Assembly (NCBI RefSeq): GCF_001625015.1
Contig: NZ_LVWJ02000014.1
Span: forward strand, 2,294,001-2,358,000
DNA: 64,000 bases
DNA from: Lewinella sp. 4G2
Lineage (GTDB): Bacteria; Bacteroidota; Bacteroidia; Chitinophagales; Saprospiraceae
Reading direction: 5' to 3'
Part shown: one piece after another, positions 1-64,000 of the stretch
Numbering within the stretch: position 1 is the first letter of the stretch
How the letters are laid out: each line of letters opens with the position of its first letter
Made by a program: the position numbers and the translations under genes
Notes under the pieces: generated by a model
Databases searched by the model: none
What the model saw: only the letters and a program-made list of their open reading frames with translations
Told to the model about the DNA's origin: nothing

Positions 1-90
1 ACCGAAATTCGCCGTCGCGAACTTGAGGCCATGGCTCCCGAGGAGCTCGCCAAGCGTGACCAGATTCAAAGACGTCGTCGTAAAAAGTAA
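1..90 (+). CDS. rpmC: 50S ribosomal protein L29, C-terminal end only
   Basis: The window opens inside an open frame that reads TEIRRRELEAMAPEELAKRD and ends in a very basic tail (RRRRKK) before a TAA stop at 88-90. This helical, basic C-terminus and its place six bases before rpsQ fit ribosomal protein L29, which sits near the peptide exit tunnel. The 5' part lies outside the window. The identification rests mainly on the conserved L29-S17-L14 gene order and the residue character, because only 29 residues are visible. Confidence 0.8.
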   Translation, partial: TEIRRRELEAMAPEELAKRDQIQRRRRKK

Positions 91-96
91 TCAAGC

Positions 97-525
97 ATGA
101 GCAACGAGGAAAATAAAGAGCAAGAAGGCGGTCTCATTGAGAACATCGCTGAAGCTGCAGGAGAAGTTGTAGGCGCTGCTGTTGAAACAGTCACTACAGC
201 TGCCGAAACAGTTACCGAAGCCGTTAGCGGCGCCGTGAACTATTTTGCCACCGAGGAAGAAGTAGTATCATCTGACCGCAACGAACGTAAGAGCCGCGTT
301 GGGCTCGTCGCTAGTAACAAGATGGACAAGACCATCAGTGTTACTATCCAGCGTCGCCTCCAGCACCCCATCTACGGTAAGTACGTAAAGAAATCAAAGA
401 AGCTGATCGCCCACGACGAGAACAACGATTGCCAGATTGGTGATTTGGTTCGCATCATGGAGTGCCGCCCCCTTAGCCGCCGCAAGCGCTGGCGTTTGGT
501 GGAGGTCATCGAAAAAGCCAAGTAA
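97..525 (+). CDS. rpsQ: 30S ribosomal protein S17 with acidic N-terminal extension
   Basis: S17 is a primary 16S rRNA-binding protein of the small subunit. The S17 core begins around residue 66 ([16 protein letters not shown]) and runs to the C-terminus. It includes the family signature around [13 protein letters not shown] and the [20 protein letters not shown] segment. The protein has 142 residues where S17 normally has about 85. The extra 55-60 N-terminal residues are acidic and rich in Ala, Val, Glu and Thr, in an amphipathic helix-like pattern ([13 protein letters not shown]). The ATG at 97 lies six bases after the rpmC stop, and I see no better in-frame start near the core, so the extension looks genuine. 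It is part of the spc-type ribosomal operon. Confidence 0.93.
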
Positions 526-549
526 TTAACCACCCAAAACTAGCTACTC

Positions 550-918
550 ATGATCCAACAGGAATCACGGTTACGCGTAGCCGATAACAGCGGTGCCAAA
601 GAGGTACTCTGTATTCGCGTACTTGGCGGCTCTAAGCGTCGCTATGCCAGCATCGGCGACCAGATCGTTATCTCCGTCAAGGAGTCTGCCCCGGGTGGAA
701 ACGTAAAGAAAGGTTCGGTATCCCGCGCCGTTGTTGTTCGCACACGTAAGGAGATCCGCCGTAAGGACGGTTCTTACATCCGCTTCGACGACAATGCAGT
801 TGTACTCCTTAACGCAAACGAAGAGCCCCGTGGCACCCGTATTTTCGGCCCCGTCGCTCGTGAACTTCGTGATAAGGATTACATGAAGATCGTATCACTC
901 GCCCCCGAGGTACTTTAA
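550..918 (+). CDS. rplN: 50S ribosomal protein L14
   Basis: This large-subunit protein contacts 23S rRNA and the inter-subunit bridge. The 122 residues match the usual L14 length. The N-terminus [19 protein letters not shown] is the family hallmark, followed by the basic [12 protein letters not shown] region and the C-terminal [13 protein letters not shown] motif. It lies 24 bases after rpsQ in the same operon. Nothing is unusual. Confidence 0.97.
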
Positions 919-973
919 GCCTCACCCCCAAACCGTTTTGGAGCGATTGCTCCGAACACAATAACAAATAACA

Positions 974-1333
974 ATGGCTAACAAGTCCTATAAAGATAAG
1001 CAGAAGCGCTTTGCGCCGAAGCTGAAGATCAAGAAGGGTGACCGGGTGGTAGTAATCGCCGGCGCCGATCGTGATCTATCTCGGCCACGGGAAGTACTCG
1101 AAGTACTCGTAGCTGAGAACCGGGCCGTCGTCGAAGGTGTGAACATTCGCAAAAAGCACCAGCGCGCAACGGAAACCGACCAGGGTGGCATCGTAGAGAA
1201 AGCTGCCTCCATTCACCTAAGTAACCTGATGCTGCTGACCGCCGACGATCAGCCTACTCGCGTAGGCCGTAAAGCAGATGATAACGGTAAACTTGTACGC
1301 TACGGTAAGCGTGACGGAAACATCATTAAGTAA
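974..1333 (+). CDS. rplX: 50S ribosomal protein L24
   Basis: This is the assembly-initiator protein of the large subunit. The KOW motif appears as [24 protein letters not shown] (residues about 18-42), followed by [12 protein letters not shown] and the [17 protein letters not shown] block typical of L24. Its length of 119 residues is slightly above the usual 100-105 because of a basic C-terminal tail. The last base of its TAA stop is the first base of the rplE ATG, which suggests translational coupling. Confidence 0.96.
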
Positions 1334-1893
1334 TGAGCTATACTCCCCGACTGAAAAAGAAGTACGACGAAGAGATTCGTAGTAAGCTGATGGAAGAGTT
1401 CAATTACAAGAGCTCCATGGAAGTGCCCGCACTGCTGAAGATCTGTATCAACCAGGGTGTTGGTCAGGCCACGCAGGACCGGAAACTCGTTGAGAACGCA
1501 GTGAAGGAAATGTCCCTCGTAGCTGGTCAGCAAGCAGTGATTACCAAGTCAAAGAAATCTGTCTCCAACTTCCGTCTGCGTGACGGCATGGGCATCGGTG
1601 CTAAGGTGACCCTGCGCCGCGAGAAGATGTACGACTTCCTCGATCGCCTCATCGCTACTGCCCTCCCACGGGTACGTGACTTCCGCGGTATCAACGATAA
1701 GAGCTTCGATGGCCGTGGTAACTACACCTTTGGCGTAACGGAGCAAATCATCTTCCCGGAGATCAGCCTCGACGACGTGGCTAACCTGACGGGTTACGAT
1801 ATCACTTTCGTGACCAGTGCTAAGACCGACGCTGAAGGTATGGCGCTATTGAAGGCACTCGGCCTTCCTTTCAAGAATCAAAACAACGCTTAA
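1333..1893 (+). CDS. rplE: 50S ribosomal protein L5
   Basis: L5 binds 5S rRNA in the central protuberance. The 186 residues are normal for the family. Visible motifs are the N-terminal [11 protein letters not shown], the [16 protein letters not shown] segment, the [24 protein letters not shown] block and the C-terminal TAKTDAEG(M)ALL region. The start overlaps the rplX stop by one base, and the stop is three bases before rpsN, so the three are tightly packed. Confidence 0.97.
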
Positions 1894-1896
1894 GCA

Positions 1897-2166
1897 ATGG
1901 CACGTAAATCACTAATCGCACGGGAACGCAAGCGCGAACGTATGGTCGCCAAGTACGCTGAGAAGCGTGCCCAGCTTAAGGCTGAAGGCAACTGGGACGA
2001 GCTCGATAAGCTTCCCCGCAACTCCAACCCAATCCGTCTCCACAACCGCTGTGGTCTTACCGGTCGCCCTAAGGGTTACATGCGTAAGTTCGGTCTCTGC
2101 CGGGTCAAGTTCCGTGAAATGGCACTTGACGGCAAGATCCCGGGAGTTCGCAAGGCTTCCTGGTAG
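1897..2166 (+). CDS. rpsN: 30S ribosomal protein S14 (long, zinc-independent form)
   Basis: S14 sits in the small-subunit head. The 89 residues correspond to the long form. The conserved block [20 protein letters not shown] is present, but there is no paired CxxC zinc ribbon, so this is the C-minus type. The N-terminus [17 protein letters not shown] is very basic, as usual. A 121-base gap to rpsH follows, which is the widest inside this operon. Confidence 0.97.
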
Positions 2167-2287
2167 TTGGCCCTGAGGGTCACTACCCTCATACCAAAAC
2201 TCACTTTACGACCTTTCGTAGGTCGCCTTTTTAACAGCTCCGGTAGTTCCATTCCGGGAAAACCACGGAGCGCAAATCTATAATGGC

Positions 2288-2698
2288 ATGGCCGTTACTG
2301 ATCCTATTGCTGACTACCTGACCCGCCTGCGCAATGCGCAGATCGCCGGTCACCGCGTAGTCACTATTCCTTCTTCCAAGCTGAAGAAGCGCATGACCGA
2401 GATCCTTTACGATCAAGGTTACATCCTCAAGTACAAGTTCGACGATACCGCCGGCAAGGGTAACCAGGGAGAGATCTCCGTGGCCCTTAAGTACGAGAAA
2501 GACACGCGCACGCCCGTTATTCGGAAGTTGATCCGCGTATCTAAGCCAGGTCTTCGTCGCTACGTCAAGGCGGATGCGCTACCCCGTGTAATTAACGGTC
2601 TGGGTATTGCCATCGTGTCCACTTCTAAAGGTCTCATGACCGATAAGCAGGCGCGTAAGGACAACATCGGAGGCGAGGTTCTTTGCTACGTCTACTAA
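2288..2698 (+). CDS. rpsH: 30S ribosomal protein S8
   Basis: S8 is a primary 16S rRNA binder and, in enterobacteria, the repressor of the spc operon. The 136-residue protein starts MAVTDPIADYLTRLRNA, the family N-terminus, and ends with VSTSKGLMTDKQARKDNIGGEVLCYVY, the family C-terminus. An ATG five bases upstream (2283) is out of frame, so the start at 2288 is preferred. Whether S8 regulates this operon cannot be seen from the sequence. Confidence 0.97.
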   Translation: MAVTDPIADYLTRLRNAQIAGHRVVTIPSSKLKKRMTEILYDQGYILKYKFDDTAGKGNQGEISVALKYEKDTRTPVIRKLIRVSKPGLRRYVKADALPRVINGLGIAIVSTSKGLMTDKQARKDNIGGEVLCYVY

Positions 2699-2767
2699 TC
2701 AACCAATAGAAACACGTCTGCAGGCGAAGCCTTGGCTTCTGACCGTAAGACTCAAACCATACAGGAT

Positions 2768-3325
2768 ATGTCCAGAATTGGTAAAAATCCCATCACCGTT
2801 CCCAGCGGCGTCAGCATCGACGTCAGCAAGGGCAACTTGGTGACGGTTAAAGGCCCTAAAGGCCAACTCACGCAGCAGGTCCACCCCGATCTCTCCGTAG
2901 AGGTAAAGGACGGTGAAGCCGTTGTTTCCCGCCCGAGTAATTCTAAGCGCCACCGCAGCTACCACGGTCTTTACCGTTCGCTCATCGACAATATGGTCGT
3001 TGGCGTAACTGAAGGCTACACGCTTGAGCTCGAGGTAGTAGGTGTCGGTTACCGTGCTGAGAACCAGGGCAACCAGCTCACGCTTACGCTTGGCTACTCT
3101 CACCCAATTATCTTCCTCATCCCCGAAGAGGTGTCTGTAGAAACGGTTAGCGCGAAGGGTAAGGCTCCGGTCATCAAGCTGTCCAGCACGGATAAGCAAT
3201 TGGTCGGTCAGATTGCCGCGAAGATCCGTTCACTCCGCAAGCCGGAGCCGTACAAAGGCAAGGGTATCAAGTTTGTCGGTGAAGAACTCCGCCGCAAAGC
3301 TGGTAAGACTGCCGCTAAGAAGTAA
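2768..3325 (+). CDS. rplF: 50S ribosomal protein L6
   Basis: L6 lies near the factor-binding site of the large subunit. The ATG at 2768 gives MSRIGKNPITVPSGV, the standard L6 N-terminus, and a 185-residue protein. An in-frame upstream start would add 12 unrelated residues and is rejected. Both L6 repeats are seen, with the C-terminal KPEPYKGKGIKFVGEELRRKAGK signature. It is cotranscribed with rpsH and rplR. Confidence 0.97.
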   Translation: MSRIGKNPITVPSGVSIDVSKGNLVTVKGPKGQLTQQVHPDLSVEVKDGEAVVSRPSNSKRHRSYHGLYRSLIDNMVVGVTEGYTLELEVVGVGYRAENQGNQLTLTLGYSHPIIFLIPEEVSVETVSAKGKAPVIKLSSTDKQLVGQIAAKIRSLRKPEPYKGKGIKFVGEELRRKAGKTAAKK

Positions 3326-3364
3326 GGTTTCCTAACCCCCGCAGGGGATAATAATCAAGTAGTA

Positions 3365-3718
3365 ATGCAACTAACTAAACTAAAGCGGAGGAAACGGATC
3401 CACAGCCGTGTACGGAAGAAGATCTCCGGCACGCCCGACCAACCGCGTCTGAACGTCTACCGTTCCAACAAATACATTTACGCCCAGCTCATCGATGATG
3501 TAAACGGCGTTACCCTCGCTTCCGCTTCCAGCTTCGAAGCTGCCGTTGCGCAAGAAGGTGATAAGTCTGCTCAGGCAACTGCCGTAGGTAAGCTGATCGC
3601 CGAACGTGCTGCCGCCAAGGGTATCCAAAACGTCCTCTTCGACCGGGGAGGCTATCTTTTTCACGGGCGTGTTAAGTCACTCGCCAACGGTGCTCGCGAG
3701 GGTGGCCTTAAATTCTAA
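3365..3718 (+). CDS. rplR: 50S ribosomal protein L18
   Basis: This 5S rRNA-binding protein of the central protuberance has 117 residues, the usual length. Visible features are the basic N-terminus [20 protein letters not shown], the [19 protein letters not shown] segment, and the C-terminal [26 protein letters not shown] signature. Its position between rplF and rpsE is canonical. Confidence 0.97.
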
Positions 3719-3730
3719 ATCAACCTAACT

Positions 3731-4294
3731 ATGGCTGAGCAAAGAAATTCAGGCGGCGGACGTAACCGCCGTGACGGTCGCAAGGGCGGTCGCAAAGATG
3801 GTAACCAGCAAGAGTCTGACCTGCGCGAAAAGATGGTAGCCCTTAACCGGGTAACCAAGGTAAACAAGGGTGGCCGTACGTTCACCTTCGCCGCAATCGT
3901 TGTGGTGGGTGACGGAAAAGGCAAAGTCGGTTATGGCATGGGTAAAGCTCGTGACATCTCCGAAGCTATCCAGAAAGCTACCGACAACGCTCGCAAGAGC
4001 ATCATCAAGGTGCCACTGCACAAAGGGACTATCCCGCACGAGCAGCTTGGTAAGTACGGTGCCGGTAAGGTGCTCCTCAAGCCCGCTTCCGAAGGTACGG
4101 GTGTAATTGCAGGCGGTGCCATGCGCGCTGTTCTCGACATCGCTGGCGTGAACAACGTACTCGCTAAATCACAGGGTTCTTCTAACCCGCACAACGTGAT
4201 CAAGGCAACCATCGATGCACTTAAAAAGCTACGTAGCCCCATGGCAATTGCCAAGCAGCGTGGTATTTCAATGGAAAAGTTGTTCGAAGGGTAA
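3731..4294 (+). CDS. rpsE: 30S ribosomal protein S5
   Basis: S5 is a small-subunit decoding-fidelity protein. Of its 187 residues, the first 30 or so form a Gly/Arg-rich tail. The S5 RNA-binding domain follows ([41 protein letters not shown]), then the C-terminal domain with the [23 protein letters not shown] motif. Gene order rplR-rpsE-rpmD is canonical. Confidence 0.97.
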
Positions 4295-4327
4295 CCTTCA
4301 GGACCGACTGCAAATACTATAGCAGCT

Positions 4328-4507
4328 ATGGCTAAAGTTAAAATTACCCAGATCAAAAGCGTTATCGACCGCCCGAAAAAGCAGAAAGCTACCATCGCGG
4401 CACTTGGTCTCAAGCGTATGCACCAGACCGTGGAGCGGGAGAACACCCCCGTCGTCATGGGAATGGTAAAGGCAGTAAGCCACCTCGTTAAAGTAGAGGA
4501 AGCGTAA
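4328..4507 (+). CDS. rpmD: 50S ribosomal protein L30
   Basis: This small 59-residue protein starts [20 protein letters not shown]. It carries the L30 signature [20 protein letters not shown] and ends [14 protein letters not shown]. The length is typical for bacterial L30 (about 58-60). It sits between rpsE and rplO, exactly where L30 is expected in the spc operon. The gene is short and easily missed. Confidence 0.96.
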
Positions 4508-4580
4508 GGAAATGTTGTCGCCCGGTGGTCTCCACCGATCGATGATCTTCTCCGGACGTTCCCGTTAAAATAATTCCGTC

Positions 4581-5027
4581 ATGGAACTCAACAATCTTAA
4601 ACCAGCCGCCGGCGCTACGAAGTCCGGTAAGCGTATTGCACGTGGTCAGGGCTCCGGCCGTGGCGGTACCTCGACCCGTGGTCACAAAGGTGCTAAGTCT
4701 CGTTCTGGTTACAAGAGCAAGCGTAACTTCGAAGGTGGCCAGATGCCGCTGCAGATGCGTTTGCCAAAGCGTGGCTTCAACAGCCCGAACCGCACTGAGT
4801 ACGTTGCCCTCAACCTGGGCCGCCTACAGGCGATCAGCGAGAAGCACGGCCTCACGGAAATCACTCCAGCTGCGCTCTACGCTGCCGGTATCATCAAGAA
4901 GAATGACCTCTTGAAGGTCCTCGGAACTGGTGAGATCTCCGCAAAGCTGACGATCAGCGCCCACGCTGCTTCCAATACTGCCAAGGAAGCTATTGAAAAA
5001 GCTGGCGGTAGTATCACTATCGCCTAA
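4581..5027 (+). CDS. rplO: 50S ribosomal protein L15
   Basis: This is a late-assembly large-subunit protein. The N-terminal half is the extended Gly/Arg-rich arm (RIARGQGSGRGGTSTRGHKG), followed by GGQMPLQMRLPKRGF, the L15 signature. The 148-residue length is normal. The secY start lies 12 bases after the stop, consistent with the conserved L15-SecY coupling. Confidence 0.97.
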   Translation: MELNNLKPAAGATKSGKRIARGQGSGRGGTSTRGHKGAKSRSGYKSKRNFEGGQMPLQMRLPKRGFNSPNRTEYVALNLGRLQAISEKHGLTEITPAALYAAGIIKKNDLLKVLGTGEISAKLTISAHAASNTAKEAIEKAGGSITIA

Positions 5028-5039
5028 AACTCCCTTCCC

Positions 5040-6413
5040 ATGAAGTTTTTTGAGACGCTCAAAAACATCTGGACGATCGAGGAACTCCGTAAGCGCATCC
5101 TGTTTACGTTGCTGCTCATCGCCATCTACCGCCTGGGTTCGTACATCGTACTCCCCGGTGCTGATGTCGTCGCGCTGAAAGCTCAGCTCGAAGGCTCCGG
5201 TAGCCCAACGGATCTCCTGGGTCTGATCAATCTCTTCACTGGTGGTGCGTTCAACAACGCGTCCATCATGGCGCTGGGCATCATGCCATACATCACGGCG
5301 AGTATCATCGTTCAGCTCCTTGGTTTCGCGGTGCCTTACTTCCAGAAGCTACAGACTACCGAAGGGGAGTCCGGCCGCAAGAAGATCAACCAGATCACCC
5401 GTGCGCTTACGGTAGCGATTACCCTCGTGCAGGGTGCCGGTTACCTTACGTACATTAGCTCCAATGGTGGCCAATCCGCCGCCGTATCCGACTCGATCTT
5501 CTGGTTGAGTGGTATTGTCATCCTTTCTACCGGTACCATCTTCGCGATGTGGCTGGGTGAGCGGATCACGGACCGTGGTATTGGTAATGGTGTATCCCTC
5601 CTCATCACCGTAGGTATCATCGTGGGTCTTCCCGCAGCCCTTGGTTTTGAATTACAGGATAAGTTCTCCAACGGTGGCCTCCTGGTCTTCGTTCTGGAGA
5701 TGGTGGCTTTCTTCCTCGTAACCTTACTGACGGTCATGATCGTCACCGGTGTACGGAAGATTCCACTGCAATTCGCCCAACGTGCTGTTGGCCGTGGTGA
5801 AAGCACGGCGCCAACCGCAACTAACCGTGACTACATTCCGCTGAAGGTTAACGCTTCCGGTGTAATGCCGATCATCTTCGCTCAGGCGCTGATGCTACTT
5901 CCAGTATCCCTTGCGGGATTCGGCGGTGGCCCTGAGGCTGAAGCCACCTGGTTGGTACAGCAGTTCAACGACTTTACGAGCCCGTTGTACAACGTGGTCT
6001 ACTTCTTCCTCGTCGTCATCTTCACCTACGTCTATACGGCCCTGGTGGTGAACCCCGGCCAGTACACGGAGTACCTCAGCCGTCAGAATGCCTTCATTCC
6101 CGGTGTTCGCGGTGGCGAAGAAACCGAAGCTTACATTGATGCCATCACCAGCCGCATTACGCTGCCAGGTTCCATCATCCTCGGTTTAATCGCTATCCTT
6201 CCGGCGCTCGTAGCTACCCTCGGCGTGAACCAGGCATTTGCCATCTTCTTCGGTGGTACCTCCCTGATCATCATGGTAGGTGTGGTCCTTGATACGCTCG
6301 ACCAGATCAATAGCTACCTGCTTATGCGTAAGTATGACGGACTCGTCCAGGACGGAACCGTCGTCGGTCGCAACAGCGGTAGCCGCATGCAGAGCCTCGG
6401 AGCTGACTTCTAA
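5040..6413 (+). CDS. secY: preprotein translocase subunit SecY
   Basis: SecY is the pore subunit of the SecYEG translocon in the inner membrane. The 457 residues contain ten predicted membrane segments. The first family signature is visible as LINLFTGGAFNNASIMALGIMPYITASIIVQLL. The cytosolic loop QRAVGRGESTAP and the C-terminal GGTSLIIMVGVVLDTLDQINSYLLMRKYDG are also typical. It is the last gene of the ribosomal operon here: a strong terminator begins 19 bases after the stop, and map, infA and rpsM do not follow. Confidence 0.97.
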   Translation: MKFFETLKNIWTIEELRKRILFTLLLIAIYRLGSYIVLPGADVVALKAQLEGSGSPTDLLGLINLFTGGAFNNASIMALGIMPYITASIIVQLLGFAVPYFQKLQTTEGESGRKKINQITRALTVAITLVQGAGYLTYISSNGGQSAAVSDSIFWLSGIVILSTGTIFAMWLGERITDRGIGNGVSLLITVGIIVGLPAALGFELQDKFSNGGLLVFVLEMVAFFLVTLLTVMIVTGVRKIPLQFAQRAVGRGESTAPTATNRDYIPLKVNASGVMPIIFAQALMLLPVSLAGFGGGPEAEATWLVQQFNDFTSPLYNVVYFFLVVIFTYVYTALVVNPGQYTEYLSRQNAFIPGVRGGEETEAYIDAITSRITLPGSIILGLIAILPALVATLGVNQAFAIFFGGTSLIIMVGVVLDTLDQINSYLLMRKYDGLVQDGTVVGRNSGSRMQSLGADF

Positions 6414-6431
6414 GCGTCATCTCCACAGATT

Positions 6432-6471
6432 AAGAAAGCCTCTCCAACCATCCGGTTGGGGAGGCTTTCTT
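6432..6471 (+). terminator. Rho-independent terminator after secY
   Basis: The two 18-base arms at 6432-6449 and 6454-6471 are complementary with a single G-T wobble, and the loop is four bases (ATCC). The descending arm ends in a short T-rich stretch. It closes the spc operon. The remainder of the 350-base gap up to 6763 shows no gene or clear signal. Confidence 0.85.
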
Positions 6472-6763
6472 CGTTTCGGGCCTCCCGGTTTTCTGGTTCA
6501 CCTTTCGTGGTTGCTAGGCAATACAGGCACTGCTGCTAATGACAGTACGTAATCCTCAGCCCGCCTACTTGAGATTATCCTTCTTGACTTCTTATCTCAG
6601 CATTGTCGGAACAACTGTTACAGACAGGTCGGCGCATAGCTAAGTGGATGGTGGGAGGGCCAAGGTCTCAGGGTTAACCGTGGTGAGAACATTCGTGATG
6701 TCGGAAGTCGATGTAGCCGTACAAGTCTGAATCACTTCTCTCGTCTCGTTCCGGTCTACAGAT

Positions 6764-8200
6764 TTAGTCCCTTCGGTAAATAATGATCTCACCCGGGAGG
6801 GTGTCCATCGGAGAGAACTCGAGCAGTAAGCGTCGGCTCAGCGGTGTGTCTGCGTCAGGGTCGCTTACCCGGCCCATCAGGTACCGTAGATTGGGGTTTG
6901 CGAGCAGGCGGTCCGCTTCTCCCAGTTCATCCACCTGAAAGGCCCGCACGTGATGGTCCAGGAACAGCAAGGAGGAGTGGACGTAGGGTGTGGGTACGTC
7001 ACGGTACAACAGGTGGTAAGTGATCTGCCAGCCATTCAGGCCAAAGAAGGTTTCGTTGGGCGCCAGCTTATATTCCATGTACGCAGCGATGCGGGTGGGT
7101 TTATCATCCTTGCCGTTGAATCGGGCGAAGTGAGCTAAGCCCACGATGAGGCCCACACCAATTAGTATAGCCGGGGTATACTTTTTAAGCCAGTCCCAGC
7201 TTAATGCCGGGAATGCTGTTTTGCCAAGGGCCCACCAACTTCCTGCCAGGGCTGCCAATAACGGATGGAGCTGTACCTGATAATGGCCGAAGCGTTTACC
7301 GGTGATAAGGACCACCATCGTCACCAGGGTAAAGGACAGGAGCAGAAATCTCGTCCATACGGTATGGGGCCGGTCCGAGTTCCCATTACTTCGCACCAGC
7401 GACAGCGCCCCTAAAATGACAAACGGGGCGAAGCGAAGGCAGTAATCCCCCATGTATTTCAAGCGGAGGTACCAGGGTAACTCAATGGGGTAGGCGCCAT
7501 TCACTTCAAAGAGGTAGAATTGAAGTGTATCGAGCATGCCCAGGTTAGCGTAGTACAGATAGACACCCAAAAGTGGCAATGCAAAACCGAGCAATAGGGT
7601 AGTGCCGGCCGTGAGCGTCCTGATTACCAGACCCTGGCGCAAATAATACCAGACCAGGAACAGGCCAATTGCCAGCGACTCCGCCGCGGCGAATGGTTTA
7701 ATCGTCATAGCCAAACCAAGTAGCAACCCAGCGACCGGCCAGTGCCAGAATGAATCGTTCTCGGCCGCAGTTACGCGGGGGGCTACGGCCAGGCCGGCGG
7801 CGGCGATCGTGAGGCAATTGAAAAAGATCTCCGTATTGGGCGACAATCCGTAGTAGGAGAAGACGCTGCAAATGAGGACATACTTCAGACCGGCAGCTAT
7901 TCCCGCACGTTGACTGCTGAGCGCGCGGTGGCTCGCCAGGTAGAGGCCCCAGCCCCCTAGCGCAACCACCAGGGCGGCGGCCAGTCGAAGGAGCCAAATG
8001 GCGCCACCCGTCAACTTAATAAGTGCAGCGTAGACCAGGAAGATGCCGATCGGTTTCGTATCGATCACGTCACGGAGGTAGACTTCACCGTTCAGTAGTT
8101 CATCCGCGATGACGATGTACGTACTCTCGTCGTGATTGATGACCGAAATGAAGAAAGAACCCCACCGCAATAGAATAGCGAAGGCCGCAAACAAACCCAA
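6764..8200 (-). CDS. GT-C family membrane glycosyltransferase (PMT/ArnT-like)
   Basis: This is a polytopic membrane protein of about 478 residues with 9-11 hydrophobic segments. The first periplasmic loop reads NHDESTYIVIADELLNGEVY. The acidic pair DE at the end of the first helix, followed by YLRDVIDTKPIG, is typical of GT39/GT83 enzymes that move sugars from polyprenyl-phosphate carriers. The acceptor is unknown. The start is uncertain: position 8200 is a TTG codon, the frame stays open upstream into the end of the sensor kinase gene, and no in-frame ATG is visible. The stop of the kinase is at 8257, so the two genes abut or overlap on the same strand and may be cotranscribed. Confidence 0.78.
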   Translation of the reverse strand: MGLFAAFAILLRWGSFFISVINHDESTYIVIADELLNGEVYLRDVIDTKPIGIFLVYAALIKLTGGAIWLLRLAAALVVALGGWGLYLASHRALSSQRAGIAAGLKYVLICSVFSYYGLSPNTEIFFNCLTIAAAGLAVAPRVTAAENDSFWHWPVAGLLLGLAMTIKPFAAAESLAIGLFLVWYYLRQGLVIRTLTAGTTLLLGFALPLLGVYLYYANLGMLDTLQFYLFEVNGAYPIELPWYLRLKYMGDYCLRFAPFVILGALSLVRSNGNSDRPHTVWTRFLLLSFTLVTMVVLITGKRFGHYQVQLHPLLAALAGSWWALGKTAFPALSWDWLKKYTPAILIGVGLIVGLAHFARFNGKDDKPTRIAAYMEYKLAPNETFFGLNGWQITYHLLYRDVPTPYVHSSLLFLDHHVRAFQVDELGEADRLLANPNLRYLMGRVSDPDADTPLSRRLLLEFSPMDTLPGEIIIYRRD

Positions 8201-8256
8201 CCACTGGGTAGCACTCAGATCTCGATAAAATCGGCGGGTAAGAATGATCAGACGGT

Positions 8257-11200
8257 TTAATGGACGGGTCGGCTGGCGATTACGATGGTCACCCGGGTAC
8301 CCGGAAATTCCTGGCCGGGGTAAAGATCGGAAGTTTCCATAGTAAAGAGGAGGTCTTCATTCTCGCTGAGTAAGTTCTTGCGGTCGTTGATGATCTCCAT
8401 AGCCCGTGAAGTATGCCGTTTATCACTTGTACGGCGTTGCGCGGCGTCCCGGCCAATTCCGTTGTCGGAGACGACAATCGTTATGCGGTCATCGTCCTCG
8501 GCGTCCAGTTGGAAGCTTAAGCGGAGTTCGCCACCCCGGTCGCGCGGGTGCAGCCCGTGATTGATGGCGTTCTCAATGATCGGTTGCAGAAGAAAGGATG
8601 GGATCTCGTCCATGTCCCGCTCAATATTTTCATCGACGGTGAGCGCAAACGTAAACTTGCCGGGGAAACGAAGCTGTTCGAGGCGTACGTACAGGCTGAT
8701 GAGATCCACTTCATTTTCGATCGTCGTCATCGGCGAACGGGAGGCCTCCAGGAAAAGCCGCATCAACCGGCTAAAATCCGTAAGGTAATCGGCGGCGCGG
8801 TCGGTGTCTTCCTGGTAGACGAATTCACGGATGGCGTTCATCGCGTTAGAGATGAAGTGAGGATTCATCTGTTGCCGCAGCGTCCGCAATTCCAGCGCCT
8901 GGACCTTACGGCTAGCTTCGTAGCGCTCCTTCAACCGGCTGAAACGGGAGCGGACGATGATAGTAGCGATCCCTGCGAGTAAAAGCCCAACGGCTAGGTA
9001 GAAGCCTGGCTTCTCGTACCAGGCGCGCTCTACGGTAATGAATAATGAGTTTCTGGCGGAAGCGATGTTACCATCCGCGTCGGTGGCCCGGTACTGAAAT
9101 TCGTACTCCCCCGGAGGCAAACGGGTGTAACGAACGTTGGGCGTAGTGGTGGCCGTCCGCCAGTCCGGGTCGAGCCCGACGAGCCGGGTCTCGTACTGCA
9201 GCTCCCGTCCTTTTCGGTAATCCGGAACGGTGTACTCCAGCGTGAAGTACACCGTTGAGGGTGAGATATTCAACAGTCCCCCCTCCGCCGCTAAAGGTTG
9301 AATCACCTCCTTCTTTCCGCGGTCACCATCCAGTAATCGGTACCGTAGTAGGACAGGATAATAAGGACTCTCCTGGCGCTGCAAGTCCTGGCTCGAAAAG
9401 GAGACAAAACCGTTAATGCCGCCGGCATACCAAGTGTCCGTTCCCCGGTCGTAGTGCAGGGAGGAGCTATTGAATTCGTTGTCGCCGAGCCCTTCCCGGG
9501 TAGTGAAGGTGCGGGTGAAGCCATCACGGTAGTACACTAACCCGTTGAATGTAGTGATGACCAATCCGGTGTCAAGGCTACCCATAATCCCGGCGACGCT
9601 GTTATTGGGGAGGGGGATGAAGGTATTTTCCGACCGTACCTCGTTGCTTTCTACTAGGGCGCCGATTTCAGAAAATTGCTTTGTATCCACGTCGAAGGCC
9701 CAGATGCCGGCATCAAGCGTGCCCAATAGCAGCCGGGCGGATGATTCGGGGTGGATGTCCAAAATCCGCGTGGGTACGTTTCCTCCGATCCGGTGGCGGC
9801 TCAGGTGTAGTGTGGCAATGTCAAATTCGTAGAGCCCATCAATCGATCCGATCCATAGGCGGCTGCCATCGGCGGAAAGGATGGCGTCTCGGGGGTAACC
9901 ATTTAGGCTACTCCTGCCGGATTTTACGGGGTATTCGGAGATCGTTTCCGTATCCAGGTCAAATCGGTAGATTCGTCCACCCGCTCCTCCGCCGGTGTGT
10001 TCCGCCGGGAGCCAGATGCAATTCCGGTTGCTGTCCAGCACGGCGTAGCGGAATACTTGCTGGAGGTCCGGCGCGGTAAACACTCGCCAATCGTCGGTGG
10101 CGGGGTCGTAGCGGTACAGGTGCGCCCGAGTTGAATCGGGTGAGCGAAAGCAACTGTGGCCGTAAACGTAGCCCCGGTAATTCAGCATGTTGGTGCCGCA
10201 GCCGAACTGATCGATAATGTGGCCACGCTCATCCCGGATGGGTAGGGTATCTACTTTGCTGGCACCCGGTTTGAGGGTGTACCAGGCATCCATGGCGGAA
10301 TCCTTATTCACGTAGGTAATGCCGTCGGGAGAAGTGGTAAACCCGCGCATCACGTGGCCAAACTTGCTTTTGGTTACGTTGGGGTCGTAGAAGTACTTTT
10401 TAAAATTCCTGGTGCGGGAGGTTCCAAAATCAATCAGATTTAAGCCGCCGTAGCTGGCCAGGTCGATGCATTTGCTGAAGTCCCGACCGTAGGCTCCCAG
10501 GATACGGTCGTCCAATTTTTCGATCCACTTTAAATCGTGGTTACTCGTTTGCAGGATCAGGTGCCACCGCTCGGCGCGTAGGTTGTAGGCTTCAATGTAG
10601 CCAATTAGCACGTTGCCCACTTCGTCCTCCGCAAGATGGTTATACCGAGCGCGGGGTAGGGTAGTGGAGGGTATTTCTCTAAACTGCGCCTCCTGAAATG
10701 TCGTCCGAAACGTAGTCGTGTCCGTCAGGCACCACAATTCCCCAGTGCGTAGCAAGCGGAGCTGATTAATGCTACTGGCAGGTAGGCCAATCGATTTTTC
10801 GCGGCCATTTTTCTGCCAAATTATCCTTTGTTCACGGCGACAGATCCACTGGTCCTGATTGGCGTAAATCAAACGATCAGTTTCCTGCTCAAGCGGGCTC
10901 GGCAGCAGGTGCAGAGGAAAGGGTGTAAACGGTGCGGAAGCGGCATCGGTTCTCTCGTGGCTGGCGTACCGGAGTTGAAAGATTGAATCTCCCGCAACGT
11001 AGGTGAAAGGCGTTTGGTGACCAGTCCTGACGGTTTGGATATTACCCCGGTGTAGGTTGGATAAGCGTAAACCGTAGCTGCGCAAAGCGTAGGGGTCGAA
11101 GATCTCTACGGAGTCCAGCACGGTGGGGTGGGGAGCGTAGATCAAACCATCCTCCCCGAGGGTGAAGTTGCCCGAAAAGGTTTCGGAGATGCCCGGGATG

Positions 11201-11457
11201 GCCTCAAACTGATATCCATCGTACCGAATGATCCTGTTGGCGGCTCCTAGCCAGATGATGCCATTGGTGTCCCGGACAGTAGTGTGTACGATTCGCCCCG
11301 GTACGCCGTCCTCAAGGGAGTATTTGCTCAACGTGGCATTCGTACCATCGTAGAGTTGGCCGGACAGATTGGTGGTAGCCAACAAGAGGTTAGCTACGTA
11401 AAAGAACCAGAGCCGTGCATGCGTAACTGACCGGAACATCGTTTTGGGGCTTCCCAC
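8257..11457 (-). CDS. Two-component sensor histidine kinase, beta-propeller/Y_Y_Y type (LytS-like His_kinase)
   Basis: This is a 1066-residue membrane sensor. A signal peptide (residues about 8-33) leads into a large periplasmic region with Reg_prop-like propeller repeats (for example DTNGIIWLGAANRIIRYDG near 63-81, and SADGSRLWIGSIDGLYEFDI). A Y_Y_Y domain follows (LPPGEYEFQYRATDADGN), then one membrane helix (AVGLLLAGIATIIVRSRF), a coiled linker, and a His_kinase domain with the phospho-acceptor His867 in QQMNPHFISNAMNAI. The C-terminal ATPase has the N box (IENAINHGLHP) and a G box (VVSDNGIGRD). This design is common in Bacteroidota sensors. The divergent LytTR regulator at 11672 is its likely partner. 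An alternative ATG is at 11439. Confidence 0.9.
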   Translation of the reverse strand: MGSPKTMFRSVTHARLWFFYVANLLLATTNLSGQLYDGTNATLSKYSLEDGVPGRIVHTTVRDTNGIIWLGAANRIIRYDGYQFEAIPGISETFSGNFTLGEDGLIYAPHPTVLDSVEIFDPYALRSYGLRLSNLHRGNIQTVRTGHQTPFTYVAGDSIFQLRYASHERTDAASAPFTPFPLHLLPSPLEQETDRLIYANQDQWICRREQRIIWQKNGREKSIGLPASSINQLRLLRTGELWCLTDTTTFRTTFQEAQFREIPSTTLPRARYNHLAEDEVGNVLIGYIEAYNLRAERWHLILQTSNHDLKWIEKLDDRILGAYGRDFSKCIDLASYGGLNLIDFGTSRTRNFKKYFYDPNVTKSKFGHVMRGFTTSPDGITYVNKDSAMDAWYTLKPGASKVDTLPIRDERGHIIDQFGCGTNMLNYRGYVYGHSCFRSPDSTRAHLYRYDPATDDWRVFTAPDLQQVFRYAVLDSNRNCIWLPAEHTGGGAGGRIYRFDLDTETISEYPVKSGRSSLNGYPRDAILSADGSRLWIGSIDGLYEFDIATLHLSRHRIGGNVPTRILDIHPESSARLLLGTLDAGIWAFDVDTKQFSEIGALVESNEVRSENTFIPLPNNSVAGIMGSLDTGLVITTFNGLVYYRDGFTRTFTTREGLGDNEFNSSSLHYDRGTDTWYAGGINGFVSFSSQDLQRQESPYYPVLLRYRLLDGDRGKKEVIQPLAAEGGLLNISPSTVYFTLEYTVPDYRKGRELQYETRLVGLDPDWRTATTTPNVRYTRLPPGEYEFQYRATDADGNIASARNSLFITVERAWYEKPGFYLAVGLLLAGIATIIVRSRFSRLKERYEASRKVQALELRTLRQQMNPHFISNAMNAIREFVYQEDTDRAADYLTDFSRLMRLFLEASRSPMTTIENEVDLISLYVRLEQLRFPGKFTFALTVDENIERDMDEIPSFLLQPIIENAINHGLHPRDRGGELRLSFQLDAEDDDRITIVVSDNGIGRDAAQRRTSDKRHTSRAMEIINDRKNLLSENEDLLFTMETSDLYPGQEFPGTRVTIVIASRPVH

Positions 11458-11671
11458 AAAGTAAGGGCTTTGGCGATGACTTTCTCTCTACGCATCAATT
11501 GGTTTTCGCTGAAGCACCTTTCGTAAGCTCACTGCTGTGGGTATGGCCTTGAGCTTTGGGATTAGCTGCACTATGCCTATTATTTTGTCAATGGCGTAAA
11601 GAACAATAGTTGGGAGCCGTCACTTATTTAAGTAGCCTCTCTAATGTTTTACACTGTCAATTACACTTCAC

Positions 11672-12418
11672 ATGATTAACGCTATCCTCATCGATGACGA
11701 ACCCGCCGCGAATAGGAGCCTGAACGCTATGCTGGAACGGTATCATCCCGAAGTGGTTGTTAAAGGGACTGCTGTGGATGTGGCCAGTGGCTTAAAGGCC
11801 ATTAAGCAGATCAACCCAGACCTACTGTTCCTGGATATCAACATGCCGGACGGTAGCGGAATTGATTTAATTCGGGGCCTGGACCCGGGGAATAGGCCTG
11901 AAGTGATCTTCGTAACCAGCGAGGTGAATTACTCCATGCAGGCCGTCAAGGTAGCAGCCCTGGGTTATCTCGTGAAACCCGTTGATAAAAGTGAGCTGAA
12001 GATCTCACTGGAAATCGCCAAGGTGAGGATTGAACAGCGCAACAGTGAAGCGCGGCTAAGAGCCCTCCTCAGCAACGCAGATGGCGACAACTACGCAGCC
12101 AAGCAGATCAGTATTCCTTCGGATAACGGAGTGGAATTCGTGACGGCAGGCGAGATCCTTTACTGTTCCGGTCTGGAAGGCTACACCAACATTCATTTAA
12201 GCGACGGCACCAAACGGCTATCCTCTTACAGCCTCGGTGAATACCGAAAAATGCTGGAGCCCTTCGGGTTTTTTGTCGTTCATCGGTCCCACTTAGTAAA
12301 CCGGGCTCAGGTGCGTGGTTTGGCACGGGGAGGTGACCTGGTCCTCAAAAATGGAGAGCAGGTGGCCATCAGCCGGCGGCGGAAAGAAGCGGTCCTGCAA
12401 TGGATAAAAAATGGATAG
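11672..12418 (+). CDS. LytTR-family response regulator
   Basis: The 248-residue protein has an N-terminal receiver domain with acidic pocket D8/D9 (LIDDEP), phospho-acceptor D55 (LFLDINMPDG), T82 and K102 (YLVKPVDK). A C-terminal LytTR DNA-binding domain (residues about 145-246) follows, with YCSGLEGYTNIHLSDG and the HRSHLVN signature. LytTR regulators bind direct repeats upstream of target promoters. The gene is transcribed away from the sensor kinase across a 214-base gap, which supports a cognate pair. The targets are not visible. Confidence 0.92.
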   Translation: MINAILIDDEPAANRSLNAMLERYHPEVVVKGTAVDVASGLKAIKQINPDLLFLDINMPDGSGIDLIRGLDPGNRPEVIFVTSEVNYSMQAVKVAALGYLVKPVDKSELKISLEIAKVRIEQRNSEARLRALLSNADGDNYAAKQISIPSDNGVEFVTAGEILYCSGLEGYTNIHLSDGTKRLSSYSLGEYRKMLEPFGFFVVHRSHLVNRAQVRGLARGGDLVLKNGEQVAISRRRKEAVLQWIKNG

Positions 12419-12827
12419 CGTTGCGGCTCTTTAGGGCTGATTTTGATGGCTGAATAGATGGCTCATCCATTTAATTCAACCGTTCAAAGGATGAACTCCA
12501 CCGCTCGTGGAATTGGCCTCAACTTTCTGTCTTCGGTTCGTTTCTTGCAAGTGTAACCCGACTGACACGCGTGGATACACATTGTCCTAGATTCCAGTTA
12601 AAACGAGGAAAGCTTTATACACAACACTTGAATACTGTATTTCGCAACAGTACCCGACGCTCGACCCTGAGCGGGCGGGTGCTTTGCTTTTGGCGTATAC
12701 CATTCCCGCTACCGTCCAACGTATCTTTGGATTTCTTCTCTTTCAAGTTCTACAACTCAAGCTGGTGGAGAATCGTTAAAAACTCGTCGCTGTGGATGGC
12801 GACTCACCATTTGATCAAGTTCCTTAC
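12419..12827. other. Intergenic region without a recognised gene
   Basis: The 409 bases between the response regulator and the M28 peptidase hold no convincing coding frame. A TATCTTTG box at 12722-12729 matches the Bacteroidota -7 consensus TAnnTTTG, about 100 bases before the peptidase start, but I see no TTG at the expected 17-23 base spacing. It may be the peptidase promoter. Confidence 0.4.
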
Positions 12828-14432
12828 ATGTCAAGATTCTTCTTTACTTCCCTCTGCCTTTCCCTTCTCACCGCATCTACGCTCAGCGCCCAGATCACAC
12901 CGCAGAATTTGCGTACGAGTGATGACCAAGCGAAGGAGCTTGCGGCTACCATCACGCCGCAAGATCTCAGAAAGCACCTGACCATTATTGCCGCCGATAA
13001 TATGGAGGGCAGGGAAACGGGTCAACCGGGCCAGAAAAAGGCCGCACAGTACCTGAAGGGGGAGTTTGAACGCCTGGGCCTGCCGGCTATTGGTGAGGAC
13101 GGTGGCTACTTTCAGACCATCGTATTCAGCCGCCACAAATGGGACAATATTGAGATGACGTTGAACGGTAAGAAACTGCGCCACCTGTGGGAATACGCCA
13201 GCGCACCTTCACAGAACCAGAGCCGGGAAGCCGTTAAGATCGACGAAGTAACCTTCCTCGGCTACGGTATTGACGACCCGGCGTACAGCGATTACAAGGG
13301 CGTCGACGTGGCGGGCAAAACCATCATGATTCTGGATGGGGAACCGATGAGTGGTAAAGGTATCTCCGTCATATCCGGTACGGACACCCCCTCCAATTGG
13401 GCGGCCGATAAGGAAGGTAAACTTCGACTGGCCAAAAAAATGGGGGTGGAAACCGTGCTGTTTATCGACCCTGATTTCAAGACCAACATTCGCCAAATCC
13501 GCCAGGAGAGCATGGACGGGCGAATGCGGATGGCCGAAACGACCGAAGCGGAGCGCGACATGGCCAACGTCGTGTACATCACCCCGAAATTGAGCCGGCA
13601 GATACTGGGGAAGAAAGAGAAAAAGGTCATCAAAGCCCGCAAGAAAATGGGGAAGAAGGGTAAATCAAAAGCGGTGACCGTCCCCGTCGATATCACCCTG
13701 ACTCAAACCAAGCAGACCGACGAACTGGTAGGCGAAAACATTTACGGCTTCGTGGAAGGATCCGACCCGGTTTTAAAAGACGAGGTGCTCGTGATCAGCG
13801 CTCACTACGATCATATCGGTAAGCGTGGGGATAACGTCTTCAACGGCGCCGACGATAATGGCTCGGGCACTAGCACCATTCTGGAAGTTGCCGAGGCTTT
13901 CACTACCGCCAAAGCGCAGGGTATCGGGCCTCGCCGTAGCGTCCTGTTCCTGCTGGTGAGTGGAGAAGAGAAGGGTCTGTTGGGCTCGGAGTACTACGCC
14001 AGCCATCCAAAATTTGCCCTTGAGAATACAGTTGCCGACATCAACGTCGACATGGTGGGCCGCGTCGATGAAGAGCACTCGGACAACCCCGAGTACATCT
14101 ACGTCATCGGTTCCGATCGTCTCAGTACCGAGCTACACGAGATCAACGAGCGGATGAACAAGACCTTTACGAATCTGGAATTGGATTACACCTACAATGC
14201 TGAAGACGATCCCAACCGCTACTACTACCGGTCGGACCACTACAACTTTGCGGTGAAGGGCATCCCCAGCGTCTTTTTCTTCAACGGGACCCACGCGGAC
14301 TACCATCAGGCGACGGACACGGTAGATAAAATCAACTTTGATAAGATGGCCAAGATCGGCCAACTCGTCTTCCATACGGCTTGGCAACTATCTAATCAGG
14401 ACCGCCGGATTGAAGTGGATGTGACTGAGTAG
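12828..14432 (+). CDS. Exported M28-family zinc aminopeptidase
   Basis: The 534-residue protein has a clear Sec signal peptide when started at 12828 (MSRFFFTSLCLSLLTASTLSAQ). An in-frame start 12 codons upstream would mask it. The M28 catalytic domain is C-terminal: zinc ligands in SAHYDHIG and NGADDNGSGT, the catalytic glutamate in VSGEEKGLLGSEYY, the aspartate in NVDMVGRVD, and a last histidine in THADYHQATDTVDKI. A PA-like insert domain probably lies around residues 115-300, as in other exported M28 peptidases. The expected activity is release of N-terminal amino acids from peptides outside the cytoplasm. Confidence 0.9.
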   Translation: MSRFFFTSLCLSLLTASTLSAQITPQNLRTSDDQAKELAATITPQDLRKHLTIIAADNMEGRETGQPGQKKAAQYLKGEFERLGLPAIGEDGGYFQTIVFSRHKWDNIEMTLNGKKLRHLWEYASAPSQNQSREAVKIDEVTFLGYGIDDPAYSDYKGVDVAGKTIMILDGEPMSGKGISVISGTDTPSNWAADKEGKLRLAKKMGVETVLFIDPDFKTNIRQIRQESMDGRMRMAETTEAERDMANVVYITPKLSRQILGKKEKKVIKARKKMGKKGKSKAVTVPVDITLTQTKQTDELVGENIYGFVEGSDPVLKDEVLVISAHYDHIGKRGDNVFNGADDNGSGTSTILEVAEAFTTAKAQGIGPRRSVLFLLVSGEEKGLLGSEYYASHPKFALENTVADINVDMVGRVDEEHSDNPEYIYVIGSDRLSTELHEINERMNKTFTNLELDYTYNAEDDPNRYYYRSDHYNFAVKGIPSVFFFNGTHADYHQATDTVDKINFDKMAKIGQLVFHTAWQLSNQDRRIEVDVTE

Positions 14433-14467
14433 GTTCAGCTCCCTTGCTGGTAACTACTGCCTTGGAC

Positions 14468-15775
14468 CTACTGGTTTGGGATAAGCAGGTTCATCGTGTT
14501 GGCGGGAATAGGCTGTGTAGAGTTGTGGTAAATGATTGCGGCTAGAAATGCGGCGACCGCAACGATGATGCCGAAGAGGAAGATGTTGTAGCATACGCGT
14601 AAGAAAGCATACTTCTTGGCCAGGACGACACCGAGGTAATAAAGGTCCCGCGTCATGGAGCTGTAGAGGAAGTCTTCGTCCCGGATCATTTCCATCATGC
14701 CGTAGTGGAAATCATCGATCTGCATATTGTAGAAGTTGCCGAAGAACAGCAGGTTACTTCTCCGGGCTTTGATGTCTTCCAAGCTGCTTTTGCCCTCCGT
14801 AACCTTAGGCCGGGTGGCCTGAATGGCGTAGAAGAGTGAAGCCAAACAGACGGACACCAAGATGATGGTAGGAATCAGCAGGTGAGGATTAGAATCCAGT
14901 TTCGTTGCCAGGTTAGCGACCACGACGGAAAGCACGATGGCATTGACGGACAGCATGATGTTGGCCTTGTTATCGGCGATGCTACTCAGGTTTACGTGGG
15001 TACGGTAAGTGGCCCGGTACATCGTCTCTACCCCCCGACCCGGTTTGAAGGGTTGATCAGCACTCGCCCCCTCTTTGAGCGACTTTTTCAGCTTTTTCAG
15101 CTTCTTCTTTTTGCGCTTGGCCTGCTCCAGTTCTTCCAAGTTGGTAGGCGTTTGATCCGGGTAGAGGGCCTTTTTACGCTTGTAGAGTTGCTTTAGGTGT
15201 TTGTTCTTCCTTTTCCCGAATAGCTTGCGCGCTGCCTCCGTATGATACTCGTGGTTGAGCATGAAGCCGAGCTCGAAATCGATCCACGCCTGGTCCGACA
15301 TATTCATATCACGAGTCAGGGCAAACTCCTGGCGGACGCGGCCGCAGCGATCCCAGTAACTCAGGTCACCCAGGTGGCTAAGGTCCGCATCGGCTACGAT
15401 CTGTTCGACGAAACTCTGTGGATCCTGGGGCATTTTGGTAGCCCGGATGGCTCCCGCAATTGCTGATAGCAGCTCTCCATCATCTACTCCTTGCTGGCGG
15501 AGGAATTGTTCGGCGTTGGTGACCCCGCGTTCCTCGTGGTCTTCCCAACCTTCGGAATAGCCGGTATCGTGAAACCAGGCGGCCAACATGATGGCCAGTC
15601 GTTCATCATCACTGACTTCGTAATGGTCCGCCAATTCCTGGGCTGCTTCCACCACCGCGCAGGTGTGTTGGAAGTTGTGGTAGACGAAATTAGGGTCGAC
15701 CTTTTCGTGGATGTGATTTTCCACGTAGGCCTCCACGTCGACGAGTAGCTGATTACGATCAACGGTGATATTCAT
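14468..15775 (-). CDS. HD-domain protein fused to a PycTM-like (Pycsar effector-type) membrane domain
   Basis: The ATG at 15775 gives 435 residues; a TTG three codons upstream falls inside the promoter-like box and is rejected. The N-terminal half is an HD phosphohydrolase domain with metal ligands in VYHNFQHTC, AAWFHDTGY (HD) and IVADADLSHLGD. A basic linker (KRKKKKLKKLKKSLKEG) joins it to a C-terminal membrane domain that begins MYRATYRTHVNLSSIADNKANIMLSVNAIV and has three hydrophobic helices. From memory of the family, this C-terminal region resembles the DUF5706/PycTM domain used by Pycsar anti-phage effectors. No nucleotide cyclase is adjacent, so a defence role is open. It is transcribed alone. 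Confidence 0.75.
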   Translation of the reverse strand: MNITVDRNQLLVDVEAYVENHIHEKVDPNFVYHNFQHTCAVVEAAQELADHYEVSDDERLAIMLAAWFHDTGYSEGWEDHEERGVTNAEQFLRQQGVDDGELLSAIAGAIRATKMPQDPQSFVEQIVADADLSHLGDLSYWDRCGRVRQEFALTRDMNMSDQAWIDFELGFMLNHEYHTEAARKLFGKRKNKHLKQLYKRKKALYPDQTPTNLEELEQAKRKKKKLKKLKKSLKEGASADQPFKPGRGVETMYRATYRTHVNLSSIADNKANIMLSVNAIVLSVVVANLATKLDSNPHLLIPTIILVSVCLASLFYAIQATRPKVTEGKSSLEDIKARRSNLLFFGNFYNMQIDDFHYGMMEMIRDEDFLYSSMTRDLYYLGVVLAKKYAFLRVCYNIFLFGIIVAVAAFLAAIIYHNSTQPIPANTMNLLIPNQ

Positions 15776-15823
15776 GCCGGCCAAGATAGGGCTTTAGGGA
15801 CAGTACTATTCTTGCGGAAAGAG

Positions 15824-16207
15824 TTACAATTTATCGTCTACTTCCGCCAGGGCCTCTTCGTCTAAGGCGTCAAACCACGTCGACATTTGGGCGCGGGCGT
15901 TGGCACGGACGTCGTCGTTAACGTAGGCGGCTATGGTAACGAGTGCGAAGCTCAGCACGCCGAGATCGTCCGTATATCCGATTAGAAAGCCCAGATCAGG
16001 AATGGCATCGATCGGAACAATGAGGTAGCCAAGTACACCAATGACGAGCCGCTTGGCCCACCCCGGCGTTTCTTTTCGCTGGTAGGCGTAATAGAGCAAC
16101 AGCGCAGTGTAAACCGTCTTCGCACCGGCGGCGACGGCGTAATTTTTGAGCTTCTCCCAAAACTTGAACTCACTAAATCGGGCCCGGTACTTTTTTAATC
16201 CTTTCAT
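15824..16207 (-). CDS. DUF1232 (YkvA-like) membrane protein
   Basis: The 127-residue protein has the DUF1232 core KRLVIGVLGYLIVPIDAIPDLGFLIGYTDDLGVL (residues about 52-86), in which the PxDxIPD motif and following TDD are the family hallmark. Two hydrophobic stretches flank it (TVYTALLLYYAY and VLSFALVTIAAYV). The biochemical function of the family is unknown. It is a single gene on the minus strand, 49 bases before the HD-PycTM gene in the direction of transcription, so the two could form a short operon. Confidence 0.88.
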   Translation of the reverse strand: MKGLKKYRARFSEFKFWEKLKNYAVAAGAKTVYTALLLYYAYQRKETPGWAKRLVIGVLGYLIVPIDAIPDLGFLIGYTDDLGVLSFALVTIAAYVNDDVRANARAQMSTWFDALDEEALAEVDDKL

Positions 16208-16307
16208 GATCTATGAGATAGAACTACACTATTAACGCCTGAATCTGCTATTTCGGTTGTGTAGAGTGAAAGGACCTTAATCGGAATGGCGCCCCAGGGA
16301 GGTGCCG

Positions 16308-16315
16308 TACCTTCG
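16308..16315 (+). promoter_or_regulatory. -7 promoter box TACCTTCG for the HEAT/cyclophilin lipoprotein
   Basis: This box is one base away from the Bacteroidota consensus TAnnTTTG and lies 21 bases before the chosen ATG at 16337. No TTG is seen at the ideal upstream spacing, so the call is tentative. Confidence 0.35.
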
Positions 16316-16336
16316 CGGACGACTCACCCGCTTGGT

Positions 16337-18352
16337 ATGAAAAACGTTGTTTGGAATCCTTTCTTAAAATCTTTGCTACTTATCCTTAGCGTCGTAGCGC
16401 TGAAAAGCTGTGTCCCCCCCGGTGAAACGACGTTTGAGGGAGTAGTCGTCGATCTAAATGACCCCGTTACCCGGCGTATTTACACCCACCAGAATGACCG
16501 TAATGTCGACAGTTTACTGGTGTACCTTGAGGCGGACGAACCCAGTTACCGCTACCAAGCGGCGCGAGCTTTCGGAAGTTTCCCCAAACTACCGGCCAGC
16601 GCCCGAACGCGACTGGTGGCTGTCCTGGGTGATCGTAACCCGCTGGTAAGGACGGCGGGGGCCTACGCGCTAGGACAAACCGGCACGGAAGAAGCAGCGC
16701 AAGACCTGGCCGCCTCTTTCGACACATTAGGTGTGTACGACGAATACAACGGGGAACTGTTAATGGCCATCGGTAAAACGGCTCCGGCCGCCACGCAGAC
16801 CCAGGTGACTAATATCACCACGTACCGACCGGTGGATACGACGCTGCGAGCCGCTCAGGTTTGGAGCCTGTTCTATTTTGCCCGCAGGGGGATTCGCTCA
16901 GACCGGGGAGACAGTATTGCGCTAGCCCATTTACTTTCGGAGGAAACGCCTATGCCCGTATTAGAACCGGCCGCCTTTTACCTACAGCGATTCCCGGTTA
17001 CACTGACGGCAAACCAAGAGCAAGCGATGCGTGGTTTGCTACGATCATCAACAAATTCAGACGTATTGATGGCTGCCGTCCGTACGCTGGGGGAAACGGG
17101 TGCAGCTCCCTCCAGGGTGGCGTTACTACGCGCATTGGCCAACCAACCGGACTGGCGAGTAAGGATTGAGATCCTCAAAGCTTTGGGCACCTACGATTAC
17201 ACACTCGTGCGACAAAACGTCTTGGAACGTCTGTCGGACGAGCACCCACTCGTCCGCCGCCAGGCAGCTACCTATTTGTTGGATCACGGTGATGCCAGTG
17301 ACGCCACCTATTACCACCGCTTTGCCAAAGACTCGACGCGAACCGACATTCGGTACACGCTGTACGGAGCGGCTAATCGCTACCTCCCGCTTTACCTGAC
17401 TGATTATCGTGGACGCATCAATTATGATCTCCAGCAAGCCTTCGCCGCTACGGAGGACGTGCAACAAAAGGCCGCCATCCTACAGTCACTCGCGGAGTTC
17501 CCGTGGAATTACCGGACGATCTACGATCTATACGTAGAAACTGGATCCCCCGCCGTACGGAGCGCCGCGGCAGAAGCGCTGCATACCATTAGCAGCAGGG
17601 AGGACTTCAATGAGTATTTCCGAGGGAGCGCGCCCAGAGTTCGGTTAGACCTGGCTAGCTTCTTCCAGGAAATGATTACCACCTTAGCCGTAGGGCCAGC
17701 TTACCACGCGGCGGAAGCCATCGCTGAACGCAGTGAGGTGTACCGACCACTCTACCCCGACCGCACCTGGCTGCGCTCCGCCATCAATGCATTTAAGCTA
17801 CCGAAGGAAATTGAAGCCTATTACGCCGTGGATGCGGCCCGAGCAGCCCTGGCCGGAGAGCCCGCGCCCAAACCCAAACAACCCGATAGCAACGTGCGCG
17901 CCATTGATTGGGATTTGTTGGGAGAGGCAGATCAAACCGTTCAGGTCAGGACGGATGTGGGCCGTTTTACGCTAAAGATGCTTCCCGACATCGCTCCGGC
18001 ATCCGTGTCCAACTTTCTTGCGTTGGCGGAAGACCAATACTACGACGGGAAAGTATTTCACCGGGTGGTTCCTAATTTCGTTGCCCAGGGCGGAGGGCCG
18101 TTAGGGGACGGTTTTGGCGCCGAGAATTATAGCCTGCGCACGGAAACCCCCAACGTGCGGTGGGATAGAACAGGCCTCGTCGGGATGGCCAGCGCGGGGA
18201 AGGATACCGAGGGCGTACAGTTCTTCATTACCCACCGGCCAACGCCGCACCTGGATGGTAATTACACCATATTTGCGGAGGTTACCGAAGGGCAGGAAGT
18301 GATCGATCAAATTACGGTGGGAACAAAAATTGAATCGATTACTATCCGCTAA
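16337..18352 (+). CDS. Lipoprotein: HEAT-repeat domain fused to a cyclophilin-type peptidyl-prolyl isomerase
   Basis: The ATG at 16337 gives a 671-residue protein with an SPII lipoprotein signal (FLKSLLLILSVVALKSC, Cys near residue 26). Residues about 50-510 contain repeated helix-pair HEAT units, such as SYRYQAARAFGSFPKLP, NPLVRTAGAYALGQTGTEEA and HPLVRRQAATYLLDHGD. The C-terminal 140 residues are a PpiA/PpiB-type cyclophilin: FHRVVPNFVAQGGGPLGDG, LVGMASAGKDTEGVQFFIT and LDGNYTIFAEVTEGQEVID. It is probably periplasm-facing and membrane-anchored. The HEAT part may bind client proteins for the isomerase, which is inference. It is a single gene. Confidence 0.88.
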   Translation: MKNVVWNPFLKSLLLILSVVALKSCVPPGETTFEGVVVDLNDPVTRRIYTHQNDRNVDSLLVYLEADEPSYRYQAARAFGSFPKLPASARTRLVAVLGDRNPLVRTAGAYALGQTGTEEAAQDLAASFDTLGVYDEYNGELLMAIGKTAPAATQTQVTNITTYRPVDTTLRAAQVWSLFYFARRGIRSDRGDSIALAHLLSEETPMPVLEPAAFYLQRFPVTLTANQEQAMRGLLRSSTNSDVLMAAVRTLGETGAAPSRVALLRALANQPDWRVRIEILKALGTYDYTLVRQNVLERLSDEHPLVRRQAATYLLDHGDASDATYYHRFAKDSTRTDIRYTLYGAANRYLPLYLTDYRGRINYDLQQAFAATEDVQQKAAILQSLAEFPWNYRTIYDLYVETGSPAVRSAAAEALHTISSREDFNEYFRGSAPRVRLDLASFFQEMITTLAVGPAYHAAEAIAERSEVYRPLYPDRTWLRSAINAFKLPKEIEAYYAVDAARAALAGEPAPKPKQPDSNVRAIDWDLLGEADQTVQVRTDVGRFTLKMLPDIAPASVSNFLALAEDQYYDGKVFHRVVPNFVAQGGGPLGDGFGAENYSLRTETPNVRWDRTGLVGMASAGKDTEGVQFFITHRPTPHLDGNYTIFAEVTEGQEVIDQITVGTKIESITIR

Positions 18353-18421
18353 GGGATAGATCCATCCTGACTTCACGAACCGCCCACCAAACGAATAATC
18401 GGCGAAAGCCTGAGTTCCCTT

Positions 18422-19633
18422 ATGAACGATTCAATCAGTAAAATAGAGGTCGCTTCCGCTGCGGCGGATATACTCCCACTGGCCACCACGGCCCGGCGGC
18501 ATTTACACCAAAACCCAGAACTTAGTTTTGAGGAGTTTGAGACCCAAGCCTACATCGCTCGGCAGTTGGATAACTTGGGCATCCCGTACCAGAAGATTGC
18601 TGGGACCGGTATTCTGGCGGAAGTACTGGGGGGCAGGGGGAATGGTCCAACGGTTGCCTTACGGGGAGATATTGATGCGCTACCAATAACGGAACGGAAT
18701 ACGGCCACTTACGCCTCTAAAAGGATAGGCGTCATGCACGCTTGCGGCCACGACGTACATACGGCAAGTTTGCTGGGGGTGGCCGGCATTATGCAGTCCG
18801 TGAAGAATCGACTCAAAGGGACAGTTCGTTTCCTTTTCCAACCGGGGGAAGAAAAACTGCCGGGGGGCGCTACGCATATGATTCGGGACGGGGCGCTTAT
18901 TAACCCCACTCCCGCGGCCCTCTTTGGTCAACACGTTCATCCGCCCCTGGAAGTTGGTAAAGTAGGCTTCCGCCCGGGTATCTACATGGCCAGTACCGAT
19001 GAGCTATTCCTAACGGTGCAGGGTAGGGGAGGCCACGGAGCAATGCCTCACCTGGCGGTTGACCCCATCGTCATTACAGCTCACCTGGTGACGGCCATCC
19101 AGCAGCTTATCAGTAGAAATACAGACCCAACGCTTCCGGCAGTCATCACCTTCGGAAAGATTGAAAGCGCTGGTGGTGCGACGAACGTGATCCCCAATGC
19201 CGTCAACCTACAAGGGACGATGCGTACGCTAAATGAGGAATGGCGAAAGGAACTTCACGAGCGCCTAAAAGTCCTCGTCACGGGGATGGCAAAGAGCATG
19301 GGGGGGAGCGCGGAATTGACCATTAACCATGGCTACCCCTTCCTGAAAAATGACGAGGTACTTACCCGTTGGGCGGCAGATGAAGCAACGGACTTTTTGG
19401 GGGCGGACAACGTTGTTGAGTTACCCATCCGCATGACGGGTGAGGACTTTGCGTTCTATACCCATCACCTGCCGGCCTGCTTTTATCGGTTGGGAGTTCG
19501 GAATGAAGCCCGTGGCATAGTTAGCAACGTACACACGGATACCTTCGACGTGGATGAACGGTGCCTGGAAACCGGTGCCGGTTTAATGGCCTGGTTAGCT
19601 ATCCGCCAATTGGAGTTTGCTGGCACCCGTTGA
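18422..19633 (+). CDS. M20-family amidohydrolase (N-acyl-amino-acid/hippurate hydrolase-like)
   Basis: The 403-residue protein has the M20D layout. The metal-site motifs are GVMHACGHDVHTASLLG and FLFQPGEEKLPGGATHMI, followed by FGQHVHPPLEVGKVG, the dimerisation domain with GRGGHGAMPHLAVDP, and the C-terminal RMTGEDFAFYTHHLPACFYRLG ligand. It has no signal peptide, so it is cytoplasmic. The likely reaction is hydrolysis of N-acylated amino acids, with the exact substrate unknown. It is convergent with the next gene and their coding ends overlap by 39 bases. Confidence 0.9.
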   Translation: MNDSISKIEVASAAADILPLATTARRHLHQNPELSFEEFETQAYIARQLDNLGIPYQKIAGTGILAEVLGGRGNGPTVALRGDIDALPITERNTATYASKRIGVMHACGHDVHTASLLGVAGIMQSVKNRLKGTVRFLFQPGEEKLPGGATHMIRDGALINPTPAALFGQHVHPPLEVGKVGFRPGIYMASTDELFLTVQGRGGHGAMPHLAVDPIVITAHLVTAIQQLISRNTDPTLPAVITFGKIESAGGATNVIPNAVNLQGTMRTLNEEWRKELHERLKVLVTGMAKSMGGSAELTINHGYPFLKNDEVLTRWAADEATDFLGADNVVELPIRMTGEDFAFYTHHLPACFYRLGVRNEARGIVSNVHTDTFDVDERCLETGAGLMAWLAIRQLEFAGTR

Positions 19634-20602
19634 TGCGGTTTCATTTTTGCTGTCCTCCGTTTCCAGGTGGTTTATCCAGTTCCGGAAGAGGTACACCCCA
19701 TCATCCGCAGTAACGAACAAGTGCTTTCCCTCAGCGGCAAGCGCTACGTTTACGGCCGTCTTTTCCGTTGGGATTTTTCCAAGTAATTCTCCCTGTTGGT
19801 TGGCTACGTAAACACCGTCACCACCACCCACGAGTAGATGTTCACCGGCAAAAACAGCTCCGTCGGGTACGCCCTTCGCGACGGCGAAGCAACATTTTCC
19901 TTCGCCGGAAATTTCCCCCGTCTCAGCGTTGTAGGCAAACCTCCAGACTGACTTTCTCCGCTTTAACTCAATGCTATCTCCGTGGGCCCCATCGTTACTG
20001 GTGTCCGTGACGAATAGGTACTTTTCATCGGGGCTGAGGGCCAGGCCGTGTGGCATCTCCAAGTTGCAACGGAAGCAGTTTAAACCTCCATCAGGGCAGG
20101 CGGAATAGATATTTGGTTCCAGGACTGGCGGTGGCCGAAAGTCCTGGCGAAAACCGTAATCCGGATCGCTGATGATCAGTTTCCCTTCTTGATCAAGTAT
20201 GACCTTATTCAGTGAGTTGAATGGTTGACCGTCAAATCCATCAACTAACACAGAACGGGTCTTGTCCGCCAACGCAATGCGGCTAATTACGGAAGGCCGA
20301 TTTTTATCGCCTTGCTCGGCTACGATCAGCGCTCGCCCATCCGCGGAGAGGCACATACTGTTTGCCATGTTAGCGTCGTGGTAGAAAAGTTTAGCTTCAA
20401 TTTGCAGGGGAGCAGTCTCCGGCAAATCCGCCCACAACTCCTGCTCCGAACAGACGCCGAACTGGGAGAAATCCAGGTACATAATGTCCACTCGCTGATA
20501 GGTGTCGAGGTGGGTTTTCGTAGTAAAGTATAGCCGGCACTGCTGGGCTACCCACACCGGGCCTTCGTGGGCATCGGCGACGAAAAATAGTGGCTTGCTC
20601 AT
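19595..20602 (-). CDS. SMP-30/gluconolactonase-like beta-propeller protein
   Basis: The start at 20602 gives a 335-residue protein (MSKPLFFVADAHEGPVWV). An in-frame start further upstream would run through the ksgA promoter. The sequence has the six-bladed propeller pattern of the SMP-30/gluconolactonase/LRE family. EGPVW is the first metal-site block, FNSLNKVILDQEGKLIISDPDYG the second, and CNLEMPHGLALSPDEKYLFVTDTSND the third. It has no signal peptide. A lactonase is most likely; the substrate is unknown. It is divergent from ksgA, with 58 bases between the two start codons. Confidence 0.82.
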   Translation of the reverse strand: MSKPLFFVADAHEGPVWVAQQCRLYFTTKTHLDTYQRVDIMYLDFSQFGVCSEQELWADLPETAPLQIEAKLFYHDANMANSMCLSADGRALIVAEQGDKNRPSVISRIALADKTRSVLVDGFDGQPFNSLNKVILDQEGKLIISDPDYGFRQDFRPPPVLEPNIYSACPDGGLNCFRCNLEMPHGLALSPDEKYLFVTDTSNDGAHGDSIELKRRKSVWRFAYNAETGEISGEGKCCFAVAKGVPDGAVFAGEHLLVGGGDGVYVANQQGELLGKIPTEKTAVNVALAAEGKHLFVTADDGVYLFRNWINHLETEDSKNETASTGASKLQLADS

Positions 20603-20646
20603 ATTTCTATTACCCAGCCACCGAACGTGGGGTTCGCTGCCCTCCG

Positions 20647-20654
20647 TATCTTTG
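20647..20654 (+). promoter_or_regulatory. -7 promoter box TATCTTTG of ksgA
   Basis: This is an exact match to the Bacteroidota -7 element TAnnTTTG, ending only six bases before the ksgA ATG. Transcription would start at or next to the start codon, which suggests a leaderless mRNA. No clear TTG box is seen at the usual spacing. Confidence 0.5.
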
Positions 20655-20660
20655 CCCACT

Positions 20661-21422
20661 ATGCGCGCCAAAAAATCCTACGGACAACACTTCCTTACGA
20701 ACGAGCATTACGCTCGCCAGATCGCTCAGTCGCTCATCCTGACGGATCAGTATGACCACGTGCTGGAAGTCGGCCCCGGCCAGGGGATGCTGACCAAACA
20801 CTTGCTCGACCGGTCTGATGATTTTGAGTTAACCGTCAGCGAGGCCGATAAGGATATGATCGCCTACCTCGCCGAGCACTATCCACAGTTGGAGCAGCGG
20901 GTCGAGCCGGGCGACTTCCTCAAGCTGGACGTAAACAAGATCTTCGATGGCCGCCCCTTCGGGTTGATCGGGAACTATCCCTACAACATCAGTAGTCAGA
21001 TCCTTTTTAAGATGCTGGACAACTACGAACTCATTCCCGAGATGTCAGGTATGTTTCAAAAGGAGGTAGCCGATCGCGTCGTGGCGGGTAATGGTTCCAA
21101 AACCTACGGCGTCGTCGGGGTCCTGGTGCAAGCGCGGTACGAAGGGAAAGTAATCCTAAACGTGGGGCCAGGTAATTTCAATCCTCCACCCCGGGTGGAT
21201 AGTGCCGTTATTCGTTTGGTGCGTAGGGACGAACCTCTCGTTCCGGATGAATTGTGGGGACGATTCAAGCACATCGTAAAGTGCGCCTTTGGTACCCGGC
21301 GGAAGATGCTGCGGAATAGTCTCAAAGCATCTTTTGATGCCGAGACCCTGAAGGAAGAGTTCTTTCAACGGCGTCCGGAACAGGTCTCGCTGGAAGAGTT
21401 TGCGGCCTTAGCCTTGTGGTAG
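20661..21422 (+). CDS. ksgA: 16S rRNA dimethyladenosine transferase
   Basis: This enzyme dimethylates A1518 and A1519 of 16S rRNA during late 30S maturation. The ATG at 20661 gives MRAKKSYGQHFLTNEHYARQI, the usual KsgA N-terminus, and 253 residues; a longer in-frame start is rejected. The SAM-binding motif I is VLEVGPGQGMLTKHLL, and the catalytic motif IV is LIGNYPYNISSQILFKM (NxPY). The C-terminal substrate-binding part includes FNPPPRVDSAVIRL. It is a single gene. Confidence 0.96.
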   Translation: MRAKKSYGQHFLTNEHYARQIAQSLILTDQYDHVLEVGPGQGMLTKHLLDRSDDFELTVSEADKDMIAYLAEHYPQLEQRVEPGDFLKLDVNKIFDGRPFGLIGNYPYNISSQILFKMLDNYELIPEMSGMFQKEVADRVVAGNGSKTYGVVGVLVQARYEGKVILNVGPGNFNPPPRVDSAVIRLVRRDEPLVPDELWGRFKHIVKCAFGTRRKMLRNSLKASFDAETLKEEFFQRRPEQVSLEEFAALALW

Positions 21423-21442
21423 ATTCCCATTCCCATTTCATG

Positions 21443-21460
21443 GCACCTGCGGCAGCGCCC
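21443..21460 (-). repeat. REP-like dispersed repeat (GGGCGCTGCCGCAGGTGC)
   Basis: This is one of seven near-identical 16-19 base copies in the window, found here between ksgA and the FKBP gene. It is written in reverse orientation. The core is GCGCTGCCGCRGGTGC. Confidence 0.6.
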
Positions 21461-21479
21461 GTATGATGGATCGCCAGGT

Positions 21480-22067
21480 TTAAAGGCCGTCCGGTGGCTC
21501 TACGGACTCTACTTCTTCGATGAGGAACTCCAGTACCGCGTGGGCTGGAACGAGGGTGTCACCTTTGGGCGTCACCAAGCCATCGGCGCCATAGGCCAAG
21601 TCACTTGGGGCCAGGAGGCGGATGGTGCCACCGTTTTTGATCTTGGGGATGGCGAGGTTCCAGGCCGGAATCAAATCGCCAATGCGAAAGGCTAATTTCT
21701 GGTTTCTGCTCCGGCTACTATCAAAAACTTTGCCATTGAGGAACCGACCTTGGTAGTGCGCTTCTACGTAATCACCTTCGGCGAAACCTACGGTTGAACC
21801 AGGCTCAATGACTTCGTAGAAATAGCCTTCCGACGCAGCGACCACGTCATAGTGCTGGTCAATGGCCCGGTTGATGATCGCGTTGCGCTGCCGCCCCGCG
21901 CGGTCATCCGTTGGGCTTAGCTCGAGCACCAGCCGTTCTTCGATGGCGGATCGGGTAGCCGCATCCTTTGCGGGAGCAGTGGAAGTTTTATCCTGACAGG
22001 ACGAACAGCACAGGCTGGCAAGGAAGAGAACGAACAAGCGAAATGGGAGCGACTTATTTAATACCAT
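21480..22067 (-). CDS. FKBP-type peptidyl-prolyl cis-trans isomerase lipoprotein
   Basis: The start at 22067 gives 195 residues with a lipoprotein signal (FRLFVLFLASLCCSSC). The C-terminal 110 residues form an FKBP domain: EGDYVEAHYQGRFLNGKVFDSS, LIPAWNLAIPKIKNGGTIRLLAPSDLAYG and VPAHAVLEFLIEEVE. The central region NRAIDQHYDVVAASEGYFYEVIEPG is the usual lead-in. It probably folds exported proteins in the periplasm. An in-frame start 18 codons upstream would hide the signal peptide and overlap the divergent gene. Confidence 0.88.
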   Translation of the reverse strand: MVLNKSLPFRLFVLFLASLCCSSCQDKTSTAPAKDAATRSAIEERLVLELSPTDDRAGRQRNAIINRAIDQHYDVVAASEGYFYEVIEPGSTVGFAEGDYVEAHYQGRFLNGKVFDSSRSRNQKLAFRIGDLIPAWNLAIPKIKNGGTIRLLAPSDLAYGADGLVTPKGDTLVPAHAVLEFLIEEVESVEPPDGL

Positions 22068-22125
22068 TGGCAGATTGTAGTACGTTATCAAAGCTAATAT
22101 GCCTTCACCCAAAAGTACCACCCAG

Positions 22126-22773
22126 ATGTTGCGTCAACTTCTCTTTCTACTGATCGCCACCGTCTTTATTTTTGCCTGCAACAATTATGAATCCCACGAT
22201 GAGCTGGATGAGGAAGGCTTCCGTACCGTATACCAAACTGATCCGGAAACCGGTGAGATAGAGGGAACTCTAAAGCAGTATCTACCCAACGGTACCCTAC
22301 TCAAAGAGGAAAATTACGTAGCCGGGAAACTGGAGGGCGCCAGACAAGTGTATTACGAAGATGGCAAACTGCTGGCCAACGAAAACTACCGGAACGGGGC
22401 ATTCGATGGCGCCTACATCAATTACTACGCAGACGGCCAACCCAAGCAGCGCGGTAACTACACCGAAGGAGAAATGGCCGGAAAATGGTTAGGCTACTAC
22501 AAAAATGGAGCCCTCCGGGAAGAGGTGACCTTTTCCGAAAACGAAGAAGAAGGCCCCTTCCGCGAATGGTACGATAATGGCCGCCCGAAAGCCAGTGGTA
22601 CCTACGTGCCCGGGGCCAAAGAGGATGGTATCCTCCACCTCTATACTACCAGTGGCGAATTGGAGAAGGTCATGAATTGCGAAGTTGGCCTCTGCCGGAC
22701 AAGCTGGACGCCGGACAGCACCTTCTCCGCCCCCGAAGCACCGGACATGACCATGCCGAATTGGGAGGAGTAA
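22126..22773 (+). CDS. MORN-repeat lipoprotein (YwqK-like)
   Basis: The start at 22126 gives 215 residues with lipoprotein signal MLRQLLFLLIATVFIFAC. An ATG nine codons earlier (22099) is also possible. The rest consists of five to six MORN-variant repeats, each about 22 residues: GTLKQYLPNGTLLKEENY, GARQVYYEDGKLLANENY, GAYINYYADGQPKQRGNY, GKWLGYYKNGALREEVTF and GPFREWYDNGRPKASGTY. Such proteins are common in Bacteroidota. Some are annotated as YwqK antitoxins, but no toxin is present and that function should not be assumed. Confidence 0.85.
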   Translation: MLRQLLFLLIATVFIFACNNYESHDELDEEGFRTVYQTDPETGEIEGTLKQYLPNGTLLKEENYVAGKLEGARQVYYEDGKLLANENYRNGAFDGAYINYYADGQPKQRGNYTEGEMAGKWLGYYKNGALREEVTFSENEEEGPFREWYDNGRPKASGTYVPGAKEDGILHLYTTSGELEKVMNCEVGLCRTSWTPDSTFSAPEAPDMTMPNWEE

Positions 22774-22781
22774 TTAACCGC

Positions 22782-24284
22782 TTACCAGGTCAAGGAAAGA
22801 TCGTCTCCCAATTCCGCTTGCAGGGCCCGTAGGTCAGTCAGTAATGCCGCCGCTTTTTCGGGTTCCAGTGCGATGAGGTCACGCAATTCTCTGGGGTCTT
22901 CCGCCACGTTGTACAAGCGTTGCACTTTAGCCTTCGGATAGACGATGAGTTTGTATCCATCTTTCCGAATGCTCCGGGCGTAATCCACGTAGGCCCCGTA
23001 AATGGCGGGGTAGGGGGAAGGCGCATCATCTTGCAAAAGCGGCAGGAGGGAATTAAAGTATACGTAGTCGGGTTGCTCCACTCCGGCCAGCGACAACGCG
23101 GTGGGCATCACGTCCTGCAAGTAAACGTCCGTATCAATTTTGCGGCCCGCTTCAATGCCGGGGCCAACGACTATTAGTGGGACGCGCACGGAGTGATCGT
23201 ATAAATTCTGCTTGCCAATGAAGCCGTGGTTCCCTACGGCCAGGCCGTGATCCGCCGTAAAGATGATGATGGTGTTATCCTTCACACCAGAAGCGCTGAG
23301 TGCCCGAAGGATGCGCCCGACCTGTGCGTCCAGATGGCTGATGCTGGCGTAGTATTCCTTACGGTGGGTTTTGACGGCTAATTCGGTGCGGGGGTAGGGT
23401 GCCAGGTCTTCGTCGCGCATCCCGCTGCCGTTTCCGATCAGGTTGGCGTGGGGATAGCGAGGTAGGAAACTAGCTGGTACCGTGATGTCCTCCACGTTAT
23501 ACAGGTCCTGGTAAGCTTGGGGCGCCTGCCTGGGGTCGTGGGGTGCGTTAAAGGCGAGGTACATGAAGAAGGGGGCGTCAGCATTCCGCACCTCCCCCAG
23601 GAATATTTCCGCATCGTCCGCTACGACCTCACTCCAGTGGCGCCCACCGGCGTAAAAGCCTTGGTAGCTGGTATCCGTAGGGCTCCAACTATCGTCGGTT
23701 GGATGGAGAGGGCGGTTGTAGCCGGCTGGCCAGTATTTCTTAAGCGAGTCGATCGGTACCACTTCGTTGTGGCGTTGTCTCAGCGCATCAATTACCGGGA
23801 ACGGGTACCCATCGTGGGGCATGCCCGGTCGGACGTTGGCGGCGCGGTCGAACTGGTCCGTAGCGGGCGCGTCCACGTGCCATTTCCCCGTGAAATAGGT
23901 TTGGTAGCCAGCCGCTCGCATGAGGGGTGCCCAATTTTGATCCATCGCTTCCTGGTCTTGCGCCCGCCAGCGTTCGGTCATGCGTTGCGCCTGCCAAACA
24001 CTCCGGCCGGAGTTGATCATGGCGCGGCTGGCCAGGCAAACGGCGGGTTGCCAGGCGCCCATATTGTAGGCGTGGGTGAAGGTGGTGCCTGAGTTGACCA
24101 ATCGGTCCAGGTTCGGGGTAATTACTTGCCCATCACCGAGCGCACCGATGGCATCGTAGGCCTGGTCGTCCGTAAAGATGAAGAGGATGTTCGGCCGTTC
24201 GGGGATGTTAGTTGTCGAACTGGGCTCCGTAGTAGAACAGGTGGTCAACAGCAACAGGCAAGTGAAAGAAAAGAGCAACTTCAT
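22782..24284 (-). CDS. Arylsulfatase-type sulfatase, lipoprotein
   Basis: The 500-residue protein has an SPII signal (LLFSFTCLLLLTTC). The N-terminal sulfatase metal site is RPNILFIFTDDQAYDAIGALG. The formylglycine motif is PAVCLASRAMINSGRS, of the C-x-A-S-R type, so a maturase would be needed. The second metal block is IIIFTADHGLAVGNHGFIGKQNLYDHSVRVPL. The family removes sulfate esters from glycans or aryl compounds. No polysaccharide-utilisation genes (susC/susD) are adjacent, so the substrate is unknown. A TATTTTCG box ends four bases before the ATG. Confidence 0.92.
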   Translation of the reverse strand: MKLLFSFTCLLLLTTCSTTEPSSTTNIPERPNILFIFTDDQAYDAIGALGDGQVITPNLDRLVNSGTTFTHAYNMGAWQPAVCLASRAMINSGRSVWQAQRMTERWRAQDQEAMDQNWAPLMRAAGYQTYFTGKWHVDAPATDQFDRAANVRPGMPHDGYPFPVIDALRQRHNEVVPIDSLKKYWPAGYNRPLHPTDDSWSPTDTSYQGFYAGGRHWSEVVADDAEIFLGEVRNADAPFFMYLAFNAPHDPRQAPQAYQDLYNVEDITVPASFLPRYPHANLIGNGSGMRDEDLAPYPRTELAVKTHRKEYYASISHLDAQVGRILRALSASGVKDNTIIIFTADHGLAVGNHGFIGKQNLYDHSVRVPLIVVGPGIEAGRKIDTDVYLQDVMPTALSLAGVEQPDYVYFNSLLPLLQDDAPSPYPAIYGAYVDYARSIRKDGYKLIVYPKAKVQRLYNVAEDPRELRDLIALEPEKAAALLTDLRALQAELGDDLSLTW

Positions 24285-24395
24285 AGCCCGAAAATAAGAC
24301 GCAGGGTAATCATTATCCTCACGTTACTTCACCAGGTGAGCGGGAGCCATCAGGCACCGCCCAACCTTGCTGACGAAAAAACAGTTCCCGTTCCA

Positions 24396-25700
24396 ATGAA
24401 GCAGCCCTCTACCCTCAGCCCACGTGGCGCCGTTGCCGCCCGCACCCCCCTCCGCGCCGATTTCGACCTCTTCAACGAGGTCATGCAAAACGAGTATGAC
24501 GCCGTGAAAAACCCGGAAGGGGCAATCCCTCTTTGTATCGCCGAGAACCTGCTGGGGTGGAACAGCCTCCGGGAGAAGCTACGAGAGATCGGTTCCCAAA
24601 AAGCTTGCCCAGACTGGGTCGCCAGCTACACCGATACCTTAGGCCATCCAGACTTGCGGGCCGCTCTGGCTAGCTTCCTCAGCCAGGAATTGGGCGGTGA
24701 CGCCCTCGATCCCGAATGCCTGGCCGTTTCCGCCGGGGCTACGGCCGTAATTGAAATGACCTCTTTTCTCCTGGCTAGCCCGGACGACTACGCCGTGATA
24801 CCGGGCCCCGCCTACGGAGGCTACACGCCGGACATTCAGTTCAAATCCGATCTGCAACGCTACGATCTGCAGCTTGCTGACTCGGTAGACCACCCCGGCG
24901 TTTATAATCTTACCATAAAGGATCTCGACCGCGCCTACGCCGACTTGAGTGAGCAATTCAAGCTGCTCATTCTCACCCACCCCAATAATCCGACCGGGCA
25001 GGTATTTACGGAGGACCAGATCTTTGCGGCCGTCACCTGGTGTGAAGAGCGTCGCATCCATTGCGTAGTTAATGAAATTTACGCCCTTTCTCTCATTGAT
25101 CAGGACCACCCGGAATTATCCGCCGACTACGAAGACCGCCAGTGGTTCGTGTCCTGCCTTTCTCAGTTGGAGCAACGTAAATCAGATTACTTCCACTGGT
25201 GGTATTCCTTCAGTAAGGACTTCGGTATTTCCGGCTTGCGGGTTGGTGCGCTCTACACCAAGAACGAACAATTGATCACCGCCTACCGCAACTACGGAGC
25301 TCCCAGTACTACCTCCAACTACACCCAGTGGTTGTTATCGGAACTGCTACCACAGACGGACTGGATTCGTCAGTGGATGCAAACCGAACGTAATCTCACA
25401 CCTAGTTACCTGATCGTTATTAAAGCCCTGCGCGAGCTGCAAATCGATTACGTGCCCGCCGTCGGAAGTCTCTTCGTCTGGTTCGATCTGTCCAAATTCT
25501 TAACGGAGGATACCGACGACGCCTGGGTCGAATTGTGGAAAGACATTTACGGGAAAACGGGCCTTTTGCTCACCTACCCGGTCGGAATGGGAAGCGATCA
25601 GCGTGGCTGGTTTCGCATGGTATTTACGGGCGTCCCCCCCGCCACTTTGCGGGAAGCTATGCGCCGCTTCACCTATTACTGCCGGGCTAAACAGGTCTAG
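24396..25700 (+). CDS. PLP-dependent aminotransferase class I/II (ACC-synthase-like)
   Basis: The ATG at 24396 gives 434 residues; longer in-frame starts overlap the divergent sulfatase. The substrate-side motif is NPEGAIPLCIAENLLGWNSL, close in form to 1-aminocyclopropane-1-carboxylate synthases. ILTHPNNPTGQVFTEDQI is the PLP-phosphate and substrate block. The Schiff-base lysine is in WYSFSKDFGISGLRVGALY, with the C-terminal arginine in GWFRMVFTG. It is probably a cytoplasmic aminotransferase; ACC synthase activity should not be assumed. It is convergent with the esterase gene, whose stop codon follows directly. Confidence 0.88.
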   Translation: MKQPSTLSPRGAVAARTPLRADFDLFNEVMQNEYDAVKNPEGAIPLCIAENLLGWNSLREKLREIGSQKACPDWVASYTDTLGHPDLRAALASFLSQELGGDALDPECLAVSAGATAVIEMTSFLLASPDDYAVIPGPAYGGYTPDIQFKSDLQRYDLQLADSVDHPGVYNLTIKDLDRAYADLSEQFKLLILTHPNNPTGQVFTEDQIFAAVTWCEERRIHCVVNEIYALSLIDQDHPELSADYEDRQWFVSCLSQLEQRKSDYFHWWYSFSKDFGISGLRVGALYTKNEQLITAYRNYGAPSTTSNYTQWLLSELLPQTDWIRQWMQTERNLTPSYLIVIKALRELQIDYVPAVGSLFVWFDLSKFLTEDTDDAWVELWKDIYGKTGLLLTYPVGMGSDQRGWFRMVFTGVPPATLREAMRRFTYYCRAKQV

Positions 25701-26531
25701 CTAATCCTGCTTTTCCCACTGTCTGATGAGGTCCAGCGCCAGAATAGCGGCGGGCCGGAGCATTGGGCTGTGGCCAAAACCATCTAGTTCGTAGAGCGTA
25801 GCCTTTTTGTGCCCGCTGGCTACAAGCATGCGCCAGAAGTAGGCATTTTCTTCGTAGCGGCCGAATAATTCCAGTTCGCGGTCTCCCGTGATGAGGGCAA
25901 TGGGCAGGTCACTGATCCGTAGGTGATGGATCGGTGCGTATTTGTCTACGACTACATTATTCCAGGCAAGCCCGCGCTCTTTGCGGGGCGTAAAGTGAGT
26001 GATGGTGTGGCCACTGAAGGGGATCAATCCGGCCAGGCTGTCCGGGTGTACGCCGTGGGCGGCGAGGTAGGTTGTGTCCATCCCGATCATCGAAGTCAGG
26101 TAGCCGCCGGCGCTGTGGCCGCTCACGTAGATCCTTTTCGGGTCACCGCCAAATTCATCGATGTGCTGCATCACCCAGGCAACCGCGGCGGCGGCGTCCT
26201 CGGTGTAGGTTGGGTTTTTCACCTTGGGGTGCAGGCGGTAATTCGCGGAAGCCACGGCAACGCCCTGATTTTTCCAAGCCTCAAGAAAGTGCTTCCCCCC
26301 AAATTCTAACCCGCCACCGTGGAAGTACACGATGGTCGCAAAACCGGTACTATCCGTAGGGTAATAAAGGTCGAGTTTGCACCGCTCCTGCACATAGTCG
26401 TCTTGCAGCGTCGGCTGGTAGGCAATGTCAGTGCGCGTCTCGTAGTTCTTCCGCACGGCCGGTTGGGCGCTGGCGCAGGTGCAGAGGAAAAGGGCAAGAA
26501 AGTAGGGCAAGGCTCGGAAGAAGATACGCAT
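25701..26531 (-). CDS. Exported alpha/beta-hydrolase (BD-FAE/HSL-type esterase)
   Basis: The 276-residue protein has a signal peptide (RIFFRALPYFLALFLCTCASA). The oxyanion-hole motif is TIVYFHGGGLEFGGKHF, the nucleophile elbow is YVSGHSAGGYLTSMIG, and the catalytic histidine is near the end in ELDGFGHSPML. It resembles Bacteroidota carbohydrate- or carboxylester hydrolases. A TAACTTGG box ends four bases before the ATG. The stop codon directly abuts that of the convergent aminotransferase. Confidence 0.87.
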   Translation of the reverse strand: MRIFFRALPYFLALFLCTCASAQPAVRKNYETRTDIAYQPTLQDDYVQERCKLDLYYPTDSTGFATIVYFHGGGLEFGGKHFLEAWKNQGVAVASANYRLHPKVKNPTYTEDAAAAVAWVMQHIDEFGGDPKRIYVSGHSAGGYLTSMIGMDTTYLAAHGVHPDSLAGLIPFSGHTITHFTPRKERGLAWNNVVVDKYAPIHHLRISDLPIALITGDRELELFGRYEENAYFWRMLVASGHKKATLYELDGFGHSPMLRPAAILALDLIRQWEKQD

Positions 26532-26561
26532 CTCGCCAAGTTAGGGACTTGAACGGTATTC

Positions 26562-27710
26562 CTACCGGACCAGCATTTTGCGGGAGGAGATGATGAGCCC
26601 CCGGTCATTCCGTAGGCTGGCTACGTAGGTGCCCGCTGGAAACTGGGCGACGTCCACGGTAAGCTTTGTCTGGTCACCAATGGCGGTAAACTCCCGGCGC
26701 AGCATCTCCCGCCCGAGGATGTTCACCACGCTGAGGTAGTAACGGCCTGCAGGCACGCCTTCAACCTTGTAAGAAAAGTAGTCGGTGACCGGATTAGGGT
26801 AAAGCATGATTTCCGCCTGGTTAGCGAAGGGGCCGGAGGTGGAAGTGGATTCCAGGGCTTGTTTGTACTGAAAGGAAATCAAATCACCCTCATTGGAGGT
26901 CTGCGCTTCCGCGATGGGTTCCTTACTGTCGTTGTTCCACCAGAGGTAAGTCACAACGGTATCCTGCTGGCCGAGGAAAGCGCCGAGGCCTTCAGCGTCG
27001 TCTCCCAGGAAGGCAGCAATGTCCGTGTAGCCAACGAAAGGTAACCGTACTTCCACGGAGATGAATGCCGACTGCAACCGTTTTTCACGGAGGACGGGAT
27101 AGGAAGTCTCGTCCAACAATACCACGCCATCCGCATCGTACACATCCGTACGGGTAGTCGCTACCGTAAGCCGAATGGAATCGACGAAGGCGAGGGCGCC
27201 TTCGGGTAGTAAGGCGAGTGCTTCGGCGGGGATGCTATCGGGGGAGAGCGTTGTCACTACGTCGAACCCAACGTCAAAAGCGTCTCCGGTGCTGACGCCG
27301 GTACGCCGTTCCGCGATGGCAGGGGACACCGGGGTATCGAGACCAAAATCAGGTAGCAAAGCGACCCGGGTCGAGGTGCCAACCAATTCGAGCGCGTTGG
27401 CAGTGGTGCGGTAATAGTTTCGGTTGAAAAGGTTTTGGGTGATGACGAGGTCTGCCGCCGGGAAAAGGTCATCATCGGGAGCCGTTACCGGTGCGAGACC
27501 CTGCACGAGGGGTACCGGGTCACTGAAATCCCAGCTCAGGTCCATCCCTCCTTCCAGTTGCAGATCCAGCCCTGCCGCCCAGGCGCTATCGGCCGTGGTG
27601 GTCCGCAGCGTATCACCGACTACGGGAAAGTAGTTGGCAGTGAGTTCTTCCTGTGCGGAAAGGCTGACTGCACTTACCAACAGCAGTAGGAATAGTAAAC
27701 ATTGTTTCAT
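26562..27710 (-). CDS. Secreted protein with T9SS type A sorting domain
   Basis: The 382-residue protein starts with signal peptide MKQCLLFLLLLVSAVSLSAQ. The C-terminal 80 residues form a T9SS sorting domain: LYPNPVTDYFSYKV, YYLSVVNILGREMLRREF and FPAGTYVASLRNDRGLIISSRKMLVR. The middle region is beta-rich and acidic and matches no family I recognise. Type IX secretion would place it outside the cell or on its surface. It lies in the same direction as metH and the esterase but with non-coding gaps, so cotranscription is not obvious. Confidence 0.87.
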   Translation of the reverse strand: MKQCLLFLLLLVSAVSLSAQEELTANYFPVVGDTLRTTTADSAWAAGLDLQLEGGMDLSWDFSDPVPLVQGLAPVTAPDDDLFPAADLVITQNLFNRNYYRTTANALELVGTSTRVALLPDFGLDTPVSPAIAERRTGVSTGDAFDVGFDVVTTLSPDSIPAEALALLPEGALAFVDSIRLTVATTRTDVYDADGVVLLDETSYPVLREKRLQSAFISVEVRLPFVGYTDIAAFLGDDAEGLGAFLGQQDTVVTYLWWNNDSKEPIAEAQTSNEGDLISFQYKQALESTSTSGPFANQAEIMLYPNPVTDYFSYKVEGVPAGRYYLSVVNILGREMLRREFTAIGDQTKLTVDVAQFPAGTYVASLRNDRGLIISSRKMLVR

Positions 27711-27796
27711 TCAGTCCGGTGTTGATGTCAGGCGATATAAAGTAGAAAGGTCAGGGCGTTAAAATCGTTGGCCAAAAGCATCCTCAAGGTAGGAAT

Positions 27797-30700
27797 TTAT
27801 CGGATAGGGTCGAGCCAGCGGGCGGTGGTCGCATCGTCCCATCCTTTCTTGGCTTGGTACTCCGCTACCTGGTCATCCTGAATGCCCCGGACCGTAAAGT
27901 ACTTGGCATCCGGATGGCTGAGATACCAACCGCTAACGCTGGAAGCGGGGTACATGGCCATCGATTCCGTGAGTTCAATTCCGGTGTTGGCTTCTACGTC
28001 GAGCAGTTCCCAGAGTTTGGTCTTTTCCGTATGCTCCGGGCAAGCGGGGTAGCCGGGGGCGGGGCGAATCCCCTGATACTCTTCGGCGATCAATTGTTCG
28101 TTGGTGACGGCTTCGTCCGGCGCGTAGCCCCAGAACTCCATCCGGACGCGTTGGTGCATCCGTTCGGCAAAAGCTTCCGCTAAACGATCTGCGAGCGCCT
28201 TGAGCATAATGGCGTTGTAGTCGTCACCCGCTTCCTCAAAGCGTTTGATGTGGGGTTCGATCCCGATGCCGGCCGTAACGGCGAAGGCGCCGAGGTAGTC
28301 CGTCTTCCCGCTTTCTTCCGTGGCGAGATAGTCCGTAAGTGATTGGTTGGGTCTTCCCGCGGCCTTCTTACTTTGTTGGCGGATGTGGTACAACTTACAT
28401 TGCACCTGCGGCAGCGCCCCCGGATCGTGCACTTTGATGGTATCCGTCAGTGGGTCCGCAGTAGCCGGGAAGAAGCCGATGACGCCCCGTGCCCCGATCC
28501 ACTTTTCGTCGATGAGCTGCCGGAGCATCGCCCGCGCCTCTTCGTAAAGTTGGGTCGCCTCTTTGCCAACGACTTCGTCAGTGAGGATTGCGGGGAATTT
28601 GCCCGCCAGGCCCCAACTGGAGAAGAAGGGCGTCCAGTCAATGTAAGCCTCCAACTCCGCAAGATCGTAGTTCTCGAATACCTTGGTGCCCGTGAAAGAC
28701 GGGACGGGTGGGGTGTAGGCGGACCAGTCAATTTTGAGGTGGTTTTCCCGGGCCGTGGCAATCGGGATGGCTTTCTTGCCCCGTTGCTGCTTCGCCCGGT
28801 GGTCGCGTACGCGCACGTACTCCGCCGTGATGCTCTCCCGGTAGGCAGTTCGGTCCGCCTCTTCGCCATCCAGTAGGTTACCCGCAACGGTAACCGCCCG
28901 GCTTGCGTCTAGCACGTGGACAGTCGGCCCTTTGGTGTAAGCCGGTTCCACCTTGAGGGCGGTGTGGGTTTTACTAGTGGTTGCACCACCAATCAGTAGG
29001 GGTGTAGTCATACCCCGCCGCTCCATCTCCGCCGCCACGTTGACCATCTCATCGAGCGATGGCGTAATGAGGCCGGATAGTCCAATGATGTCAACGTCGT
29101 GCCGCTGCGCCTCGTCGAGGATCTTGTTGGCGGGCACCATGACCCCGAGATCGATGATCTCATAGTTATTACAAGCCAGGACGACGCCGACGATGTTCTT
29201 GCCGATATCGTGCACGTCACCTTTGACGGTGGCTAGAAGGATTTTGCCTTTGTACTGGCGGCCGGTGGTCTCCTCTGCTTTTTCTCCACCGGCTTCAGCG
29301 AGGTCGATTTTCTCCTGCTCAATAAACGGGTTCAAATAGGCCACCGCCTGCTTCATCACCCGGGCGGATTTGACGACTTGGGGGAGGAACATTTTGCCGG
29401 ATCCAAAAAGGTCGCCAACGACGTTCATCCCATCCATCAGGGGCCCTTCGATGACGTGGAGGGGGCGGGGGTACTTCAGGCGGGCCTCCTCGGTATCTTC
29501 GGTAATGAATTCCGTAATGCCCCGGACGAGACTGTGTTGGAGACGCTGCTCGACGGTGCTTTCCCGCCACGCGAGATCTTTGACGACGGTACGGCCGCCG
29601 ACGTTTTTGAGGCTTTCGGCGAGGTCGGTCAAACGCTCCGTAGCGTCCGGGCGGCGGTTAAGGATGACGTCTTCGACGGAGGTGAGTAGGTCGTCGGGTA
29701 TATCCTGGTAAACCTCGATCATACCAGCGTTGACGATGCCCATATCCATCCCCGCTCCAATCGCGTGATACAGGAATGCCGAGTGCATGGCTTCGCGGAC
29801 GACGTTGTTCCCCCGAAAAGAAAAGCTGACGTTGGAAACCCCACCACTGATCTTCGCCCCGGGGCAGTTCTCTTTGATGCGGCGGGTGGCTTCAATGAAG
29901 TCAACCCCGTAGTTGTTGTGCTCCTCAATGCCGGTAGCTACGGCGAAGATGTTGGGGTCGAAGATGATGTCCTGGGGTGGGAAGTCTGCCTGATCTATGA
30001 GCAGATTGTAGGCGCGGGTGCAGATCTCAACCTTGCGTTCTTCGGTGTCCGCCTGGCCAGTTTCGTCGAAAGCCATCACGATGGCCGCTGCGCCGTACGC
30101 CTTTACGAGGCGGGCCTGGCGGAGAAATTCCTCCTCGCCCTCTTTCATCGAAATGGAGTTGACGATACACTTGCCCTGTACGCACTGCAGGCCAGCTTCG
30201 ATGACTTCCCACTTGGAGGAGTCGATCATGATCGGCAGTTTGGCGATGTCGGGCTCGGCCATGAGCAGGTTCAGGAAAGTGACCATGGCCGCCTTGGAGT
30301 CGAGGAGCCCCTCGTCCATATTTACGTCGATTACCTGAGCGCCGCCTTCAACCTGGTGGCGGGCGACGTCGAGGGCCTCATCGTAAAGACCGTTCATAAT
30401 CAGCCGGCTGAATTTTCGAGACCCGGTCACGTTGGTGCGTTCCCCAACGTTGATGAAATTGGTTTCGGGCCTGACGACGAGCGGCTCCAACCCGGAATAG
30501 GTGGAGTAGCCTGGGAGCGTAGGTATTTTCCGCGGGGGCAAACCTTCCACGGCTCTCGCCATCGCCGCAATGTGGGCGGGTGTGGTACCGCAGCAACCTC
30601 CAATGAGGTTCACAAACCCGCTCCCAGCAAAGTCGCGGATGTAAGTCTGCATTTCCTCAGCATCCTGGTCGTATTCTCCCATTTCATTGGGGAGCCCAGC

Positions 30701-31516
30701 GTTAGGGTAGGCGTGAACGTTGCATTCGGCTACTTTTGATAAAGCTGCTAAGTGGACCCGCATTTCCTGAGCACCAAGGGCACAGTTGAGGCCCACGCAA
30801 AGTGGTTTAGCGTGCGCTACGGAAATGTAAAAGGCTTCGACGGTTTGCCCGGAAAGCGTTCGGCCGGAGGCGTCCGTAATCGTGCCGGAGATCATAACCG
30901 GTAGAGGTCGATCAATCCGTTGGCGCACGGTTTCTAAGGCGAATAGGGCGGCCTTAGCGTTGAGCGTGTCGAAGATGGTTTCAATGAGGATGAGGTCCAC
31001 GCCTCCATCCGCCAAGCCTTGGATTTGCGTAGTGTAGGCTTCCGCCAACTCGGTAAAGGTGATGGCCCGGTAACCGGGGTCATTGACGTCAGGGCTAATG
31101 CTCAGCGTACGGTTGGTAGGCCCGACGGCACCGGCTACGAAGCGCGGTTTTTTAGGGTTGGCGGCGGTGTACTTGTCGGCAGCGGCGCGAGCAACTTTGG
31201 CGGCGGCGACATTCATCTCGTAGACGATCCCTTCCGTGCCGTAGTCTTCCTGGGCGATGGTAGTGCCGCTGAAGGTATTGGTTTCCAGTAGGTCAGCGCC
31301 CGCTTCCAGGTACTGTTCGTGGATTTCCTGAATGATATCGGGCCGCGTCAGGACGAGGAGATCGTGGTTGCCCTTCAGGTCGCTGGGGTGGTCTTCAAAA
31401 TAGCCCTTACGGTAATCCGCTTCGGTGAGCCCGTAGCCCTGAATGAGGCTACCCATTGCGCCGTCCAGGACGAGTATTTTTTCGTTGAAGAGTTCCTCGA
31501 TGGATAGCCGGTGCAT
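27797..31516 (-). CDS. metH: Cobalamin-dependent methionine synthase
   Basis: The 1239-residue protein has all four MetH modules. They are: the homocysteine domain ([13 protein letters not shown]; zinc ligands in [10 protein letters not shown] and the [14 protein letters not shown] pair); the pterin domain ([14 protein letters not shown]); the cobalamin domain with the B12-binding motif [17 protein letters not shown] and the [12 protein letters not shown] block; and the activation domain with [38 protein letters not shown] and [15 protein letters not shown]. It transfers methyl from methyl-tetrahydrofolate to homocysteine. An 18-base REP-like repeat is embedded in the activation domain (28402-28419). 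I saw no cobalamin riboswitch upstream. Confidence 0.97.
28402..28419 (-). repeat. REP-like 18-mer inside the metH coding sequence
   Basis: The sequence is identical to the intergenic copy at 21443-21460. In frame it encodes ALPQVQ within the segment [18 protein letters not shown] of the activation domain. Confidence 0.5.
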
Positions 31517-31968
31517 AGGGTGGGTTTTTCCTTCCGCAAAGATAGTTTATCCCGTGGGGGAGGCGCGCGCAATAGGAATGGGAATTACGAAGAGCTGAAT
31601 GGTGGACGTCGTGTTTCCGATTGTGCTATTTATGTTTCTATATATGCTGGAGAGTATGAATTCAAGGAACGACCTTTGTCAGGCCCTGCCTTTCGTGGGG
31701 TATGGGTCTCCTTGGTGATGTCCACTTTTGTGGATGTCGCCGGGAGTTTTTTATTAAGCGGGTAAATGGACCCGAAGGAAAACTCCTTTTCAATACGGTG
31801 GGGCCATTATTTCGCGGCACCACATTGTTAAGTTGAGTGTGAAATGTAGACTACGCCTAATTAAGCATTTTCGATCCTCCAAGTTGGTATATTTGTAGGC
31901 ATTCCTACTGTTGTAGTTTGTTCCTGAATTTTCAGGCTTTTTGACCGACCAATACCAGCGCTACAAAT
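31517..31968. promoter_or_regulatory. Divergent intergenic region between metH and the PAS/sigma54 activator
   Basis: The 452 bases hold no convincing gene. On the minus strand TATCTTTG (31544-31537) matches the -7 consensus 20 bases before the metH ATG. On the plus strand TATATTTG at 31888-31895 is a -7 match about 75 bases before the activator start. A short inverted repeat CCTGAA/TTCAGG (31923-31936) followed by CTTTTTG precedes that start. Confidence 0.45.
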
Positions 31969-34794
<2,826 letters not shown>

Positions 34795-34962
34795 AGAATC
34801 ACCAGCAGTAATTTCCTGGTTAACGCTTAATTTTGAGACGGCTGAAGTAAACGCAGGCGGACAAAATTAAACAATGTGCTTGCGCGGCCGTGAACAAGCT
34901 TTATCTTGCTTACGTATAGATGACAATAGCGGACTAGTTTCCGCTGCCCGAAGACCACCGTT

Positions 34963-35289
34963 GTGACTGACAAGAAAAATGCTAATGAAGATTACCTAGC
35001 AGACTGGCTCGCCAACAGCGAGCGCCGGGTAGTGGTTTTAGCGTTCACGGCAGCCTGGGTGGGCAGCTTCTTTCTCTTCCGCAATTATTTGCAAGATCTC
35101 AAAGAAGAACACGGGGAAGATATCGGGCTTCAGATCATCGATATTGAGAAGTACGGTAACATCGCCCGTAAGCTGGGCATCTCTCAGGTTCCTACCACGA
35201 TAATTCTTCGCAACCACGAGATAGTGGACATGCTTTCTGGAACCACTTCCCGGAATAAATTACGCGCGTCCGTCGCTCCCTATCTGTAG
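34963..35289 (+). CDS. Thioredoxin-fold protein lacking the CxxC active site
   Basis: This 108-residue protein starts at a GTG and has the thioredoxin layout: an N-terminal helix, VVVLAFTAAW, then LGISQVPTTIILRN with the conserved cis-proline and a C-terminal helix. The active-site stretch reads W32-V-G-S-F36 where thioredoxins have W-C-G-P-C, and the protein contains no cysteine. Redox activity is therefore not expected; a binding or structural role is more likely. It is a single small gene between the sigma54 activator and the convergent AraC regulator. Confidence 0.75.
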   Translation: MTDKKNANEDYLADWLANSERRVVVLAFTAAWVGSFFLFRNYLQDLKEEHGEDIGLQIIDIEKYGNIARKLGISQVPTTIILRNHEIVDMLSGTTSRNKLRASVAPYL

Positions 35290-35369
35290 AGCGCATCGCC
35301 ACTTAGATATTAAATCTGTCGCGAATCCCTTTAGTTGGTATTCCAACTCTCACTCGCTAATCGGTTGTT

Positions 35370-36392
35370 TTAGCTTTCCTGTAGCTCATTGAATTTACTG
35401 GGCGCAACGCCATATTTCTCCTTGAACTTGCGGGAGAAGTATCCTCCATTAGCGTAACCAACGCAGTCGGCAATCTCTCCAATACTCATGCCACCCGTAG
35501 CAATCAAGGCGCTAGCCTGCGTCAGGCGGCGTTCCGTTAAATACTGATTGATCGTCATCCCGTACACTTGCCGGAACCCATTCTTTAGGGTCTGCTGGTT
35601 GATGCCCACCATTTTTGCCAGCATGGGAATAGTGGGGGGGCTCTGTAGGTTGCTGCCAATAATCTTTTCTGCGGCCTGGATCAACTTGATTTTCTCCGCG
35701 CCGCGCAAAATTCTCCGGTTCGAAAAATTAGACTGCCGTTTATACTCATTGAGGAGCAAGTACATGTTTTGGTAGATCATGGCCGAGCAGTGCGTGCTAT
35801 GCAAAAGTCCGCGGTCCTTATTCGTCACTATTTCCTGGACGGCATCCACGGCGGGTAAGTGGAAAATATCGGTGTAGAGGAATTGCTGGTGGGTCTCTCC
35901 GCTTCCCTTTATTACCCTAAGTAACTCCGCTGGCAATTTGAGTACGCCACAGGCAATCTCTTCGAAAAACAGCTTGCGGTGAATCATCGTCATCAGCACC
36001 GTTACTTTAGTTTCGGATGGAAGGACCAAAGCATATTCCCCGTCACCGTAGTCGCCGTGGATAGCTGCCTGTAGTGGAGTTAAAGAAAAGCTTCCCTTTT
36101 CAGATTTTACGTTCAGGGCGCCCTCCGAAATAGTGAAGAGGTGCATCGGTTGGGCGTCGGGCCCATGCAGCGTCAAGTGCAATGGCTGCGAGAGTCTGCA
36201 GTCCAAAATCACGGCGTCAAGCCCATCGCTGGCGTGGTAAGACATAATGAATCCCTGGCCGAACGGTGGCGTCAGTTGCAGGAAGCTCTTCTGGCAATCT
36301 TTCTCCATCGGTAGCTTGAGGATCCGTGCCATTTCAGCAACCATCGCGGGTGCTTTGTCTCGCTTTACGTGCAGTTCAATCGGGGAATTCAT
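35370..36392 (-). CDS. AraC-family transcriptional regulator
   Basis: The ATG at 36392 gives a 340-residue protein (MNSPIELHVKRDKAP). Longer in-frame starts would run across an intergenic REP-like repeat. The C-terminal 100 residues carry the double HTH: IPMLAKMVGINQQTLKNGFRQVYG and MSIGEIADCVGYANGGYFSRKFKEKYGVAPSKF. The N-terminal 230 residues are a poorly conserved sensor region. The ligand and targets are unknown. The frameshifted tonB gene lies divergently upstream and could be a target, though nothing in the sequence proves it. Confidence 0.9.
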   Translation of the reverse strand: MNSPIELHVKRDKAPAMVAEMARILKLPMEKDCQKSFLQLTPPFGQGFIMSYHASDGLDAVILDCRLSQPLHLTLHGPDAQPMHLFTISEGALNVKSEKGSFSLTPLQAAIHGDYGDGEYALVLPSETKVTVLMTMIHRKLFFEEIACGVLKLPAELLRVIKGSGETHQQFLYTDIFHLPAVDAVQEIVTNKDRGLLHSTHCSAMIYQNMYLLLNEYKRQSNFSNRRILRGAEKIKLIQAAEKIIGSNLQSPPTIPMLAKMVGINQQTLKNGFRQVYGMTINQYLTERRLTQASALIATGGMSIGEIADCVGYANGGYFSRKFKEKYGVAPSKFNELQES

Positions 36393-36453
36393 ACTATCTG
36401 AACCCACGCTTACTAACGATGTTTGGCCAATTATTGCAGGTGTATGGATAACA

Positions 36454-36472
36454 GGGCGCTGCCGCGGGTGCA
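36454..36472 (+). repeat. REP-like dispersed repeat
   Basis: GGGCGCTGCCGCGGGTGCA lies upstream of the AraC-type regulator. It is one of the seven copies in the window. Confidence 0.6.
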
Positions 36473-36662
36473 AGGGAAGTGGGTGTTTGAATGTGGACAA
36501 ACTTCCGTTGGAAAGATAACTGTTTGCAATCCAGTATCCACCAAATAGATATTGATCTGCATCTGTTGGCCAGTAGCTCAGCACTGAATTTGAAGTGCTG
36601 ATCGCTTCAAGCAGACCCCCGGCCGGACGTATGCGGTAATTCCTAAATCAAACTCAAGTCCT

Positions 36663-37521
36663 ATGTTTTCTCTTAACTTTAGTAGCACCACCGTGCTACT
36701 AGGGCTGGTAGCCCTGTGCGCCGGGACCGGCCTTTCTATTTATCTATTGCGGCGGATCGTGTTGCGTAAATCCGTCCTTGCAAGAACGAACTTGGAGCAC
36801 CACCGCGCCATGTTCAGCCTGAGTGAGCCCATCCACGGTCTGGGATTGTGCGTAGCCATTGCCGCCAGCGTCCTCACCATCAATTGGACGCAGCCAAACG
36901 CCGGGCAACCTACCTTCGAAATCGAGCCAGGTGAGTTGGAGGTTATCGAAACCCACATTCCTCCTACGCCGTATAGCCCGCCACCCCCTCCGCCGCCGCC
37001 CCCTCCCGTAGTGGAAGCGCTACCCGACGAACTCATTGAGGACACCCCTCCCTTCGAAAGTATGGACGTGGACCCGGAAGACGAAGTCCTCCCCCCGGCG
37101 CCACCCGCTCCCCCCAGCCCGGCACCTCCGGCAGCCCCCGCCACCCCCGCCGAAAGAGCCGCTGCTTTTCGTGCAGCATATGCCCACCTTCGGTAAAGAT
37201 TGCTGGGAGATGAGTGGAGCGGATCGCAAGGTGTGTTCCGACAAAGCCCTGATGACCTTCATTTACGGGCACATCAGTTACCCCGCCCCGGCGCGAGAAA
37301 ACGGGATCGAAGGTAAAGTGGTGCTCTCCTTCGTCGTGGAAACCGACGGAAGCATCAGCGACATCAAAACCCTGCGCGGGGTAGGAGGCGGTTGTACGGA
37401 GATGGCCATCTCTGCGCTGGAAGCCATCAACAATGAAAAGGCCTACTTCCGGCCCGGGATCCAGAACGAAGCCAGGGTAAGGGTGCGCTTCACGATGCCC
37501 ATCCAGTTTGAACTGAATTAG
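36663..37521 (+). pseudogene. tonB: Energy transducer TonB, interrupted by a +1 frameshift
   Basis: Two overlapping frames make up one TonB-like protein. The first (36663-37196) has two N-terminal hydrophobic helices and a long proline-rich stretch (PYSPPPPPPPPPPVVEALPDEL). Its last residues are nonsense-like. The second frame supplies the TonB C-terminal domain up to 37521: LLFVQHMPTFG, IYGHISYPAPARENGIEGKVVLSFVVETDGSI and RVRFTMPIQFELN. The frames join if one C is removed from the C run near 37135-37139, giving APPAAPPPPPKEPLLF. It may be a real mutation, a phase-variable tract, or a sequencing error. An intact gene would link inner-membrane proton force to outer-membrane receptors. Confidence 0.8.
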
Positions 37522-37656
37522 GCCACAGAATTGTAGACCAGACCACGGCTGCCAAGTATGAAAATGCTCGTGAAAAAAGTTCAATCTCCTTCGGCTTGAT
37601 TATCAAGGCGATACGGTAGGGATGTAAAAAAAGAACGGGCATAAATGCTGAAAAGC

Positions 37657-37688
37657 TTGCGCATGTAATCTTGGCCGTTCTATATTTG
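37657..37688 (+). promoter_or_regulatory. Bacteroidota-type promoter of tRNA-Asp
   Basis: TTG at 37657-37659 and TATATTTG at 37681-37688 are separated by 21 bases, matching the TTG-N19/21-TAnnTTTG pattern. The tRNA begins 59 bases downstream. Confidence 0.7.
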
Positions 37689-37747
37689 CGCAGCATTTGG
37701 GAATCACGCAGTGAAAATGATCGCTGTTCCCGCTGCAAAAGAGCTAC

Positions 37748-37821
37748 GGTCTGGTAGTTCAGTTGGTTAGAATGCCGCCCTGTCACGGCGGAGGTCGCGG
37801 GTTCGAGTCCCGTCCAGACCG
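37748..37821 (+). tRNA. tRNA-Asp (GTC)
   Basis: All four arms fold. The acceptor GGTCTGG pairs with CCAGACC, the anticodon stem CCGCC/GGCGG holds loop CTGTCAC with anticodon GTC, and the T arm is GCGGG-TTCGAGT-CCCGT. The discriminator is G, as expected for tRNA-Asp. CCA is not encoded. A strong terminator follows. Partial copies of the 3' half lie downstream. Confidence 0.95.
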
Positions 37822-37823
37822 CA

Positions 37824-37853
37824 CAAAAGCCACTCCTTCGGGGGTGGCTTTTG
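37824..37853 (+). terminator. Terminator of tRNA-Asp
   Basis: The arms CAAAAGCCACTCC and GGGGTGGCTTTTG around a TTCG loop pair with one wobble. The same hairpin recurs, altered, after the partial tRNA copies near 37925 and, intact, near 38371. Confidence 0.85.
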
Positions 37854-37863
37854 CGTTTATGAG

Positions 37864-37959
37864 GAATGCCGCCCTGTCACGGTCCCGATTTGATCGGGAC
37901 GGGTTCGAGTCCCGTCCAGACCGCACAAAAGCCACTTCTTGGGGGTGACTTTTGCGTTT
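37864..37959 (+). repeat. Partial tRNA-Asp copy (3' half plus terminator), hairpin in place of the anticodon stem 3' side
   Basis: The copy starts at the D-stem end (GAATGCCGCCCTGTCACGG) and then departs. A perfect palindrome TCCCGAT-TTG-ATCGGGA replaces the anticodon 3' stem and variable loop. The T arm and acceptor 3' strand (CGGGTTCGAGTCCCGTCC) and a degenerate version of the terminator follow. It lacks the 5' acceptor strand and D arm, so it cannot be a functional tRNA. Confidence 0.8.
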
Positions 37960-37963
37960 AAGG

Positions 37964-37990
37964 GAATGCCACCCTGTCACGGTTCCGATC
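37964..37990 (+). repeat. Short tRNA-Asp-derived fragment before the GIY-YIG gene
   Basis: GAATGCCACCCTGTCACGG is followed by TTCCGATC, a decayed left arm of the palindrome seen in the neighbouring copies. It marks the left edge of the GIY-YIG segment. Confidence 0.65.
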
Positions 37991-38046
37991 AAGACAACAC
38001 TCATTTAATCTTCGTCGATGGCGTACCTTTCTAAAAATGCGACACT

Positions 38047-38310
38047 ATGAGTTGGGTGTATATTATTCAAAGCGAGACTGACGGAAAATATTATGTCGGC
38101 TACACTAAGGACTTAGCTACACGTGTAAAAACGCATAATGAAGGAGGATCAAATTGGACCAAAGCTAAAGGACCATGGGTGCTGAGATATTCTGAAGAAT
38201 TTGAAGACCATACCGAAGCGCGGAAGAGAGAAATTAGACTAAAGAAAGCAAAGAGTCATAAATACCTATCATGGCTTATCGAGAACGGCCCAGGCATAAA
38301 GCACAATTAG
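38047..38310 (+). CDS. GIY-YIG family nuclease (UPF0213/YhbQ-like)
   Basis: The 87-residue protein is a stand-alone GIY-YIG domain. The core is WVYIIQSETDGKYYVGYTKD (the YII...YVG pair), with the catalytic arginine in LATRVKTHNEGG and the metal-binding glutamate in HTEARKREIRLKKAKSHKYL. All key positions look intact. The base composition is more AT-rich than its neighbours. The TAG stop (38308-38310) lies inside the TTAGAATGCC sequence of a tRNA-Asp-derived copy, and another tRNA-derived fragment lies 56 bases upstream. A nicking or homing activity at tRNA-Asp is a reasonable inference but unproven; single-domain GIY-YIG proteins also serve other roles. Confidence 0.85.
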   Translation: MSWVYIIQSETDGKYYVGYTKDLATRVKTHNEGGSNWTKAKGPWVLRYSEEFEDHTEARKREIRLKKAKSHKYLSWLIENGPGIKHN

Positions 38311-38408
38311 AATGCCGCCCTGTCACGGTCCCGATTAAATCGGGACGGGTTCGAGTCCCGTCCAGACCGCACAAAAGCCACTCCTTCGGGGGTGGCTTTT
38401 TGCGTTTA
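38307..38408 (+). repeat. Second large partial tRNA-Asp copy with hairpin and terminator
   Basis: It begins TTAGAATGCCGCCCTGTCAC, then has the palindrome TCCCGAT-TAA-ATCGGGA, the T arm and acceptor 3' strand, and a full copy of the tRNA-Asp terminator. It differs from the first copy mainly in the palindrome loop (TAA for TTG) and in the better-kept terminator. Confidence 0.8.
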
Positions 38409-38434
38409 CAGAATAATATTTGAAGCACGATCCC

Positions 38435-38540
38435 GGTAGGACCACGAAGTAGACGCGCAGCGCATCACCGTGATAGGCCGGACCTCGAAGTAGCTGCGCA
38501 TCAAATCAGGTTTGACCAAAGGTCAAAACAGATCCCGGCC
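38435..38540. repeat. Intergenic repeat region with GAAGTAG units and a palindrome
   Basis: Two related units occur, ACCACGAAGTAGACGCGCAG and ACCTCGAAGTAGCTGCGCAT, each followed by GCATC or CATC. The 13-mer GACCACGAAGTAG reappears in reverse inside a tRNA-Gly remnant at about 47132-47144. A perfect inverted repeat TTTGACC-AAA-GGTCAAA lies at 38511-38527. No gene is seen in 38409-38634. Confidence 0.5.
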
Positions 38541-38634
38541 TCCTTCGTGGGTGAATTTTCGCGCTTCTAAAAGACTTTTGACTCACAACCCCGACCTACC
38601 AAAGAAGCTTTCGCAAACAGACCAACCAAAAAAA

Positions 38635-38662
38635 GGCGACCAATTCCGCAGAATTGATCGCC
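38635..38662 (-). terminator. Bidirectional terminator downstream of the DUF937-like gene
   Basis: GGCGACCAATTC and GAATTGATCGCC pair around a four-base loop (CGCA) with one mismatch or wobble. Runs of A precede and T follow, so it can work on both strands. It lies 23 bases past the stop of the minus-strand gene. Confidence 0.75.
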
Positions 38663-38684
38663 TTTTCACGAAGTGGTTGGCAGC

Positions 38685-39194
38685 TTATTTAAGCAAACCA
38701 CCCAGCATCCCACCGATACCGCCGCCGCTGTCGCCACCTCCACCGAGGAGCTTACCAGCGTTACCGAGCAGACTACCCGCATCAAGGCCGAGGGTGCTCA
38801 TGAGGGAACCAGCGTCAATACCGTCGGAATCCCCTTCCGCCTGCGTCGCGCCGCCCAGTTTATTCATGATCATCGGCAACGCGAGGCTACTGATGGTGCT
38901 GGCAATGCCGGAATCCAGCCCGAGGGAAGAGGTCAGCTTGCTCACGAAGGAGCCGGCGATACCTTTATATACGTTGTTGCTGAGCAAGCCTTCGCCGCCA
39001 CCGCCAACGGCGGAAGTGAGCATGCCGAGGATGCCGTCCACGTTGCCGCCGGATACGGCGCTCGTGAGGCCTTCGGTGACGGATTCCTGCGCGAGGGGGA
39101 TGGCCTGCTCAGCTTGACCCAAGTCGAGGCCGGTCTTTTCTGAAATGGTGCTTACGATCTGGCCCTTTACGGCGCCCATGATTGCGTCTAACAT
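38685..39194 (-). CDS. DUF937/YidB-like hypothetical protein
   Basis: The 169-residue protein is rich in Gly, Ser, Ala and Leu. It has repeated short helices (LDAIMGAVKGQIVSTISEKTGLDLGQAEQAIP and VYKGIAGSFVSKLTSSLGLDSGIASTISSLALPMIMNKLGG) and a glycine-rich tail (LLGGGGDSGGGIGGMLGGLLK). The pattern resembles DUF937 proteins, whose function is not known. It has no signal peptide. It is a single gene with its own terminator. Confidence 0.65.
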   Translation of the reverse strand: MLDAIMGAVKGQIVSTISEKTGLDLGQAEQAIPLAQESVTEGLTSAVSGGNVDGILGMLTSAVGGGGEGLLSNNVYKGIAGSFVSKLTSSLGLDSGIASTISSLALPMIMNKLGGATQAEGDSDGIDAGSLMSTLGLDAGSLLGNAGKLLGGGGDSGGGIGGMLGGLLK

Positions 39195-39312
39195 GTGGTG
39201 TTGTTTATGGGGAGAGAGAACCCCGGTATGAATGGATGAATTATCCGTCCGCTAATGTAATTATTCAAAGCGATACTATCCGTACGTATGGGCCACGTAT
39301 CCATATTGTTGT

Positions 39313-39819
39313 CTACGGGAGCATTTCCAACAGCGCCTGAAGCATTTCGGCCGTTGCCGGGTTCGTGAATTGGCTTTCGCTGTCCGTCCTGACGTCATCG
39401 CGGTAAAAGGGCGCGGCGGCCACCACCCGGGCATCCAGCGCTGATAGTGACCAGAGGAGTGACTGCATCGCTTTCTCCCCACGCGGCGCGTTTGGCGTCA
39501 GCGTCATAGCTACGACCGATTTGCCGGACATCTCCCCACTAGAGGCTAGCCAATCCAACGCATTTTTAAGGACGCCGGGGATGTTGTGTAGGTAGGCCGG
39601 CGTACAGATGAAAATAGCTTCGGCGCTTGCGACGTCCTCTCGCCACCGCAGTACGTTTGCCGGCCAGGGTGCGTGGTCCAACGCTGGTTGGAAGACGGGC
39701 AGTTCCGCCAGGTAAGTAGCCGGTAGGTACTCACCGGTCCCGCTTAGCTGACCAATGGCGGCGAGAAAGCGACTATTGGAACTTTCGAGGTGGGGGCTAC
39801 CGGAAACGAGCAATTTCAT
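39313..39819 (-). CDS. NADPH-dependent FMN reductase family protein
   Basis: The ATG at 39819 gives 168 residues (MKLLVSGSPHLESSNSRFL). The flavodoxin-like fold is visible: the phosphate loop SGSPHLESSNSR and ICTPAYLHNIPGVLKNALDWLA, the family signature for FMN binding. GKSVVAMTLTPNAPRGEKAMQSL follows. The likely activity is NAD(P)H-dependent reduction of FMN or quinones. A longer in-frame start would cross the terminator upstream and is rejected. Confidence 0.87.
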   Translation of the reverse strand: MKLLVSGSPHLESSNSRFLAAIGQLSGTGEYLPATYLAELPVFQPALDHAPWPANVLRWREDVASAEAIFICTPAYLHNIPGVLKNALDWLASSGEMSGKSVVAMTLTPNAPRGEKAMQSLLWSLSALDARVVAAAPFYRDDVRTDSESQFTNPATAEMLQALLEMLP

Positions 39820-39852
39820 AACGGGATGGTTCAGGGTGTGGCCCAAACTACA

Positions 39853-39884
39853 AAACCCCACGCGGCAGTAGCAACGTGGGGTTT
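39853..39884 (-). terminator. Terminator after the transaldolase gene
   Basis: AAACCCCACG (39853-39862) and CGTGGGGTTT (39875-39884) form a perfect 10-bp stem. It lies 23 bases past the transaldolase stop (minus strand) and just upstream of the flavin reductase start. Confidence 0.75.
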
Positions 39885-39906
39885 CGTAATGTTAGCGGTC
39901 GGTTCC

Positions 39907-40566
39907 TTACAGGCCGGCTGCCTTCTTGTGGTCGGCGAGGAATTTCGCCAAACCGTTGTCGGTAAGTGGGTGGTGAAGGAGGCTCTCGATGGCGCTCAGT
40001 CCACAGGTCACCACGTCGGCACCAGCCTTAGCGGCTTCTACGATGTGCTTGCCAGACCGGATGGAAGCAGCGAGGATCTCCGTCTCAAAGCCCTGCACGG
40101 CGTAAACTTCGGCGATGTCTTCAATCAGTTGCATGCCGTTCCAACCAATATCATCGATGCGGCCGATGAAGGGGCTGACGTAAGTCGCACCCGCCTTCGC
40201 GGCGAGGATGGCCTGGCCGGCGCTGAATACCAATGTACAGTTGGTCCGGATGCCCTGGTTAGTCGCCCAAGCGAGTGCCTTCACACCGTCCTTGATCATG
40301 GGGATCTTGATCACGATGTTGTCCGCAATCTTGATCAGTTGCTCGGCCTCCCGCTTCATGCCGTCGAGGTCGGTGCTGATCACTTCCGCGCTCACGTCTC
40401 CACTCGTAATGTCACAGATTTTCTTGTAGTGCTCGATCACGTTGGCTTCGCCACTGATCTTTTCGCGGGCCATCAGACTGGGGTTGGTCGTCACGCCGTC
40501 GAGGATGCCGAGAGCTTCCGCTTCGCTAATGTCATTAAGGTTAGCCGTGTCAATAAAGAACTTCAT
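39907..40566 (-). CDS. fsa: Transaldolase / fructose-6-phosphate aldolase-type
   Basis: The 219-residue length marks the short transaldolase subfamily (TalC/FSA type). Motifs are MKFFIDTANLNDI, GVTTNPSL, the Schiff-base lysine in NIVIKIPM, TNCTLVFSAGQAILAAKAGATYVSPFIGR and DVVTCGLSAIESLLHHPLTD. It acts in the non-oxidative pentose phosphate pathway or as a fructose-6-phosphate aldolase; sequence alone does not separate the two. It is a single gene with a terminator. Confidence 0.93.
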   Translation of the reverse strand: MKFFIDTANLNDISEAEALGILDGVTTNPSLMAREKISGEANVIEHYKKICDITSGDVSAEVISTDLDGMKREAEQLIKIADNIVIKIPMIKDGVKALAWATNQGIRTNCTLVFSAGQAILAAKAGATYVSPFIGRIDDIGWNGMQLIEDIAEVYAVQGFETEILAASIRSGKHIVEAAKAGADVVTCGLSAIESLLHHPLTDNGLAKFLADHKKAAGL

Positions 40567-40699
40567 GCTGGGTGGTTTTTGTGTGGTTTACGACGGTCCA
40601 AAACGGTGCGTCGCTAGTACAAACGTACAAAACCCACCGTTGTTTCCCGCCAAATCACTAGGAACAATAAACTTTACTTTGAATTCACCATAAGTAAAC

Positions 40700-40718
40700 G
40701 GGCGCTGCCGCAGGTGCA
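40700..40718 (+). repeat. REP-like dispersed repeat
   Basis: GGGCGCTGCCGCAGGTGCA lies between the transaldolase gene and the VWA operon. It is one of the seven copies. Confidence 0.6.
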
Positions 40719-40784
40719 ATGTTTAGGGGGACGTTAGAAATTAGATTTTAGATCCTAGACCGGATGTGGTTCCTGCAATTTGAG

Positions 40785-40826
40785 GACAGTCTACAGACTA
40801 AAGACTACAGACTGTAGACTACAGAC
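40785..40826. repeat. AGTCTAYAG-type short tandem repeat
   Basis: The stretch is built from 7-8 base units GACTACAGACTGTAGACTAC and relatives. Similar stretches occur at 43053-43076, 43150-43174, 46960-46994 and 52363-52429. Confidence 0.6.
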
Positions 40827-40865
40827 GAAGGAATCAGGGGCAAGCAAGAAAAAGGAATAATATTT

Positions 40866-40905
40866 GTACTTAGTTTGCTTTATAAACTAAGTACCCGTAC
40901 CTTTA
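40866..40905 (+). promoter_or_regulatory. Promoter with overlapping palindromic operator for the VWA/PurA-like operon
   Basis: A perfect 11-bp inverted repeat GTACTTAGTTT (40866-40876) and AAACTAAGTAC (40884-40894) with a 7-base centre covers a TTG at 40875-40877. A TACCTTTA box follows after 20 bases (40898-40905). A third half-site AAACTAAG lies at 40929-40936. This is the layout of a repressor-controlled Bacteroidota promoter. The regulator is not in the window. Confidence 0.6.
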
Positions 40906-41012
40906 CGTCATCAAGATAGCTTAACAATTAAACTAAGCAATCTTGTAGTATGGCTCGCTCCAGTATGGATGGGGCCGTACAACTCTTTCTTCACCCTTTA
41001 AAATGTACCATC

Positions 41013-41891
41013 ATGGGATACGGAAAATGGTCTAATAGCACCTACAACGCTTACCAGAAAAGATACGCCGGGAAATCGCGCGATCAACTTTTCACCGCCA
41101 ACCACCACCGCCGGATCGACCCAGCTCTCGATCCCTTCCGCCTCGGCAAACGGGAGAGCCGCGACTCTGATGACCACCCCAACTCTCTGGCCATCGGTCT
41201 TTTCCTGGACGTGACGGGCTCCATGGGGATGGTCCCCGAAGACCTCGTCCGCAACCAATTGGGTGCCCTGATGGATACGATGATTAAGGCCGGCGTTGAT
41301 GACCCACAGATCATGTTCTCCGCCATCGGCGACCAATACAGCGACCGGGCACCGCTCCAGGTGGGCCAGTTTGAATCCAGTACCGAACTCATCAATGAAG
41401 CCCTTAAAAAGCTCTTCCTCGAAGGCGGAGGTGGCGGCAGTGGCGAGGAAAGCTACCAACTCGCCTGGCACGTAGCGGCCAACCACACGAGTATCGACTG
41501 CTTCGAGAAACGGGGCAAGAAAGGCTTCCTCTTCACGGTTGGCGACGAACGTTCCCACCACATCGCCGAAGGGGAATTGCTTAGCCGGCTCTACGGTTAC
41601 GAACGTACCCCGGCGAATCGTTCCGCGGCGGAACTACTGGCAAAAGCCCAGGAGCAGTACCACGTCTTCCACATTCACATCAACTCCACCGGCTACCGGA
41701 ATAATAAGAACGTCTTTGGCTACTGGAAGGAGCTACTCGGTAAGCGCTTCATCCCGCTGGATGACCACACCAAGCTGGGCGAGTTGATTGCCAACATCGT
41801 AGCCGTCGTCAGCCAGGCCGAGTCCACCGATACGCTGACGGCCGGTAAAAAGTCCTGGCCCTACGGCGAGGACGAAGCCACGATCCTCTAA
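41013..41891 (+). CDS. VWA-domain protein with MIDAS motif
   Basis: The ATG at 41013 gives 292 residues (MGYGKWSNSTYNAYQKRYAG). A VWA-type fold is indicated by LAIGLFLDVTGSMGMVPEDLV, a MIDAS of the form D66-x-T-x-S70. Later blocks are IMFSAIGDQYSDRAPLQVGQFE, GGGGGSGEESYQLAWHVAAN and KGFLFTVGDERSH. It is probably cytoplasmic, with no signal peptide or membrane helix. The PurA-like gene begins 24 bases after its stop, so the pair looks like one operon. Its function is unknown; VWA domains usually mediate metal-dependent protein contacts. Confidence 0.78.
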   Translation: MGYGKWSNSTYNAYQKRYAGKSRDQLFTANHHRRIDPALDPFRLGKRESRDSDDHPNSLAIGLFLDVTGSMGMVPEDLVRNQLGALMDTMIKAGVDDPQIMFSAIGDQYSDRAPLQVGQFESSTELINEALKKLFLEGGGGGSGEESYQLAWHVAANHTSIDCFEKRGKKGFLFTVGDERSHHIAEGELLSRLYGYERTPANRSAAELLAKAQEQYHVFHIHINSTGYRNNKNVFGYWKELLGKRFIPLDDHTKLGELIANIVAVVSQAESTDTLTAGKKSWPYGEDEATIL

Positions 41892-41915
41892 CCATATCTT
41901 AAAAAGAATCGCACC

Positions 41916-43070
41916 ATGAAAACCCAATTGGTCATCGGCCTCGGATTCGGCGACGAAGGCAAGGGGCTCACTACTGACTTCCTCTGCCGTCAGGCTGATT
42001 CCCCGCTCGTGGTGCGGTTCTCCGGAGGCCACCAGGCCGGCCATACGGTTGTTACCCGGGAAGGTACCCGCCACGTCTTTAGCAACTTCGGGGCGGGCAC
42101 CCTGGCCGGGGCACCAACCTATTATAGTAGGTACTGCACCTTTAATCCGGTCGGGTTCCAGCGCGAACGGGAGGCGCTGCTCAAGCTCGGCACCACCCCC
42201 GTACTCTATACGGACGGACTGGCACCAGTGACAACTCCCTACGACGTCCTCTACAACCGCAAGCTGGAGACTAAAGAGCGCCACGGCAGCTGCGGCCTCG
42301 GCTTCGGTGCCACCGTTGCCCGCCACGAAGGGCCCGCCAAATTGCACGTCCTGGACCTCTACGATGACTTCATCCTCGAGCAAAAGTTGCAAGCCGTGGC
42401 TACCTACTACGGAAATCGACTCGGCGTTACGTACGATACGGATGCTCTCCGGGAGCAATTGATGGTTTTTCATGATGCAGTGAACTACTTCCGTTCACAT
42501 CATCCCCAAAAGTACGTGGCGCATTCACTGGCGAGTCTGGCGAAGGGTTACGATACCATCGTCTTCGAAGGCAGCCAGGGTTTGTTGCTCGACCAGGATT
42601 TCGGCTACTTTCCCCACGTCACCCGGGCTCACGTTAGCTCTCGGAATGCTATGGAGTTAATCGCTACGGCCGGCCTGCCCTTGCCGGAAATATTCTACGT
42701 CACCCGGGCCTACCAGACGCGCCACGGGAACGGACCGTTGACCAACGAGCACCTCGAACCAAATCTCCATCCTACGCCCAACGAGACGAACGTTACCAAC
42801 CCCTGGCAGGGCCCGCAACGGCGTAGCCTGCTCGATCTGGACCAACTTCGCTTCGCACTGGCGATGGACAACCACTATGCCCATGCTTGTCATAAAAACC
42901 TCGTTGTAACCTGCCTCGACCAGTTGAAAGGAGAGTGGTTCGCCACGGATGACGGTAGGCGTATCCGCCTCGGTTCTTCGGCAGATCTTGGGGGGCGCCT
43001 TGGCTTCACCGAGGATAGGGTTTATACTAATGCTAGCGAGGTGGGGGATTTATTAGTCTGTAGTCTATAG
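41916..43070 (+). CDS. Divergent adenylosuccinate synthetase-like protein
   Basis: The 384-residue protein is shorter than PurA (about 430). It keeps the P-loop-like GFGDEGKG with D13, the SGGHQAGHTV block with H43, and FEGSQGLLLDQDFGYFPHVT, which corresponds to the [20 protein letters not shown] motif. It differs at GDEGKGL (PurA GDEGKGK) and at the guanine-recognition motif, where PurA TKLD reads T332-C-L-D335, so the lysine is missing. A changed nucleotide specificity is therefore possible, as in PurZ-type paralogues. It follows a VWA gene in one operon. The last codons and the stop lie inside an AGTCTATAG-type repeat. The housekeeping purA is probably elsewhere. Confidence 0.78.
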   Translation: MKTQLVIGLGFGDEGKGLTTDFLCRQADSPLVVRFSGGHQAGHTVVTREGTRHVFSNFGAGTLAGAPTYYSRYCTFNPVGFQREREALLKLGTTPVLYTDGLAPVTTPYDVLYNRKLETKERHGSCGLGFGATVARHEGPAKLHVLDLYDDFILEQKLQAVATYYGNRLGVTYDTDALREQLMVFHDAVNYFRSHHPQKYVAHSLASLAKGYDTIVFEGSQGLLLDQDFGYFPHVTRAHVSSRNAMELIATAGLPLPEIFYVTRAYQTRHGNGPLTNEHLEPNLHPTPNETNVTNPWQGPQRRSLLDLDQLRFALAMDNHYAHACHKNLVVTCLDQLKGEWFATDDGRRIRLGSSADLGGRLGFTEDRVYTNASEVGDLLVCSL

Positions 43071-43174
43071 TCTGAAGTAATGAGGCTCTCCAGGCGGGCT
43101 TAAGCCCAAGCGGAGCGCAGCTTAAGGTTCCTGGAGCGGCCGGGCGTCGTTAGTCTATAGTCTGTAGTCTACAG
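43053..43174. repeat. Repeat-rich junction between convergent genes
   Basis: AGTCTGTAGTCTATAGTCTG (43055-43074) and TAGTCTATAGTCTGTAGTCT (43151-43170) flank a GC-rich segment with inverted sequence (CCAGG at 43091 and CCTGG at 43131, and GGCTTAAGCC). The TAG stops of both the PurA-like gene and the formimidoyltransferase gene are part of these repeats. Confidence 0.6.
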
Positions 43175-44170
43175 TGAAGAGTCTGCCAGATGCTTAGCCA
43201 TCAACCGTTCCAGGACACGGTCTTCGTAATCAAAATCCCCCAGATCATCCAACCCGAGTACGCTTACGGCGGCGGATAATTCACCTTCGGGGGTGCCGTC
43301 GAAACAGAAGGGTTTGCCGGCCTTGCGTAGGTACTTTTCTGGGATGAGGCCAATCAGTTCGGAGCCGGTGATACGGTAACCTGCCTCCTCTGCTAGGTTG
43401 ACGGCGGTGAGGTAGACCCGGGCTAGGTCCGTTTTGTCTGGATCCACTACGTTGCAACTGATCTGGCAGCGGTTGAACTCCTCAATCTCCCAGCCAATAG
43501 CTTTAAGGCCGGGAAAGAGCCCTGGTGTTCCGCGTCTGCCGCTGCCGCGCAGTTTGGCGGCTAAGTCCTTAGCTACGGAGAGCGGCGTCCCCGGTTCCAT
43601 ATTGATGTTCCAGGCGATCAGGAAGGGGCGGGCGCCCAGGACGGTGGCCCCAAATTTGGCGTCGTAGTCCGGGCCGAAGTCTGGTTTCCAGTCCGGGCTT
43701 TTGGTTTTTTGCTCGAGCCCTTCGTATTCCCCTTTTCTAATGGTAGCCAGGTTACGGCGGTGCTCGGCGGTCGCACTTTGCTCGTAAAGGAATACCGGTA
43801 TTTGTAGTTCCTCCCCGACCCGCATCCCCAGCACCTGCGACAGCGCCACCAGTTCTGCCTGACTCACGTCTTTGATATTGACCAGCGGACAAACGTCCAC
43901 GGCACCGATTCGGGGATGCTCACCACTGTGTTGTTGCATATCGATCAGCCGCTGAGCGGTAGCGTATAGCTGAAAGGCCGCTTCGGTAACCCCCTCCGGA
44001 GTGCCGGCAAAAGTGAACACCGTTCGGTGAGCGCTCACGTTGGCATCCCGGTGGAGTAGTTGGCAGCCGGGAACTGCATCGATGGCGGCGGAAAGTTGAT
44101 CCAGGACGTCAAGCGACCGACCTTCCGATACATTGGCCACGCACTCGATCAATCGTTTCGGCAGAGACAT
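43169..44170 (-). CDS. ftcD: Glutamate formimidoyltransferase
   Basis: The 333-residue protein corresponds to the formiminotransferase half of FTCD, without the cyclodeaminase domain. Motifs are IECVANVSEGR, HRDANVSAHRTVFTFAG, EHPRIGAVDVCPLV (with the catalytic histidine region), PVFLYEQSA and GWEIEEFNRCQISCNV. It transfers the formimino group from formimino-glutamate to tetrahydrofolate at the end of histidine degradation. No hut genes are adjacent. The C-terminal residues and TAG stop lie at the edge of a short tandem repeat. Confidence 0.93.
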   Translation of the reverse strand: MSLPKRLIECVANVSEGRSLDVLDQLSAAIDAVPGCQLLHRDANVSAHRTVFTFAGTPEGVTEAAFQLYATAQRLIDMQQHSGEHPRIGAVDVCPLVNIKDVSQAELVALSQVLGMRVGEELQIPVFLYEQSATAEHRRNLATIRKGEYEGLEQKTKSPDWKPDFGPDYDAKFGATVLGARPFLIAWNINMEPGTPLSVAKDLAAKLRGSGRRGTPGLFPGLKAIGWEIEEFNRCQISCNVVDPDKTDLARVYLTAVNLAEEAGYRITGSELIGLIPEKYLRKAGKPFCFDGTPEGELSAAVSVLGLDDLGDFDYEDRVLERLMAKHLADSSL

Positions 44171-44193
44171 ATTTCGGAGGAGATTTCGTTGAC

Positions 44194-44201
44194 TAACTTT
44201 G
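44194..44201 (+). promoter_or_regulatory. -7 promoter box TAACTTTG of the TPR lipoprotein gene
   Basis: This exact TAnnTTTG match lies 22 bases before the ATG at 44224 in the divergent intergenic region. No ideal TTG is seen upstream. Confidence 0.4.
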
Positions 44202-44223
44202 CCGCGAAATTACCACCAAGCGT

Positions 44224-45237
44224 ATGAAAAACCTGCTCTGTCTGCTCGCCCTCCTTTGTTGCCTGACCGCCTGCGATGGTGACCAGCCAACGGACGCGAC
44301 GCCAGATACCAGCGCCGGAGACCCCGGGATTGCCGCTCTCGACCGGGCCATCCTGAGCAATCCGGAAGAGGCGGACCTCTACGCACAGCGCGCCGAAATG
44401 TGGTACAACAAGAGCAACTACGACGCTGCAATTACCGACCTGCAAGCAGCCCTGACACTGGATAGCACTAACGTGCCCTACCACTGGTTGCTCAGCGATG
44501 TTTACCTGGATTACTACCGTAGCCGCCTCGCTCTGCGCACGTTGGAACGCGCCGCCAAACTGGAGCCGGATAACCTGGAAACCCAGCTGCGCCTCGCCGA
44601 AACCCAACTCACCCTGCAGCAGTACGACGGCGCGATGAAGTCGCTCAACGAGGTCACCCGCATCGACCCGCGTAACCCCGATGCTTACCTGCTGCTCAGC
44701 GAGACCTTCCTCGAAACGGGAGATACCGCCCGCGCCATCAGCGCCGCCGAAGAAGCCGCGGAGATCGACCCCGACATGACGGATGCCTTTGTACGCCTCG
44801 GGCAGTTGCTCTTCGCCATCAAATCGAACCGTGCGGTGCAGTACTTCGACGCGGCGATGGGTATAGATGCGACCGACCCCATCCCGATCCACGCCAAGGC
44901 TGACTATCTCCGGGATTCTGATCGCCTTCCGGAAGCTATCGAACTCTACCGCGCCGCCAGCCGGGCGGACCGCCAGTACGTGGCCGGACATTTTAACGCC
45001 GGGCTGCTCCTCATGGAACTGGATAGCGTCGAAGCCGCCAAAACGGAGTTTGATCTGGTCATCAAAAACGACCCGATCCACATTCGCAGCTACTTTTTCC
45101 GCGGCTACGCCAAGGAGTTACTGGGCGATATCGCCGGCGCCAGAAACGATTACAAAAGTGCCCTCCGCTTTGCGCCCGACTACGACTTCGCGCTCGAAGG
45201 CCTGGAAAGGGTAGGGGAGGAGCCCACGGAAGAATAA
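44224..45237 (+). CDS. TPR-repeat lipoprotein
   Basis: The 337-residue protein has lipoprotein signal MKNLLCLLALLCCLTAC. Tandem TPR units follow from about residue 40 to the end, such as EEADLYAQRAEMWYNKSNYDAAITDLQAAL, PDAYLLLSETFLETGDTARAISAAEEA and IHIRSYFFRGYAKELLGDIAGARNDYKSAL. It is probably a membrane-anchored scaffold facing the periplasm. Its partners are unknown. Confidence 0.87.
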   Translation: MKNLLCLLALLCCLTACDGDQPTDATPDTSAGDPGIAALDRAILSNPEEADLYAQRAEMWYNKSNYDAAITDLQAALTLDSTNVPYHWLLSDVYLDYYRSRLALRTLERAAKLEPDNLETQLRLAETQLTLQQYDGAMKSLNEVTRIDPRNPDAYLLLSETFLETGDTARAISAAEEAAEIDPDMTDAFVRLGQLLFAIKSNRAVQYFDAAMGIDATDPIPIHAKADYLRDSDRLPEAIELYRAASRADRQYVAGHFNAGLLLMELDSVEAAKTEFDLVIKNDPIHIRSYFFRGYAKELLGDIAGARNDYKSALRFAPDYDFALEGLERVGEEPTEE

Positions 45238-45278
45238 GCGAGACCTTATAATAGGATATCACCTGCCGACTGCTCTTT

Positions 45279-45296
45279 GGGCGCTGCCGCGGGTGC
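45279..45296 (+). repeat. REP-like dispersed repeat
   Basis: GGGCGCTGCCGCGGGTGC is followed by GGGGTTAGGGATCAAG. The downstream part resembles that of the copy at 57168, so the repeat unit extends to about 34 bases. Confidence 0.6.
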
Positions 45297-45407
45297 GGGG
45301 TTAGGGATCAAGCAGTAAGGACGCTAACTTACGCTGACGGACCCAACCCGAAAATGTAATTGCTGGCGTCACTGTAAGACGACCTCCCAGCTAAACTGAT
45401 CCCAATA

Positions 45408-46334
45408 ATGCTCTTCCACGAATTTCTATCGTACCTGACCCACCAGCGCCGGCTGAGCGACCATACCGTCACGGCCTACCGCGGAGATCTAAGCCAGTTC
45501 GCCAACTTCTGCAAATTAGAGTATGGGGTGAAGGATGCCCGGTCGGTAACCCGTAATATGGTGAAGTCCTGGCTGGTGGATCTTGTTGGTGATAAGAAAA
45601 TGGCGGCCAGTTCGGTCCGCCGAAAACTCTCGGCCGTCAAGACCTTTTATAAGTACCGCCGCCAGCGCGGTCAGCAGGCAGAGGACCCAACGGTAAGAAT
45701 ACCGGTGCCAAAGCTGCCCAAGCGCCTGGCCACCACGGTCGCGCCGGATGCGATCCAACGGCTCTTCGCCACCTTCCCTAATCCTCTTGAAAACGAGGAT
45801 TTCTCGAGCCTGCGTGACCACCTGCTCCTGGCCTTATTATACCAAACGGGTATGCGCCGAGCCGAGCTGATTGGTTTGACCGACGCTAGCCTGCAATTGG
45901 CCGAGCGCCGGATCAGCGTTACTGGTAAAGGGGGGAAGCAGCGGTTGATTCCTTTTGGTGAAAGCCTGGCAGAATTACTGTACCGATACCAGGAAGTACG
46001 GGAGGCCAGTTTCCCAGGTACACCGCCTTCCTTGCTGTTGACGGATAAGGGAAAGGTGCTGTACCCAAAGTTTGTCTACAACAAGGTCGTTCGCTACCTG
46101 GGGGGAGTAACAACGGAGGATAAAAAGAGCCCGCACGTTTTGCGCCACACCTTTGCTACCCAACTGTTGGGGGAAGGGGCGGACCTGAATGCCGTCAAGG
46201 AATTGCTGGGCCACAGTAGCCTGGCGGCCACCCAGGTCTACACCCATAACGACGTAAAGCGCCTGCAGGAAGTCTACCGACAGGCTCACCCGGAAGGGGC
46301 ACAAAAAAATGGACCGCGCGCAACTGAAAAATAA
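45408..46334 (+). CDS. xerC: Tyrosine recombinase XerC-type
   Basis: The 308-residue protein has the N-terminal SAM-like core-binding domain (residues 1-85) and the catalytic domain with all expected residues: R150 (TGMRRAEL), K174 (TGKGGKQR), H243 and R246 (PHVLRHTF), H269 (LLGHSSLAATQ) and Y278 (VYTH). Xer recombinases resolve chromosome dimers at dif sites. The length and position next to the tRNA-tuf cluster argue for the housekeeping enzyme rather than a phage integrase. It has a partner XerD-like protein in most species, not seen here. Confidence 0.9.
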   Translation: MLFHEFLSYLTHQRRLSDHTVTAYRGDLSQFANFCKLEYGVKDARSVTRNMVKSWLVDLVGDKKMAASSVRRKLSAVKTFYKYRRQRGQQAEDPTVRIPVPKLPKRLATTVAPDAIQRLFATFPNPLENEDFSSLRDHLLLALLYQTGMRRAELIGLTDASLQLAERRISVTGKGGKQRLIPFGESLAELLYRYQEVREASFPGTPPSLLLTDKGKVLYPKFVYNKVVRYLGGVTTEDKKSPHVLRHTFATQLLGEGADLNAVKELLGHSSLAATQVYTHNDVKRLQEVYRQAHPEGAQKNGPRATEK

Positions 46335-46346
46335 GTTCGTGATGTT

Positions 46347-46376
46347 TTGGTAATTGTACGGGAGGACTTACCTTTG
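46347..46376 (+). promoter_or_regulatory. Canonical Bacteroidota promoter of the tRNA-Thr-Tyr-Gly-Thr-tuf cluster
   Basis: TTG at 46347-46349 and TACCTTTG at 46369-46376 are spaced by exactly 19 bases, the ideal match to TTG-N19-TAnnTTTG. The first tRNA begins 63 bases downstream. Confidence 0.8.
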
Positions 46377-46438
46377 CAATCGCTTACGGAAAACGACCGT
46401 AGGTTTGCTTTGAAACGAAGGTTTTGATCACCAGATTT

Positions 46439-46512
46439 GCCGATATAGCTCAGTCTGGTAGAGCAGCTGATTTGTAATCAGCTGGTCGGCGGTTCGAATC
46501 CGTCTATCGGCT
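46439..46512 (+). tRNA. tRNA-Thr (TGT)
   Basis: GCCGATA pairs with TATCGGC. Anticodon stem GCTGA/TCAGC holds loop TTTGTAA, giving anticodon TGT. The T arm is GGCGG-TTCGAAT-CCGTC with one wobble. The discriminator is T and no CCA is encoded. It is the first tRNA of the Thr-Tyr-Gly-Thr-tuf order, which is also found in Escherichia coli. Confidence 0.95.
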
Positions 46513-46576
46513 CTATTTTAGCTCAGATTGTTGAGTTGAAATCTTGCTCATTTGATGAGTGATCATGGTAATTAAA

Positions 46577-46661
46577 GGGGGTGCGCTACAGTTGGAGAGG
46601 TAGGTTGGACTGTAAATCCAATGTTTCGGCTGAGTAGGTTCGAATCCTACCACCCCCACCA
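46577..46661 (+). tRNA. tRNA-Tyr (GTA)
   Basis: This is a class II tRNA with a long variable arm. The acceptor GGGGGTG pairs with CACCCCC, and anticodon stem TTGGA/TCCAA holds loop CTGTAAA with anticodon GTA. A CCA end is encoded (46659-46661) after discriminator A. Confidence 0.95.
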
Positions 46662-46798
46662 TCCTTGACATGCGATATGTGATTCTAGATATTTGATTCT
46701 TGATTTGCTACCGCGTGATTCAAGCACCCGCATTGCGGGTTTAATTTTGTGTGATGTATTCCGATGAAGTTATGTGATTCACTATGGAACGTGAGTAA

Positions 46799-46838
46799 AA
46801 TCGCATATCGAGAATCGAGAATCGAGAATCGCATATCC
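46799..46838. repeat. GAGAATC-type short tandem repeat
   Basis: The stretch is AATCGCATATC followed by three units of GAGAATC and another AATCGCATATC. Related sequence occurs at 47259-47302 and, more decayed, at 46671-46705. All three flank tRNA genes. Confidence 0.6.
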
Positions 46839-46841
46839 ATT

Positions 46842-46932
46842 GCGGAAGTAGCTCAGTTGGTAGAGCGCTTAAATCTAGGGTCCCATCCCCAGATTACGCA
46901 CCAAGCTAAGGGTCGTGGCTTCGAGCCTCGTC
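46842..46932 (+). pseudogene. tRNA-Gly pseudogene with internal hairpin insertion
   Basis: It begins with the same 25 bases as the intact tRNA-Gly (through TGGTAGAGC). A foreign 30-base segment replaces the anticodon 5' stem and contains the near-palindrome AATCTAGGG-TCCCAT-CCCCAGATT. It then rejoins at CCAAGCT and continues through a mutated T arm to CCTCGTC, losing the acceptor 3' strand. It cannot fold as a normal tRNA. Confidence 0.75.
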
Positions 46933-46959
46933 AAGTAGTAAGGTTGCTTTCCGATACCA

Positions 46960-46994
46960 AACTATAGACTATAGACTCCAAACTATAGACTATA
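46960..46994. repeat. ACTATAGACTATAGACT-type repeat between tRNA-Gly pseudogene and gene
   Basis: Units of ACTATAGACT are repeated four times with small interruptions. They belong to the same family as 40785 and 52363. Confidence 0.6.
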
Positions 46995-46999
46995 AAAAT

Positions 47000-47072
47000 G
47001 CGGAAGTAGCTCAGTTGGTAGAGCATCAGCCTTCCAAGCTGAGGGTCGCGGGTTCGAGCCTCGTCTTCCGCT
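47000..47072 (+). tRNA. tRNA-Gly (TCC)
   Basis: GCGGAAG pairs with CTTCCGC. The anticodon stem TCAGC/GCTGA holds loop CTTCCAA with anticodon TCC. The T arm is GCGGG-TTCGAGC-CTCGT. Discriminator T follows and no CCA is encoded. It is flanked by two defective copies, one upstream (46842) and one downstream (47112). Confidence 0.94.
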
Positions 47073-47111
47073 CTAGTTCCTACGGATGAGTAGGGATAGG
47101 GAAATGTTGCT

Positions 47112-47164
47112 GGGTCGCGGGTTAGCTACGCTGCTACTTCGTGGTCGAGCCTCGTCTTCCGCTC
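47112..47164 (+). repeat. tRNA-Gly 3'-half remnant interrupted in the T loop
   Basis: GGTCGCGGGTT matches the intact gene, then about 21 foreign bases (AGCTACGCTGCTACTTCGTG) intervene. CGAGCCTCGTCTTCCGCTCT then restores the rest of the T arm and the acceptor 3' strand. The insert contains CTACTTCGTGGTC, which also occurs in reverse at about 38448. Confidence 0.7.
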
Positions 47165-47304
47165 TAGTTTCTCGTAACGACGAGAATTTTACGATCTGCG
47201 TTTGTTGACCTTGAAATCTCCATCGCGAATGGCACTGCGCACTGTCTGGTGCTGCATCAAAATCGCATGACGAGGTTCGAGAATCGAGAATCGCTTATCA
47301 TCTC

Positions 47305-47376
<72 letters not shown>

Positions 47377-47590
47377 CAAGGTTGCGCTTGTAACCTTACA
47401 ACGTTTGTTCGTCACATCGGCGCCGTTAGTAACACCCTACTATCTGGCGCATGCTACTTTGTAGTCGATTGGCTGGAGGACAAAAAATTTAGCTTTGCTC
47501 ATCATCTTGAGCAGGGTAGGGGCGACCGGGGTGCGGTTCGCAATTCCCTGACCAAACTATTTTTTTACCCCCTAAATGCTTTAAGCTACT

Positions 47591-48784
47591 ATGGCTAAGG
47601 AAACATTTGACAGAAGTAAACCGCACGTTAACATTGGCACGATTGGCCACGTTGACCACGGTAAAACCACCCTCACCGCCGCCATCACCTCCGTACTCGC
47701 TGACGCTGGATCCGCTGCTAAAATGTCTTACGACAGCATCGACTCCGCTCCCGAGGAAAAAGAGCGTGGTATCACCATTAACACGGCGCACGTTGAGTAC
47801 GAAACGCAGAACCGCCACTACGCTCACGTTGACTGCCCAGGTCACGCTGACTACGTAAAGAACATGGTTACTGGTGCCGCCCAGATGGACGGTGCAATCC
47901 TCGTTGTTGCCGCTACTGATGGCCCTATGCCACAGACGCGTGAGCACATCCTCCTTGCTCGCCAGGTAGGTGTACCTAATATCGTAGTATTCATGAACAA
48001 GGCTGACCTTGTTGATGACGAAGAAATGCTCGAGCTCGTAGAAATGGAAGTTCGCGAACTTCTTTCTCAGTACGAGTACGATGGCGACAACGCCAGCGTA
48101 ATCATCGGTTCTGCACTCAAAGCCCTCGAAGGCGACGGCGAAGGTGTAAAGCAGGTACTCGAACTCATGGAAGCAGTTGATGCTGAGATCCCTGAGCCAG
48201 AGCGTCTGGTTGACCTCCCATTCCTGATGCCCGTTGAGGACGTATTCTCTATCACGGGTCGTGGTACAGTTGCTACCGGCCGTATCGAGCGTGGTGTGAT
48301 CAACTCTGGTGACTCCGTAGAGATCATCGGTATGATGGAAGCTGGTAAGAAGCTCACTTCTACCATCACTGGTATCGAGATGTTCCGTAAGATCCTCGAC
48401 CGTGGTGAAGCTGGTGACAACGCCGGTCTCCTCCTCCGTGGTATCGACAAGACCACCATCAAGCGTGGTATGGTAATCTGTAAGCCAGGTTCCGTAAAGC
48501 CACACACGAAGTTCAAGTGTGAGGTTTACGTACTGAGCAAAGACGAAGGTGGCCGTCACACGCCATTCTTCAACGGCTACCGCCCACAGTTCTACTTCCG
48601 TACGACTGACGTAACCGGTGACGTGAAGCTCCCCGAGAACGTTGAAATGGTAATGCCAGGTGATAACGTTACTCTCGAAGTAACACTCCTCGCTGAGATC
48701 GCCATGGAAAAAGGCCTCCGCTTCGCTATCCGTGAGGGTGGCCGTACGGTAGGTGCCGGTCAGGTAACTGAGATCCTCGACTAA
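47591..48784 (+). CDS. tuf: Elongation factor Tu
   Basis: The 397-residue GTPase delivers aminoacyl-tRNA to the ribosome. G motifs are GHVDHGKTT (residues 19-27), the switch [26 protein letters not shown], and NKADLVDD. Domain 2 has [14 protein letters not shown], and domain 3 has [36 protein letters not shown]. It lies in the tRNA-Thr-tuf-tRNA-Trp-secE order. Only this copy is in the window. Confidence 0.98.
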
Positions 48785-48826
48785 ATGGCAAACGGCTCCG
48801 GCCGCAAGCTTTTCTGACTACAAGCA

Positions 48827-48862
48827 AGAAGTTAAGCATCCCTCCGCGGGTGCTTAACTTCT
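48827..48862 (+). terminator. Terminator-like hairpin after tuf
   Basis: AGAAGTTAAGCA (48827-48838) and TGCTTAACTTCT (48851-48862) form a perfect 12-bp stem with a 12-base loop that can pair further (CC with GG). The T tract after it is short. Confidence 0.7.
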
Positions 48863-48882
48863 GCTTTGTCAGATAATATGGT

Positions 48883-48890
48883 TACTTTCG
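48883..48890 (+). promoter_or_regulatory. Possible -7 box TACTTTCG before the tRNA-Trp locus
   Basis: It is one base away from TAnnTTTG and lies just after the tuf hairpin, where a promoter for tRNA-Trp-secE-nusG is expected. The nearest TTG is only 14 bases away, so support is weak. Confidence 0.35.
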
Positions 48891-48914
48891 CACCCGCTTC
48901 GGCGGACGTGTATT

Positions 48915-49090
48915 ACGGGCGTAGCTCAATGCCCTTTGGGGCTGCTTCGCGGTGATAGCGCACAAGGTTTTTGATGAAAGGCCTTTTTTAGAATTTACAA
49001 TTACGGGCGTAGCTCAATGCCCTTTGGGGCTGCTTCGCGGTGATAGCGCACAAGGTTTTTGATGAAAGACCTTTTTAAGAATTAATAATT
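48915..49090 (+). repeat. Two tandem 88-bp units starting with the 5' end of tRNA-Trp
   Basis: Units begin at 48915 and 49003, and the intact tRNA begins at 49091, so the period is exactly 88. Each unit carries ACGGGCGTAGCTCAA, identical to the first 15 bases of tRNA-Trp. A foreign part with GCCCTTTGGGGC and GGTGATAGCGCAC follows, and each ends in T-rich sequence. The units differ from each other only near their 3' ends. They have no anticodon arm and cannot be tRNAs. Confidence 0.85.
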
Positions 49091-49163
49091 ACGGGCGTAG
49101 CTCAATTGGTAGAGCACTGGTCTCCAAAACCAGCGGCTGGGAGTTCGAGTCTCTCCGCCCGTG
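49091..49163 (+). tRNA. tRNA-Trp (CCA)
   Basis: ACGGGCG pairs with CGCCCGT. Anticodon stem CTGGT/ACCAG holds loop CTCCAAA with anticodon CCA. The T arm is TGGGAG-TTCGAGT-CTCTC-like. Discriminator G is as expected. It lies between tuf and secE, the usual place in bacteria. Two partial 5' copies precede it and one 3' copy follows. Confidence 0.94.
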
Positions 49164-49166
49164 CAA

Positions 49167-49186
49167 ATTATCTCAACGGAGATAAT
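49167..49186 (+). terminator. Hairpin directly after tRNA-Trp
   Basis: ATTATCTC and GAGATAAT form a perfect 8-bp stem around AACG, three bases after the tRNA end. It may be a processing signal or weak attenuator; the downstream T run is short. Confidence 0.5.
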
Positions 49187-49258
49187 CACTTTTAACCGTA
49201 CAGTCGGAAAGATTTTCCCCTCTGCACTTGACTCCAACCGCGCAGCAGCGACGCAGTC

Positions 49259-49297
49259 AAACCAGCGGCTGGGAGTTCGAGTCTCTCCGCCCGTGCA
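49259..49297 (+). repeat. Partial copy of the 3' half of tRNA-Trp
   Basis: The 39 bases starting AAACCAGCGGCTGGGAG are identical to the intact gene from the anticodon loop through the acceptor end plus CA. It sits 38 bases before secE. Confidence 0.85.
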
Positions 49298-49335
49298 CAT
49301 CACGCTTGCTTTGCAAGCGGCAACTGTTTCCAATT

Positions 49336-49530
49336 ATGGATAAGATCGGACTTTACATGCGGGAAAGCTACAATGAGCTGGTTCACCAAGTGACCTGGCC
49401 TTCGTACAGCACCCTACAAACCAATACCATTCTGGTACTGGTTGGGTCAGCCATTTTCGCGCTGCTCATATTCGGTATGGATGTCGTATGGCAATTCGTC
49501 GTCGACAACATCTACAGCCTCACGGCTTAA
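49336..49530 (+). CDS. secE: Preprotein translocase subunit SecE
   Basis: The 64-residue protein has the minimal SecE layout: an amphipathic N-terminus (MRESYNELVHQVTWPSYSTLQTN) with the conserved VTWP motif, then a single membrane helix (ILVLVGSAIFALLIFGMDVVWQFVV). The ATG at 49336 is chosen because upstream in-frame sequence runs through the tRNA-Trp 3' copy. It is coupled to nusG, whose start follows 15 bases later. Confidence 0.96.
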   Translation: MDKIGLYMRESYNELVHQVTWPSYSTLQTNTILVLVGSAIFALLIFGMDVVWQFVVDNIYSLTA

Positions 49531-49545
49531 TAACTACGCAGCGTA

Positions 49546-50091
49546 ATGGCAGTAACCAAATGGTACTCTCTCCGTGTAATCAGCGGTAAAGAGAAGCAAA
49601 TCAAAGAACGGATCGAGAAAGAGATCGCTCGGAATAACTGGGAAAACCACGTTATGAAGATCGTTGTCCCCACTGAGAAGGTCTATAAGATCCGCGGTGG
49701 TAAGAAAGTGATCTCCGACCGTAACATTCTACCCGGTTACATTCTCGTAGAAGCTGACCCTTACGCTCTAAATGGCGAAGTTCTGGATGGTATCACTAGC
49801 CTCCCTAACGTAATCCATTTCCTCGGTAAGCAAGAGCCCATCCCCATGCGGGATTCGGAAGCCAATCGCTTACTCGGTAAAGTGGACGAAAACCTCGAAG
49901 CCAGCGATGCACTGATCGAACCCTTCATCGAAGGAGAGACCGTCAAGATCATCGATGGTCCTTTCAACGAATTCGTTGGTGACATCCAGGAAGTCAACGA
50001 AGAGAAGAAGAAACTGAAAGTCATCGTCAAGATCTTCGGCCGCGGCACGGAGGTTGAGCTGAACTTCATGCAGGTAGAGAAGCAGAGCTGA
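49546..50091 (+). CDS. nusG: Transcription termination/antitermination protein NusG
   Basis: The 181-residue protein has the NGN domain (KWYSLRVISGKEKQIKERIEKEI, IVPTEKVYKIRGGKKV, NILPGYILVEA, NVIHFLG) and a C-terminal KOW domain (FIEGETVKIIDGPFNEFVGDIQEVNEEKKKLKVIVKIFGR). It binds RNA polymerase and links it to ribosomes or Rho. It follows secE and is closed by a strong terminator, so rplK has its own promoter. Confidence 0.97.
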   Translation: MAVTKWYSLRVISGKEKQIKERIEKEIARNNWENHVMKIVVPTEKVYKIRGGKKVISDRNILPGYILVEADPYALNGEVLDGITSLPNVIHFLGKQEPIPMRDSEANRLLGKVDENLEASDALIEPFIEGETVKIIDGPFNEFVGDIQEVNEEKKKLKVIVKIFGRGTEVELNFMQVEKQS

Positions 50092-50120
50092 TTCACCGCA
50101 GAGATTTGATCCTGCATGGT

Positions 50121-50154
50121 AAAACCCATCTACGGTAGCGACTGTAGATGGGTT
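50121..50154 (+). terminator. Rho-independent terminator after nusG
   Basis: AAACCCATCTAC (50121-50132) and GTAGATGGGTTT (50143-50154) form a perfect 12-bp stem followed by TTTTG. It separates secE-nusG from the rplK operon. Confidence 0.88.
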
Positions 50155-50370
50155 TTTTGTACTCTAATGCCCCTCATCAGTTTAAGCATTTGTAATAACG
50201 GCAATCACCAACAGGAGCGTGTTACCTGCTACGTTGTTTGACGTTGATGCGGTGGGAAGTAGACGCGCCTCGAGAAATTGCGTGCTGTATTTGATCTGAG
50301 AGGTGGGTAGCGAACGCTCGAAATAGTGCAACTCTATAGAAGGTCGTAAGATGATATATTTGTTTTCGAT

Positions 50371-50401
50371 TTGCCAGATCAAATTCTTTGGATTACCTTT
50401 G
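50371..50401 (+). promoter_or_regulatory. Promoter of the rplK operon
   Basis: TTG at 50371-50373 and TACCTTTG at 50394-50401 are separated by 20 bases, a close match to the Bacteroidota consensus. The rplK ATG is 111 bases downstream. The rest of the 421-base gap 50092-50512 holds no gene. Confidence 0.78.
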
Positions 50402-50512
50402 CACCCCGAAAAACGGTGCTGCGCGGAAGCTCGCGAAATGCCGTAAGATTTTTCACGTCGGAGAGTGTAACAACCTATTATACATTCGCTATCACGACAC
50501 AAATAAGCTACA

Positions 50513-50962
50513 ATGGCTAAGGAAGTAGACGTACAAATCAAACTTCAGGTACGCGGCGGCGGTGCAAACCCCGCTCCACCGGTAGGCCCCGCGCTGGGTG
50601 CCAAAGGTGTTAACATCATGGAATTCTGTAAGCGCTTCAACGCCGCTACGCAGGATCAGCAGGGCAAGATTCTGCCGGTTGTCATTGATGTTTACAAAGA
50701 CAAGTCCTTTGACTTCGTCATCAAGACCCCACCGGCTGCGGTTCAACTCCTGGAAGCAGCTAAGCTCAAAAGTGGATCCAAAGAATCCAACCGGATCAAA
50801 GTAGGTAGTGTGACCTGGGATCAGGTACGCGCCATCGCTGAAGACAAAATGCCTGACCTCAACTGCTTCGAAGTAGAAAGTGGCATGCGTATGGTAGCCG
50901 GTACGGCACGCTCTATGGGAATCACCATTTCCGGCGACGCCCCCTGGGAAGCGGAAGCTTAA
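50513..50962 (+). CDS. rplK: 50S ribosomal protein L11
   Basis: L11 forms the GTPase-associated stalk base. Its 149 residues start [37 protein letters not shown], the proline-rich hallmark. The RNA-binding C-terminal domain ends [16 protein letters not shown]. It heads the L11-L1-L10-L7/L12-beta-beta' operon. Confidence 0.97.
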
Positions 50963-51099
50963 TCCACACTACCACTCACGCTCCGTTCAGTATGACTGAA
51001 CTGGGGTCAACTCATAATTAACGCCGGTTACCCACTGGTCTCCGGTAGTAGGGAGCATCCTTAATCGGGATGCGTCATTTACCTCAAACTTCATTTATT

Positions 51100-51792
51100 A
51101 TGGCAAAAATTAGTAAAGCGCGGAAAGCTGCTGCTGAGAAGGTCGACGCCAATAAGCAGTATGCCCTGAGCGAAGCGATGAGCCTCGTCAAGCAGGTCAA
51201 TACGGCTAAATTTGACGCTTCCGTGGACGTTCACGTTCGCCTCGGCCTCGACCCCCGCAAACCAGACCAGGCCCTTCGTGGTACGGTCACCCTTCCTCAC
51301 GGTACCGGTAAGACCAAGCGCGTTGTCGCCTTCGTCACCCCGGACAAAGAGCAGGAAGCAAAAGACGCAGGCGCAGACTTCGTAGGTCTCGATGACCTGG
51401 TCGCTAAAGTAACTGGTGGTTGGACGGACTTCGACGTTGTCGTTGCCATGCCACAGACAATGGCGAAAGTTGGTCGTCTCGGTCGTGTACTCGGTCCCCG
51501 TGGCCTCATGCCCAACCCCAAAACTGGTACGGTTACCATGGACGTAGCCCAGGCCATCACCGACGTGAAGGGTGGTAAGATTGCTTACCGTCTGGACAAG
51601 TTCGGTATCGTTCACTCCAGCATTGGCCGCGTAGGTTTCTCCGCGGAGCAGCTGGTGGACAACGCCAACGAACTTCTCGGCACACTTTCTCGTAGCAAGC
51701 CTTCCAGTGCGAAGGGTATCTACATGAAATCCGTGACCGTTGCATCTACCATGAGCCCCGGCATCAAGGTGGACCCCAAATCAATTGCTTAA
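51100..51792 (+). CDS. rplA: 50S ribosomal protein L1
   Basis: The ATG at 51100 gives 230 residues ([21 protein letters not shown]), the usual L1 length. A start ten codons upstream is rejected. Signatures are [57 protein letters not shown] and [21 protein letters not shown]. In other bacteria L1 represses its own operon; an L1-binding leader could lie in 50963-51099 but I cannot show one. Confidence 0.97.
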
Positions 51793-51819
51793 TCGTCCAT
51801 CCCCAAAACTTAAGTTAAC

Positions 51820-52350
51820 ATGACTAAGACAGATAAAGGAGCAGCGATTCAGCAGCTCAAGGAAGCGTTTGAGAACAATGAGTTCTTCTACATCGCTGAC
51901 GCCTCAACCCTTCCTGCGGACAAGACCACGGAACTTCGTGGTGCCTTCCACGCTAAGGGTATCAAGATGCAGGTTGTTAAGAACACCCTCGCCATCAAAG
52001 CACTCGAGCAACTGCCCGAGGAGAACAACTACTCCAGCGTTTTTGAAGCCCTGACCGGACCAACGGCCATCCTCTTTACGGAGACGGCCAATGCCCCCGC
52101 TAAGGTCATCAAAGAATTCCGTGGTAAGGACGGCGAGCGCCCCATCCTCAAAGCGGCCTACATTGCTAGCTCCGTTTACATGGGCGATGACAAGCTCGAC
52201 GAACTCTCCAAGCTCAAGTCGCGCGAAGAACTCGTTGCGGATGTACTCACCTTGCTCCAAAGCCCCATGCAGAATCTGCTTTCCGGCCTCAAGAGTGGTG
52301 GGTCACAGATCGCTGGCCTTCTCAAAACTTTGGAGGAGCGCGAAGCCTAA
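51820..52350 (+). CDS. rplJ: 50S ribosomal protein L10
   Basis: L10 anchors L7/L12 dimers on the stalk. Its 176 residues include EAFENNEFFYIADASTLPADKTTELRGAFHAKGIKMQVVKNTLAIKAL and LLQSPMQNLLSGLKSGGSQIAGLLKTLEER, the C-terminal L12-binding helix. It precedes rplL after a short-repeat intergenic segment. Confidence 0.96.
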   Translation: MTKTDKGAAIQQLKEAFENNEFFYIADASTLPADKTTELRGAFHAKGIKMQVVKNTLAIKALEQLPEENNYSSVFEALTGPTAILFTETANAPAKVIKEFRGKDGERPILKAAYIASSVYMGDDKLDELSKLKSREELVADVLTLLQSPMQNLLSGLKSGGSQIAGLLKTLEEREA

Positions 52351-52362
52351 GCGCTGCGCTGC

Positions 52363-52429
52363 ATAGTCTTCAGTCTGTAGTCTATAGTCTACGGTACCTG
52401 ACTGAAAGACTACAGACTATAGACTACAA
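52363..52429. repeat. AGTCTATAG-type inverted repeat between rplJ and rplL
   Basis: CAGTCTGTAGTCTATAGTCT and GACTACAGACTATAGACTAC are near reverse complements around a 17-base centre, so the RNA could form a hairpin inside the rplJ-rplL transcript. It belongs to the same family as 40785 and 43053. Confidence 0.65.
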
Positions 52430-52493
52430 ACTAACCATTGCTTCCAAGCTGATACGCGATTACTCGTAAATCACTTTTAAATACTTTTCTATT

Positions 52494-52871
52494 ATGGCAG
52501 ATGTAAAAACACTCGCCGAATCTCTCGTTAACCTGACCATCAAGGAAGTTAGCGAACTGGTAACCATCATGAAGGACGAATACGGCATCGAGCCCGCAGC
52601 CGCAGCAGTAGCTGTTGCAGCAGGTGGTGGCGGAGACGCTGACGGTGGTGCCGCTGAGAAGACTGACTTCAACGTTGAGCTCGAATCTGCTGGTGGCAGC
52701 AAGCTTGCCGTCGTGAAGGAAGTAAAGAACCTTCTCGGTGTTGGCCTTAAGGACGCCAAAGGCCTCGTTGACGGCGCTCCAGCCATCATCAAGGAGAACG
52801 TTCCTAAGGACGAAGCCGAAAGCATCAAAGCTGCCCTCGAGGCCGCCGGTGCTACGGTTAACCTGAAGTAA
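52494..52871 (+). CDS. rplL: 50S ribosomal protein L7/L12
   Basis: This stalk protein is present in several copies per ribosome. Its 125 residues have the N-terminal dimerisation domain ([33 protein letters not shown]), an Ala/Gly-rich hinge ([19 protein letters not shown]) and the C-terminal factor-binding domain ([43 protein letters not shown]). It is normal in all respects. Confidence 0.97.
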
Positions 52872-52897
52872 TTCGGGTTCCTGCTGAAAGATCTAGC

Positions 52898-52930
52898 CGG
52901 GGATGGCGCGCTTACCGCCCGTCATCCCCG
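52898..52930 (+). terminator. Hairpin in the rplL-rpoB intergenic region
   Basis: CGGGGATG (52898-52905) and CATCCCCG (52923-52930) form an 8-bp GC-rich stem. A T-rich stretch (CAGCTTTTTT) begins about 20 bases later. It may act as an attenuator that lowers rpoBC expression relative to the ribosomal genes. Nothing else clear is seen in the rest of 52872-53263. Confidence 0.5.
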
Positions 52931-53263
52931 CTACTTCTTGTCAGCTTTTTTGCGGCTTAGCGGAGGTACGATCTCGCTAGGCTTTTCGCGTATCTGAAGG
53001 GTGGGCTATAAACTTTGGCATATTGCCGGGTTCAACGCAAACGCCTCTCGATATTTTCGATCGTAACCGTGAGCGCTAGGGAACGTGCACGGTCTACCAG
53101 TTGCTTCCTGAAGCATGCAACTAAATCCGGTGCTGAATTGTCTTATCTATTCGCACACCCCACCCCGCCCGGCCAATATGTTGGTCGGATCCCCTGTAAC
53201 CCCCTCGAGGTTGAGCCACCGCGGACGGCTGAACTTTGAGCCAAACATAAAGGAATACTGCTA

Positions 53264-57088
<3,825 letters not shown>

Positions 57089-57124
57089 GCCTTCTCCTTT
57101 ACCCTCCTGGGCAAAAGGAGGGCC

Positions 57125-57146
57125 CACCCCGGCAACGGTCGGGGTG
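57125..57146 (+). terminator. Hairpin between rpoB and rpoC
   Basis: CACCCCG and CGGGGTG form a 7-bp stem with an 8-base loop. There is no T tract, so it is not a full terminator; it may affect mRNA stability. Confidence 0.4.
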
Positions 57147-57167
57147 TCCAAATCCAATTGATTTTTT

Positions 57168-57268
57168 GCGCTGCCGCAGGTGCGGAGTTATGGATCAAGG
57201 AATGAGTACTGAGCTTCCCGCTCTCTAATTGTTACTCGATCCTGAACCTGGCACCCGCGGCAGCGCCC
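57168..57268. repeat. Inverted pair of REP-like repeats between rpoB and rpoC
   Basis: GCGCTGCCGCAGGTGC (57168-57183) and, in reverse, GCACCCGCGGCAGCGCCC (57251-57268) face each other across 67 bases. The flanks also match each other in reverse (GGATCAAGGAATGAG near 57191 and ACTCGATCCTGAACC near 57234). This REP-pair ends 12 bases before the rpoC ATG and could fold in the mRNA. Confidence 0.7.
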
Positions 57269-57280
57269 ATAATAAAGAAT

Positions 57281-60200
57281 ATGGCATTCAAGAAAAATAA
57301 CAGCATCCAGAAGCAGGATTTCGACGCGATCACCATCTCCCTGAGTTCCCCGGACGATATCCTGGAACGCAGCCACGGTGAGGTGTTGAAGCCCGAGACG
57401 ATCAACTACCGGAGCTACAAGCCGGAGCGTGATGGTCTTTTCTGTGAGCGGATCTTCGGCCCGGTGAAGGACTACGAATGTTACTGTGGTAAGTACAAGC
57501 GCATCCGCTACAAGGGGATCGTTTGTGACCGCTGTGGCGTCGAAGTGACCGAGAAGAAGGTGCGTCGTGAGCGCAACGGACACATCCGTCTGGTGGTACC
57601 CGTCGTGCACATCTGGTTCTTCAAGAGCCTCCCCAACAAGATCGCCTACCTGCTCGGTTTCTCTTCCAAGAACCTCGAGTCAATCATTTACTACGAGCGT
57701 TACGTGGTCATCAACGCCGGTATCCGGGAGAGTGATGAGATCCAGCACAAAACGCTGATCACGGAGGAACAGTACCTCGATATCCTCGAGACGCTGCCCC
57801 CCGAAAACCAGCAACTGGAAGACGGCCACCCCGATAAGTTCGTCGCCAAGATGGGCGCCGAAGCGGTGCGTGACCTCCTCGAAGGACTCCAGCTCGACGA
57901 GCTTTCCGACCAATTGCGCCACCAGGCCAGCACGGAAACCAGCCAGCAGCGTAAGAGCGAGGCCCTCAAGCGCCTCCGCGTGGTGGAAGCCTTCCGTGAC
58001 GCACAGAAAAACGTCGTCAACAAGCCGGAATGGACGATCATCCAGTACCTGCCCGTCGTTCCCCCGGAACTGCGCCCGCTCGTACCACTGGATGGTGGCC
58101 GTTTCGCCTCTTCCGACCTCAACGACCTGTACCGTCGCGTAATCATTCGTAATAACCGCCTGAAGCGTCTTTTGGAGATCAAGGCTCCGGAAGTAATCCT
58201 GCGTAACGAGAAGCGGATGTTGCAGGAGGCCGTTGATAGCCTCTTCGATAACAGCCGGAAATCCAACGCCGTAAAGGCCGAAGGTGGCCGCGCGCTGAAG
58301 TCGCTCTCCGATATCCTCAAGGGTAAGCAGGGCCGTTTCCGCCAGAACCTCCTCGGTAAGCGGGTTGACTACTCCGGACGTTCCGTAATCGTAGTAGGCC
58401 CTACGCTGAAACTCCACGAATGTGGTCTGCCGAAAGGCATGGCCGCTGAGCTCTTCAAGCCCTTCGTGATCCGTAAGCTCATCGAGCGCGGTATCGTGAA
58501 GACGGTGAAGTCCGCCAAGAAATTGGTCGACCGCAAAGAGCCCGTGATCTGGGAGATCCTCGAAAACATCCTGAAGGGCCACCCCGTCATGCTCAACCGG
58601 GCACCGACGCTGCACCGCCTTTCTATCCAGTCCTTCCAGCCGAAGCTGATCGAAGGAAAAGCCATCCAGCTGCACCCCCTCGTATGTTCCGCGTTCAACG
58701 CCGACTTCGACGGTGACCAGATGGCCGTTCACGTGCCGCTGAGCCAGGCAGCTATTCTTGAGGCCCAGGTCTTGATGCTGTCCAGCCACAACATGCTGAA
58801 CCCACAGAACGGTACGCCAGTGACCCTGCCTTCACAGGATATGGTACTGGGCCTTTACTACATCACCAAGAACAAGAAGTCCACGGACGAAGTGAAGGTG
58901 AAAGGTGAAGGTGGCAAGTTCTACAGCCCCGAGGAAGTCATGATTGCCTACAACGAAGGCAAGCTGGACCTCCACGCCACGATCCACTGTCGCGTACCCG
59001 TAGAGGTTGAGGGTGAGGACGGTAAAATGTCGCTCAAGAAGAAATTGGTCGAGACCACTACCGGTCGGATCATCTTCAACAGCGCCATGCCCGCCACCGT
59101 ACCCTACCAGGACGTGCTGCTCACCAAGAAGAACCTCAAGAAGGTGATCGGTGACATCATCGACCGGACGAGCTTCGCCGTGACGGCTACCTTCCTTGAC
59201 AAGATTAAGGACATGGGTTTCAAGTGGGCCTTCAAGGGAGGTCTGTCTTTCAACCTTGGTGACCTGATCACACCTTCCGTAAAGGAAAAGGTACTGATTG
59301 AAGCCCGCGCTGACGTTGACGATATTCTCGGCAACTACAACATGGGTCTCATTACCAACAACGAGCGCTACAACAAAGTCATTGACAAGTGGACGAGCGC
59401 GGATAACGAGATCACCACGACGCTTATGACCGAGCTGGCCGAGCACAAGCAAGGTTTCAACTCGGTGTACATGATGCTCCACTCCGGAGCCCGTGGTTCC
59501 ACGCAGCAGATTAAGCAGCTCTGTGGTCTCCGTGGTCTGATGGCCAAGCCGAAGAAGTCGAACGATGCCGGCCCCGCCGTAATCGAAAACCCGATCCTCT
59601 CTAACTTCGTCGACGGACTTTCCGTACTGGAATACTTCATCTCTACGCACGGTGCCCGTAAGGGTCTCGCCGATACGGCCCTGAAAACGGCCGATGCCGG
59701 TTACCTCACCCGTCGTCTCGTAGATGTTGCGCAGGACGTGGTCGTCATGATTGACGACTGTGGTACCCTTCGTGGTATCGATACCTCCGCACTGAAGGAA
59801 AACGACAAGGTGATCGAAAGCCTGGAGAGCCGGATCGCCGGCCGTTACGCGCTGGAAGACATCCTGCACCCCGTCACCGACGAGGTGATCGTGAAGGCTG
59901 ACGAGTACATCAGCAACACCGACGCTAAGTACATCGAAGCGGAAGGTGTTGAAGAAGTGACCATCCGTTCCGTCCTCACCTGTGAGGTAGAGCGTGGCGT
60001 CTGTGCCAAGTGTTACGGTAAGAACCTCGCTACCGGCCGGAAGGCGGAGATCGGTGATGCCGTTGGTATCATCGCCGCTCAGTCCATCGGTGAGCCGGGT
60101 ACACAGTTGACGCTGCGTACCTTCCACGTAGGTGGTACGGCATCGGTGACTAGTACCGACAACAGTCTGGAATCCAAGTTCAACGGTAAGCTGTCCTTCG

Positions 60201-61771
60201 AGGACATCCGTACCGTCGACGCCGTCGACATGATGGGTGATACGCAGACGATCGTACTTTCCCGTTCCGGTGAGATCAAGATCACCAACCCGGAAACGGG
60301 CAAGGTGTACACGACGCAGCACATCCCCTACGGTGGTACGCTCTTCGTGAAGGATGGCCAGGACGTCAAGAAAGGCGACAAGATCGTTGAGTGGGACCCC
60401 TACAATGCCGTTATCGTTTCCGAATTTGAGGGTATTGCCCGCTTCTCGGACATCGACGAAGGTGTCACCTTCCGTACTGAGCGTGACGAACTGACTGGCT
60501 TCGAAGAGAAGGTCGTCATCGAAACGCGGGACCGGAAGAAGATCCCGACCATCACCATCCTGGACAAGGACGGCGCCGAACTGCGCCAGTACAACCTCCC
60601 GGTAGGTGCCTACATCTCCATCAAGGACGGCGCTAACGTTGCCCTCGGTGAGAAGATCGTGAAGATCCCCCGGAAGGGTGGTAAGATTGCGGATATCACC
60701 GGTGGTCTGCCGCGGGTAACGGAGCTTTTCGAAGCGCGTAACCCCTCCAACCCCGCCGTTGTCTCCGAGATCGACGGTATCGTAACCTTCTCCAAGAAGA
60801 TCAAGCGCGGTAACCGTGAGTTGATCGTCCAGGCGAAGGACGGCCAGAAGCGTAAGTACCTCATCAACCTGAGTAAGCACATCCTCGTACAGGATCAGGA
60901 TTTCGTCCGTGCCGGTATGCCACTGTCCGACGGTGCCATTGCCCCACGGGATATCCTGAACATCAAAGGTCCCTTCGCCGTCCAGACCTACCTGGTCAAC
61001 GGCGTACAAGAAGTCTACCGTTCGCAGGGTATCACGATCAACAACAAGCACATCGAAACCATCTGCCGCCAGATGATGCGTCGCGTTCAGATCGTCGACC
61101 AGGGTGATACGACCTTCCTCGAAGGGGAAGCCGTCGAGCGCTACGAGTTCTTCAAGCAGAACGACTGGATCTACGACAAAAAGGTGATTACCGACAAGGG
61201 TGACAGCGAGAACTTCCGGGAAGGCAAGATCGTGACGATGCGTGAAGTGCGTGAGGAGAACTCCCGCCTGAAGCGCGAAGACATGAAGATCATGACCTTC
61301 CGTGACGCGCAGGCTGCTACCTCGTTCCCCCTCCTTCAGGGTATCACGAAGTCCTCCCTCGGTACGCCGAGCTGGATCTCCGCCGCCTCGTTCCAGGAGA
61401 CGACCAAGGTACTTTCTACCGCTGCGATTGCCGCCAAGCAGGACTTCCTCGAAGGCCTCAAGGAGAACGTTATCGTTGGTAAGCGGATCCCGGCCGGTAC
61501 GGGTATGCGCAAGTACGACCGCCTTTTCGTTACGACGAAGGAAGCGCAGGATCAGTGGGAAGCCCGTCAGCGTGCTTTCGCCGAGGAAGAAGCCGCCGCT
61601 AAGGCTGCGGAAGAGGCCAGCGCCGCTTCTGCTTTGGCTAACGCTCAGGCTACCGCCGCCGCCGGCCCAACCGACGTCGCCGTTGAGAATGCGACGGATG
61701 CGACGACCGATATCCTAGAAGCTTCCGGTGATATGGATACTACCGTAAATGGAGATGGAGGAGCTGAGTAG
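57281..61771 (+). CDS. rpoC: DNA-directed RNA polymerase subunit beta'
   Basis: The 1496-residue catalytic subunit has the N-terminal zinc finger ([23 protein letters not shown]), the clamp and rudder regions, and the absolutely conserved catalytic motif [16 protein letters not shown]. The bridge and trigger regions include [22 protein letters not shown] and the second zinc site ([15 protein letters not shown]). [16 protein letters not shown] follows. The last 65 residues are an Ala/Glu-rich tail ([16 protein letters not shown]) beyond the usual end, a feature of many Bacteroidota beta' subunits. A terminator follows. Confidence 0.98.
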
Positions 61772-61795
61772 GCTTTTCTTTCTTTGGAATGAATA

Positions 61796-61839
61796 GAAGG
61801 CGCTCCGCTGGCTTTGGCTGGTGGGGCGTTCTCGTTTTT
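61796..61839 (+). terminator. Terminator after rpoC
   Basis: GAAGGCGCTCCGC (61796-61808) and GTGGGGCGTTCTC (61821-61833) pair with several wobbles and one mismatch, followed by GTTTTT. It ends the rplK-rpoC operon. Confidence 0.7.
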
Positions 61840-61873
61840 AGTGTACCCCGTTAAATGCACTAGTTGTCACACC

Positions 61874-61881
61874 TAACTTTG
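61874..61881 (+). promoter_or_regulatory. -7 promoter box TAACTTTG
   Basis: This exact TAnnTTTG match ends three bases before the ATG at 61885, suggesting leaderless transcription of the small membrane protein. Confidence 0.45.
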
Positions 61882-61884
61882 AGT

Positions 61885-62184
61885 ATGATCCTCGACGCAA
61901 AATCTAAACCGCCCAGTCGATTTAACTGGAAGCGGTATTGCACGCCACTCTTCATCGTTACGGTACTCTGTGTGCTTTGCGGTGTGTTGCAAGTATTGCA
62001 GACGCTTTGGTCAGCAAGCGTTGATCCCTACGGGATTACACCCGTTTTAGTGGCCATTCTTTTTGCTGTTGCGGCCGTTACTTATTGTGTGGATCGGTTT
62101 TTGGTGCAGTCACTCAGTCTTGGGAAAGTATGGTTTGTTGAGGTGGGGGTGATTGCGTTTGGTGCGATTGTTGTTGGGATGTAG
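61885..62184 (+). CDS. Small membrane protein of unknown function
   Basis: The ATG at 61885 gives 99 residues (MILDAKSKPPSRFNWKRY). A TTG seven codons earlier precedes the promoter box and is rejected. Three hydrophobic helices follow a basic N-terminus: TPLFIVTVLCVLCGVLQVL, GITPVLVAILFAVAAVTYCV and VWFVEVGVIAFGAIVVGM. I do not recognise a family. It is a single gene after the rpoC terminator. Confidence 0.6.
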   Translation: MILDAKSKPPSRFNWKRYCTPLFIVTVLCVLCGVLQVLQTLWSASVDPYGITPVLVAILFAVAAVTYCVDRFLVQSLSLGKVWFVEVGVIAFGAIVVGM

Positions 62185-62269
62185 TATGCGAATACTTTAT
62201 TGAATCCAAGCGCAAAGTGCGTAAACCTCGGTTTGGATGCTATAGAATTACCAACTCTGCAATGCCGTT

Positions 62270-62638
62270 TCACCCAACCCGCAAAATCTTCTCCATCTTC
62301 CGCCCCCGCGCCAATTCATCCACCAACTTATCCAGATACCGGCACTGGCGCGTCAGATCATTCTCGATCTCCTCCACCCGGTAACCGCAGATGACGCCTT
62401 TGATGAGGTGGGCATTGGGATTAAGCGTGGCCCCCGCAAAAAAATCCTCAAAGGTGGCAGTGGGGGAGGTAATGAAATCCTGCAGCGATTCCTCGTCGTA
62501 GCCAGTCAGCCAGGTAATGACTTCGTGGAGTTCGGCAACCGTACGGCCCTTCTTTTCCACTTTGGTGACGTAGTGGGGGTAGACGCCGAAGAACTTCATC
62601 GTCCGGATGCGCTCGTGGTGTTTTTCGGAGGGAGTCAT
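62270..62638 (-). CDS. DUF2200 family protein
   Basis: The 122-residue protein has the DUF2200 pattern nearly end to end: [68 protein letters not shown] and [21 protein letters not shown]. The function of the family is not known. It is probably cytoplasmic and single. Confidence 0.9.
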
Positions 62639-62707
62639 GAGAGTCGTATTGATATTTAAGTCCGTGCCTGCATTGCTTGGAGTGGCATTATGGGTAATGC
62701 GAATAAC

Positions 62708-63139
62708 TTATTTCCCCCGCAACCCAATCGCCAGTGTCCCGCCCAACCAAGCCATCGGCAAGTAGGCCAGCACGATATCCACTACAGTAAACCAAAGGGG
62801 GCCGGGGAGCATCACGTTCACGGCGATGCCACCAATCAGGAACAACACGCCGATGGCCAGCGCGTACCGCATCTTCCGCGTCCTGGCGATCAGGGCGGCG
62901 ACGAGGGCACCTACGAACGTCCCCAGCGCGTGGCCGAGGAAGGGGAAAAGGAAATGCTTCGCCTCCATGCCGGGCATCGCCGCAGCCAGGGCCTCCATGT
63001 CGGAAAGGTCGATCCCCTCGAGGGGAAAAACCGAATGGCCAAGGGAAACCAGGCCCATGTTGACGGCGCTGCCGACTATCCAGCCAGCAATCATGGCCAA
63101 GATGCCGTAGAGAATGTTCTTTGATTTTTCGTTGCTCAT
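62708..63139 (-). CDS. Four-helix membrane protein of unknown function
   Basis: The 143-residue protein has four hydrophobic segments: ILYGILAMIAGWIVGSAVNMGL, FLFPFLGHALGTFVGALVAALIA, ALAIGVLFLIGGIAVNVML and VVDIVLAYLPMAWLGGTLAIGL. A short acidic loop (PLEGIDLSDMEALAAAMPG) lies between the first two. I recognise no named family. It is conserved in style with small Bacteroidota membrane proteins. Confidence 0.7.
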   Translation of the reverse strand: MSNEKSKNILYGILAMIAGWIVGSAVNMGLVSLGHSVFPLEGIDLSDMEALAAAMPGMEAKHFLFPFLGHALGTFVGALVAALIARTRKMRYALAIGVLFLIGGIAVNVMLPGPLWFTVVDIVLAYLPMAWLGGTLAIGLRGK

Positions 63140-63212
63140 CGGAGACGCTTTGTTAGCGTTAAGCTATGGAATTTTATCCTCTTGTCTTGAGGTGCCGTTA
63201 GCTGTATTACCC

Positions 63213-64000
63213 CTACTCCGTTTCTGGAAAACGTAAAGTGACCGTCGTCCCGTTGGTTGTTGCAATCTGAAGCTCTGCCGCTAACTGCTCGGAAAGGGTA
63301 GAAATGAGCAGGCTGCCGAAGGAGTTGCGGGTGTCAGTAGCCGCTGGGTCGTATCCGGAACCATCGTCGGCAATTTGCAATACAATGTCATCTCCCACTT
63401 TTTGCAAATTAATGGAGAGTAGCCCGTCTTCTCTGCCGGTGAAGGCGTATTTGAGCGAATTGGTGATGAGTTCGTTAGCGATCAACCCGAGAGGTATCAT
63501 CCGGTCAATATCCAATTTAATGTCTTCCAGATGCATCTCTAGTTTCAGCGCCAATCCTTTCACGTTCAGTACCCCAAGCAATTCGGTGACTAACTGTTCT
63601 AAGTAGTCTTTTACGCCAATTTCCGGAGAAAGGCTATCGCGCAGGTACAGGCGTTGGTGAATGATGGCCATGGATCTAACCCGCTGCCGCCCCATCTCCA
63701 TCGCCGATAAGGCCGCGGGGTCGTCAATAAAACGACTCTGGAGAGATAATAGGCTGGAAATCATTTGTAGGTTGTTCTTTACCCGGTGGTGGATCTCCTT
63801 CAGCAGGGTCTCTTTTTCATTTAGCGCTACCTCAATAATTTGGTGTTGGCGGCTGATTCGTTGTCGCTGCTGCCAGATGAAGTAGAGAAATCCGGAGAGC
63901 ACGCTCATGATCAGCAGACCACCAATGATCAGGTTCCGTTGGCGGCTCAACTTATCCCGGTTGATGCCATCTTCGTAGGCTAACCGCTCTATTTCAGCCT
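63213..64000 (-). CDS. Sensor histidine kinase (HisKA_2/HWE-like), N-terminus beyond the window
   Basis: The frame is open to the window edge, so the gene starts beyond 64000; the TTG at 63950 is not a convincing start. The visible part has a coiled stretch (IERLAYEDGINRDKLSRQR), one membrane helix (LIIGGLLIMSVLSGFLYFIW), and a HisKA_2 domain (ETLLKEIHHRVKNNLQMISSLLSLQSR with the phospho-histidine in HHRVKNN). It ends with a HATPase domain (PLGLIANELITNSLKYAF, IADDGSGYDP, GSLLISTLSEQL). The upstream part is probably a periplasmic or TPR sensor. The partner regulator is not visible. Confidence 0.88.
   Translation of the reverse strand, partial: AEIERLAYEDGINRDKLSRQRNLIIGGLLIMSVLSGFLYFIWQQRQRISRQHQIIEVALNEKETLLKEIHHRVKNNLQMISSLLSLQSRFIDDPAALSAMEMGRQRVRSMAIIHQRLYLRDSLSPEIGVKDYLEQLVTELLGVLNVKGLALKLEMHLEDIKLDIDRMIPLGLIANELITNSLKYAFTGREDGLLSINLQKVGDDIVLQIADDGSGYDPAATDTRNSFGSLLISTLSEQLAAELQIATTNGTTVTLRFPETE

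Follow-up and report, generated by a model that had tools for sequence, protein, structure and literature searches.

Small GIY-YIG nuclease genes among hairpin-bearing tRNA copies: a putative homing-like element family across the Bacteroidota

Why should a tRNA gene be trailed by fragments of itself, with a small nuclease gene among them? The question arises in a 64,000-nucleotide stretch of the Lewinella sp. 4G2 genome (hereafter the window), in which all the features concerned lie on the plus strand. There, an intact tRNA-Asp gene with the anticodon GTC (37748-37822; ARAGORN; Rfam tRNA, 70.3 bits) is followed by a terminator-like inverted repeat (37824-37853) and then by three broken copies, each opened by GAATGCC, just as an earlier note made from the sequence alone had described (starts at 37864, 37964, and 38307/38310). 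The first copy consists of a left piece matching tRNA positions 23-41 (37864-37882; 100% over 19 nt), the hairpin TCCCGAT-TTG-ATCGGGA (TCCCGATTTGATCGGGA; 37883-37899, inverted repeat) in place of positions 42-50, and a right piece matching positions 51-75 (37900-37924; 100% over 25 nt); a second, diverged copy of the terminator-like hairpin follows as a direct repeat at 37926-37955. The middle copy (37964-37993) is short, holding only a left piece (37964-37982; 18/19 nt) and a decayed half hairpin, TTCCGATCAAG. After it comes a GIY-YIG nuclease gene (38047-38310), whose stop codon overlaps the first bases of the third copy (38307-38310). This last copy is again long, with a left piece of positions 20-41 (38307-38328; 100% over 22 nt), the hairpin TCCCGAT-TAA-ATCGGGA (TCCCGATTAAATCGGGA; 38329-38345, inverted repeat) in place of positions 42-50, a right piece of positions 51-75 (38346-38370; 100% over 25 nt), and a third terminator-like inverted repeat (38372-38401). 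In the window's own locus, one kind of terminator is common to the intact and the broken copies, and resembling stretches also stand behind tRNA-Asp in nuclease-free loci of the window's genus, e.g., G003 and G014.

The palindrome that the note saw in the two long copies is a perfect 17-nt hairpin in both, each stem being lengthened to 8 bp by a flanking G/C. The note had drawn the replaced segment too short: besides three bases at the end of the anticodon 3' strand, positions 42-50 take in the whole variable loop and the base that opens the T stem. Chance repeats were ruled out by the lengths and E values of the exact matches to tRNA-Asp (25 nt and 22 nt; BLAST E of 8e-9 and 5e-7 within the window) and by the hairpin pattern, as TCCCGAT-N{0,12}-ATCGGGA occurs at three sites in the 5.2-Mb genome, two of them at the tRNA-Asp locus, versus none in that genome for the reversed control. 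The third site (L003:1501) is isolated, with a tRNA gene absent from the 3-kb locus. A group I intron was rejected, as an Rfam search of 37700-38450 returned no intron family at E up to 1, and other Rfam RNAs at the locus were rejected because, besides tRNA, only matches of E 0.02 or worse, under gathering scores, were obtained. Against the nuclease, the NCBIfam intron-endonuclease model reached 21.1 of the 56.05 bits needed, far under its cut-off.

The claim that a GIY-YIG nuclease gene lies between the copies also stood. Its 87-aa product consists of the catalytic domain only (PF01541, E = 3e-19), PF01541 was matched by all 23 members of an alignment of related proteins, and Y5, Y16, G18, R26, H30, and E62, which we take to be the catalytic positions of a GIY-YIG nuclease, are invariant in these 23 sequences. 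In the AlphaFold2 model (mean pLDDT, 91.6), all 87 residues form a single small domain; as modeled, the protein is a bare catalytic domain with no room for a DNA-binding extension. The nearest solved sequences are the UPF0213 proteins BH0048 and EF2693, followed by SLX1. The dN/dS ratio was 0.09-0.33 in 8 of 13 pairs, dS being not computable in the other 5. Matches to PHROG homing-endonuclease families were weak (best E, 1.5e-5; at most 11 of the 23 members for one family). Recent spread by plasmid or phage was rejected, since the window protein matches 3 plasmid and 19 phage records, all at <60% identity; a protein of the Met group (see below) had no confirmed match in viral contigs. The two other GIY-YIG genes of the window's genome lie in loci of about 3.2 kb without a tRNA.

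We searched for the window protein in 60 relatives and found a match in 33 of them; a profile built from 23 such proteins matched 252 of 395 genomes of the phylum, with at most 13 candidates scored per genome and the strongest matches listed, so that negatives may be missed positives. From these matches, a nonrandom sample of 98 loci was assembled: 30 from the 60-relative search, including the window's own locus; 28 from the profile search (30 supplied, 2 dropped as repeats of earlier loci); and 40 hand-picked among the matches listed, one per genome, mostly off contig ends, and with their surroundings unseen. ARAGORN placed an intact tRNA gene near 86 of the 98, in all 86 on the strand of the ORF, and 14 isotypes are represented among the nearest tRNAs. 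The distance between nuclease and tRNA has a median of 49 bp and a maximum of 266 bp, and it is within 100 bp in 73 of the 86 loci; with 42 tRNA genes per 5.2 Mb, we estimate that well under 1% of random genes would be expected so near on the same strand. Among the remaining 12 loci, several of which are at contig ends, tRNA pieces were recognized by eye in 11. The note had named, as a sign against its reading, nuclease genes without tRNA fragments in related genomes. The outcome favored the note, for L028 alone among the 98 loci lacked a tRNA piece nearby (86 assessed with ARAGORN, 12 by eye). A separate scan of named genomes with a protein of the Met group gave 14 loci, including members of Balneolaceae, Chitinophagaceae, Brumimicrobium, and Cyclobacteriaceae; 11 adjoin an intact tRNA-Met, 2 adjoin Met pieces recognized by eye, and 1 (L222) adjoins a tRNA-Ser.

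Partial copies of the neighboring tRNA were found in 84 of the 86 loci at a loose setting and in 83 at a strict one, under which 3 loci had no broken copy and a single match lay on the minus strand. In 70 loci the ORF comes after the intact tRNA and in 16 before it; in 78, the tRNA has a broken copy on the same side as the ORF. Among 54 upstream copies, 43 begin at tRNA position 1-2 and none extends to the 3' end, while among 94 downstream copies 64 extend to the 3' end and 2 begin at position 1-2. At least two nuclease-gene matches are present in 31 of the 98 loci, mostly spaced 0.3-0.5 kb apart, and two loci hold five matches at identical spacing. Repetition of this sort could mean that the nuclease serves its host by tuning the dosage of the adjacent tRNA, e.g., against tRNA-cutting defenses or toxins, in the manner of SegB, which is reported to amplify tRNA-Tyr in phage T6 (PMC13096335). 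Repeated copies are indeed common, and one exceptional locus, L076, carries a tRNA-Asp array (nine tRNA genes in the locus), behind which lie broken copies at 85-bp spacing and, last, the nuclease gene. What is repeated, however, is mostly the nuclease gene and broken copies and rarely an intact tRNA, given that no upstream copy spans to the 3' end and only two downstream copies start at the 5' one. We regard a dosage function as improbable.

The places at which the copies are broken recur as well. Inserts, mostly hairpins, replace or interrupt an arm at 119 junctions in 68 loci; some of these junctions are likely due to chance (e.g., L007 10|15). Elsewhere in the family the hairpin sits in different tRNA arms, and its place recurs by isotype. 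For Asp, the junction is 41|51 in four of the five members of the window's group and 50-51|59-60 in eight further loci; among loci of the downstream layout, five of six for Ala have it at 26-27|44-45 and seven of eight for Met at 34-38|48-49; and both of the listed Cys loci have it at 38|57. Hairpins of the TCC..GGA kind were found in 47 loci. Their pairs 6 and 7 are Watson-Crick in 54 of 55 and 34 of 50 cases, compared to 28.0 and 12.9 when shuffled; pairs 1-5 were demanded by the filter and hence stay outside this covariation count. An ORF end that overlaps a tRNA piece was seen in L005 as well as in the window. Taken with the survey, these features mark out a genuine family of GIY-YIG elements that extends across the phylum and lies nested within tRNA genes, with an intact copy retained.

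Does the nuclease follow its tRNA or its host? A tree of 96 proteins was built on 81 columns, with weak deep branches, and 85 of its rows were used for counting. Isotype changes 27 times on this tree (13 at best; 100 shuffles had a mean of 61 and a lowest value of 55), and host family on the same rows changes 49 times (25 at best; shuffles had a mean of 65 and a lowest value of 61). The Met loci (support, 100/99) and the Leu loci (100/98) each form a single clade spread over four host families, and Cys is one clade inside one host family. As far as these sequences can tell, the phylogeny of the nuclease tracks tRNA isotype better than host family.

If an element were mobile, occupied and empty sites should differ by its presence; the earlier note had proposed aligning the same tRNA-Asp locus across related genomes. 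In the window's genus, 19 tRNA-Asp loci comprise 5 with the nuclease, 2 clear hairpin-bearing remnants, and 12 without tRNA pieces; remnants and clean loci were told apart by visual inspection of 130 bp on the upstream side and 260 bp on the downstream side. Among the 12, G011 carries an additional terminator copy preceded by another hairpin, so it may count as a third remnant. Across the 19 loci, the tRNA-Asp sequence is independent of occupancy. A second genus yielded 30 orthologous tRNA-Ala loci whose upstream flank is conserved, taken from the best matches in the 120 of 150 genomes that had a match; 11 of these loci carry the nuclease. The promoter flank abuts position 1 of the intact tRNA in 15 of the 30, including L302, where the nuclease lies downstream. 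The remaining 15 have position 1-2 of a broken copy next to the flank, to within one base, and reach the intact tRNA only after one unit (7 loci), two units (5 loci), or three units (1 locus) of 79-90 bp; the exceptions are L313, with 42 bp, and L305, with 488 bp. A hairpin stands at the junction of the broken copy, and the neighboring intact tRNA is unaltered.

An ACCCAA..TTGGGT terminator follows the intact tRNA-Ala in 9 of the 11 nuclease loci (10 with a variant, in L299; L323 has another kind) and in none of the 19 nuclease-free loci. On the far side, the 3' half meets a resident-type terminator, that is, one of the two kinds common in nuclease-free Ala loci (CCGTATT or CCTTGTAAA), in 6 of the 11 (7 with a variant, in L295). 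Otherwise, the far side has the element kind in L311, which thus has it on both sides, a near variant in L296, a related kind in L323, and no copy in L304. The far-side kinds were judged by eye, and the evidence of two terminators comes from one genus and one isotype. The comparison of these loci shows the extra DNA with the gene, which starts and finishes in tRNA sequence, to sit, mostly, between the resident tRNA promoter and a resident-type terminator. Insertion within the gene, by an element equipped with a 3' half and a terminator of its own, predicts such maps, in which the resident promoter is followed by a 5' end and a 3' end by the (mostly) resident terminator, with the extra DNA between. 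The same maps would result if the element's own end were a hairpin-headed tRNA piece and it were inserted precisely at the end of the gene, so that the point of entry is one that we infer.

The alleles of the tRNA itself were also compared. A recoded, cleavage-resistant tRNA in occupied loci was rejected, since the same alleles occur with and without the element in both genera. Most of the tRNA-Ala alleles (L294-L323) belong to one or the other of two sets, and all differences between these are confined to positions 26 to 65. The differences flank the anticodon stem on both sides and are patchy across occupied and empty loci; positions 1-25 are invariant in all 30.

Partial copies also occur apart from the gene. 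In the window's genome, same-strand partial copies lie within 450 bp of 7 of the 42 tRNA genes, and the nuclease is present only at Asp. As a control, we took a single relative (G326), picked because the profile search gave no nuclease match, and found partial copies at 0 of the 35 tRNA genes examined (40 found). Three of the seven relic-bearing genes fall in the window, namely, Asp, Gly, and Trp. The tRNA-Gly gene (47000-47073) has a broken 5' copy upstream (46842-46866), separated by a different insert from another piece at 46901-46932, and a 3' piece downstream (47145-47164) behind the insert AGCTACGCTGCTACTTCGTGGT. For the tRNA-Trp gene (49091-49164), positions 1-16 recur upstream as 5' pieces, at about 48915 and 49003, and positions 37-74 recur downstream as a 3' half at 49259-49296. 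No GIY-YIG gene is near either (46842-47164 and 48915-49296). Downstream 3' pieces also accompany tRNA-Gly(gcc), Ser(gct), Pro(tgg), and Ser(gga) of this genome (L237, L242, and L273). Judging from such loci, relics free of the nuclease exist, and gene-free units and tandem copies are common.

Could all of this be passive decay? Arrays and duplications of tRNA genes are common in bacteria. Tandem duplication by unequal recombination might have carried the nuclease along by chance, with the hairpins being plain terminators; a T-run, as this would have it, is present in 4 of the 47 listed hairpin occurrences. With a T-run in so few, the hairpins were rejected as plain terminators. Decay of this kind is also at odds with the polarity of the copies, the recurring hairpin positions, the isotype-faithful phylogeny, and the gene-linked terminators, as well as with the contrast between the window's genome, where 7 of 42 tRNA genes have broken copies, and the one relative without a nuclease match, where 0 of 35 do. 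We hold it to be highly improbable.

A stronger rival takes the hairpin as the true mobile unit and the GIY-YIG protein as its mobilizer, as RAYT is for REP; RNA genes would then be tolerant landing sites, their stem-loops being interchangeable, and the broken tRNA copies a by-product. Such hairpins are dispersed: TCCCGA..TCGGGA has 68 sites in four genomes that carry the nuclease, where its reversed control has 0. Its median per genome is 11.5 in 22 genomes with a nuclease match and 3 in 20 without; for TCCGCC..GGCGGA, the median is 8 where a nuclease match is present (26 genomes) and 1 where it is not (12 genomes), neither set being matched for kinship. The outer bases of the hairpin are common to isotypes and families while its inner pairs covary, and the solved relatives of the protein include SLX1, a structure-specific nuclease. 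The dispersed hairpins also reach other RNA genes, as this rival would expect. The RNase P RNA gene (rnpB) and a cobalamin riboswitch contain one, and another cobalamin riboswitch has one at its edge (L159:1501, L172:1015, and L167:1057). In L163 (1399-1560), two tandem 5S rRNA 3' ends, recognized by eye and 99 bp apart, each carry a TCCCGATTTTCATCGGGA hairpin, an anatomy like that of the tRNA loci, in a 2.7-kb locus that has no nuclease gene. Nevertheless, among 36 dispersed-hairpin loci (one place held twice, as L160 and L175, so that 2 of the 47 occurrences are double-counted), a tRNA gene lies within 400 bp in only 8 and a nuclease gene in only 2. Moreover, a genome without a nuclease match among the at most 13 candidates scored (G373) has 40 hairpins, the window's genome has few, the medians are confounded by kinship, and nuclease clades that follow isotype are left unexplained. 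We therefore judge the hairpin unlikely to be the mobile unit.

What, then, is the element? Across the loci compared, the gene is nested in tRNA sequence, the intact tRNA is kept, and junction hairpins, isotype fidelity, repeats, and presence/absence differences recur, as read from the alignments. We think it fairly probable, and go no further because the maps fit in-gene and gene-end insertion alike, that these loci harbor a sub-kilobase, homing-like GIY-YIG element which, on the simplest reading, integrates within a tRNA gene, comes with a half to replace the one displaced, and is amplified as tandem copies. Such an element would enter the tRNA gene and displace the old half by supplying a new one: the 3' half plus terminator in the common layout and the 5' half in the other. 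The GIY-YIG protein would make a break in the tRNA gene or at an adjacent hairpin, and the break might be repaired from an element-carrying donor, with the flanking tRNA pieces as homology. The hairpin may mark a site that is no longer cuttable or may itself take part in the reaction; breaks inside the repeats could expand and collapse the arrays. The chief objection to this reading concerns specificity: because the intact tRNA is unchanged in occupied loci, a nuclease that cuts tRNA DNA by sequence alone should cut its own host. That the protein is a bare catalytic domain also counts against the reading. Either the nuclease would be rarely expressed, or it would recognize the hairpin or a structure rather than the tRNA sequence, or isotype fidelity would come from the flanking homology rather than from the protein. 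The earlier note's reading, a selfish element that cuts at tRNA-Asp and restores the 3' end on insertion, is partly supported: it gains from the consistent arrangement in relatives, presence/absence, isotype clades, and (in the other genus) the gene-linked terminator. It was too narrow, in that neither tRNA-Asp nor the anticodon is special and relics free of the nuclease exist.

If the homing-like reading is true, tRNA genes across the phylum have been repeatedly invaded yet kept working by an element made of little more than one 80- to 100-residue nuclease, and a selfish element can live inside a gene indispensable to the cell. It would also account for many of the small GIY-YIG genes that these genomes carry next to a tRNA gene. 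For the evolution of tRNA genes, the Ala alleles (30 loci, one genus) differ only from position 26, the junction side that the element would replace. A bolder reading, which may be right though we doubt it, is that of a new class of mobile DNA: a phylum-wide hairpin mobilized by an 85-residue structure-specific GIY-YIG nuclease, replacing stem-loops in RNA genes (tRNAs above all, but 5S rRNA, rnpB, and riboswitches too) and rebuilding a working gene at each insertion. If true, <500 bp would suffice for a natural driver that breaks essential RNA genes and rescues them.

How do these loci compare with known systems? Genomic islands and integrative elements of tRNA genes are kilobases long, depend on an integrase of the tyrosine or serine type, and are bounded by a short direct repeat that insertion leaves. 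They likewise enter a tRNA gene and supply a replacement for the displaced end; here, by contrast, the repeat unit measures about 0.3-0.5 kb, a hairpin often caps the displaced half, and the 5' halves of tRNA genes are involved too. The small GIY-YIG proteins of the UPF0213/YazA/YhbQ group, to which the closest solved structures (BH0048 and EF2693) belong, are single domains of similar size, and among the papers listed by a literature search no report of tRNA linkage for them was apparent. REP sequences (PMC3733652) are likewise short GC-rich hairpins, dispersed, with a small nuclease-like gene, the RAYT, near some. They differ in that the associated protein is here GIY-YIG and not an HUH (Y1) tyrosine transposase and in that the hairpins near the gene lie inside copies of one specific tRNA gene. 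Passages of PMC1564403 and PMC3733652 do not describe the element, nor did the open-access PubMed Central literature searched, which is weak evidence of absence; as far as searched, the arrangement appears new and homing-like in pattern.

The likeness is greatest to SegB and the other GIY-YIG homing endonucleases of T-even phages, likewise small genes beside tRNA genes of many isotypes (PMC13096335). SegB is there reported to have the motif RAWTSGAAC, which we infer to be, in reverse, the tRNA T-loop, and the overlap of an ORF end with a tRNA piece (38307-38310; L005) may be likened to SegB of phage T6 (PMC13096335). SegB is phage-borne and free-standing, whereas the present proteins are encoded in bacterial genomes and, at about 80-100 aa, amount to bare domains. 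The sections of PMC13096335 compared here mention no insertion into a tRNA gene, replacement half, or hairpin-capped broken copies, and they report no preference for particular isotypes among the tRNAs near segB, unlike the lineages here, which tend to one isotype. SegB, set apart by this description, is the closest described system, and, if our reading is true, the element would be its chromosomal, miniature counterpart.
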